Origin: a virus
Virus record (IMG/VR): IMGVR_UViG_3300042514_001094
Span: 1 to 31,625 of that record
DNA: 31,625 nt
Direction: 5' to 3' (one strand)
Made by a program: the position numbers and the translations under genes. Positions 1 through 31,625 of the stretch are shown here, one piece after another (positions within the stretch are counted from its first letter, which is position 1; every line of letters begins with the position of its first letter). Below the pieces are notes generated by a model. The model was not told the origin of the DNA. It searched no databases and was given only the letters and a program-made list of their open reading frames with translations.

Positions 1-574
1 CTGGAGATGTGGTTTGATTGGATGTTACCGCATTAGCTGTCGCAGAATCCCAGTAATTTGATGAGGCTGCTTCATTGAAAATCTCACTATACTGAAACAA
101 ATTCGTCCTCGACTCCTCGATCAGCAACCCACGGCACACGCCAGCAGAGGTGTGGTCGAAGCGGGGGCCGCGATAGCCGATACGCCATGATGTGAATGTT
201 CCGCTGCCGCCGGTGCTGATCATGTTGCAAACCAGCGACTGCGTGGCTGCATTGTAACTGGTGACAGTTCCGACCATGGAGTTCGACCCATTCGATGCCT
301 CGACTGCATCGCCAGCGCGCCAGAATTGATCCTGTCCGGCGGTCGCTGCGAGCGTGAATGTCCGGCTGCCTGTGCCGATCGTGTTCGAGGTGGTCGAGGT
401 ATCGACCCCGTGGATCAAGCCATCGCTCCCGATGTAGGTTGCGCCACTTCCTCGCGTGAAGACAGGCGTTGGGCCGACCCGAGCGGCGATCGATTTGGTC
501 GCCGCAAACGGCAGGTCGAGCGCGAGTTGGTCGTTGCTCGACAGGTTCGACCGCGATGTCTTGAGGATCATCAT
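1..574 (-). CDS. Tail fibre / receptor-binding protein, N-terminal part (runs off left edge)
   Basis: Open frame from an ATG that overlaps the stop of the upstream collagen-like gene (ATGA) and stays open for 191 codons to the window edge. It starts MMILKTSRSNLSSND and includes RGLLIEESRTNLFQYSE, a phrase typical of phage tail proteins that carry concanavalin-like lectin domains, and ends near YWDSATANAVTSNQTTSP. It probably forms the distal fibre that contacts the host surface. The right edge of the window carries what looks like the rest of this gene: its first residues (NSTRVDAYPNGWYRVSV) are what normally follows about 60 residues after the point where this part stops. The missing part and the identity of the receptor are unknown. 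Confidence 0.8.
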   Translation of the reverse strand, partial: MMILKTSRSNLSSNDQLALDLPFAATKSIAARVGPTPVFTRGSGATYIGSDGLIHGVDTSTTSNTIGTGSRTFTLAATAGQDQFWRAGDAVEASNGSNSMVGTVTSYNAATQSLVCNMISTGGSGTFTSWRIGYRGPRFDHTSAGVCRGLLIEESRTNLFQYSEIFNEAASSNYWDSATANAVTSNQTTSP

Positions 575-1443
575 ACGAGGTTACCGCTCAAGTTGTAGAC
601 TCCGCTTGCGACGCGCATGAGCGAGGCCGGTGCGTGCTGGCCTGCGGTGGCGACCAGGTTGCCGAAGGAGTTGATCGTTGCGCCGGAGCCAGCGACGAAG
701 GTCACGCGGCCTGTGCCTGCTTGGATGATCATGCACGAAAACCCAGCAGCGAGCGTCGATGGCACGGTGACGGTGACAGCGGATGATGCTGTGCAGCGCA
801 CCACGCGGTTGTTGTCGGTATCAGCGAGCGTGATCGCTGTCGCTGCATTGTCGGCGATCGTGAGCGATGGCTCTGGGCCGGTCGGGCCGACATCCCCTTC
901 ATCACCTTTCGCGGCCAGTAGATCCCAAAACGAACTGCCGTCGAATGGTGTGTCACCTACATTGCCGCCGTTTGAATTTTTCCGGTAGAAAAACTGGCCG
1001 TTGAAGAAAGCGAGATCGCCGACGGCGTAGGATGCGCCGCCGCTGTATGCGCCGGTGTAGTTCCAAAGCGCGTCTGCGCCAGCGTCTCCGACATTTCCCG
1101 TGTCGCCTTTGATTCCTTGAATGCCTTGGATGCCTTGATCGCCGCGAGGAATCGTGAAGGTGAGCGTCTGGTTGGGAGCGGTACCGCCGACACTCACGCT
1201 GGCACTTGATCCGGCTGCGCCGGTGGTGACTCCTGCGATGGTGAGGGTGTTGGCTGGGCCGGTGTTTCCGACCTCGCCTTTGTCGCCGCGTGGGATGGTG
1301 AAGTTGAATGTTGCGGCTCCGGGCGTTCCGGTATTGGTGATGGCGGCATTCGATCCGGCGGCACCTGTTGAGACGGTGCCGAGGCTGATGCTGGCGGCAT
1401 CGCCTTTATCGCCTTTGACGCGGCCTAAGTTGATGGTGGACAT
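571..1443 (-). CDS. Collagen-like tail fibre protein
   Basis: 290-residue structural protein. The N-terminal 120 residues alternate Gly-X-Y stretches (GDKGDA, GDKGEVGNTGP, GDQGIQGIQGIKGDTG) with two copies of a beta-rich module of about 35 residues that ends TIPRGD(K/Q)G. The middle (ALWNYTGAYSGGASYAVGDLAFFNGQFF) resembles the carbohydrate-binding modules found in phage tails, and a second Gly-X-Y stretch (GDEGDVGPTGP) precedes a C-terminal beta domain. It probably trimerises as a tail fibre or fibre connector. The leader is CACCCCACTCGCACACC, with no Shine-Dalgarno sequence. It lies between another collagen-like gene and the tail-fibre gene, which it overlaps by 4 bp. Confidence 0.85.
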   Translation of the reverse strand: MSTINLGRVKGDKGDAASISLGTVSTGAAGSNAAITNTGTPGAATFNFTIPRGDKGEVGNTGPANTLTIAGVTTGAAGSSASVSVGGTAPNQTLTFTIPRGDQGIQGIQGIKGDTGNVGDAGADALWNYTGAYSGGASYAVGDLAFFNGQFFYRKNSNGGNVGDTPFDGSSFWDLLAAKGDEGDVGPTGPEPSLTIADNAATAITLADTDNNRVVRCTASSAVTVTVPSTLAAGFSCMIIQAGTGRVTFVAGSGATINSFGNLVATAGQHAPASLMRVASGVYNLSGNLV

Positions 1444-1460
1444 GGTGTGCGAGTGGGGTG

Positions 1461-1769
1461 TTAGTTGAGGTCGAGTATCAAATCACCGTCGCCGTTGATG
1501 GTGAGGCTGGGCGGGGTGTCGTCGTCGTAGTGGGCGAGCAGGTCGCCTCCGGAGAGGCTGAAGGTGTAGCGACCGGGGCCGCGTTGCAGGACGAGGTTGA
1601 GCGTCTGCTGCGGTGCCGAGCCAGTGATGGTCGCCGATGGTGCGTTGCCAGCAGTGACGCTGCCGATCGCGAGCGTGTTCGGTGGACCCGGCAGGCCTTG
1701 CTGAAGCTCAATCTCGGTGACGAGTTGGCCGCTTGGAGTTTGGACGATGTCGATTTCGTTGATGGGCAT
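1461..1769 (-). CDS. Small collagen-like tail-tip protein
   Basis: 102 residues, starting MPINEIDIVQTPSG. A short Gly-Pro stretch (GLPGPP) is followed by a module, NTLAIGSVTAGNAPSATITG then APQQTLNLVLQRG, that closely matches the two modules in the next gene downstream. The C-terminus (SLTINGDGDLILDLN) is beta-rich. This suggests a fibre or baseplate adaptor that uses the same building block as its neighbour. It ends 17 bp before the start of the next collagen-like gene. Its biochemical role cannot be read from the sequence. Confidence 0.75.
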   Translation of the reverse strand: MPINEIDIVQTPSGQLVTEIELQQGLPGPPNTLAIGSVTAGNAPSATITGSAPQQTLNLVLQRGPGRYTFSLSGGDLLAHYDDDTPPSLTINGDGDLILDLN

Positions 1770-1775
1770 GGCTCG

Positions 1776-2093
1776 TCAGCGGGGGCTGTAAGGGGTGACG
1801 GTGCGATCGATCACGACCTTGATCGTTTGACTCCATTGGTCGCGGCTCTCGGGATTCGTGAAGCGGATGTCCATGACATGCGTGCCGGGTTTGAGGTCGG
1901 CGGTGTCGAAGTCGATCGAGACTTTGCCTAGTACAATCGACGCGGCCATGTCGACCGGCGACGATTGGCCATTGGGCATGATCGCAGCACCTACCAACCA
2001 CGACGAATCGAGCGTGATCGCTGTGCCGTTTTGCTTGGCAGTCGCGAGCAATGAAAGCCGCTCGCCTTGCGAGAGTGTGATGGTGCCGGGCAT
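1776..2093 (-). CDS. Small beta-rich tail/baseplate protein (BppU N-terminus or Ig-like)
   Basis: 105 residues from ATG 2093 (MPGTITLSQGERLSLLATA); a TTG three bases upstream is possible but less likely. The content (DLKPGTHVMDIRFTNPESRDQW) resembles the small immunoglobulin-like or BppU-N-terminal domains that sit between tail tip and fibres. It is followed 6 bp later by the collagen-like gene. A TTTTGACA element lies 14 bases upstream of the ATG, directly after the stop codon of the cysteine-rich gene. The domain assignment is by general appearance only. Confidence 0.6.
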   Translation of the reverse strand: MPGTITLSQGERLSLLATAKQNGTAITLDSSWLVGAAIMPNGQSSPVDMAASIVLGKVSIDFDTADLKPGTHVMDIRFTNPESRDQWSQTIKVVIDRTVTPYSPR

Positions 2094-2117
2094 CAATCCC
2101 GGCGCTTTGTCAAAATC

Positions 2118-2465
2118 TCACCACTTGCCCAGAGGACATTTTTCCGAGGCCATGCGCAGCTTTGCCTGCGTCGAACATCCGCACTTGCGGCAGCGTCCGG
2201 TGCCAGCCATGCCGGCAGCGTCCCACAGGTCGCAGGCTTTGCAGGTATCCATGCGGCTGGCGAGCGTGTCGGGATCGGTGGTGGCGAATCCAGATCGGGC
2301 AAATTTAGCAATCGATGAGCCGAGGCTTGCCATCATTTGCCCGGTGCTCAGTTCCGGGTTGAGACAGGCAGCACATTGCCCCGGCCACGGCTTGCCGCCA
2401 TGCTTGCCGATCGCGCAGGTGTATTGCCCTCGGTCTGCGGCTCTGGACTGATGGGGGCAGATCAT
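2118..2465 (-). CDS. Cysteine-rich zinc-ribbon-like phage protein
   Basis: 115 residues with ten cysteines (positions 3, 17, 31, 34, 75, 78, 92, 95, 97, 110), including CAAC, CKAC and CRKCGC pairs and a closing KCPLGKW. The spacing suggests one or two zinc-binding ribbons. Proteins with a C-terminal CxxCGC...CPxxKW pattern are common among tail genes of varied phages, but I know of no assigned function. Its start overlaps the stop of the upstream cysteine-containing gene by 4 bp, so the two are probably co-translated. Confidence 0.75.
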   Translation of the reverse strand: MICPHQSRAADRGQYTCAIGKHGGKPWPGQCAACLNPELSTGQMMASLGSSIAKFARSGFATTDPDTLASRMDTCKACDLWDAAGMAGTGRCRKCGCSTQAKLRMASEKCPLGKW

Positions 2466-3097
2466 GAAATGGTAACCTCATTCCATGTTCCAGTTGGGTC
2501 ATTTTGCGGGTAGTCTGGGTATTTTCCATCACCGAATGTGTAACATGGGCCGCCACCTGAGGTTAGCGAGAGAGCAATAAAACTCCATCCTTGATCGGTG
2601 ATTTGTAATATAGCACCACCAGCACCGCACCCATCCGCAATGAATGGAGCATTCCAAGTGCAGCCAGTGCGAATCAAGGTGACGGTATAGTTTTCGGTTT
2701 CGTCGAATTTTGGCCAAGTCGTGGTATATTGATCCAAAAACAAATCTTTGATTCCGCCCGAAATCAAATGGTCTTTTTCGGTTCTTACTCCGTTGCGGTA
2801 AACCGCCCACTTTTCACCCTCAAGAAAAACGCCATTGGTTGTGTTGCCGTAACTTGTGCCGCTCTTAGATAGCGTAGTGCCGTAAAAATTGATTGAGTCA
2901 GGAAGGTTCGTTGAATCGGCAGTCCATTGGTCAAATGTCGGATTGCCATCCTCATCGAATCCAACCTCGACTGGGTAAGCAGGGTAAGCAAGACATGAGG
3001 AACAGCATTCGCAACTAGCCTTGGTTTCGCTACCGACAACCGAAACGATCACCTTCTTGTTCCCCTGCGCATCCTCTTGGTATTTGATCGTAGCCAT
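2462..3097 (-). CDS. Putative tail protein with N-terminal cysteine cluster
   Basis: 211 residues, unrecognised. The start MATIKYQEDAQGNKKVIVSVV is followed by a dense cysteine cluster (C29, C31, C32, C35) and then a beta-rich region with many Gly, Thr, Tyr and Trp residues. Three further cysteines (RTGC, DGCGAGG, GPCYTF) lie in the C-terminal half. Base composition is clearly more AT-rich than the head genes. Position within the tail-tip cluster suggests a virion component or receptor-interacting protein; this is inference from context. Confidence 0.7.
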   Translation of the reverse strand: MATIKYQEDAQGNKKVIVSVVGSETKASCECCSSCLAYPAYPVEVGFDEDGNPTFDQWTADSTNLPDSINFYGTTLSKSGTSYGNTTNGVFLEGEKWAVYRNGVRTEKDHLISGGIKDLFLDQYTTTWPKFDETENYTVTLIRTGCTWNAPFIADGCGAGGAILQITDQGWSFIALSLTSGGGPCYTFGDGKYPDYPQNDPTGTWNEVTIS

Positions 3098-3100
3098 GGC

Positions 3101-3376
3101 TTAGCAGGACTCGGTTTCAATCCATTGAATCTCGCCATCGATGCAGCCGAGCACATGCGTGCCGGATCCGGGTAGTTGAGGCAGCTTGAGCTTGCGGCCA
3201 GTGTGGCTGCCGCTTGACTCAGTCTCAACCCAGTCGTCCTCGACATTGAGCGCGGCGTAGGTGAAGTTCTTCATCAAATCTGAAGCCGAGATCCGGTACG
3301 GATAGCCCCTGCCATTAGCCGCAGGCGGCAGCTTGGCCTTCTCTTCGAAGTTGACTGGAAATTTGAGGTTGGCCAT
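3101..3376 (-). CDS. Small hypothetical tail-region protein
   Basis: 91 residues, unrecognised: MANLKFPVNFEEKAKLPPAANGRGYPYRI, ending VLGCIDGEIQWIETESC. The phrases WVETESSGS and QWIETESC look like a small internal repeat. It ends 3 bp before the downstream cysteine-cluster gene and has no Shine-Dalgarno sequence (leader ATAACCC). It is likely a minor structural or assembly protein, judging only from its place between two tail genes. Confidence 0.65.
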   Translation of the reverse strand: MANLKFPVNFEEKAKLPPAANGRGYPYRISASDLMKNFTYAALNVEDDWVETESSGSHTGRKLKLPQLPGSGTHVLGCIDGEIQWIETESC

Positions 3377-3379
3377 GGG

Positions 3380-4249
3380 TTATATAGATACATAGCTTAA
3401 ATTTACTTCATAGAATGTTCCAAAGTTTGAAATCGATGTGTTTGTGGGTACCCAAAGTGATGATAGGCTTTCATAACTTGTTGATTCTATTAGATTGCGA
3501 TCCAAAGCAGCAAATCTAACATCACCATTTACCTGTATTTGTAGATCATGTTTTACGTAATATTGACCCCAGTAATAACCGTAATTTTTTGAAAGATTAT
3601 TTAATGTGATATTTTGTGTTTTTACACCTACTTGTGAGATGCCTGTAACTGTAATTGGTGGATTGACACCCCCACTAAATGTAACAGAACCGTCGCCAAT
3701 AAAGGAAAATTGTAATATCACTGGATCCATATTTTTTTTAGTTCCAGTTGTAATAGAGATACTTTGATTCAATAGATTGCCGTTATTATCTTGTAGGTTA
3801 ATTAAATTATTTCTGGATATCCTTTTAATTTGTACTGAAGAATCGATAGTTGGCGCTTTTATTGTGTCTTCTCCTATTTTAATAACATATCTAAGTTCTA
3901 CATTTCTTTTAAGAATTAATGTTCCGAAATTCATATTAGTTTCATAACCCACATTTGCAGATACATTAGTTGTTGACCTGCCATACGCGCTCACGATGAA
4001 CTCAGTAAAGCCGTTGTCTAGTTTCTTCTCTTGCGGCTCGGGGAAAATCTTGAGGCCATCGATGGCGGGCGCGCTGCCGCCGGGCATATTGTTTCCGACG
4101 GCTAGTGCCGCGCGGTGAGTGGCGGCGTCTGATGTCGGGCAGATGAATTTCTGGTCGACGCGGACGAGGCCGCTGGGGAAAGTCGAAACCGTGCGCTCGC
4201 CGGTCGCGAAGAGCCCGCCCGGTGTTTTCTGGTAGATGATCGCTGGCAT
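3380..4249 (-). CDS. Chimeric tail protein with GC-rich N-terminus and AT-rich C-terminus
   Basis: 289 residues directly downstream of the tape-measure gene, where lambda-like phages put distal-tail proteins. The first roughly 85 codons (MPAIIYQKTPGGLFATGERT to about EFIVSAYGRS) have the GC-rich composition of the head genes. From about position 3985 onward composition drops to roughly one-third G+C by eye, and the protein becomes rich in Asn, Ser, Thr, Ile and Tyr (NNLINLQDNNGNLLNQSIS), as expected of an exposed beta-rich domain. This is a conserved anchoring head fused to a transferred variable tail. Leader CAATCACCACATCACCAA, no Shine-Dalgarno. Function is inferred from position. Confidence 0.8.
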   Translation of the reverse strand: MPAIIYQKTPGGLFATGERTVSTFPSGLVRVDQKFICPTSDAATHRAALAVGNNMPGGSAPAIDGLKIFPEPQEKKLDNGFTEFIVSAYGRSTTNVSANVGYETNMNFGTLILKRNVELRYVIKIGEDTIKAPTIDSSVQIKRISRNNLINLQDNNGNLLNQSISITTGTKKNMDPVILQFSFIGDGSVTFSGGVNPPITVTGISQVGVKTQNITLNNLSKNYGYYWGQYYVKHDLQIQVNGDVRFAALDRNLIESTSYESLSSLWVPTNTSISNFGTFYEVNLSYVSI

Positions 4250-4267
4250 TTGGTGATGTGGTGATTG

Positions 4268-6865
4268 TTAGTATCCGAGGGCTGACTGCGGGAGTTTCTG
4301 TTCAAGTCTGAGGACGGCGGTCTTGATGGCGTCGACTGCGCTGTTGATCGTTGTGAGGATCTTTGATCCCTCTGAGCTGCTAAGGCTAAGGTCGATCTCC
4401 TTCGAGAGCTCATTGCGGATATTTTCGATTCCCGATGAGGCATTAAGCTTCAACTCCGTGGGCTCGGATCCGAGGGTGTTGAGTGAGGATTCGACCTCCT
4501 GAATTGAGGAGTCCGCATCAAATTCAAGGCTGAGCGGGTTTTCAAAGTAACCCGGCAGTGCGCTGGCAATCTGTGAAAGCGCTCCATCAGCAGTGAGGTC
4601 GAGTTCCCTTTCGGTTGAAGTGAGGTCGGCAAGGTTGCTGGCGATATCGCTCAATGGTGCGTCGAAGGTCAAAACAATGTCCTCCAATCCTATTGTCGCG
4701 ATGTTCTGCTTAATTATATCCAATTCTTCCATTGAAGCATCACCATTGATCTTGAGATCAATCTCTGTGTTTTTGATGTCTTCAAGGCGTTGCTTGATCT
4801 CATCGAAAAGCTCTTTTTGCTCTTTCTTCGTGCGATCGATGCCCATTTTTTTGGCAATGTCCGGCCAAGACATTTTACTCAGATCCTCACCAATAAATTC
4901 TTTAAGCGCTTTGAGGTCTGCCCGTACAGCCGCCGATTCCTCTTTGAAGCTCCTCATTGGCTTGGCCGCGTCCTGAGCAGCGATCAAGTCGCCGATCGTC
5001 TTGATCTCTTTCATGTTGTCCTTGGCTTGAGATGTATTGCCTCGTAGATCCGCGCCAGCGCCTGAAAGGTTCGCGTTGATGCCTTGCGATGAGTTCTCAG
5101 CGTCTTGGAGGTGTAATGGAATAGCCTCCGTGTTCTTTGATGCGTTTTCTGTGGATGCCTCAAAGTCCTCGCGGAATTTTTTGCCAGTTTCTTCAACCTC
5201 TTTGAATTTATCTGCAACGCGATTCGCTGCTGGTTCCGCACCGAAGAAATCCTGAGTCGATATTGAAAGGTTTCCCGCTACCTTGTCCCATTCGGCACCG
5301 ATGTTTTTTGTGCTCTGATCGAGATCATTTGCGTATGTCTTCGAAACAGCGCCGAGGCCTTGTGATATGCGGTCGATCACGCTGCCGCTTGCGTTGTCGT
5401 ACTCATCCTTGAAGACAAGGCTTCCGTTCTTGGTCGCTGATGCAAGAGCGGAGTTCAATTTCCCGCTGATGAAATCAATCGGGTTGGACATCGCATTTTG
5501 GAAGTCGTTGGCAAAAAACCCGACGATCTTGTTGAATGTTTCCGTGAAGAAACTGGCGATCGATTCCACTGCTTTCCCGAAGTACTCACGGAAGCTCGTG
5601 ACAACCGATCCGATATTATCCACGAAGAATTTCAAACCATCAGCAAATCCTTTCATCAGTGATGTGGTAAGCTGACCGATGAGTAGTGATGGAAGCTGTG
5701 AGGAGAAAAATTCTTTGAAGAAGTTGCCTGCGGTGATGAATCCATTCAGCAATAAGTTCCCGAAGGTTCTTGCGTTGAGGTTGAGCTGCAGCCCGTAAAG
5801 TTCGATGATCGACATTGGCGACTTGAAAGCCCCAATCAAAAAGTCGGCGACTCGCGTCACCACCTCGCCGAGCTTTTGGCCCCAACCTGCTGCGTCGACC
5901 CCAGTGAGCATGGCGGAGAATTTTTCCAATGCCGGAGCGGCACCCTCGATCATACCTGCCGCAAATTCTGTGAGTTTGCCTTTGGCGACTGATAGATTGT
6001 CTGAGATGGCATCGAATGCTGCGGCGGAACGATCCATGACTCCTGGAAGGCTTCCGAGTTGACCTTGTGCAGTCTCGAGTTCACCTGAAAAATCTGCGAA
6101 CAATGGCAGCAATTCTCCGCCGGACTTCCCGAAAACCTTCATCGCCGTGGCAGCGCGTTCAGTGGGGTCTTGGATGCCGGAAATCTTCTGCGCGAAAATC
6201 TGCATTTGCTCGGTCGGGGTCTTCCCTTCGAGGTCAGCCATGGAGATGCCGAGGCTTCCCATCAACTCCGCCTGTTTGCTCGAGCTGTCGCTCGCTGCGT
6301 CCATGAACTTTTGCAGCTTGTTGACCGCCGTGCCTACCTTGTCGGCACCTACGCCGCTGTTGTCGAAGGCGCGTTGGAGGACTAGGAGATTGCCTGCGGT
6401 CTCTCCGGTGCGAGCGCTCAGGTCGTTAAGCTCACCGCCGAGGTCGAGTGCCTCGCCGAATTTATCAACCACCGCACGCGCCGCGTCGGCTGCAAGCTCG
6501 AGCACCTTCATTCCTGCTGCGAAAGCTGCGCCTGCCACCCCTGCGGCGATGCCGATCTTGCCGAGACCAATGCCGCCTTTGTCGCCTGCATCCTCGGCCT
6601 TGTTGCCCATGGTCTTCGCCTCGTCGCCCAGTTTGTCGATCTTGGGTGCGGTAGCCGCCGCCTCACCGCCCATGCCTTTGAGACGCTTTTCCAATGACTC
6701 GACCTGGCCGATGCGCTTCATGGTGCTCTCGAGCTCCGACATCGATAGGTCACCGGACTTCACCTTGGTTTGAAGTTGACCGAGCTCGGTCTGCACCGAC
6801 TTGAGCGTCTTCTCAAGCCCTACATCCTCGGCTCCGAACTTTACAATAGATTTTACATCACTCAT
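4268..6865 (-). CDS. Tail tape measure protein
   Basis: 865 residues, the longest gene in the window, placed as expected after the tail-chaperone frameshift pair. The N-terminal coiled coil (SDVKSIVKFGAEDVGLEKTL then KSVQTELGQLQTKVKSGDLS) is typical of tape measures. Hydrophobic helices follow at about residues 100-135 (GKIGIAAGVAGAAFAAGMKVL) and 330-400, then an alpha-helical central region. From about residue 700 to 850 there are five or six imperfect beta-alpha repeats of 21-30 residues (see findings). It sets tail length and is thought to pass into the host envelope during DNA entry. At about 1.5 angstroms per residue the tail would be near 130 nm (rule of thumb). The start overlaps the upstream gene by 4 bp. 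Confidence 0.93.
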   Translation of the reverse strand: MSDVKSIVKFGAEDVGLEKTLKSVQTELGQLQTKVKSGDLSMSELESTMKRIGQVESLEKRLKGMGGEAAATAPKIDKLGDEAKTMGNKAEDAGDKGGIGLGKIGIAAGVAGAAFAAGMKVLELAADAARAVVDKFGEALDLGGELNDLSARTGETAGNLLVLQRAFDNSGVGADKVGTAVNKLQKFMDAASDSSSKQAELMGSLGISMADLEGKTPTEQMQIFAQKISGIQDPTERAATAMKVFGKSGGELLPLFADFSGELETAQGQLGSLPGVMDRSAAAFDAISDNLSVAKGKLTEFAAGMIEGAAPALEKFSAMLTGVDAAGWGQKLGEVVTRVADFLIGAFKSPMSIIELYGLQLNLNARTFGNLLLNGFITAGNFFKEFFSSQLPSLLIGQLTTSLMKGFADGLKFFVDNIGSVVTSFREYFGKAVESIASFFTETFNKIVGFFANDFQNAMSNPIDFISGKLNSALASATKNGSLVFKDEYDNASGSVIDRISQGLGAVSKTYANDLDQSTKNIGAEWDKVAGNLSISTQDFFGAEPAANRVADKFKEVEETGKKFREDFEASTENASKNTEAIPLHLQDAENSSQGINANLSGAGADLRGNTSQAKDNMKEIKTIGDLIAAQDAAKPMRSFKEESAAVRADLKALKEFIGEDLSKMSWPDIAKKMGIDRTKKEQKELFDEIKQRLEDIKNTEIDLKINGDASMEELDIIKQNIATIGLEDIVLTFDAPLSDIASNLADLTSTERELDLTADGALSQIASALPGYFENPLSLEFDADSSIQEVESSLNTLGSEPTELKLNASSGIENIRNELSKEIDLSLSSSEGSKILTTINSAVDAIKTAVLRLEQKLPQSALGY

Positions 6866-7713
6866 ACGGCTGATTCGGTTTCTGTTTTCGTGGTGGCTGG
6901 AATGTCAGAGCCTTTCTTGGCGGCGGCTTGGAAAACCTTCTCGAGCGACTTGATCATCCGCTCGCGCGCGATGTTCATCGCCGCCATTTCTTGCCCCTTG
7001 TCCAATAGCTTGCGGATGTAGGGCGTCGAATTGGTCATTGTGAAATGCGGCTCATCCTTGTCGTTCGAGCGGTCGGTGACGCTGAAATTCTTTCCATTGT
7101 GACGCTTGGCGTAAGCAGGGATGCCGCGAGCGCCATCGCCACTGATGCCACCAATCTCGCGCGCGCATCCTGCCCAGCCACCTTTGGCGTAGCCGATGCG
7201 CTTTGAGACCTCTTCGATGTAGCTCTCGAGCTCGCCGGTGCTCAGGTAGACTTTGCCGGGTGGTAAGTTCGTTCGACCGCTTTTTCTGTTGATGTGCTGC
7301 GTGTGCGCGGTTTTCGCTGATGAAACACCTGCGATCTTGATGAAATCCGACTCGCTGTGAATCATGCCGATATTGACCATGATCTTGGCTAGGATGTCAT
7401 AACGGCCTGCGTTCAACACCTTGACCAATCGATCTCGGATTTTTTCATCTTGAACCGATTTCTCAAAACGCTCGCGCAGGCTTTCTTTGTCCTTGATGAC
7501 TTTCTTGATGTCGAAAGATACCGTCTTCGACTGGCGATCCAGAGCGGCAGGCCCATCGCTCGGGCCGGTCGTGAACGCCTGTGTTCGATTGGCGAGTTGA
7601 ACGCAAGCGAGGCGAGCGTAGGCCCGCACGAGATCGCGCACCGAGCGACCGCTGACCTGCTGGTATTTCTCCAGCATATCCTCGATGTCATTCGTGTAGG
7701 CGGTCATTGGCAT
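6862..7713 (-). CDS. Putative minor tail protein
   Basis: 283 residues, unrecognised, between the tail chaperones and the tape measure. It is alpha-rich and charged at the N-terminus (NDIEDMLEKYQQVSGRSVRDLV). A central RTNLPPGKVYLSTGELESYI leads to a C-terminal region (STPYIRKLLDKGQEMAAMNI) reminiscent of HK97-gp10-like tail-completion proteins; this is a resemblance, not an identification. Two ATGs six bases apart (MPM) are possible starts. It overlaps the gpGT frame by 10 bp and the tape measure by 4 bp, so translation is probably coupled. Confidence 0.75.
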   Translation of the reverse strand: MPMTAYTNDIEDMLEKYQQVSGRSVRDLVRAYARLACVQLANRTQAFTTGPSDGPAALDRQSKTVSFDIKKVIKDKESLRERFEKSVQDEKIRDRLVKVLNAGRYDILAKIMVNIGMIHSESDFIKIAGVSSAKTAHTQHINRKSGRTNLPPGKVYLSTGELESYIEEVSKRIGYAKGGWAGCAREIGGISGDGARGIPAYAKRHNGKNFSVTDRSNDKDEPHFTMTNSTPYIRKLLDKGQEMAAMNIARERMIKSLEKVFQAAAKKGSDIPATTKTETESAV

Positions 7714-8332
7714 GGCGTTAATTTCTCGAATGCGTCTTCAATCAACTGCAGAGAGTCAAATTCGGACACAGCCTTGTTTCTCGACCATATTCGCTGGCGA
7801 TTGTGGGCGTAGTCCTCCGCATGGAGGATCTGCAAGCCTGCCGCGAACGGCAGGTCTTCCATGATCTCGCGGTAGCCCCAGCCGGTGATGGATGCGATCC
7901 GCCAGGCATAGCCTGCGAGCCAACCGGGGCTGTTCAGTTTCCCGGCGCTGAGGCTGAGTTTTCTTGCTCGCTTGAGCTGGCGAACCATTCCTCGATGCGC
8001 GAGTTCATGAGCGTCGCGAGCTCCTTGATCTCGTTAGATGTCGGGTCGTTTTTGTCCATCCAGCGGTCGACTGCTTCGATGAAGGTGTCGTGGTCATTGA
8101 TCACCTTGCGGATCTCGACGCGGGGTGCCTCGTGGATGTAGGCGAAGGCACTGGCGCGCCAGAGGATGTCCATCTCCGGTTGCAGCACCTTGTTGCGCTG
8201 CATCCAGCTCACCTCGGTGGCGGCGGTGGTGCGCAGCTCCCAGCGGCTCGCCTTGGAAGGCCCACTGGTCATGCCCTGCTCGCGCAGGACTTCGTCATCT
8301 TTTACTAGTTCAATTTTCGTGTCTTTTTTCAT
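7704..8332 (-). CDS. Tail assembly chaperone gpGT-like fusion made by -1 frameshift
   Basis: Joined reading of two overlapping frames: bases 8332 to 7937, then 7937 to 7704 after a one-base backward slip, giving 209 residues. The second frame encodes KLNSPGWLAGYAWRIASITG and onward to LIEDAFEKLTPCQ. It lies in the -1 frame relative to the first, as in lambda G/GT. The overlap contains G GGA AAC in the correct phase immediately before the first frame's TGA. In lambda-like phages the long form bridges the tape measure and tube protein during tail assembly. An independent ATG at 7988 exists in the second frame, but the slippery site and gene order favour frameshifting. Not tested experimentally. 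Confidence 0.82.
7934..8332 (-). CDS. Tail assembly chaperone gpG-like (short form)
   Basis: 132 residues (MKKDTKIELVKDDEVLREQG to SSEQENSASAPGN), made when ribosomes do not slip. Largely alpha-helical and charged; similar length to lambda gpG (140). It sits between the tail-tube region and the tape measure, the standard place for this chaperone. Leader TCTCTAACCCCACACATAT has no Shine-Dalgarno sequence. The assignment rests on position, length and the frameshift signal, not on recognisable sequence. Confidence 0.8.
   Translation of the reverse strand: MKKDTKIELVKDDEVLREQGMTSGPSKASRWELRTTAATEVSWMQRNKVLQPEMDILWRASAFAYIHEAPRVEIRKVINDHDTFIEAVDRWMDKNDPTSNEIKELATLMNSRIEEWFASSSEQENSASAPGN
7937..7943 (-). 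promoter_or_regulatory. Programmed -1 frameshift slippery heptamer
   Basis: On the coding strand the heptamer is G GGA AAC in the zero frame, followed directly by TGA. Five bases after the heptamer AGCCCC begins (7931-7926), which can pair with GGGGCT at 7879-7874; between them is a small hairpin, AGGC-TAT-GCCT (within 7901-7916). These could act as a stimulatory structure. Lambda uses the nearly identical G GGA AAG at the same place. Confidence 0.85.
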
Positions 8333-8351
8333 ATATGTGTGGGGTTAGAGA

Positions 8352-8747
8352 TCAGAGCAGCGCGGCGAACTTCTTCTTCGTCTCTTCCGAGGCGGTTTCG
8401 CGGATGGCGATGCGCCGGCCATTGCGCTCGATGACGACATCGCGCGGCGTGTTGCGGATCAGATCGATGAACTCGTCGCGGTTCTGAAGGACCGCGCGCA
8501 TGTAGTTGATCGGGTGCTCGGGATCGCTCTCGGCGAAAAACTCGGCACGCTTGGTGAACTTCTGGAAAACATCGAAGGCGCTCTCTCCGGTGTGCGGGTG
8601 TGAGGCCTTGAACCAGAAGACAGTGGTCTCGTTGCCGTCGCTGCGGACTTGTCGCGTGACGGGTGCTTCGTGCGGATCAAAACCAAGGGTGGCGAGCGTC
8701 GCAGCGAGCTTGAGGTTGCTGGTGTGGAATAGTTCTGTGTGGTCCAT
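8352..8747 (-). CDS. Hypothetical tail-region protein
   Basis: 131 residues from ATG 8747 (MDHTELFHTSNLKLAATLAT). A GTG upstream is formally open but would run through a terminator hairpin, so it is rejected. Content includes TTVFWFKASHPHTGESAFDV and an acidic helical segment. It lies between tail tube and tail chaperones. I do not recognise a family. The start follows a terminator T-run and TACACATT almost at once. Confidence 0.7.
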   Translation of the reverse strand: MDHTELFHTSNLKLAATLATLGFDPHEAPVTRQVRSDGNETTVFWFKASHPHTGESAFDVFQKFTKRAEFFAESDPEHPINYMRAVLQNRDEFIDLIRNTPRDVVIERNGRRIAIRETASEETKKKFAALL

Positions 8748-8754
8748 AATGTGT

Positions 8755-8784
8755 AAAAAATTGGCTCCCATTAGCCGGGGAGCC
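8755..8784 (-). terminator. Rho-independent terminator after the tail-tube gene
   Basis: Coding-strand stem GGCTCCC / GGGAGCC (7 bp, loop CGGCTAAT), then AATTTTTT. It lies 25 bp after the stop of the tail-tube gene and just before the ATG of the next gene. Confidence 0.85.
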
Positions 8785-8809
8785 GTCGGCGGGTAGAGGC
8801 GCGTGGCGC

Positions 8810-9181
8810 TTAGTCCTCCATCGTCGCGCTGTACTGAGTGGCGCTGACCGAGATGGTCTTGAACTCACCGGCGGCAGACTTCTCCTGCACCGAGTTGACG
8901 ATCACGGTGCCGTCTGCGAGGCCGTACTTGTCGATGTCGTTGGACAGTGTGAGCAGGTTGCCGACTTGCATCGTCGCGCTGCCGTTCAGCGTGCCTTCGA
9001 GGGTGATCTCGGCTTGCTTGCCGGTGATGGCGACTGCGACAACTTCACCTTCCGCGTCGCGAAGCTCGGACTTGTTGGCGGTGACATTGCGCGAAAACGA
9101 GCTGAGCAGGATGCCGGTCTCGTTGGTGATACCGAACTCCACGGAAGAGACGGATGAGGCTTTGTAGATGGTGGCGGGCAT
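8810..9181 (-). CDS. Putative major tail (tube) protein
   Basis: 123 residues from ATG 9181 (MPATIYKASSVSSVEFGITN). A GTG at 9202 is in frame, but the ATG gives the usual compact start and matches the MPA(T/I)IY start of the 4249 gene. Beta-rich with alternating hydrophobics (VVAVAITGKQAEITLEGTLN, TVIVNSVQEK). Its size, position after the tail-terminator-like gene and private terminator fit an abundant tube subunit. The family is not recognised outright, so the role is inferred from gene order and fold-like composition. Confidence 0.68.
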   Translation of the reverse strand: MPATIYKASSVSSVEFGITNETGILLSSFSRNVTANKSELRDAEGEVVAVAITGKQAEITLEGTLNGSATMQVGNLLTLSNDIDKYGLADGTVIVNSVQEKSAAGEFKTISVSATQYSATMED

Positions 9182-9216
9182 AGGATTGTGGGGGTCTCCC
9201 ACTGCCCGCGTGTCAA

Positions 9217-9231
9217 ATCGCGTTGCGCGAT
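9217..9231 (-). other. Short perfect hairpin over a stop codon
   Basis: ATCGCG-CAA-CGCGAT on the coding strand begins inside the TAA stop of the tail-terminator-like gene and runs straight into TTTGACAC. There is no T-run, so it is not a normal intrinsic terminator; it may stabilise RNA ends or act with the motif. Confidence 0.5.
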
Positions 9232-9632
9232 TATCCCTCGACCATGCCTAGTGTGAGGTTCACTTGCGACATCCAGCGGTCGTTGCTCTGCGACTCGTTC
9301 CATGTATTGATGGATGCACCGGCGCAGGTGATCCCTACCGGGAAAAAGTCGGCCATGGTCTCGGCGTCGTTGAGGGTGCTGCGTAGGCTCGCCACAAGAT
9401 TGCGGTGATCGGTGAGCGCATCGGCCATGACGGAGGGCGTGCTGACGATCAGTCGCACGGTGGCGATGTAGAGCGTGGGCGCAGGTGCGTTGATGTCCTC
9501 GCAGGCGACCATGATGAGCGGCGCATCGTTGGGGATTTCTTCGTCACTCTGGCCGCAATGAATGGCGATGCCTTCGAAGGCCTCGAGGTCGGCGAGCCAG
9601 TCGCGCACGGATTGCTCAATCAAAAGGTTCAT
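9231..9632 (-). CDS. Putative tail terminator / tail completion protein (gpU-like by position)
   Basis: 133 residues: MNLLIEQSVRDWLADLEAFE, then APAPTLYIATVRLIVSTPS and a late WNESQSNDRWMSQVNLTLG. A mixed alpha/beta protein of this length, placed after the head-completion-like gene and before the tube gene, fits a tail-terminator protein such as lambda gpU (131 residues). Sequence similarity to gpU is not obvious. It overlaps the upstream gene by 4 bp. Confidence 0.62.
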   Translation of the reverse strand: MNLLIEQSVRDWLADLEAFEGIAIHCGQSDEEIPNDAPLIMVACEDINAPAPTLYIATVRLIVSTPSVMADALTDHRNLVASLRSTLNDAETMADFFPVGITCAGASINTWNESQSNDRWMSQVNLTLGMVEG

Positions 9633-9958
9633 AGGTTGGAAATTGAGCCAGGGTGAATCGTCACGACATGCTCGCCCGGCGTGCTGATGGCATCGCGGAC
9701 CTCGGTGATGGTGTACTTGCGACCACCAAAGGTGAGTTGCTCGCCGCGTGTGGGTGAGTTGGTGAGAGTGGAACCGAGAAAACGCACGGTGTACTCACCG
9801 CCCTGAGCATTGCCTCCAAGCTCGAGCGAGAGCGAAAGCCGCACGGTGGAAATCACCACCTTGATGTCGGCATTTCGGAAACGAACCGTGACGCCGTGTG
9901 CCTCGTTTTGAACTGCCGCCGATTTGAGGCGGAAGGCGTTGATCGCGGCGGGGGTCAT
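9629..9958 (-). CDS. Putative head-tail joining protein (gpFII-like by position)
   Basis: 109 residues, starting MTPAAINAFRLKSAAVQNEA. The body is beta-rich (EYTVRFLGSTLTNSPTRGEQ, FGGRKYTITEVRDA). It is the first gene after the capsid and its terminator, where lambda has the head-completion protein FII (117 residues). A TTTTGACAT element lies 15 bases upstream of the ATG. Functional call is from position, size and beta content. Confidence 0.6.
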   Translation of the reverse strand: MTPAAINAFRLKSAAVQNEAHGVTVRFRNADIKVVISTVRLSLSLELGGNAQGGEYTVRFLGSTLTNSPTRGEQLTFGGRKYTITEVRDAISTPGEHVVTIHPGSISNL

Positions 9959-9978
9959 TCTGAATGCGCGTGCATGTC

Positions 9979-10019
9979 AAAAGAAGAACTCCCCACCGAC
10001 GCTTGGCCGATGGGGAGTT
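9979..10019 (-). terminator. Rho-independent terminator after the capsid gene
   Basis: Coding-strand stem AACTCCCCA / TGGGGAGTT (9 bp) closed over a 15-base interior, then CTTCTTTT. It lies 27 bp after the capsid stop codon. Confidence 0.9.
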
Positions 10020-10045
10020 GAACGCTACCGATGAGAATCCGAACC

Positions 10046-10903
10046 TTATGCGGACTTGATGATCGCCATGGTGCCGTCGGTGAGGCCTTTGGCTGCGCCG
10101 AACATGAGCTCGAGCGAAGCATTGACCTGACGGTTGGCGGTCGAGCCCCACACGTTGTATTGCACCGAGAGACCGAGTTGGTCGAGGGTGACAACATCGC
10201 TGACGGCGAACTGAGCGCGCACTGCGTCGTCGATCGCGGGAGCGGCAGCGGCCATCACAAGGGCTTCTGGCGAGCAGCCGAAACCGATCATGTTGGTTTC
10301 ACCACCGAACGAGCTGGCGTAGTGGACACCGTTGTCGAAGCCGTAAGCACCGGCTCCGAGGTTGATGGCGGTCGTGCTGGTCGGGATCAACTGCGAGTAG
10401 ATCGTGGGTGACACGACGAGGCCTTTGCGGGCGCTCTTGCTGATCGCAGCCCATACCTTTGGCAGATCGCCAGAGGTGGCGGTGATGCCGGTGGCAGCCT
10501 TCGTCACAGCGGCTGCGCCGAAGTTGGCAACAGTAACCGGTGTGGTGGCGAGCGCCCAGATCTTGTCGGCGAGTGCGTCGAGCGAGATTTGGATCAAGCG
10601 CTCAAGGCGGTGGCCGTTTGCCAACTCAGCCGCAGTGATTGCGAACGGTTGGAAGATGTGGTCGAGGGTGACGGTGCCTTTGCCCACGGTGGCGCTGCCG
10701 CCGGGCTCAAAGTTGGTCGGGTTGACAACAGTCGCGCCGGTCGCGGAAACGATCGGGACTTGGATGGTGTCCTTGGCCTTCTTGGCATCCGACGAGAAGT
10801 CGGTGGCGAAAAGGTTAAGGGCGGCGAGACGGTTGCTGAGAACCGTCTGTGCTTGTTGCGCGATGGAATCGGCAACGAGGGAGGAGTCGAATGTGTTAGG
10901 CAT
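10046..10903 (-). CDS. Major capsid protein (HK97-like)
   Basis: 285 residues, starting MPNTFDSSLVADSIAQQAQT. Features expected of HK97-fold capsids: an N-terminal helix, a proline/glycine-rich segment (TNFEPGGSATVGKGTVTLDH), a spine-helix-like stretch (LERLIQISLDALADKIWALA) and a C-terminal beta-rich half ending NVWGSTANRQVNASLELMFG. It directly follows the protease/scaffold gene and is itself followed by a strong terminator, as for the most abundant virion protein. The leader (ACCAACCCCAAACACACCCC then CGCA) is A/C-rich without Shine-Dalgarno. It assembles the procapsid with the scaffold and is then matured. Confidence 0.88.
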   Translation of the reverse strand: MPNTFDSSLVADSIAQQAQTVLSNRLAALNLFATDFSSDAKKAKDTIQVPIVSATGATVVNPTNFEPGGSATVGKGTVTLDHIFQPFAITAAELANGHRLERLIQISLDALADKIWALATTPVTVANFGAAAVTKAATGITATSGDLPKVWAAISKSARKGLVVSPTIYSQLIPTSTTAINLGAGAYGFDNGVHYASSFGGETNMIGFGCSPEALVMAAAAPAIDDAVRAQFAVSDVVTLDQLGLSVQYNVWGSTANRQVNASLELMFGAAKGLTDGTMAIIKSA

Positions 10904-10945
10904 TGCGGGGGTGTGTTTGGGGTTGGTTTCGTGGTTCTCTCCGGC

Positions 10946-11449
10946 TCACGCCTTCGAAAGGGATGCGCGGTGTTTCCAGATCGCGGCCTTGTGCGACTCG
11001 AAGAGCGCGGATGCGGCTTTGCGGTCGCCTGCCTCAACGGCGGCGAGGTACTCGGCGACTGGGTCGCTCACTTCTGGCGCGGAATTTTCGATCACCGGCA
11101 CGACGCGTGCGGCGGCGAGGCCAAGCGAACGCTCGAGGCTCGCGAGTGCGCTGCGCTCGGCGTCGAGCTCGGCTTTGACTGCGGTGAGTTCGCTCTCGGC
11201 TTTTTCAGCGCGGGCGAGCACGGCGTTGTACTTGGCGAAGATCGCGTCGGCGTGTGGCACGGATGCGACCGGCGCGGCAGGTGCAGGTGCTTCTTCTTCT
11301 TGAACTTCTTCTTCGGTAGCTTCGCTTTCGATGACCGCGTCTTCCGTGATGGCGACGGGTGTTTCTTCGGAAGCGGCAGGCTCGACGATGGTCTCATCGG
11401 CAGGGGCGATGATGACTTCCTCTTCGGAGGGTTTGACTTCTTGGTCCAT
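10946..11449 (-). CDS. Candidate nested scaffold protein (internal start in protease gene)
   Basis: In-frame internal ATG at protease codon 207 would give 167 residues: an acidic Glu-rich segment (MDQEVKPSEEEVIIAPADE and on) followed by a coiled coil (YNAVLARAEKAESELTAVKA). This is the expected composition of a scaffold, and lambda makes Nu3 in the same nested way inside gene C. Upstream of the ATG lies TTTGACAG, the element also found before several other structural genes, at a similar distance. No Shine-Dalgarno sequence is seen. An uncleaved fusion or proteolytic release would be alternatives. Confidence 0.5.
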   Translation of the reverse strand: MDQEVKPSEEEVIIAPADETIVEPAASEETPVAITEDAVIESEATEEEVQEEEAPAPAAPVASVPHADAIFAKYNAVLARAEKAESELTAVKAELDAERSALASLERSLGLAAARVVPVIENSAPEVSDPVAEYLAAVEAGDRKAASALFESHKAAIWKHRASLSKA

Positions 11450-12067
11450 ATCCACGGACCGCGCTGTCAAATCGGATGGTGCGTTTCGGAACTTTCCAAG
11501 GCGTGAGAACTTGTTGGCATTGGCAGCGATCGCGAGTGAGTCGGTGACTTCATCGACGAAGCCAGCGGCCTGCGCTTCTTCGGCGGAGAACCATGTCTCG
11601 GCATCCATCCACGCGGCGATCTGCTCTGGCTCTTGACCGCTCTTCGATGCGTAGGCGGCGATCATGCCTTCGCGGATTTTCTCGAGGAGCGCGGCTTGAT
11701 CGCGCATCTCGTCGGCATCGCCCATCGCGACGCCCCACGGGTTGTGGATCATGTAGAATCCATTCGCCGCCATCTTGACCGGAGCGCCGGCGAGGCTGAT
11801 GACGGTGGCCATCGAGGCAGCTAGGCCTTCGATCTGGACGGTGACGCCGCCGGGGTGACGCTTCAGCGCGTTGAAGATCGCGTTGCCATCGAAGACTTCG
11901 CCGCCGGGGCTGTGGATCTTGAGGACGATCTCGTGATCGGCAGGGACGCGCTTGAGGTCGCCGATGAACTGCTTGGCGCTGACGCCGTAATAACCGATCT
12001 CATCAAAGATGGAGATTTCGGTTTGGCGAACTTCAGCGCGGGCAGATAGGGCATACCAGGTCTTCAC
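10946..12067 (-). CDS. ClpP-like head maturation protease with C-terminal scaffold
   Basis: 373 residues from GTG 12067 (MKTWYALSARAEVRQTE). Residues 20-180 form a ClpP/crotonase-type serine protease: IHSPGGEVFDGNAIF, nucleophile Ser85 in GLAASMATV, His108 in YMIHNP, acidic residue about 172 in FVDEVTD. Residues about 207-373 are acidic then coiled coil, as in scaffolds. It probably trims itself, the scaffold and perhaps the capsid N-terminus during procapsid maturation. It lies between portal and capsid as in lambda (gene C). TTTTGACAC stands 12 bases upstream of the GTG, and no ATG is better placed. Confidence 0.93.
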   Translation of the reverse strand: MKTWYALSARAEVRQTEISIFDEIGYYGVSAKQFIGDLKRVPADHEIVLKIHSPGGEVFDGNAIFNALKRHPGGVTVQIEGLAASMATVISLAGAPVKMAANGFYMIHNPWGVAMGDADEMRDQAALLEKIREGMIAAYASKSGQEPEQIAAWMDAETWFSAEEAQAAGFVDEVTDSLAIAANANKFSRLGKFRNAPSDLTARSVDMDQEVKPSEEEVIIAPADETIVEPAASEETPVAITEDAVIESEATEEEVQEEEAPAPAAPVASVPHADAIFAKYNAVLARAEKAESELTAVKAELDAERSALASLERSLGLAAARVVPVIENSAPEVSDPVAEYLAAVEAGDRKAASALFESHKAAIWKHRASLSKA

Positions 12068-12090
12068 GCCGCAGCGGGCGTGTCAAAATT

Positions 12091-13512
12091 TCAGACGGTG
12101 CCTTGGCTTGGGAAAACCTCGCCAACCTCGAGGCCGAGTTGATCGCACTTCGCTTTTCGGCGAAGGTAGGTTTGCAGGATGTCGTCCTCCTCGGCTTCGG
12201 CATCGAGGCCGTGGAGGTTGCAGTAGCGCTCCCACGACATGTAGCCCTTATCCATCAAGTCGCTGTACAGGCGGCCATCGCGTCCGTTGTCGACCGTGAT
12301 CTTCTTCGGCGGGATGAACTCACACCTCCACCAATCGTCGCCGGGGTATGGTAGGCGACCGGCTTGGATCTCTTGATAGATCCAGAACTTCCAGAATGGT
12401 CGGCAGAATTGGTCGACCAGCATTTGTTGCAGGCGCTCGAGGAAATTCTGCGCGACTTCGAGCAATCCACGGAACTCGGTGCCGCTCGCGCCGACGAAGA
12501 TCATCAGTGCCTCGGGTGGCAGGCCGATGCCGCGCGCGACTTCGGAAATCACATAGCGCACGAATGGCTCGAACGATTGCCCTGGATGTTCGTTTTTGAA
12601 ACTCTGGATCGACTCGCCGGGCTTGAGCTTGGGGATCAGCGTGCCGTTGTAGAGGCGCTCGGTGCTGAGGTCTTCGCCTTCGCTGGTGGTGATCTTTGCT
12701 CCGAGGCCGATCTTGGCCGCTTCGTTACTGGTGATCGAAAAGCCGATTTGCGCGCCTGCTTTGAATGCGCCTTTGGTGTAGGAGAGAATTTCCGAAAGGT
12801 CTTGCAGGTTGATCGCGGCGTTGTGCAGCCATGATGCGCCGCGTGGGTAGCCTGCCCGGCGGATGTGCCGGAAGTGGAGCATGTCCTGCGCTGGGACATC
12901 GGTGTACTTGCCATTCGCGCGGTCGGTGATGACGCGGTATGATATGGGCGCGCCGAACTGGTCGAGTAGCACGCCATCGAACGAGCGGTCGGATGAATCG
13001 GCGGTTGAACCGACTGCCTCGCCACCAATGAAGCGGACGCGTGCGCCGCCGGTCTGGGTGGTGAGGAACTGCGCGAAGAAGTCACCATCGCAGGCGACTT
13101 GCCGAAGGATGAGAGATTGGGCGCCGTAGAAGTTGACCTGTGACGATGCGTCGAATGCCCACGCCTCGGCGCAGGCGCGATCCTCGAAAGCGCGCTCGGC
13201 CAAGCGGTTCCATTCGGCATTCGCGGTGCGGGCCTTCGGGACGATGCCGGTGCCGACGGCACGCTGGGCAAGGTGCTCGATGAGGTAGGCTGCGACGCCG
13301 ACATTGTTGTAAAGCCAGCGGGCTTTTTTCAGTAGCTCGAGGCGAGTCTGCGCGGGAAGTTCGCGGCGGGGTTCGACGGTGTTGAGAATGACGAGGCCTC
13401 GATTGATGGAATGCTCGGCAGCTTCAAAGGCGGCGGCTTTCGGTGCGCTCTTCCGTGGTCGACCGGCTCCGGGGCGCTTGCCACCGCGATTTGATTTTTT
13501 GATTTCGCTCAC
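12091..13512 (-). CDS. Portal protein (lambda gpB family)
   Basis: 473 residues from GTG 13512 (VSEIKKSNRGGKRPGAGRPR). A longer frame exists upstream but would overlap the preceding gene. A basic N-terminus is followed by the portal core: ARWLYNNVGVAAYLIEHLAQ, FYGAQSLILRQVACDGDFFA, RHIRRAGYPRGASWLHNAAI, a GLPPEALMIF motif and the C-terminal FLERLQQMLVDQFCRPFWKF. This pattern and the order terminase-portal-protease identify the lambda-type portal, the dodecameric ring through which DNA enters. TTTTGACAC lies 13 bases upstream of the start, directly after the previous stop. Confidence 0.94.
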   Translation of the reverse strand: MSEIKKSNRGGKRPGAGRPRKSAPKAAAFEAAEHSINRGLVILNTVEPRRELPAQTRLELLKKARWLYNNVGVAAYLIEHLAQRAVGTGIVPKARTANAEWNRLAERAFEDRACAEAWAFDASSQVNFYGAQSLILRQVACDGDFFAQFLTTQTGGARVRFIGGEAVGSTADSSDRSFDGVLLDQFGAPISYRVITDRANGKYTDVPAQDMLHFRHIRRAGYPRGASWLHNAAINLQDLSEILSYTKGAFKAGAQIGFSITSNEAAKIGLGAKITTSEGEDLSTERLYNGTLIPKLKPGESIQSFKNEHPGQSFEPFVRYVISEVARGIGLPPEALMIFVGASGTEFRGLLEVAQNFLERLQQMLVDQFCRPFWKFWIYQEIQAGRLPYPGDDWWRCEFIPPKKITVDNGRDGRLYSDLMDKGYMSWERYCNLHGLDAEAEEDDILQTYLRRKAKCDQLGLEVGEVFPSQGTV

Positions 13513-13534
13513 AGTTGATTTCTGGGTGTCAAAA

Positions 13535-13810
13535 TCAAAGCGGCGATGAGTAGCGCGAGCGGTCGACGATCGCGGCAAGCTGACGCTCACGACCTCCGTC
13601 GGTGAGCAGTTCTTCGATCGCTTGGAGTAGCAGCCACTTCGGGAAACTCACCTGCCCCGACGAGCTTGATCCCTCGGTGCCGATGCTGGTGATGACGACT
13701 TCCTCGGTGGCGCTTGAAAAGACGGTATCGGCCAAGGCCTCGAGCTCTTCGTTGGTCTTGGTCCGGCGGAGGTAGGACTTCACGCCGCTGATTTTCATGG
13801 ATTCGCTCAC
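13535..13810 (-). CDS. Small head protein at the lambda gpW position
   Basis: 91 residues from GTG 13810, or 87 from ATG 13798 (MKISGVKSYLRRTKTNEELE). The GTG is preferred because TTTTGACAC stands 12 bases upstream, the same spacing as before the protease gene. It contains ELEALADTVFSS and a Gly/Ser-rich EGSSSSGQVSFPKWLLLQAI. It lies between terminase and portal, where lambda encodes the head-tail joining protein W (68 residues). I see no convincing sequence match to gpW; the call is positional. Confidence 0.6.
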   Translation of the reverse strand: MSESMKISGVKSYLRRTKTNEELEALADTVFSSATEEVVITSIGTEGSSSSGQVSFPKWLLLQAIEELLTDGGRERQLAAIVDRSRYSSPL

Positions 13811-13822
13811 GCCGTCGGGCGG

Positions 13823-13832
13823 GTGTCAAAAT
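13823..13832 (-). promoter_or_regulatory. Recurrent ATTTTGACAC element before structural genes
   Basis: Coding-strand ATTTTGACAC. Close matches occur at 2109-2117, 9210-9218, 9974-9982, 11464-11473 (inside the protease gene), 12080-12090 and 13526-13536. Each is just upstream of a start or candidate start, usually 12-15 bases away. TTGACA equals a sigma70 -35 box but no -10 box is found at the right spacing, so a simple promoter is doubtful. Role unknown. Confidence 0.5.
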
Positions 13833-13837
13833 GGCGT

Positions 13838-13879
13838 AAAAAAACCCACCGGCGTTTCCGCGTGGTGGGTGGTGGGTTT
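13838..13879 (-). terminator. Rho-independent terminator after the large terminase gene
   Basis: Coding-strand stem AAACCCACC / GGTGGGTTT (9 bp, or an inner ACCCACC / GGTGGGT alternative), then TTTT. It lies 21 bp after the TerL stop codon. Confidence 0.87.
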
Positions 13880-13900
13880 CCGAAATGCTATGCAGTCCGA

Positions 13901-15610
13901 TCAAGCGTTTTTCAAAATGTGCCATGCAATGTGGCACAGCTTGAGGGCGTCCATGAAGTGATCGTCGCGGACATCCTTCCAGACATAGACCTGGCCGGAT
14001 GGCGTCTTGCGCGGGACGAGCTTTTGCCCGCTCAGTCCTGCGATGAACTCGGTGGTGACTTTCTTCGGGATCTTGAGCTCGGGCTTTTGGTCCTTGATCC
14101 GATCGATGAAAAGCTCGGTCTTGATCGCGTGGTCGACATAGGTGTAGAGCACGACGCCGGGGAAGTTGTCGATCGTGGTGCGGCTGATCCGCGTGCCGAA
14201 GGTGACATTCGCGCCCTTTGCAGGGTGGAAGAATCCGCCGGACTCTTGGCATGTCGCATAGACTCGGAAGGTCGCGAAGCCGGAGTCGATCAAACCGCAC
14301 TCAGGTTTCACGATACCGCCGCTCGGTGTAGCATAGGACCGCAGTGGCGGATCGCGGAGAAGATCCTCGACTGAAAGCGTGGTGCCGTAGTCCAAGACAT
14401 AGCTTGAACCATCGGCGGCGAAGGCGGTGGTGACCCAGTGCTGTTTCTCCTGGCCGACATCGGCGCAGGTGACGACATGCGCGGGCTCGTCGATCGGGCA
14501 GGTGCCGACTTCGTAGCTGCCGGAAAGGCCGAGGATCTTGGCATCGCCGATGCTGGTCTCGACCTGCTCCCACGGCAGGGCCATGGTTGAGTTGGTGAAA
14601 TCTTGCAGGCCGTTGAGGGTTTCCGAGTCGCGCAGGAACTTCACCGCCAGCGCGCCGAAGGTGCAGGACCGCCATGGGGCGTAAAGTGAATTGAGGTGGA
14701 ATGAGCGGAAGCCTTTCTGCGCGGACTCATTGGTGCATTGCCATTTCCCCTGTTGGAGCATTTCCATCTTTTGCCCGTCATTGATCGAGCCTTTGCAGTG
14801 TTGGCATTCGTAGCGCGCGGACTCTTCGACCTGCGCCATGTTCCACTTGCCGTCGGCCTTGGCCTCACGGTCCCATTTCACTTGCTCCCACAAAAGCTCG
14901 ATGCGTTCCGCGCAATGCGGGCATGGCAGCATGAATTTTTCCTGCGTGCCTTTGAGGTACTCTTTCCAGATCGGTCCCTCGGGCGTGGTCGGTGTCGATG
15001 TCTTGACGCGCAGCGCGCCGACGAAACTCTTCGTGCGGTTTTCGGCAAGGTGCAGGGCGCTGGTTTCCTTGTCGGTCTCGGTCGCGAACTTGTCGACCTC
15101 ATCGAGCAAGAGCAGACCGGCGGGGCGGCTGGCAAGGTTGGCTGGTGAGTTGGACCCGACAAAGACAAGCGAGGATCGGCTGAAGTGTTGCTCGAGGGTT
15201 TTGAACTTGTGGCGATCGGCTGGCTTCTGAGCGGCAAGCGTGGCGCTGTCATCGAAGAGCGGCATCCATCGCGTTTCGGAAAATGATCGGGCGAGGCCTT
15301 CAGTCGGCATGACCCACACCATCGGCTGCGGCTTGTTGCAGATCCGCCATGCGGTCCCGGCTTGGATCATGGTCGTCTTGCCGGTCTGGGTTCCAAAGAC
15401 CAGCACGACATCCGTGACATCGATGTCGCCGAAGCACTCGAGCGGCTCGCGCAGGTAAGGCGTCATCGAGACGGAAAAAGCGCCAGGCATTTGGGTCTGA
15501 CGCTCAGAGAGTATCACCTCATCACTGCACCAATCCACCACCGACCGGCGATCGATCGGCGCGTAGATCGAGCGGATGTGCTCGCGCAGGGCTTCGGCGG
15601 CGGGGGTCAT
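13901..15610 (-). CDS. Terminase large subunit, GpA family
   Basis: 569 residues. ATPase domain: Walker A FGTQTGKTT (residues 72-80), MPTEGLARSFSETRW, Walker B LLLLDEVD (166-173). A zinc-finger-like insert follows (C230-x2-C233 and C269-x2-C272), typical of the lambda gpA group. The C-terminal nuclease domain shows acidic residues at CADVGQ (D384), LIDSGFATFR and RDDHFMDAL (548-556). It packages DNA into the procapsid and cuts at the ends. The start overlaps TerS by 4 bp. This family usually belongs to phages with cohesive ends, so a cos site is expected. Confidence 0.96.
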   Translation of the reverse strand: MTPAAEALREHIRSIYAPIDRRSVVDWCSDEVILSERQTQMPGAFSVSMTPYLREPLECFGDIDVTDVVLVFGTQTGKTTMIQAGTAWRICNKPQPMVWVMPTEGLARSFSETRWMPLFDDSATLAAQKPADRHKFKTLEQHFSRSSLVFVGSNSPANLASRPAGLLLLDEVDKFATETDKETSALHLAENRTKSFVGALRVKTSTPTTPEGPIWKEYLKGTQEKFMLPCPHCAERIELLWEQVKWDREAKADGKWNMAQVEESARYECQHCKGSINDGQKMEMLQQGKWQCTNESAQKGFRSFHLNSLYAPWRSCTFGALAVKFLRDSETLNGLQDFTNSTMALPWEQVETSIGDAKILGLSGSYEVGTCPIDEPAHVVTCADVGQEKQHWVTTAFAADGSSYVLDYGTTLSVEDLLRDPPLRSYATPSGGIVKPECGLIDSGFATFRVYATCQESGGFFHPAKGANVTFGTRISRTTIDNFPGVVLYTYVDHAIKTELFIDRIKDQKPELKIPKKVTTEFIAGLSGQKLVPRKTPSGQVYVWKDVRDDHFMDALKLCHIAWHILKNA

Positions 15611-16215
15611 AGGGCTTTGCGAATGACTTCAGTCAGAGAATCACACCACTCGGAAAGCGCGGCCTCGATGGCCTTTTGCGGTTGACCGAACAAGCGAGGT
15701 GCGAGGCTCTTTGGCATCACTTCGAGCATCTGCTTGGCAGCCACATGCGGTCGACCGGCGATCTCCTTGGCCTCGTCGAAGTAGAGCAAGATCCCCTCCG
15801 CGCGTTGCCATTCCTTGAAGTCGCGCTCGGCTTTGTGGCGGTTGTTTCGGGCCGCGATGTAAATCGAGTTGGCCTTGCGGATGTCCTCGATCGATCCGCC
15901 ATTCCGTTTGCAGAGCACAAGCTCGTTGTATCCCACCTTTTCCGCCAACCTCGCCCGGCGAAGCGACTGGCGCGGGGTGTTGTCATCGTCGTCCGGCTCA
16001 GGCGCGTCATGCGCTGGGGCTGTGACCGGCTGGGGCTTGGCGACCGGCGGCGGGGCGTCCATCAGCTTTTTGTTCTTCCGGGGCTTTGGCTTCGCGTTCA
16101 CCTCACGCCACGCCTGCGCCGCATCCACCGAAGTGGTCGGCATCCCCTTCTTCACGAGCCGCGAAACGAGACCTTTATCGATCTCGAGGGCTTTGCTTAG
16201 TTCCGTGATCCCCAT
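15607..16215 (-). CDS. Terminase small subunit (Nu1-like)
   Basis: 202 residues. The N-terminal helix-turn-helix (ITELSKALEIDKGLVSRLVK) leads to a Pro/Ala/Lys-rich linker (residues about 40-80) and a helical C-terminus (NNRHKAERDFKEWQRAEGIL). This layout, and the overlap with TerL, fit the DNA-recognition subunit that binds near cos and recruits the large subunit. The start ATG is preceded by TGTTGACTTCGCC; no Shine-Dalgarno. Confidence 0.85.
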   Translation of the reverse strand: MGITELSKALEIDKGLVSRLVKKGMPTTSVDAAQAWREVNAKPKPRKNKKLMDAPPPVAKPQPVTAPAHDAPEPDDDDNTPRQSLRRARLAEKVGYNELVLCKRNGGSIEDIRKANSIYIAARNNRHKAERDFKEWQRAEGILLYFDEAKEIAGRPHVAAKQMLEVMPKSLAPRLFGQPQKAIEAALSEWCDSLTEVIRKAL

Positions 16216-16329
16216 GGCGAAGTCAACAAAGGCTCAAAAGTCAACACTCAGACAACTGACGAGAGTGGCCCAACACCAAATGAGCGCTCGCGCGTAGGAG
16301 ACTCCCTAAATTTTTTCGGTCGATCGTTT
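16216..16329 (-). other. Intergenic region upstream of terminase (candidate cos / TerS-binding region)
   Basis: 114 bp without a gene. On the coding strand TGTTGACTT occurs twice, 18 bp apart, immediately before the TerS ATG, and a further GGTGTTGGG lies upstream; these may be TerS-binding sites. The region also holds GCGCGAGCGC. In lambda the cos site lies at this place. No T-tailed hairpin is seen, so transcription from the regulator genes may read through. Confidence 0.35.
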
Positions 16330-16758
16330 TCATTTCCCGAGAAGTTCGCGGATGCGTTTCGCCTGCTGCTCCATCGGCTCGAGAAGATCCAACGCTCGTT
16401 TGAGTCGGTCGTCATCCCATGTCTCGACCTCGCCGCTCATCTTCCGTTGCCAAAGCACAAAGGACTGGTGGACGCCTTCGATGGTGACGATCGCCTTCGA
16501 CTTGTCGGATGGGTTGAGCGGCTCGGGCTTCACCGGTTCGGGTAGGCCGAGGCCAAGCTCGAGCTGCACCTCGGTCTCTGCCACATAGTCGACGCCCCAG
16601 CGATCGGAGGCGAAAGAGCGGGACTGGCTGAGCCACTTGGCTGCGGACTTCTTGCAGACCAGCAGGCTGCGGTGGATCTCCTCCCATTGTGACTGGGTGG
16701 TGTCGGTTGGGATGCTCAGCTCCTTCAAGCCGAGCATGTTGGTGTCGATGATGTTCAT
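16330..16758 (-). CDS. Hypothetical protein between regulator and terminase
   Basis: 142 residues, unrecognised. The N-terminal part (DTTQSQWEEIHRSLLVCKKS then AAKWLSQSRSFASDRWGVDY) looks like a DNA-associated helical protein. A Pro-rich hinge (LPEPVKPEPLNPSDKSK) leads to a C-terminal helix region (DDRLKRALDLLEPMEQQAKR). It lies 9 bp after the helix-turn-helix gene, with the A/C leader AAACCACAC. A role at the early-to-late transition or in packaging is possible from position only. Confidence 0.65.
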   Translation of the reverse strand: MNIIDTNMLGLKELSIPTDTTQSQWEEIHRSLLVCKKSAAKWLSQSRSFASDRWGVDYVAETEVQLELGLGLPEPVKPEPLNPSDKSKAIVTIEGVHQSFVLWQRKMSGEVETWDDDRLKRALDLLEPMEQQAKRIRELLGK

Positions 16759-16767
16759 GTGTGGTTT

Positions 16768-17247
16768 CTACTTTGTGGATGTGAGCCGGGCGCGGGCTGC
16801 GGCCTTGGCTTTGGTGAACGGGTCGGTTGCTTTCGCTTTGTAGGTCTCGCGGGTTGAGTTCGCTTTGCGGTACTTCGTGCAGTCGAAGTTGGAATCGTTT
16901 CCGCTCAGGATGTCGCGGATGCCCACGACATAGTGGGAGATAAGCGCGCGGGTGACGCCAAGCTCTCGGGCGATCTCTGCCTGGGATTTCTTGCCGTTGA
17001 GCTGATCAAGGCCGGATGCCAGGGCGAGGGCGTGAATGGTGGCTGGGAGGTTGTTGGACTGAAGCAACAGGCCGATGACTCGAGCGAGGATGAGCGACTG
17101 GTTCCTGATGACCGCATCCTCCCGCATGCGGATGATCTTGCGCGCCTGATAGATCGAGACACCGAAGTCATCTGCAATGATCTCCTCTTCGGTATCGATC
17201 TCAGCAGCGAAGTCGGGCGTGTAGCTCGCTTGATTCTCGTGCAGCAT
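16768..17247 (-). CDS. Helix-turn-helix regulator (candidate late-gene regulator)
   Basis: 159 residues. A helix-turn-helix is clear at about residues 87-107 (KKSQAEIARELGVTRALISH), preceded by a helical region (IYQARKIIRMREDAVIRNQS) and followed by a basic C-terminus (TYKAKATDPFTKAKAAARAR). It stands at the border between replication and packaging genes, where many phages encode their late activator. Sigma-region-4-like and ParB-like folds are alternatives. DNA binding is well supported; the regulatory target is inference. Confidence 0.72.
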   Translation of the reverse strand: MLHENQASYTPDFAAEIDTEEEIIADDFGVSIYQARKIIRMREDAVIRNQSLILARVIGLLLQSNNLPATIHALALASGLDQLNGKKSQAEIARELGVTRALISHYVVGIRDILSGNDSNFDCTKYRKANSTRETYKAKATDPFTKAKAAARARLTSTK

Positions 17248-17301
17248 TCAGATCCCATTTGTGGGGTTTGTTTGAAATCGGCAAAAGGTTTCATCCTATT
17301 T

Positions 17302-18240
17302 TTACATTTTCTTCTTTTTGATAGGATCGAAGAACTCGGCGAGTTCCTCGCGGCTGATGGTTGGCCTCGATGACACCGGCATCGGGATCGTGTTCGGTGG
17401 TGGGCGCGATGCCTCTTGTTTCTTCCGCCATTCCGATGCGTAGTTCCAAACATCGCCGACGGTTTCGAGGAACTTTGTCCGGGTGCGTGGCTGCCATGCT
17501 GGGCGGCCTTCGGGGATCTTGGCGTGCATGTAATCCTTCAAGGTTTGCCATTGAGCCGAATTGAGCGCGGAGAGGGTGCGTGACGACGCTGCGAGGAGTT
17601 TTTGCTCCGTGTATCCCAGAGGAAGCCCCCAGCCGCTCTTGAGCGATTGTACGCGCTTTTCGAGATCGAGCATCGATTGAGCGTTTGCGGAGGGCATGTT
17701 CTCGGTATAAAAATCATCCGAGCTCTCGCTCTCCTCCCCGTGGGGGGTAGGGGGGAGAGATTCTATTTCCTTTCTATTCTCCTTCTCCTTCCTTTCTATG
17801 GGTTTTTCGTTGGGTTTATGTTGGGTTTCTCGTTGGGTTTCCTGTTGGGTTTCCTGTTGGGTTTCTCGTTGGGTTTTGGGTGGGCGACCACCGAGCTTCC
17901 CATTGTTTTGTGCTGCTGCTTGCTTTGCAGGGGTGCGTAGTTTTCCAAGCTCCCTGAGCTGTTGCACCTCTCCCTCTTTCTCGATCGGATAACCCCAGAC
18001 GACCAGCGTCTCACCATCCCATTGCCAGAGGTCGCAGGCACTTTGTACTTCGTCTCTTGTGACCCGGACGAGCTGTTGCCACTTGCGGTCGGCCCAGCCA
18101 GCGCAGGCGGTGATTGTGCCACCATTCTCTTGCCCGATGCAGTAGCGCAGCAGGCAGAGCCATGTGGCCCGCTGGGTCGGATCGCTTCCGAGGAAGTTCT
18201 CCGAGTCCAGCGTTTGAATGCTTAGGTTCAGCCAGTTCAT
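17302..18240 (-). CDS. Putative replication initiator protein
   Basis: 312 residues from ATG 18240. The N-terminal domain (residues 1-95: MNWLNLSIQTLDSENFLGSD, ATWLCLLRYCIGQENGG, DRKWQQLVRVTRDEV) resembles the winged-helix start of phage replication proteins. Residues about 120-160 are low complexity (ETQQETQQETQRETQ then KPNEKPIERKEKENRK), encoded by 12-bp DNA repeats. The C-terminal third (YTEQKLLAASSRTLSALNSA, FLETVGDVWNYASEWRKK) is helical. As in lambda gene O, direct repeats inside the gene may be the origin it binds. It lies just after the SSB-like gene. No helicase or helicase loader is visible in the window. Confidence 0.65.
   Translation of the reverse strand: MNWLNLSIQTLDSENFLGSDPTQRATWLCLLRYCIGQENGGTITACAGWADRKWQQLVRVTRDEVQSACDLWQWDGETLVVWGYPIEKEGEVQQLRELGKLRTPAKQAAAQNNGKLGGRPPKTQRETQQETQQETQRETQHKPNEKPIERKEKENRKEIESLPPTPHGEESESSDDFYTENMPSANAQSMLDLEKRVQSLKSGWGLPLGYTEQKLLAASSRTLSALNSAQWQTLKDYMHAKIPEGRPAWQPRTRTKFLETVGDVWNYASEWRKKQEASRPPPNTIPMPVSSRPTISREELAEFFDPIKKKKM
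17809..17879 (+). repeat. Six 12-bp direct repeats (candidate replication iterons)
   Basis: Units at 17809 (11 bp), 17820, 17832, 17844, 17856 and 17868, consensus GTTGGGTTTCYY, with a degenerate copy just before. Immediately to the left, 17760-17798 is almost pure pyrimidine on the plus strand, a possible easily melted tract. The repeats lie in frame inside the putative initiator gene, the same arrangement as the lambda origin in O. Confidence 0.7.
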
Positions 18241-18245
18241 TGGGA

Positions 18246-18539
18246 TCAGAATGGGATGTCGTCGTCTTCGTCGCTGATCACCGGTGCCATCGCTTGACGG
18301 CTCGGGCCGCTTTGCTGTGGTGCTGGGCGTTGCTGGTATGCACCATCCTGCTGCTTGGGTTCGTAGAAAGCGATCCAGCCGCTCCAATCAGGATTGGTCG
18401 GTAGAGCATCGAGCTTTAGCGCCATGCGCCCGTCGTTGCCTTCCATCACCGCGCCGACGGTGAGGTATCGCTTTTTCTTCTCGCCTTGCTTGTTGGTGTA
18501 CTCGCCGATTGTGGCGACTGCGTCGTATCGTTTTGTCAT
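18246..18539 (-). CDS. Small single-stranded-DNA-binding-like protein with SSB tail
   Basis: 97 residues from ATG 18539 (MTKRYDAVATIGEYTNKQGE). The last residues, SDEDDDIPF, are a classic SSB C-terminal tip that recruits replication and repair partners. The first 60 residues form a short beta-rich domain (KKKRYLTVGAVMEGN, MALKLDALPTNPDWSGWIAF), then a Gln/Pro-rich linker. It is shorter than a canonical SSB (about 110-residue OB fold before the linker), so it is a minimal or divergent version. Leader AACAACAAT; the next gene starts 5 bp after its stop. Confidence 0.78.
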   Translation of the reverse strand: MTKRYDAVATIGEYTNKQGEKKKRYLTVGAVMEGNDGRMALKLDALPTNPDWSGWIAFYEPKQQDGAYQQRPAPQQSGPSRQAMAPVISDEDDDIPF

Positions 18540-18741
18540 ATTGTTGTTTCTAGGGGTGAATGTTGAATGGTGAATGGCGGGACGATGTGGCCACATCTTT
18601 TCGGCGTCCGGGTTTCCAAGGTTGCGGGGTGACTTCGTGCTTCTCCACCATCCCCTCCCGACCTCGATGTGCTGGCGGCTGGAAAATCCTGCCCAAACCA
18701 GTCATCCGTGTCGCGATGCCGCCGCCATTCACCAAAGGTTT
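18540..18741. other. Non-coding gap with heptamer repeats and palindrome
   Basis: About 200 bp between the hypothetical gene and the SSB-like gene. It holds three tandem 7-mers, GGTGAAT-GTTGAAT-GGTGAAT (18555-18575), and a perfect 14-bp palindrome GATGTGGCCACATC (18584-18597). A 61-codon minus-strand frame crosses it, but its sequence is not protein-like. It may contain a promoter for the SSB-replication genes or a piece of a host-type dispersed repeat. Confidence 0.5.
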
Positions 18742-18930
18742 TCAGTGCAGCGTCGGGATGTCGTCCTCGAAGTCGAAGTACTCGCTGATTTCCTGCATGA
18801 TCGCATTGTGAACAGCGCCTTGGATCTGGATTTGATCTGGATCTTCGTCGTGCTTGTGGGCTCGGTGCCATCCGTATTTGATGCCGTTCTCGACGGCTTC
18901 TGATAGTACTCTGTATGTTTTCGGTTTCAT
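18742..18930 (-). CDS. Small conserved-looking phage protein
   Basis: 62 residues: MKPKTYRVLSEAVENGIKYG, WHRAHKHDEDPDQIQIQGAV, HNAIMQEISEYFDFEDD. The pattern Y-x-V-L-x-x-x-V-E-x-G-I-x-Y-G-W-x-R-A-H-K-H followed by an acidic C-terminus is one I associate with small phage early proteins of unknown function. Its ATG lies 3 bp after the methyltransferase stop codon. Confidence 0.7.
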   Translation of the reverse strand: MKPKTYRVLSEAVENGIKYGWHRAHKHDEDPDQIQIQGAVHNAIMQEISEYFDFEDDIPTLH

Positions 18931-18933
18931 GTG

Positions 18934-19617
18934 TTATGGGGTTGGGATGTTGTTGGTGAGCGATTTAGCACGCCGCCCGTTCGTGGGTTTCTGAAAAACC
19001 AAAAAATAGCAGTGCCAAACTCTAGCGTGCCTCTGAGTGCCTTTTTGCGGCCCCGGCATGCGATGTTTTGCTGGTAAAATGAAAAGGTCTAATAATCTGA
19101 AGCCTTCAATTTCCGCCATCATGATAGTCCTGTAATGGGTACAGTGCATTCGATGGTTGTGGATGATGTCTTGGCACTTAAAAACCATCACGCCTCCCGG
19201 CTTTAGTACTCTCCACGCCTCGGATATTGTATGCCTGTAATGATCCTCAAGTTCTTCGTAGGCGTAGTACCCTCCAAATCTTGAGGTCATCGCCACCTTC
19301 CCGTCCTTGTGGTCTCTTCCGTTTTTCACATAGGTCAAAAAAGGAGGATCAAAAACGCAGTTTTTTAGGCTTTCAGCTTCAAGTGGAAGCATCATTGAGC
19401 ATGCCTGGACCGCTTCGGGTTTTTGTGGTGAGACATCAAAGCAATGTTTCGGTCGTGGTAGATTCTTCCAGAATGCACCGTTCCCATAAGTCATATCACA
19501 TTCAAAACCATCTGGGCAATGGAGCTTGATAATTCCACGCAAAATATCATCTTGTGATTCATAGACTGATCGAATCACGCTTTGCTTTTCTGTTGGTGAC
19601 TCCAAAAGTTGAATCAT
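18934..19617 (-). CDS. Orphan DNA methyltransferase (N6-adenine or N4-cytosine)
   Basis: 227 residues. SAM-binding motif DMTYGNGAFW (residues 41-50) precedes the catalytic motif FDPPF (89-93), the usual order of amino-methyltransferases. HTISEAWRVLKPGGVMVFKC is the typical beta-strand after motif IV. No restriction endonuclease gene is near, so it probably protects phage DNA or acts in regulation. Target sequence is unknown. It has visibly lower GC than its neighbours, hinting at recent acquisition. It overlaps the RusA gene by 4 bp (ATGA). Confidence 0.88.
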   Translation of the reverse strand: MIQLLESPTEKQSVIRSVYESQDDILRGIIKLHCPDGFECDMTYGNGAFWKNLPRPKHCFDVSPQKPEAVQACSMMLPLEAESLKNCVFDPPFLTYVKNGRDHKDGKVAMTSRFGGYYAYEELEDHYRHTISEAWRVLKPGGVMVFKCQDIIHNHRMHCTHYRTIMMAEIEGFRLLDLFILPAKHRMPGPQKGTQRHARVWHCYFLVFQKPTNGRRAKSLTNNIPTP

Positions 19618-20033
19618 GGGGTTGGTATGGATGAGATGAGAATCTTGATGCCGGGTTCATTGCCCCAGTACTTCGTGACACGGAGGTCGGCGACCTGTCC
19701 GTCATCGGCGTAGAAGTTCGCTTTTGTAAGAACATCGCCGACGAGCTTGACGAGGTTGTCGGCATCGGGGCGCTTGTCGTTCGGGATCTTGCCCCATTCC
19801 TTCCGGCGTTTTCCTTCGGTCTTGCGCCAGGGGAATGTAAAATCGACTTGCAGCAGGATCGGGCCGTCGAGAGGCTCGGTTGGTGCGTTCGGTTTGATGA
19901 GTGTCATGAGATCGGCCTCGGCCTTGGCGTGTTCCTTCTTCGGGAAAAACCTCGGCTTACCTCCGACCATGACCAATCGCTTGGTCTGGCTGGTCGCTGT
20001 CGGCGGGATCATTGGGAGGAAAAATTCGATCAT
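19614..20033 (-). CDS. rusA: RusA-family Holliday junction resolvase
   Basis: 139 residues from ATG 20033 (MIEFFLPMIPPTATSQTKRL); a longer frame upstream overlaps a small gene and is rejected. The signature RPDADNLVKLVGD and NFYADDGQVADLRVTKYWG carries the family's catalytic acids: D90, D92 and D111 correspond to D70, D72 and D91 of Escherichia coli RusA, and K96 to K76. It cleaves four-way junctions made during phage recombination and replication. It is co-translated with the small membrane peptide upstream and the methyltransferase downstream (4-bp overlaps). Confidence 0.93.
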   Translation of the reverse strand: MIEFFLPMIPPTATSQTKRLVMVGGKPRFFPKKEHAKAEADLMTLIKPNAPTEPLDGPILLQVDFTFPWRKTEGKRRKEWGKIPNDKRPDADNLVKLVGDVLTKANFYADDGQVADLRVTKYWGNEPGIKILISSIPTP

Positions 20034-20125
20034 TTGTTGAGTTTCTTTCTGATCCAAAACACGGCTGAGTAGTAGGCGATGATGAGGCCGAGGGTGATAC
20101 TCTTGGGTGTGCGCTTAGGTTTCAT
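20030..20125 (-). CDS. 31-residue putative membrane peptide
   Basis: MKPKRTPKSITLGLIIAYYS followed by AVFWIRKKLNK: a basic N-terminus, one hydrophobic segment (residues 10-26) and a basic C-terminus. Its ATG lies within the end of the upstream 200-residue gene and its TGA overlaps the RusA ATG (ATGA), as expected for a translated operon member. Function unknown; a small membrane-anchored peptide is the simplest reading. A chance frame is possible at this length, but both junctions are well formed. Confidence 0.55.
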   Translation of the reverse strand: MKPKRTPKSITLGLIIAYYSAVFWIRKKLNK

Positions 20126-20717
20126 CGTTCAGCATCTTTAGGTGGGTGATTGCTTCGCCGATTTTTTGCAGGTCGAATGACCGGCAGGATCGGATGTAGT
20201 TCGGCGAGAATTGCCGCCCTTCGTCGGTCTCCTCGACGATCTCCAGCAGGGTAATGATGGTGTCAGTGTGTCGCCGGTATGCTTCCAACTTGGCTTTTAG
20301 TTCCCGGCACACGCTCGACACCCGGCAGGCGTAGGTGATGTGGTTGCGCTCCTCATGGACCGATGCGACCGCCTCGTCATAGACCGATGAGTCATTGTCG
20401 TGGTCCGGCGACATGAATGGATTGTCGTCGTGCGGCCACTTCGACTTCCGGCGGTACAGTCCGTTTCGCACATACTGCTCTTGAAAGTTGGCGAGGTAGA
20501 TCGTCTCCCACTTGTCGTTTCCCACATAAACCTCGTCACCGTCTTGCAGGCGCTCGCCGCTACGCAGCATGCGGCCATACTCAGGCTTCCACTCAATGCC
20601 CTTCGGGTGCCATTCTTCCGGTTCGGTGGTTTCCTTTTTGCGAAACGCTGCCTCATAGTTGTCGCGGTAGGCATCGCCGTCCACCGGCCTCGGGGTGTCT
20701 CCTTTACCTGCGCTCAC
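20115..20717 (-). CDS. Hypothetical phage early protein
   Basis: 200 residues from GTG 20717, with AAGGAGG upstream. It starts MSAGKGDTPRPVDGDAYRDN, a G-D-x-P-R-P-V beginning seen in many small phage early proteins of unknown function. The middle (LRSGERLQDGDEVYVGNDKW) is beta-like; the C-terminal half is helical (HITYACRVSSVCRELKAKLE then AYRRHTDTIITLLEIVEETD). Overlaps of 4 bp upstream and 11 bp downstream place it in the same operon. No function assigned. Confidence 0.75.
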   Translation of the reverse strand: MSAGKGDTPRPVDGDAYRDNYEAAFRKKETTEPEEWHPKGIEWKPEYGRMLRSGERLQDGDEVYVGNDKWETIYLANFQEQYVRNGLYRRKSKWPHDDNPFMSPDHDNDSSVYDEAVASVHEERNHITYACRVSSVCRELKAKLEAYRRHTDTIITLLEIVEETDEGRQFSPNYIRSCRSFDLQKIGEAITHLKMLNDET

Positions 20718-20986
20718 TGCGGGCCTCCTTCCACTTCCTCGACCGCTTTGCGTAGCGCGGCGATGTAAACTCCGGTGTGTTCCACCTGTTTCCAGAATGG
20801 CGTTTCCCAGCGATCGACCACGGCAAGCGCAGCGTCTGTTAGTCTCCCCAGCTTTTCCATGGCCTCAATCGCTTCGTCGATGGCTTCTCCTATTCCCCAC
20901 GGATCGGGTTGTTCCATTGCGTCGTCACCCTTGCGCCATAAGTTGAAATCACGCAGGGTTTGGATGGTTTTTTGAATGTCACTCAT
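20714..20986 (-). CDS. Hypothetical phage early protein
   Basis: 90 residues: MSDIQKTIQTLRDFNLWRKG, then GEAIDEAIEAMEKLGRLTDA and DRWETPFWKQVEHTGVYIAA. Helical, acidic, unrecognised. Such proteins often occur beside recombination genes in phages. Shine-Dalgarno GGAGG precedes the ATG, and 4-bp overlaps join it to both neighbours. Confidence 0.72.
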   Translation of the reverse strand: MSDIQKTIQTLRDFNLWRKGDDAMEQPDPWGIGEAIDEAIEAMEKLGRLTDAALAVVDRWETPFWKQVEHTGVYIAALRKAVEEVEGGPQ

Positions 20987-21663
20987 TGCTCCCTCCTTTC
21001 ACGGCGGCGAGGTGGGGTACCTACTTTCGGAGAACCATCCTCAGTTTCGTCTTTAGTGGGTTGCTTGTCATCGCTCCCTCCTTTCCATGCAGCAAGCGCA
21101 TCCCCAGCCTTGTACAGCGATTCGGTGATGTCGCGTGGCTTGGCATTCAGCAATGTTTCACACAGCTCCCGCAAAGCCTCCGCCAGCCTGTCGCGTTGCT
21201 CTGTGATCCGCATTGCCGCCAAAAGCGGTCCTTCATGTGCAGTCGCGCCCAATGCTCTCCTAGCATCTTCGATAGTCGCCCTGCATTCGTTATATCCGAT
21301 GAGGGCGGCATCACGCTCTTCTCTTGTCTTTTTCCAAGTGGCAATAGCTTCGTTTGCAAGTGCGCGCTCGCGTTCCACCTCGCGTTTGAGTTGGACATTC
21401 TCCCGCTGCGTTGCGCTTGCGTAGTCCCAGATCGTTCCCGCTGGGTCCATCATCTCGCAGCCGAGATCCTTGTTTTGATTGATGAATTTTGCCTTCCACT
21501 CGTCACGCTCGCGTTCGAGCTTGTTCAATAGCTCGCAAAGAGCTTTGGCCTCGTCCCTCGTGTTGATGTGAAACCCGTCATTCCACCCACGCTCGGTTAT
21601 GCGGCGAAGCCTCCACATGTGGTAATAGCCGACATCGCAGAATGTTTCCCATTGGTCACTCAT
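20983..21663 (-). CDS. Coiled-coil hypothetical protein
   Basis: 226 residues from ATG 21663 (MSDQWETFCDVGYYHMWRLR). This start is chosen because AAGGAGG lies upstream and because the frame further upstream overlaps a better-supported zinc-ribbon gene. Two helical heptad stretches (ALCELLNKLERERDEWKAKF and QLKREVERERALANEAIATW) suggest a coiled coil. The C-terminus is hydrophilic (DKQPTKDETEDGSPKVGTPP). Unknown role; it lies between the exonuclease/zinc-ribbon pair and other early genes. Confidence 0.75.
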   Translation of the reverse strand: MSDQWETFCDVGYYHMWRLRRITERGWNDGFHINTRDEAKALCELLNKLERERDEWKAKFINQNKDLGCEMMDPAGTIWDYASATQRENVQLKREVERERALANEAIATWKKTREERDAALIGYNECRATIEDARRALGATAHEGPLLAAMRITEQRDRLAEALRELCETLLNAKPRDITESLYKAGDALAAWKGGSDDKQPTKDETEDGSPKVGTPPRRRERREQ

Positions 21664-21817
21664 CCTCGCCTCCTTCCTCATCGGACCGGCAGAGCGGGCA
21701 GCTTGAAGCGGGGTCAGGCCAGTCCCAGCTTCCGCACATGGTGCAGCTGAATGAGGCTCTTCTTTCGGTTGGGTAGTCGTCTTCATCATGCCACTGACTT
21801 TCTTCTTCTTGGTGCAT
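21656..21817 (-). CDS. 53-residue zinc-ribbon protein
   Basis: MHQEEESQWHDEDDYPTERR then ASFSCTMCGSWDWPDPASSC and PLCRSDEEGGEDE. Four cysteines as CTMC and CPLC, about 15 residues apart, make a compact zinc ribbon between acidic tails. The stop overlaps the start of the next gene (GATGAGTGA). The ATG follows ACCAAGAAACAAA and overlaps the end of the exonuclease by 32 bp. The alternative long frame here reads as a low-quality N-terminal extension and is rejected. Function unknown; it may modulate the recombination proteins encoded beside it. Confidence 0.72.
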   Translation of the reverse strand: MHQEEESQWHDEDDYPTERRASFSCTMCGSWDWPDPASSCPLCRSDEEGGEDE

Positions 21818-22451
21818 TTTGTTTCTTGGTTAGCTTGTGCAAAACCTCAGAGCGAATCGGCGCGTACTTGGTCACGAACTCGTCGAGCGCCTCGGCGACC
21901 TTGTCGGTGTACTCATCCCATGTTTGCAGGTGGGTGAATGGCTCGGTGCCTTCGTTGAAACTCACGAACCACCACTCGCGCAGGCCGGTCACAACCATCG
22001 AGCCATGCACCTGTGCGCGGTACTGCTCCGGTACTCCGCCTTCGTAATGATAGAGCGCGTGGTTTTCGATCAGCGGACATTTGATCTCGACGCCGCAGGT
22101 CGGTTCGTCGCCTTTGTAGATCAGCGCGTCGGGCGAGCAGCCGAGCACCGGGTTGTCGTCCTTGGTGACAAAGCCGACGGTTCGGACATCGAGGCCGCTC
22201 CACTCGGCAAACCAATCACGCGCGACCGGCTCCATCTCATGGCCGCGATCGGTGTGGATGTTGCCGAGGAAGGCTGGGATCTCGTTCGGCTTCACGCATT
22301 CGCCAGCGAGGCGGATCGCGAGCTTTTCCCATTGGCTTGAGAGCTTGCCGGTCGGAGTGATGACCTTGGCCATCTGCGATGCCGTGAGCCTGCCTTTGCG
22401 GGCGCGGAACCAGTCCTCGCTCCCCTGTTCCATTTCTGGCCAGATAGTCAT
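21786..22451 (-). CDS. YqaJ / lambda-exonuclease-like recombination nuclease
   Basis: 221 residues. Motifs of the family: GRLTASQMAKV (residues 20-30), RGHEMEPVAR with E72/E74, GCSPDAL with D108, VEIKCP with E122 and K124, and a late QVHGSMVVTGLREWWFVSF. It degrades one strand from DNA ends so that the RecT-like protein can anneal the exposed strand. The pair is encoded 0.5 kb apart on the same strand. GGGAGG stands upstream of the ATG, and there is a 4-bp overlap with the preceding gene. Confidence 0.92.
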   Translation of the reverse strand: MTIWPEMEQGSEDWFRARKGRLTASQMAKVITPTGKLSSQWEKLAIRLAGECVKPNEIPAFLGNIHTDRGHEMEPVARDWFAEWSGLDVRTVGFVTKDDNPVLGCSPDALIYKGDEPTCGVEIKCPLIENHALYHYEGGVPEQYRAQVHGSMVVTGLREWWFVSFNEGTEPFTHLQTWDEYTDKVAEALDEFVTKYAPIRSEVLHKLTKKQNAPRRRKSVA

Positions 22452-22771
22452 CCGACACCTCCCGCCTGCGGTTTGATCAGTCCGGCTTCGATCGCCGCGT
22501 TGTAGACCGCGCGGAGTTGCTTCTCCGGCAGTGCCATCAAGTCGGTGAGAATGATGTCGGTCTCTCGCTCACGCTTGACCAACATCACGCTGGTGCCATC
22601 GCCATTGCAGAGGGTCTCGGTTTTGTAGCCTCGGTAGGATGCTGCCGAGATTGCCGATTCAATGTAGCAGTCTTGCATGGTGTAGACCGCGCGCATTCCT
22701 GCGAGGCGGAAAAAGTTGTCCCAGTCGATGCCGGTGCGCGTGAGCGTCCGTTTGGATGTTGCGGCGTTCAC
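22448..22771 (-). CDS. Hypothetical protein between recT-like and exonuclease genes
   Basis: 107 residues from GTG 22771, chosen because AAGGAGGT lies just upstream and the GTGA overlaps the preceding stop. A longer ATG form (MEGGHV) is possible. Content: TRTGIDWDNFFRLAGMRAVY, then TMQDCYIESAISAASYRGYK and ETDIILTDLMALPEKQLRAV. It is mixed alpha/beta and unrecognised. Position between the annealase and the nuclease suggests an accessory role in recombination; this is inference. Confidence 0.68.
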   Translation of the reverse strand: MNAATSKRTLTRTGIDWDNFFRLAGMRAVYTMQDCYIESAISAASYRGYKTETLCNGDGTSVMLVKRERETDIILTDLMALPEKQLRAVYNAAIEAGLIKPQAGGVG

Positions 22772-22950
22772 ATGACCTCCTTCCATGCTTGGTTGATCGC
22801 GTTGGAAAGCACCTGCGCCTTCGAGATGTTTTGCTGGTAAAGCAGCGCCTCCTTCTTGGCCTTGAGCGACGCCAAGGCCATTTTGAATGCGTCCTTAAAG
22901 ATCCGCCACTCGGCATCGATCGCCTCGCGCTGTACGGGTTCGTGGCTCAT
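22768..22950 (-). CDS. Small helical hypothetical protein
   Basis: 60 residues: MSHEPVQREAIDAEWRIFKD, AFKMALASLKAKKEALLYQQ, NISKAQVLSNAINQAWKEVM. Almost entirely helical and charged. AAAGGAGG precedes the ATG, and 4-bp overlaps join it to the RecT-like gene and the next gene. Unknown function. Confidence 0.68.
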   Translation of the reverse strand: MSHEPVQREAIDAEWRIFKDAFKMALASLKAKKEALLYQQNISKAQVLSNAINQAWKEVM

Positions 22951-23681
22951 GCTTCGCCTCCTTTTTCATCGCCCCAGTCGGCCTCGGGCATCTCGGCGAG
23001 ATCGAGCGTTGGCTCATCTGCCGGTTCAGCTTCGACCACCTCGGGCTTTGCTTTGGCTTCGGCCTTCTTCGTTGGTTCGGCCTTGGCGAACGGATCGATG
23101 ATACCGGTGATCGTTGAAGGTTTCGGTGTCACATTGCGGGTGCCAGCGATGTCGGTTGCCTCATCTTCATCGAAGATCCCGCCGATGCCGAATGCCACGC
23201 GGATCGCTTGGATCATGACCTTGTTGCGGATCATCCGGCGTGGCATCTGATTCCATGGGTCAGTGTTGCGGCGGCATTCCTCGAAATACTCGGTGACCTT
23301 CACCGGGTGAGCACGGTTCTTGAGGTAGATTTCGCAGGTAGCATGGGTTGGTGTTTTGCCATCGCCGAATACCTCGACGCTCATTCCGTCGTAGTTGTCC
23401 TGGCGGTTGGCGATCTTGAGCCATCCATCGACGCCGACCATAGGCACGATCCCTCCGCCCTTTTTCGGGAAGGCGTACATTTCCTTGAGCAGCGGGTTGA
23501 GTTGATAGGTGTTTGCGGTGACGACCAGTGCCAGCATCTCTTCGTCGGTTGCTCCTTTGAAGACGGTGCTCTTGAGGGTCTGGTGTAGCTTTGCCGGATC
23601 GACATTGCAGCGCGAGGCCATGAGTTGCATGGCGCTAGGCTTCGGGGCGTGGGTGGTAGTGGTAGCGATTTCAGTAGTCAT
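22947..23681 (-). CDS. RecT/Bet-family single-strand annealing protein
   Basis: 244 residues. The conserved region MLALVVTANTYQLNPLLKEM, YAFPKKGGGIVPMVGVDGWL then KIANRQDNYDGM is diagnostic of the Red-beta/RecT group, followed by RMIRNKVMIQAIRVAFGIGG. The C-terminal 60 residues are low complexity (Ala, Lys, Glu, Pro), as usual, ending EMPEADWGDEKGGEA. It anneals strands resected by the YqaJ nuclease. Leader CACCCCAAAAAT has no Shine-Dalgarno. The three genes after it in the operon change to Shine-Dalgarno starts. Confidence 0.94.
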   Translation of the reverse strand: MTTEIATTTTHAPKPSAMQLMASRCNVDPAKLHQTLKSTVFKGATDEEMLALVVTANTYQLNPLLKEMYAFPKKGGGIVPMVGVDGWLKIANRQDNYDGMSVEVFGDGKTPTHATCEIYLKNRAHPVKVTEYFEECRRNTDPWNQMPRRMIRNKVMIQAIRVAFGIGGIFDEDEATDIAGTRNVTPKPSTITGIIDPFAKAEPTKKAEAKAKPEVVEAEPADEPTLDLAEMPEADWGDEKGGEA

Positions 23682-23693
23682 ATTTTTGGGGTG

Positions 23694-23993
23694 TTAGAGA
23701 TTCGGGAACTCCGGCTGCTCGGGATCGGGCAGCTTGGATGTGATGGTGGATTGATAGGTGGCAGAGAAGCGCACGGTCGTCTCGATCGTCGCAGCTTCGA
23801 GATCGACGGCGGCGGAGATCGCGAGCTTCAGCGGCGGGAATTTCTTCTCGTTGGCGTTGCTCTCTTCGATGTTCTCGTGCCAGGCGCGGAGGATGTCGCT
23901 TGAGCGTTCCTGCATAGCCTCGCGGGCTTGAGCGACGATGGTCTCGATGAACGATTCCATCCGGTCGTTTGATATGGTGTTGATTTCGGGCAT
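23694..23993 (-). CDS. Hypothetical protein upstream of recT-like gene
   Basis: 99 residues from ATG 23993 (MPEINTISNDRMESFIETIV). A helical first half is followed by a beta-rich end (AISAAVDLEAATIETTVRFS then SKLPDPEQPEFPNL). Short proteins with a C-terminal 'LPDPxQPEL' ending often accompany phage recombination genes; the function is not known. Leader CACCCAAACCA. Confidence 0.7.
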   Translation of the reverse strand: MPEINTISNDRMESFIETIVAQAREAMQERSSDILRAWHENIEESNANEKKFPPLKLAISAAVDLEAATIETTVRFSATYQSTITSKLPDPEQPEFPNL

Positions 23994-24004
23994 TGGTTTG
24001 GGTG

Positions 24005-24355
24005 TTAGGAAATGAGGCGATGCGCCATTTGGCGGATTTGGATCGAGCGGCGCTTCATGGCATCGCATTGCGAATCGAGGCGCTGATAGACCTCGCGGCA
24101 CTCGTCGAAGGTGCAGTGGTTGATGTGGCGGTAGCCGGGACAGCCGGGGCCGCTGATAATGATACCCTCCGAGTGCTGAGCCAGTGATCGGATCTTGCGT
24201 TCGTTATAGCCGAGGCTCGCGGCGATCTGCTTGGCGTTCACCCAGCCATTAGCCGACGACCAGAAAAGGAAATCGATCAACTGATCAACCTCCGCCGCTG
24301 CCGGCGCTGGCATCCTCTTTGCTTCAAAATCAAAGTCAGATTGCGTGGCGTTCAT
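24005..24355 (-). CDS. Winged-helix-like phage regulatory protein
   Basis: 116 residues. A helix-turn-helix-like segment (WVNAKQIAASLGYNERKIRS, about residues 38-57) is followed by GIIISGPGCPGYRHINHCTF, a wing-like turn, and a basic C-terminal helix (YQRLDSQCDAMKRRSIQIRQ). It probably binds DNA. It overlaps the upstream small gene by 20 bp and uses the leader ACCCACCCCGAAAA. Target unknown. Confidence 0.68.
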   Translation of the reverse strand: MNATQSDFDFEAKRMPAPAAAEVDQLIDFLFWSSANGWVNAKQIAASLGYNERKIRSLAQHSEGIIISGPGCPGYRHINHCTFDECREVYQRLDSQCDAMKRRSIQIRQMAHRLIS

Positions 24356-24524
24356 TTTTCGGGGTGGGTTGGATGTTCAGCTTCCGGCGGTTGGCTTCTT
24401 GTTCGAGCACGGCGAGGCGCTTCTTGCCCCAGCTGCCGAGGTAGTCAGAGCGGCTGTGGCGCAGGTTCTTGATCGCCTCGATCAGCGCTGTGTCGTCGCA
24501 TTTGGTTAGGTCGAATCCGGTCAT
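24336..24524 (-). CDS. Small hypothetical protein
   Basis: 62 residues: MTGFDLTKCDDTALIEAIKN, then SWGKKRLAVLEQEANRRKLN. Helical and basic, unrecognised. The last 20 bases overlap the next gene in another frame. Leader ends AGTAATACC; no Shine-Dalgarno. Confidence 0.6.
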   Translation of the reverse strand: MTGFDLTKCDDTALIEAIKNLRHSRSDYLGSWGKKRLAVLEQEANRRKLNIQPTPKNERHAI

Positions 24525-24528
24525 GGTA

Positions 24529-24720
24529 TTACTTGGTGATGGATACGCGCTTTGCCATGGCGGCGGCCTCGTATGGGGTTTCCTCCAGTGCGAAAGCGGC
24601 CCTTGTGAGTTGGAATATGCTCTTCGCTGTTTTCATTGCGGCCTCGCGTGATGCAGCGGAAACCACACAGAGAAAGTCGCGTCCGGGTGCGGTGAAGATT
24701 CTGTATCGTTGAGCTTTCAT
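24529..24720 (-). CDS. Small hypothetical protein
   Basis: 63 residues: MKAQRYRIFTAPGRDFLCVV, SAASREAAMKTAKSIFQLTR, then AAMAKRVSITK. A beta-strand start and helical middle suggest a small alpha/beta fold. It overlaps the upstream gene by 4 bp (ATGA). Function unknown. Confidence 0.62.
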   Translation of the reverse strand: MKAQRYRIFTAPGRDFLCVVSAASREAAMKTAKSIFQLTRAAFALEETPYEAAAMAKRVSITK

Positions 24721-24956
24721 GCGTTGAGTTTCTGGTGCGCGGCCTCGGTGATGAGCACGCCGTTGCCGACGGCAGGGGCGAACTTCTCGACTTGGTGTTC
24801 GAGCATCTGGAGCGCCAGCACCTCACGCGCTGAATGCGGCATAACGAGGTGCATGGTCCCGGCGATTTGCCGTGTGGTGACGCTATCGGTGATTTGCGTC
24901 CGGCTCGCGACGATGACCGTCGGGTTTTTGATGCGTTGGGTGATGTGAAAGATCAT
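24717..24956 (-). CDS. Small hypothetical protein
   Basis: 79 residues from ATG 24956 (MIFHITQRIKNPTVIVASRT). The longer frame upstream would overlap the membrane-protein gene and has low-quality sequence, so the short form is chosen. MHLVMPHSAREVLALQMLEH and VGNGVLITEAAHQKLNA follow. Unrecognised. Confidence 0.58.
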   Translation of the reverse strand: MIFHITQRIKNPTVIVASRTQITDSVTTRQIAGTMHLVMPHSAREVLALQMLEHQVEKFAPAVGNGVLITEAAHQKLNA

Positions 24957-24978
24957 GGTTGTAGCTATGGTTTGAGAT

Positions 24979-25257
24979 TCACAGGCGGGGCCGGATCGCG
25001 CGGCGGGCTTCGGCGAACTCTTCTTCGACGCCGATGCGGTAGGAGCGCATGGCACTGGTCGCGGTTGCGAAGGCCGCGATGAGCCCTGCGCCGGTTGCGG
25101 CGATGAGCAGCAAGAGCCAGATCGAGCTCGCGCCTTGCTGGTTGCTGATGATGGCGCCGGGTATCCAGCAGGCGGCGGCGACTGCGCCCATAAAGATGGC
25201 GGCGGATTGGAATGCGCTTGAGCGCGCTTGGGAGTAGTATTTTTCGGAGCGTTTCAT
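24979..25257 (-). CDS. Small membrane protein under the RHH-type operator
   Basis: 92 residues with two probable membrane segments (about residues 17-38, AAIFMGAVAAACWIPGAIIS; and 45-67, SIWLLLLIAATGAGLIAAFA), a basic N-terminus (MKRSEKYYSQARSS) and a charged C-terminus (EEEFAEARRAIRPRL). Its leader carries two GTTAAACGGC repeats, which match the half-site of the palindrome between the divergent RHH genes, so it may be controlled by them. A superinfection-exclusion or other lysogenic membrane role is possible but unproven. Confidence 0.68.
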   Translation of the reverse strand: MKRSEKYYSQARSSAFQSAAIFMGAVAAACWIPGAIISNQQGASSIWLLLLIAATGAGLIAAFATATSAMRSYRIGVEEEFAEARRAIRPRL

Positions 25258-25274
25258 TTTTGGATTGGGTTGGT

Positions 25275-25294
25275 GTTAAACGGCGTTAAACGGC
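25275..25294. promoter_or_regulatory. Candidate operator (two direct half-sites)
   Basis: GTTAAACGGCGTTAAACGGC: two identical 10-bp units in direct orientation, 18 bp upstream of the membrane-protein ATG. The second copy contains GCGTTAAAC, exactly the half-site of the palindrome at 25717-25737. Confidence 0.6.
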
Positions 25295-25314
25295 AGATGC
25301 AAAAAAAAGGGAGC

Positions 25315-25512
25315 TTAATAGACCAGTGCGCGGGGTTGTTTCTTTTTGGCTCGGGCCTTGAGGGTTGCCATGACATCGGCAAGGTCGAATCGCGTGATCG
25401 ATCGCTCGGCGACGACCGGCGTGATGACTCCTTCCCGCGTCCAGCGGTAGATAGTGTGCTTGGTGACGCCGAGTTGTTCGGCAAGTGCTTGTGGGGTCAG
25501 TTTCATTTTCAA
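25315..25512 (-). CDS. Excisionase / MerR-like helix-turn-helix protein
   Basis: 65 residues: MKMKLTPQALAEQLGVTKHT then IYRWTREGVITPVVAERSIT. The helix-turn-helix and 'YRW..EG.I' wing are typical of AlpA/excisionase-like and helix_turn_helix_17 proteins. It could be the excisionase partner of the integrase or a regulator of early genes. It directly follows the RHH gene (4-bp overlap). Confidence 0.78.
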   Translation of the reverse strand: MKMKLTPQALAEQLGVTKHTIYRWTREGVITPVVAERSITRFDLADVMATLKARAKKKQPRALVY

Positions 25513-25712
25513 TTATGGATGAGTGTTTTGTCAGCGGCCTTGGAGAGATGGTAGCGAGCAAAGGCGCTGATCGTGCGCTCTTGGTGTGAGGCTGCTTTTT
25601 TCAGCCTCTCCTTCATCTCGCTTGAGAGCTTGACGCCAAGAAATGCTGTGCTTGAATCGGAAACTTTATTCCCTGTTTGGGAGGTAGTCGTTTTTGCTTT
25701 TGCGTGTGGCAT
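25509..25712 (-). CDS. Ribbon-helix-helix regulator A
   Basis: 67 residues. After a hydrophilic N-terminus comes an RHH domain: strand FLGVKLSSEMKERLKKAASH, then TISAFARYHLSKAADKTL. It resembles the divergently encoded protein at 25815-26006, suggesting paralogous regulators. A perfect 21-bp palindrome lies 4 bp upstream of its ATG, so autoregulation is likely. It heads the minus-strand operon of regulators. Probably part of the lysogeny/lytic switch (inference). Confidence 0.78.
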   Translation of the reverse strand: MPHAKAKTTTSQTGNKVSDSSTAFLGVKLSSEMKERLKKAASHQERTISAFARYHLSKAADKTLIHN

Positions 25713-25716
25713 ACCC

Positions 25717-25737
25717 GCGTTAAACAGCGTTTAACGC
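25717..25737. promoter_or_regulatory. Palindromic operator between divergent RHH genes
   Basis: Perfect inverted repeat GCGTTAAAC - AGC - GTTTAACGC. A looser second inverted pair, GCGT...ACGC, follows at 25741-25758. The site begins 5 bases from the start codon of the minus-strand RHH gene. Confidence 0.8.
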
Positions 25738-25759
25738 AAAGCGTCAAGTCAATAACGCG

Positions 25760-25777
25760 AAAAAAAAAAAAAAAAAA
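25760..25777 (+). repeat. 18-base A homopolymer in divergent control region
   Basis: An uninterrupted run of 18 A on the plus strand between the two RHH genes. Such tracts bend DNA and change length easily by slippage, so promoter spacing could vary. Assembly error in length is also possible. Confidence 0.7.
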
Positions 25778-25814
25778 TCGCTCCCTTGGTTTTAAGGGTG
25801 TTGTAAATTCAGAC

Positions 25815-26006
25815 ATGTCAGCACCCAAAAAGCCGAAAGACCGCTCGCCGGATCAGACGCTCCTGGGCGTTTCATTGCCCAAAGCCCTTAAGGAACGCAT
25901 CCGAAAGGCGGCGGCTCGTGAAAATCGCACCATGGCGAACTGGTCTGCGCATCACCTTGGACTGGTGATCGAGCAGATCGAGGCCGAGATGAAATCGAAG
26001 AAGTAA
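25815..26006 (+). CDS. Ribbon-helix-helix regulator B
   Basis: 63 residues from ATG 25815 (MSAPKKPKDRSPDQTLLGVS). RHH core: TLLGVSLPKALKERIRKAAA then RTMANWSAHHLGLVIEQIEA. The frame upstream of this ATG includes the poly-A tract and is not protein-like, so the short start is used. It matches RHH regulator A in length and core (LGV-L----KER--KAA), and lies on the opposite side of the palindrome. One may repress lytic genes and the other lysogenic genes; direction of control is unknown. Confidence 0.78.
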   Translation: MSAPKKPKDRSPDQTLLGVSLPKALKERIRKAAARENRTMANWSAHHLGLVIEQIEAEMKSKK

Positions 26007-26019
26007 GGTCGGCCATTTA

Positions 26020-26273
26020 CTGCCCAAATACTTTTTCGCGTTTGGGCAGTGTTTTTGCGTTTGGGCAGGATTGGGCAGTTTTTCCAAGGTTTTCCTGATA
26101 AAACCTAGGTTTTTTTCTCTAGGTAAATCATTCGTAATGTGCAGGCCGAGAGTTCGAATCTCTCCAGCGGCTCCAGTTTTCTAGATGTTTCCTAGGTTTT
26201 CCAAGAATCCATAGTTGCCAAAAGCCTACGGTTGTTGCCTATTTTAACATTTGATTGGGCAGCTATTGGGCAG
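26020..26273. repeat. TTGGGCAG arm-type integrase-binding repeats flanking attP
   Basis: Copies of (A/T)TTGGGCAG at 26041, 26060 and 26070 to the left of the tRNA core and at 26254 and 26265 to the right, plus one inverted copy at 26020-26028. CCTAGGTTTT-type repeats lie nearer the core (26104, 26187). Symmetric repeats of this kind are typical P/P' arms for tyrosine recombinases. The rest of 26007-26290 holds no gene. Confidence 0.78.
26130..26175 (+). other. attP: attP core: 3' half of a tRNA-Thr(CGU) gene
   Basis: Reads as anticodon loop TTCGTAA (anticodon CGT), half anticodon stem TGTGC, variable loop, T arm GAGAG-TTCGAAT-CTCTC, acceptor strand CAGCGGC, discriminator T and encoded CCA. 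No 5' half precedes it, so it is not a working tRNA gene. Phages carry such halves to restore the host tRNA after integration. Thr is inferred from the anticodon only. Confidence 0.85.
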
Positions 26274-26290
26274 TAAATTCAACGAAACCG

Positions 26291-27346
26291 ATGCCACGCC
26301 GTCCTTCCATCGTGCCGATAGAGACCCCAGAGGGGATAAGAGTTTCCATTCCGGCGACTCTTTCGCAGGATGGAAAGCGGCATCGGAAGTTTTTCCGAAC
26401 GATGTCGGAGGCCAAAAAGTTTGCGGCATCGTTGCGAAACCAGCATGACTCCGGTTTTCGAAACAGAGCGATCAGCGCCAACCTCGCGGCAGACGCAGCG
26501 CTTGCGGTCGATTTGCTTGCCCCGACCGGGCTTTCGTTGATCGAGGCCGTGAGGGTGGTGGTGAAGCAACTCACGCAGACCGGCGGTTCCGAGACATTTG
26601 AGGAGAGGTACTCCCGCGCGGTGGCCGCTGGCAACGCTCGGTGGTCGAAGCGGTATCAATCGGAAATGAGGCGGATGCTAAACTGGCTGCCGAAGGGTTT
26701 CCTCTCCCTCCCCTGCGGGACGATCGACCGCGCGGTGGTGGAGGCTGCGCTTGTGAAGGATCGGCCATTGGCTCGCTCGACGATCGATGCCAGGGCGACG
26801 CGGGTGCTGGCGGTTCTTCACTACCGCGAGCGGCACCGGAAGAGCACCGAGATCAAGATCCTCACGCTGGCGGAGGTCGAGGCGGTGCTCGGTCATTGCC
26901 AGTCGATCGAGGAACGCCGTGTGGTAGCGCTGCTGGCGTTTTCTGGCATCCGCCCGGACGCAGAGTCGGGAGAGATCGCGCGGCTCGACTGGGAGGCTGT
27001 GGGAGCGAAAGAAATCTACATCGCCCCTGCGACCTCGAAGACCGGCAGTGACCGGCACATTCCGCTGACGCCTCGGCTGCGGGCGGAGATCGATGGTCAT
27101 CCTGCCAGCGGGCCGGTGCTGCCTGCTAACTGGCGGCGATCATGGCAGCGGATACGGAAGGCGTCGGGCATTGCCGGCGAGCAGGACATTCTCCGGCATT
27201 CGTTTGCGTCGCACTATCTCGCAGCCACCGATGAAGCGCGGGCAAAGGCAGCGATGGGACACACGGCTGGCAGCTCGACGCTCTTCCGGCACTACCGGAG
27301 GGCCGTGACGCAGGCCGATGGGTTGGCCTATTTCGGACTGTGCTAG
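26291..27346 (+). CDS. int: Tyrosine-recombinase integrase
   Basis: 351 residues from ATG 26291 (MPRRPSIVPIETPEGIRVSI). An in-frame TTG at 26255 would start inside an arm repeat and is not preferred. Residues 1-60 form the arm-binding region, about 80-180 the core-binding domain. Catalytic set: R221 (FSGIRPDAESGE), K250 (ATSKTG), R302 (DILRHSFASH), H324 (AMGHTAG) and nucleophile Y335 (FRHYRR). The usual His of the HxxR motif is Asp299. It recombines the neighbouring tRNA-Thr-like attP with the host gene. It lies on the opposite strand to most of the genome. Confidence 0.95.
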   Translation: MPRRPSIVPIETPEGIRVSIPATLSQDGKRHRKFFRTMSEAKKFAASLRNQHDSGFRNRAISANLAADAALAVDLLAPTGLSLIEAVRVVVKQLTQTGGSETFEERYSRAVAAGNARWSKRYQSEMRRMLNWLPKGFLSLPCGTIDRAVVEAALVKDRPLARSTIDARATRVLAVLHYRERHRKSTEIKILTLAEVEAVLGHCQSIEERRVVALLAFSGIRPDAESGEIARLDWEAVGAKEIYIAPATSKTGSDRHIPLTPRLRAEIDGHPASGPVLPANWRRSWQRIRKASGIAGEQDILRHSFASHYLAATDEARAKAAMGHTAGSSTLFRHYRRAVTQADGLAYFGLC

Positions 27347-27388
27347 GATAAAAAGTAACGGACGAAAAGCGGGTGAATCTGAGTAATA

Positions 27389-27407
27389 GGTCAAGGACAG
27401 CTTGACC
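27389..27407. other. Hairpin between convergent integrase and minus-strand gene
   Basis: GGTCAAG-GACAG-CTTGACC, a perfect 7-bp stem in the 74-bp space between two convergent genes. No T-run follows in either direction, so termination is uncertain. Confidence 0.4.
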
Positions 27408-27420
27408 TGTGGCGCTTATC

Positions 27421-27666
27421 TCAACGCTTGGAGTAAAGGTTAGCGACCTTACCGTTAATGCGAGTTTTTCGCGCAATCAAGGCACCTTGACTGACCATTC
27501 TTTTGATCCGATAGGCTGCCGTTGCAAATGTGATGGTCGGCTCTTTTTTGAGCGCCTGCTCAAAGAACTCATTCGATGAGAACTCATCCGCACGCTGGGG
27601 CTCATCGACGAGTTGCGAGAGCGCGAAATCGAGCGAGCTGATCACGTCGGTTGTTTTCTTTTTCAT
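27421..27666 (-). CDS. Small winged-helix-like protein
   Basis: 81 residues from ATG 27666 (MKKKTTDVISSLDFALSQLV). An upstream frame is a shadow of the phosphoesterase gene and is rejected. The segment EFFEQALKKEPTITFATAAY then RIKRMVSQGALIARKTRING reads like a winged helix. The start overlaps the phosphoesterase stop by 4 bp. It is the last gene before the integrase, and may act in DNA binding or regulation. Confidence 0.65.
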   Translation of the reverse strand: MKKKTTDVISSLDFALSQLVDEPQRADEFSSNEFFEQALKKEPTITFATAAYRIKRMVSQGALIARKTRINGKVANLYSKR

Positions 27667-28394
27667 AAAATGCCCATCGGCGAGATCCAAGTAGTTCCTT
27701 CCTTGATCACATGCCAAGCCTGCCATGCGCCGGTGCGATCGTTGATGATGCCGTAGAGCCAACCGTTGCGCCATGCGAGCTTGGCGGGTGTGCGGTCGGC
27801 GTAGGACAGCGCATCGATGTCGGCAAGGCAACCGACAGAAAAGCTCGCCTCGCCATCGATGTGGCGGGCGGTGTAGACATCGGGCTTGTGGGTGTGGCCG
27901 TGCAGGCAGGCGCCCCAGTTCTCGAAATGCGCCTTAGCCGGGTACATGGTGGCGCGGAAGCCATGGATCAGCTTCGGTCCTCCCTCGGGCATGCGCAGGT
28001 ACTTGCCGACATGATACGGCACCCATGCGATCTTGCGCTTTTTGAACTCATCCTCCGAGGCTTGAGCGAGCTTCGCACAATGTTCGCGGAGCATGCCGTC
28101 CGAGCACTTCGTCGAGTGCATCCAGATCCGATCGTCATGGTTGCCGAGCGTGAGAAAGTTCGGGCGGAAGGCGTCGAGAAAATCGAGGCCGCATTGGTAG
28201 TCATCCGAGATGCCGTCGGCTTTTTCTTCGGGTGATGCACCACGGCGCAGCGGCGAGAAATCCCACAGATCGCCGAGGTGGATGCGATGGTGCGGCTTCC
28301 AATCGTCGGCGAACGCGAGAAACTTTTTCTTCGCTGCCTCGCAGACCAGACCGCCGTGGTTATCGGCGGCGACTATGAACTTTTTGTAGGCCAT
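27663..28394 (-). CDS. Calcineurin-like metallophosphoesterase
   Basis: 243 residues from ATG 28394 (MAYKKFIVAADNHGGLVCEA); an ATG at 28418 is less likely because of greater overlap. All five motifs are present: AADNHG, HLGDLWDF, LGNHDDR, a central LIHGF and HGHTHKP. The enzyme is a metal-dependent phosphatase or phosphodiesterase acting in the cell. Its substrate is not predictable; phage homologues are often thought to act on nucleic acids or nucleotides. It lies in the lysis-side operon after the metallopeptidase-like gene. Confidence 0.88.
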   Translation of the reverse strand: MAYKKFIVAADNHGGLVCEAAKKKFLAFADDWKPHHRIHLGDLWDFSPLRRGASPEEKADGISDDYQCGLDFLDAFRPNFLTLGNHDDRIWMHSTKCSDGMLREHCAKLAQASEDEFKKRKIAWVPYHVGKYLRMPEGGPKLIHGFRATMYPAKAHFENWGACLHGHTHKPDVYTARHIDGEASFSVGCLADIDALSYADRTPAKLAWRNGWLYGIINDRTGAWQAWHVIKEGTTWISPMGIL

Positions 28395-28681
28395 GAGCGT
28401 TTGTGGGTTGATTCCCATGCGGGAAAGAAAATGTTATCAAAGCACCTCACGATCGCTTCCTCGGGCAAGCGGTCGATGTAAGCGATTCCAGAGATCGAGA
28501 GGGCGGCGTGCATGAGCTCGTGGCGAAGTGTGACACGCATGGTTTCGGCGTCGGCTTTCTTGAGTTGGATGGTGAGCGTGTCTTCGTGGAAGTTGCCGTA
28601 CTCTTCGAGGTCTTCGACGATGGTGATCTTGACCTGTCGACCACCGATGCGAATCGACTTTGGAATGTCACCCATCGCCAT
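28373..28681 (-). CDS. HExxH metallopeptidase-like protein
   Basis: 102 residues from ATG 28681 (MAMGDIPKSIRIGGRQVKIT). The zinc motif HELMH lies in VTLRHELMHAALSISGIAYI, preceded by beta strands (GNFHEDTLTIQLKKADAETM). Size and motif fit a minimal zincin; similar small proteins occur in many phages with unknown substrates. A TTG at 28699 would overlap the upstream gene. It lies between the lysin-like gene and the phosphoesterase, so a role in lysis or host takeover is only contextual. Confidence 0.75.
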   Translation of the reverse strand: MAMGDIPKSIRIGGRQVKITIVEDLEEYGNFHEDTLTIQLKKADAETMRVTLRHELMHAALSISGIAYIDRLPEEAIVRCFDNIFFPAWESTHKRSWPTKSS

Positions 28682-28691
28682 GAGTTCCGAG

Positions 28692-29255
28692 TCAAACAAT
28701 CGGGCCGTCGCAGAGGATGTACTCGAAACCCTTTTGGTTCGCCTTCTTCATCTCGCTGCGGGTGAGCAGATAGAATGCATTCCATTGATCCGGCGGGATG
28801 GTCTGGCAGCCGAGCGAGCTGGTCGTGGTGTAGCCGCCGCGATGAATGTTGATGGCTATCCCCTGCTTGATGCCGTCCATGCCGTCGCGCATGACCGGCA
28901 GGGCTTCGCCTTTGGTGTTGGGTCTGAACGCAGGATAGCCACCGCCGGGGCGACTGATGCCGTGGTTGCCGGGTCGATACGGATGGACACCGGAGATGAG
29001 CGAGGCGATGCCTGGGCGGTGGCGGCTCGGGTCGGTGTTGGCATTGAAGGCGGCGAAGGTTTCGGGGCCGACCACAAAGATGGCATCGTCGTAGATACCG
29101 CGATCGTTCCGCCCTTTCGCGCCCATGGTGTCGCGATAGTAGCCGCGAATGCCGACCACGAACATCGGCGGCAGGAGTTCGTCGGGGTAGGCTTTGACCC
29201 ATACCTTCACGGCGGCTGCCATGACCGCAAACTGAGATGCTCGCGGCTTGTTCAT
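28692..29255 (-). CDS. Putative cell-wall hydrolase (L,D-transpeptidase-like endolysin candidate)
   Basis: 187 residues. The C-terminal region INIHRGGYTTTSSLGCQTIP has His138 and Cys150 in an S-x-G-C context, like the catalytic His and Cys of YkuD-type L,D-transpeptidases. PDQWNAFYLLTRSEMKK follows. No signal peptide is clear. Downstream of two or three small membrane proteins, this is the best endolysin candidate; no lysozyme, amidase or CHAP gene was found elsewhere. The catalytic type remains uncertain. Confidence 0.6.
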   Translation of the reverse strand: MNKPRASQFAVMAAAVKVWVKAYPDELLPPMFVVGIRGYYRDTMGAKGRNDRGIYDDAIFVVGPETFAAFNANTDPSRHRPGIASLISGVHPYRPGNHGISRPGGGYPAFRPNTKGEALPVMRDGMDGIKQGIAINIHRGGYTTTSSLGCQTIPPDQWNAFYLLTRSEMKKANQKGFEYILCDGPIV

Positions 29256-29262
29256 GGGTCAG

Positions 29263-29448
29263 TTATTTTTCGGCGATGATCTCCAGCACGCGCAGAGCGG
29301 CGGGAGCGTCGATGGTCGCATCTTTGCTCCCATCGGCGTTGACCCGCAGGGTGCAGCTTGTCATCACGGCGACGGCTGCCCAGATGAGCAGCGAGGCGAT
29401 CAAAGCCCAGATGAGGCCGACTCGGTCGGAATTGGTTTCAGAGTTCAT
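29263..29448 (-). CDS. Small membrane protein, possible lipoprotein (lysis cassette)
   Basis: 61 residues: a short N-terminus, one hydrophobic segment (LIWALIASLLIWAAVAVMTS) directly followed by Cys32, then NADGSKDATIDAPAALRVLE. The hydrophobic run before Cys is a possible lipobox, so an outer-membrane spanin-like lipoprotein is conceivable. Overlaps the upstream holin-like gene by 11 bp. Confidence 0.6.
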   Translation of the reverse strand: MNSETNSDRVGLIWALIASLLIWAAVAVMTSCTLRVNADGSKDATIDAPAALRVLEIIAEK

Positions 29449-29644
29449 CGCGGTAAGTTTGTTTTTCCGAGGTGTCGATGTAGCTGCGGGCGGTCGTCAG
29501 CGCGGTGCCGAGCAGGCCGAGGGCGAAGCCGATGGTTTGTTTCGCATCGGTGAAGTCGATCGTCGCGAGACCGGCAGATCCAGCGCTCACCACGGCGATG
29601 AGGACATACAGGACGAGGCGGAGGGTGCTTTGTTCGGGTGTCAT
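29438..29644 (-). CDS. Holin-like protein with two membrane segments
   Basis: 68 residues: TLRLVLYVLIAVVSAGSAGL and TIGFALGLLGTALTTARSYI are two hydrophobic segments, with a charged C-terminus (DTSEKQTYRDEL). Size and topology fit a class II holin, which makes lethal holes in the inner membrane at lysis time. Located directly upstream of the putative lipoprotein and lysin genes. Confidence 0.68.
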   Translation of the reverse strand: MTPEQSTLRLVLYVLIAVVSAGSAGLATIDFTDAKQTIGFALGLLGTALTTARSYIDTSEKQTYRDEL

Positions 29645-29648
29645 GGTT

Positions 29649-29978
29649 TTATCGGGTCAGGTGTTCTTTCACTTCACGGAGGATGTCAGAATTTTGGGCA
29701 ATCACTTGGTGGTTTTGCGCCGTGATCTCGACGAGTTTTTTGAAGTTCGCATCGCGTTCGAGATCGCGTTGCTCGAACTTGGATTCGGACTTGTCGAGCC
29801 GGGCAACAAGCCAGCGAAGGGCAAAGAGCGCGGCACCGAGCGCACCGAGCGGGCCGGTGAGGATCTGCAGCCACTCGGGCATTTCGAGCGACTCAGCGGT
29901 GATCGATGCCAGCTTTCCGCCCGCCACGCCCGAGAGCATGACGGTCGCTGCGGAGAGGGTGTTGGAGGTGATGGTCAT
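29649..29978 (-). CDS. Membrane protein with coiled-coil tail (holin-like)
   Basis: 109 residues with one strong membrane segment (about 38-58, LQILTGPLGALGAALFALRW), and a charged coiled coil after it (DKSESKFEQRDLERDANFKK, then TAQNHQVIAQNSDILREVKE). Similar small proteins near lysis genes act as holins or holin regulators; this one is assigned by location. It overlaps the upstream gene by 4 bp. Confidence 0.62.
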   Translation of the reverse strand: MTITSNTLSAATVMLSGVAGGKLASITAESLEMPEWLQILTGPLGALGAALFALRWLVARLDKSESKFEQRDLERDANFKKLVEITAQNHQVIAQNSDILREVKEHLTR

Positions 29979-30265
29979 GCCCAGAAAATGTTTGGTGTGG
30001 ATTCGTCAGTCGGGCGTTGTTCGCCGGAGGTGGAAGCCCAGTAGATAAACTGCTCGCCGCCTGCGGGAATCGGGATGCCGATCAGGTCGCGGAAGAGAAC
30101 CCACCAGTCCGAGCCTTGATGCTCACCGATGATGTGGAGCGCATACTCATGGGACGCGAGGGTGATCTGCTCGTTGCCGTCCTCGTCGATTACAGCAAAT
30201 CCGTTGGCGAGTCCGAACTGGACTGCGGTGGTGCGGTCTGGGAATTTCAAGATAAAGTCACGCAT
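29975..30265 (-). CDS. Hypothetical tail/lysis-junction protein
   Basis: 96 residues: MRDFILKFPDRTTAVQFGLA, then NEQITLASHEYALHIIGEHQ and FIYWASTSGEQRPTDE. Beta-rich, unrecognised, with features of small phage proteins between tail fibre and lysis genes. Its ATG lies inside the end of the HNH gene (8-bp overlap). Before that insertion it would have followed the tail fibre directly. Confidence 0.68.
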   Translation of the reverse strand: MRDFILKFPDRTTAVQFGLANGFAVIDEDGNEQITLASHEYALHIIGEHQGSDWWVLFRDLIGIPIPAGGEQFIYWASTSGEQRPTDESTPNIFWA

Positions 30266-30908
30266 ATTGTGGGATTCTGTTGCTTTTCCTTCGATTCTCC
30301 AAGGCTGTTATGATTTGCAAATTCCACGGAACATGTAATCCGCATGAATCCTTTCCTTTAATTGGATATATGTGGTCTACTTGATGGATTACTCCTGTAA
30401 CCTCGTTAATAAAGTCTCTTTTCAAATATATCAATTTGATTGAGTCAACCTCATTTTGAGACAACCAGCAAGGAGTCGCAAGTATTTCTGACGCTCTTCT
30501 TTTTGCGGCATGATAAGCGAAAACATGAGGACTCCTCTTCCTGTACTCTTTTCTTTTGCTAGCTAGTAATGCTGGGCATTGTTTGCTTGCCCATTTCTTG
30601 GAGTAAGCGGAACATTTATCTCTATTTGATGCCCTCCAAACTAAATGATATTCCTTGCTGCTTTCTTTTGAATTGCATGTCTCCCTATATTGTTTCTTTT
30701 TCTCATCTGAAAGGTTGGCGTAAAATCTTTTATTCCTTTCCTTGTAGTATGAAACATTATTAGAATAGTGGAGCTTTGATTGTTTGTTTTTACATTCCTT
30801 GCAGTTAGACGAGGAACCATCTTTTTTTTGTTTGTCGACCCCAAATTCTGACAAGTCCTTAAGCAAGGAGCATTTAGTACAGGTCTTGAGTAAAAGGTAG
30901 TCAATCAT
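30258..30908 (-). CDS. HNH endonuclease inserted after the tail fibre
   Basis: 216 residues, AT-rich compared with its neighbours. An N-terminal zinc finger (CTKCSLLKDLSEFGVD, CKEC) leads to a basic helical middle. The C-terminal HNH motif is HQVDHIYPIKGKDSCGLHV then PWNLQIITALENRRKSN. Free-standing phage enzymes of this type often act as homing endonucleases that spread neighbouring DNA. Its ATG overlaps the tail-fibre stop (ATGA) and its stop overlaps the next start, with no spare DNA. Whether it is active is unknown. Confidence 0.9.
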   Translation of the reverse strand: MIDYLLLKTCTKCSLLKDLSEFGVDKQKKDGSSSNCKECKNKQSKLHYSNNVSYYKERNKRFYANLSDEKKKQYRETCNSKESSKEYHLVWRASNRDKCSAYSKKWASKQCPALLASKRKEYRKRSPHVFAYHAAKRRASEILATPCWLSQNEVDSIKLIYLKRDFINEVTGVIHQVDHIYPIKGKDSCGLHVPWNLQIITALENRRKSNRIPQYA

Positions 30909-31625
30909 ACCGTGAGTGCTTGGAGTTTCGCGTTGGGAAGGCGTTTTTTGTAGTAGCGAATGGCTGCTAGATGACCATTGATTTGCAATGTCCCATCCCT
31001 ATTCCCAATTTGCATTGTTGTTGGTGATGGCAAAGTTCCGCTTGTGTCTGTGCCTACAATAGTCCCAGCATAGGCGAACGAAAAATCATCTAGTTTATAT
31101 GCATAAGACAGTTTAGATCTTGATATTGCAACATCCGTTCCTGTTGTTATTGCCGCTTGAATTGCAAATCCAGTAAGCACACTTGTCGCGCCCCATCTTA
31201 ATCCAGCAGCCGTGAGCGCAGCATTGGTTTTGTAGATTCCATGTTGGTTTTGGGCTGAACCCGAATTAACAGCTAAAACAGTTGCCAGTTGGGCAATCGA
31301 CTGAGGTGTAATATCAGCAAACAAAGTCCCTTCGCTCTGATTATAAAAGCTCGTAAAATTACCCCCCGTAATACTACACACATCCGCGCTACGCACCACG
31401 CTGCCAGTCGTCGTCGGGATGTAGGAGGTGGGGAAGGAGCCTGCTTCTAGTTGTGCGCCCCAGATGTAACAATCCAATCCAGCAGTTGGTGTGGACGACA
31501 ATGTTCCGTTAGATGTCGAAACATAAACTCCACCAAAACTTGTTACTGGTGTAGCAGCGGTTGTGAATGTCACACTTACGCGATACCAACCATTCGGGTA
31601 GGCATCAACGCGAGTAGAGTTGATT
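30905..31625 (-). CDS. Tail fibre / lectin-domain protein, C-terminal part (runs off right edge)
   Basis: Frame open from the window edge for 239 codons to the TGA at 30905, so the first codon is missing. An internal GTG at 31573 is not a real start. It begins INSTRVDAYPNGWYRVSVTF and contains GLDCYIWGAQLEAGSFPTSY, then IPTTTGSVVRSADV, standard for phage tail proteins, followed by a concanavalin/LamG-like C-terminal domain (GTLFADITPQSIAQLATVLA to HLAAIRYYKKRLPNAKLQAL). It probably binds the host glycan. Composition is lower in GC than the head genes. Likely continuous with the gene at the left edge. Confidence 0.8.
   Translation of the reverse strand, partial: INSTRVDAYPNGWYRVSVTFTTAATPVTSFGGVYVSTSNGTLSSTPTAGLDCYIWGAQLEAGSFPTSYIPTTTGSVVRSADVCSITGGNFTSFYNQSEGTLFADITPQSIAQLATVLAVNSGSAQNQHGIYKTNAALTAAGLRWGATSVLTGFAIQAAITTGTDVAISRSKLSYAYKLDDFSFAYAGTIVGTDTSGTLPSPTTMQIGNRDGTLQINGHLAAIRYYKKRLPNAKLQALTV

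Follow-up and report, generated by a model that had tools for sequence, protein, structure and literature searches.

A probable phage attachment site in half of a tRNA-Thr(CGU) gene, with arm sequences that track the integrase N-domain

In the viral DNA analysed here (31,625 nucleotides, hereafter the window), half of a tRNA gene lies just upstream of an integrase gene and is framed by copies of a short repeat. This raises the question of whether the phage integrates at this site, which host gene it would enter, and which of the repeats the integrase (Int) might bind. An earlier note had described 26020-26290 as an attP in the 3' half of tRNA-Thr(CGU) with six arm repeats, and all of its positions were correct. 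Four lines of evidence read from sequence (the anatomy of the locus, the conservation of the core, integrated elements at the site in relatives, and arm sequences that co-vary with the Int N-domain) make it very probable that the region is an attP, that of a temperate tailed Verrucomicrobiota phage, with arm-type sites that the Int N-domain would bind.

Anatomy of the attP region

The features of the region and its surroundings are listed below, with their basis in brackets.

25318..25506 (-): small HTH_17/MerR-like protein, candidate excisionase (Xis/RDF) (PF12728, E=1.2e-8; role suggested by the match)
25815..26006 (+): ribbon-helix-helix (RHH, Arc-like) protein, just left of attP (PF07878, E=1.8e-4, below the curated cut-off; phrog_3431, E=0.002)
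26018..26056 (+): hairpin, 12-bp stem then TTTTT, probably terminating the gene that ends at 26006
26020..26027 (-): inverted outer left copy of TTGGGCAG, -111; possible extra arm site and/or left hairpin stem
26042..26049 (+): outer left copy of TTGGGCAG, -89; possible extra arm site and/or right hairpin stem
26061..26068 (+): putative left (P) arm-type Int site, -70 from core (repeat, geometry, N-domain co-variation)
26071..26078 (+): putative left (P) arm-type Int site, -60 from core (same basis)
26131..26175 (+): probable attP core, a tRNA-Thr(CGU) 3' half running from anticodon loop TTCGTAA to CCA (sequence, relatives, complete host gene, hybrid call)
26131..26139 (+): crossover block TTCGTAATG (attL/attR junctions in L104, L105, L106+L147 and L185+L186)
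26255..26262 (+): putative right (P') arm-type Int site, +124 from core (repeat, geometry, N-domain co-variation)
26266..26273 (+): putative right (P') arm-type Int site, +135, directly upstream of int (same basis)
26291..27346 (+): int, tyrosine recombinase, 351 aa (PF00589, E=1e-7; phrog_1, E=3.9e-20; model m9bf3511a70d0)

The core comprises, in order, the anticodon loop TTCGTAA (anticodon CGT), the 3' anticodon stem TGTGC, the variable loop AGGCC, the T-arm GAGAG-TTCGAAT-CTCTC, the acceptor strand CAGCGGC, the discriminator T and CCA, and its extent is the one that the earlier note had read. ARAGORN called no complete tRNA in the 31.6-kb window and called tRNA-Thr(CGT) when a host 5' half was placed in front of the window half; an Rfam scan of the attP region gave no relevant match. 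The locus has the layout of an attP: a fragment of a host tRNA gene that ends at the gene's 3' end and, together with the repeats, adjoins int, as had been claimed. A further sequence, CCTAGGTTTT, occurs on both sides of the core (26100-26113 and 26191-26200), and a TTTTCCTAGG-like block follows CCA in several of the arm groups described below; each is a possible accessory-protein or Xis site.

All six repeats are exact copies of TTGGGCAG, and their arrangement, three direct and one inverted on the left and two direct on the right, bears out the earlier description. One further copy lies in the 31.6 kb, at 18689 (-), and the total of seven was reached in 0 of 100 dinucleotide shuffles of the window. 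Within 26010-26290, 5000 dinucleotide shuffles gave at most three copies of any 8-mer, with low-complexity words (e.g. poly-T) left out, against six observed, and the best 281-bp span elsewhere in the window held four copies of one 8-mer.

Int consists of an N-domain (about residues 1-65), a core-binding domain (about 100-180) and a catalytic domain (about 181-341). PF00589 was found in all 12 aligned integrase members, and R221, K250, R302, H324 and Y335 are invariant among the full-length ones. Residue 299, three before R302, is Asp and not the usual His of HxxR (QDILRH in aligned relatives). The full-length model (pLDDT 74.8) places a helical core-binding region between the N- and catalytic domains, and its catalytic domain resembles the HP1 and P2 integrases (Z about 13.9) in a full-length comparison that barely covered the N-domain. 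In this model the N-domain is beta-beta-beta-alpha, with strands at 10-12, 15-20 and 31-35, a helix at 38-53, and block pLDDT of 76-91 over residues 11-50; residues 1-66 modelled alone with AlphaFold were of low confidence (pLDDT 62). Searches with the N-domain gave no sequence match to Pfam arm-binding families or to PDB structures. With a predicted N-terminal arm-binding domain and putative arm sites flanking the core, Int appears to be a heterobivalent integrase.

Elsewhere the record resembles a temperate tailed phage, with terminase, portal, head protease, tape measure, exonuclease and a Bet/RecT-like annealing protein, and the 31,625-nt window has no terminal direct repeat. The HTH_17 protein also matches phrog_66, 'excisionase and transcriptional regulator' (E=5.5e-8). 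A DNA methyltransferase gene lies at 18934-19617 (-) (phrog_24333, E=4e-74).

Host target and occupied sites

Twelve IMG/VR loci encode integrases 70-97% identical to the window Int. All 11 with upstream DNA available have the tRNA half immediately before int; the twelfth (L011) is cut inside int. A pattern scan added more phage contigs with the half beside int. Its truncation point beside int was identical in every relative examined. Annotated phage DNA searched with the region gave zero matches.

In bacterial genomes the pattern recovered 43 stretches, all Verrucomicrobiota by record title (including Akkermansiaceae, Luteolibacter, Haloferula and Verrucomicrobiaceae) and most called tRNA-Thr(CGT) by ARAGORN. 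Intact tRNA-Thr(CGT) matching the window half in acceptor 3' strand and anticodon loop was present at about 40 genome loci; the 3' half pattern matched in 90 of the 260 genomes of one Verrucomicrobiota family, and the tRNA-Thr(CGT) 5' part usually occurred in one copy per genome. The attachment site points to Verrucomicrobiota as likely hosts of this uncultured phage group.

We propose that the tyrosine integrase would recombine attP with attB in the host tRNA-Thr(CGU) gene, which is usually single-copy, with the crossover in the anticodon loop at TTCGTAATG. The resulting attL would join the host 5' half to the phage 3' half as a complete tRNA, and attR would carry the displaced host 3' half; in a lysogen of the window phage, the junction would read host 5' half followed by TTCGTAATGTGCAGGCCGAGAG.

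The earlier note had named tRNA-Thr(CGU) as the target and suggested searching host genomes for a related element in that gene, and such elements were found there with precise attL and attR. In L104, the order is a complete tRNA-Thr(CGT), then a related int (47% identity) and, 8.4 kb on, a displaced 3' half. The rebuilt attL tRNA has the T-stem GGGGG/CCCTC, and the displaced attR half has GTCGG/CCGAC, the stem found in nearly all hosts among the family genomes with a match. Both ends share CATTCGTAATGAGC around the junction and then diverge, which places the crossover in the anticodon loop. One metagenome-assembled genome (MAG; G126) carries an attL in L106 (T-stem GTGAG/CTCAC) and an attR-like junction in L147 (GTCGG/CCGAC) on separate contigs, with similar arm repeats in both; relatives at about 47% Int identity are thus integrated with a rebuilt tRNA and a displaced fragment in L104 and in L106+L147. 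Among the genomes searched, we found no lysogen of the window phage itself, and the nearest relative among genomes (L058/L076, with an Int 83% identical) is a MAG-bin contig with intact attP.

A mirror arrangement was also observed. In L105 (G095:C36:44001-60000, 3763 and 12074), whose integrase is 42% identical to the window Int, the int-side junction runs from the host 5' half and TTCGTAATG into element DNA; a further 8.3 kb along is the complete tRNA, and the element sequence before it has arm-like repeats at -68/-57. L185 and L186, both from one MAG (G129), have junctions of the same type. Elements with a 3' half and elements with a 5' half have no tRNA sequence in common except TTCGTAATG, and these junctions indicate that a single integrase lineage crosses over at this one block with either half of the tRNA. 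Arm-like repeats (e.g. GTGCGACATAAATGCACC) at a similar distance upstream of complete tRNA-Thr(CGT) in L187 and L188 suggest more 5'-half elements.

Related prophages in a different tRNA gene, which the earlier note had held would count against its reading, were absent among the nearer relatives and present among distant ones (about 31-49% Int identity), whose sites are tRNA-Thr(UGU), tRNA-Asn or other tRNAs. In L078, L113, L091, L094, L080 and L110, the neighbour of a related int is either tRNA-Thr(UGU) or tRNA-Asn(GUU), the latter complete or as a half, an instance of target switching within the family. Displaced tRNA-Thr(CGT) 3' halves also occur 2-6 kb from the gene in L107 (G001:C45; 4155, 10010), L154 (G137:C80; 4005, 5914) and L148 (G119; 5760 and 7892), where the flanking repeats differ, and the tRNA-Thr(CGT) gene looks like a hotspot for several element families.

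The halves carried by these elements are divergent in sequence and conserved in pairing. Across six distinct element-borne halves every T-stem position pairs (30 of 30 cells), and in three of the pairs both partners have changed; their T-stem covariation score exceeded those of all 500 shuffles, for sequences that are few and related. When hybridised with host 5' halves, element halves were called tRNA-Thr(cgt). Phage-supplied halves can therefore diverge with the T-stem kept paired, and, where such a compensated half is unlike the host's, the lysogen can end up with a chimeric tRNA. The lysogeny would differ from the tRNA-dependent (Fionnbharth) type, as the rebuilt tRNA is complete and the window holds no full tRNA gene.

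Arm sequences and the integrase N-domain

In the relatives, direct repeat pairs flank the core at about -68/-57 and about +104/+113 from TTCGTAA; in the window's group they lie at -70/-60 and +124/+135, which puts the right pair some two helical turns farther from the core. Relatives keep the core unchanged but differ in repeat sequence, and by this sequence we sorted them by eye into the following groups.

TTGGGCAG: window, L002, L007, L058 and, less exactly, L003
AGGTCCAT-like: L004, L006, L008, L009, L012, L013, L025 (right-hand repeats degenerate in all but L004)
GTGGCAAT-like: L005, L010
GTGGCGAT: L017, L018
GTGGCAC: L027
CGTCCG: L021
GGCGAT: L106/L147

For 13 integrases from the TTGGGCAG, AGGTCCAT and GTGGCAAT groups, arm group was compared with Int sequence by ANOSIM with 5000 permutations. 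Residues 1-65 separated completely by arm group (R=1.00; 0 of 5000 permutations as high, a count that reflects separation and not independent events because the integrases are kin), with identities of 82-100% within groups and 43-58% between them. Residues 181-351, in contrast, did not follow arm group (R=0.04; 1860 of 5000 permutations). Individual pairs illustrate the same pattern: identity between the window Int and that of L006, from another arm group, is 49% over the N-domain and 94% over the catalytic domain, whereas the window and L058, which share an arm group, are 91% and 82% identical in these domains. L004 and L005 are identical over residues 100-180 and 58% identical in the N-domain, and their arms differ; identity changes near residue 76. 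Since left arms, core, right arms and the int start are contiguous, one recombination event within int could exchange the whole module. Residues 17, 19, 20, 32 and 34, in predicted strands, are among those fixed within the three arm groups and differing between them, and are candidates for specificity.

This series amounts to a natural experiment on arm-DNA recognition by tyrosine integrases. Core and target are the same and the geometry nearly so, and catalytic domains up to 94-96% identical are joined to several N-domains that go with several recognition sequences.

The near-fixed geometry and the co-variation with the Int N-domain support the assignment of the four inner repeats as arm-type Int sites. 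The Int N-domain would occupy the direct repeats at -70/-60 and +124/+135, and Int would bridge arms and core as in lambda; the P' pair might also autoregulate int, and the HTH_17 protein may act as Xis. The earlier note had taken the repeats as candidate sites for Int or Xis. Its Int part is supported for the inner four; we looked for evidence that TTGGGCAG copies serve as Xis sites and found none, and nothing links any of the repeats to Xis.

Rival readings and known systems

The tRNA half could in principle be the decayed remnant of a former phage tRNA gene, given that tRNA genes are common in phages and that the fragment is identical to no sampled host tRNA. Decay fits poorly with a truncation point beside int that is the same in all relatives examined, or with a T-stem that is always paired through compensatory changes; for the relatives it is refuted by occupied sites with attL and attR, and for the window we regard it as scarcely credible. 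The mismatch with sampled hosts does weigh against the attP reading for this phage. The window T-stem GAGAG/CTCTC was in no host tRNA among 387 order-level genomes and recurred only in the phage contig G001:C38, CACATTCGTAATGTG was in 0 of 260 family genomes, and a host with the window's exact tRNA 3' half was sought in family and order genomes and not found; the TGTGC anticodon-stem strand makes four of five pairs with the commonest host stem, with one mismatch, and one anticodon-stem base of the window half is likewise absent from the sampled host tRNAs. Two explanations fit: an unsampled host, or a private phage allele that gives a chimeric tRNA. On the boldest form of the second, every lysogen's tRNA-Thr(CGU) would be chimeric, with the phage T-arm (GAGAG/CTCTC) and one altered anticodon-stem base, a lysogenic conversion of an elongator tRNA, and arm/N-domain modules would be swapped among phages sharing the attachment site so that co-resident integrases avoid cross-reaction; we offer this scenario tentatively and consider it doubtful. 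As for the repeats, they might be operators of the RHH protein or autoregulatory sites of int and not recombination arm sites. The RHH gene ends at 26006, adjoining the left repeats, the right repeats come just before int, and in KplE1 the integrase gene intS is reportedly under tight control at the attachment region (PMC2951348). However, relatives carry repeat pairs whose distances from the core match, the repeat sequence follows the Int N-domain rather than the catalytic domain, and autoregulation is compatible with arm binding; we judge a purely regulatory role very unlikely.

The two outer left repeats (26020 and 26042) are a closer matter, and may be a terminator, extra arm sites or both. 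They could be solely the terminator of the RHH gene, leaving attP with four arm sites, a reading that we place just short of an even chance. The 12-bp hairpin followed by TTTTT has a fold z of -3.6, with 0 of 200 shuffles folding equally well, and a consensus promoter/terminator scan reported no site at 26018-26056, where the loop exceeds its 8-nt limit. The outer copies are confined to the TTGGGCAG group and missing from the other arm groups, and even L003 lacks the inverted copy and has a decayed direct one, TTGGGCAA. Against a terminator alone, both copies match all eight bases of the arm consensus, dual use is possible, and the attP of mycobacteriophage Pixie has six sites with one outer left site inverted (PMC3203893). 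Of the six arm repeats first proposed, the inner four are thus upheld by geometry and N-domain co-variation, whereas the outer left two, in a hairpin and poorly conserved, are not.

The attP proposed here has parallels in several known systems. Boilgate also carries an attP 3' half that differs from the host, by five mismatches, and still rebuilds a foldable tRNA (PMC10865867); here, T-stem changes are compensated on both strands across relatives, and a phage-encoded full tRNA is absent. Islander islands share the signature of a tRNA plus a displaced fragment, with anticodon-centred crossovers in 2083 of 3919, and the 159 islands with 5' fragments, against 3760 with 3' fragments, show the 5'-fragment type to be rare but known (PMC4383910); here, by contrast, one integrase lineage uses both fragment types at the same crossover block. 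The Akkermansia phages Chambord and Chantilly, also with Verrucomicrobiota hosts, are the only annotated phage records with a related integrase, but at 28-33% identity these integrases are distant and the region has no DNA similarity.

Like lambda-type systems, the window phage has what appear to be N-terminal arm-binding, core-binding and catalytic domains, putative paired arm sites flanking the core, an adjacent int and a small HTH Xis candidate nearby; it differs in targeting a tRNA anticodon loop and in an N-domain unrecognised by sequence families. A further likeness in layout and variation is with the mycobacteriophage Cluster K attP (CrimD/Anaya/Pixie), where paired putative arm sites flank a tRNA or tmRNA core, the arm consensus of K1 phages changes with N-domain residues, and related integrases, as in Tweety, act on the same attP with other arm sequences (PMC3203893). 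Unlike in Cluster K, about nine arm groups here have a common core and an almost common geometry, and N-domains about 50% identical accompany catalytic domains that are nearly identical. The mechanism is well known and has mycobacteriophage precedents; the value of the present finding lies in the breadth and clarity of this natural series of arms and N-domains.
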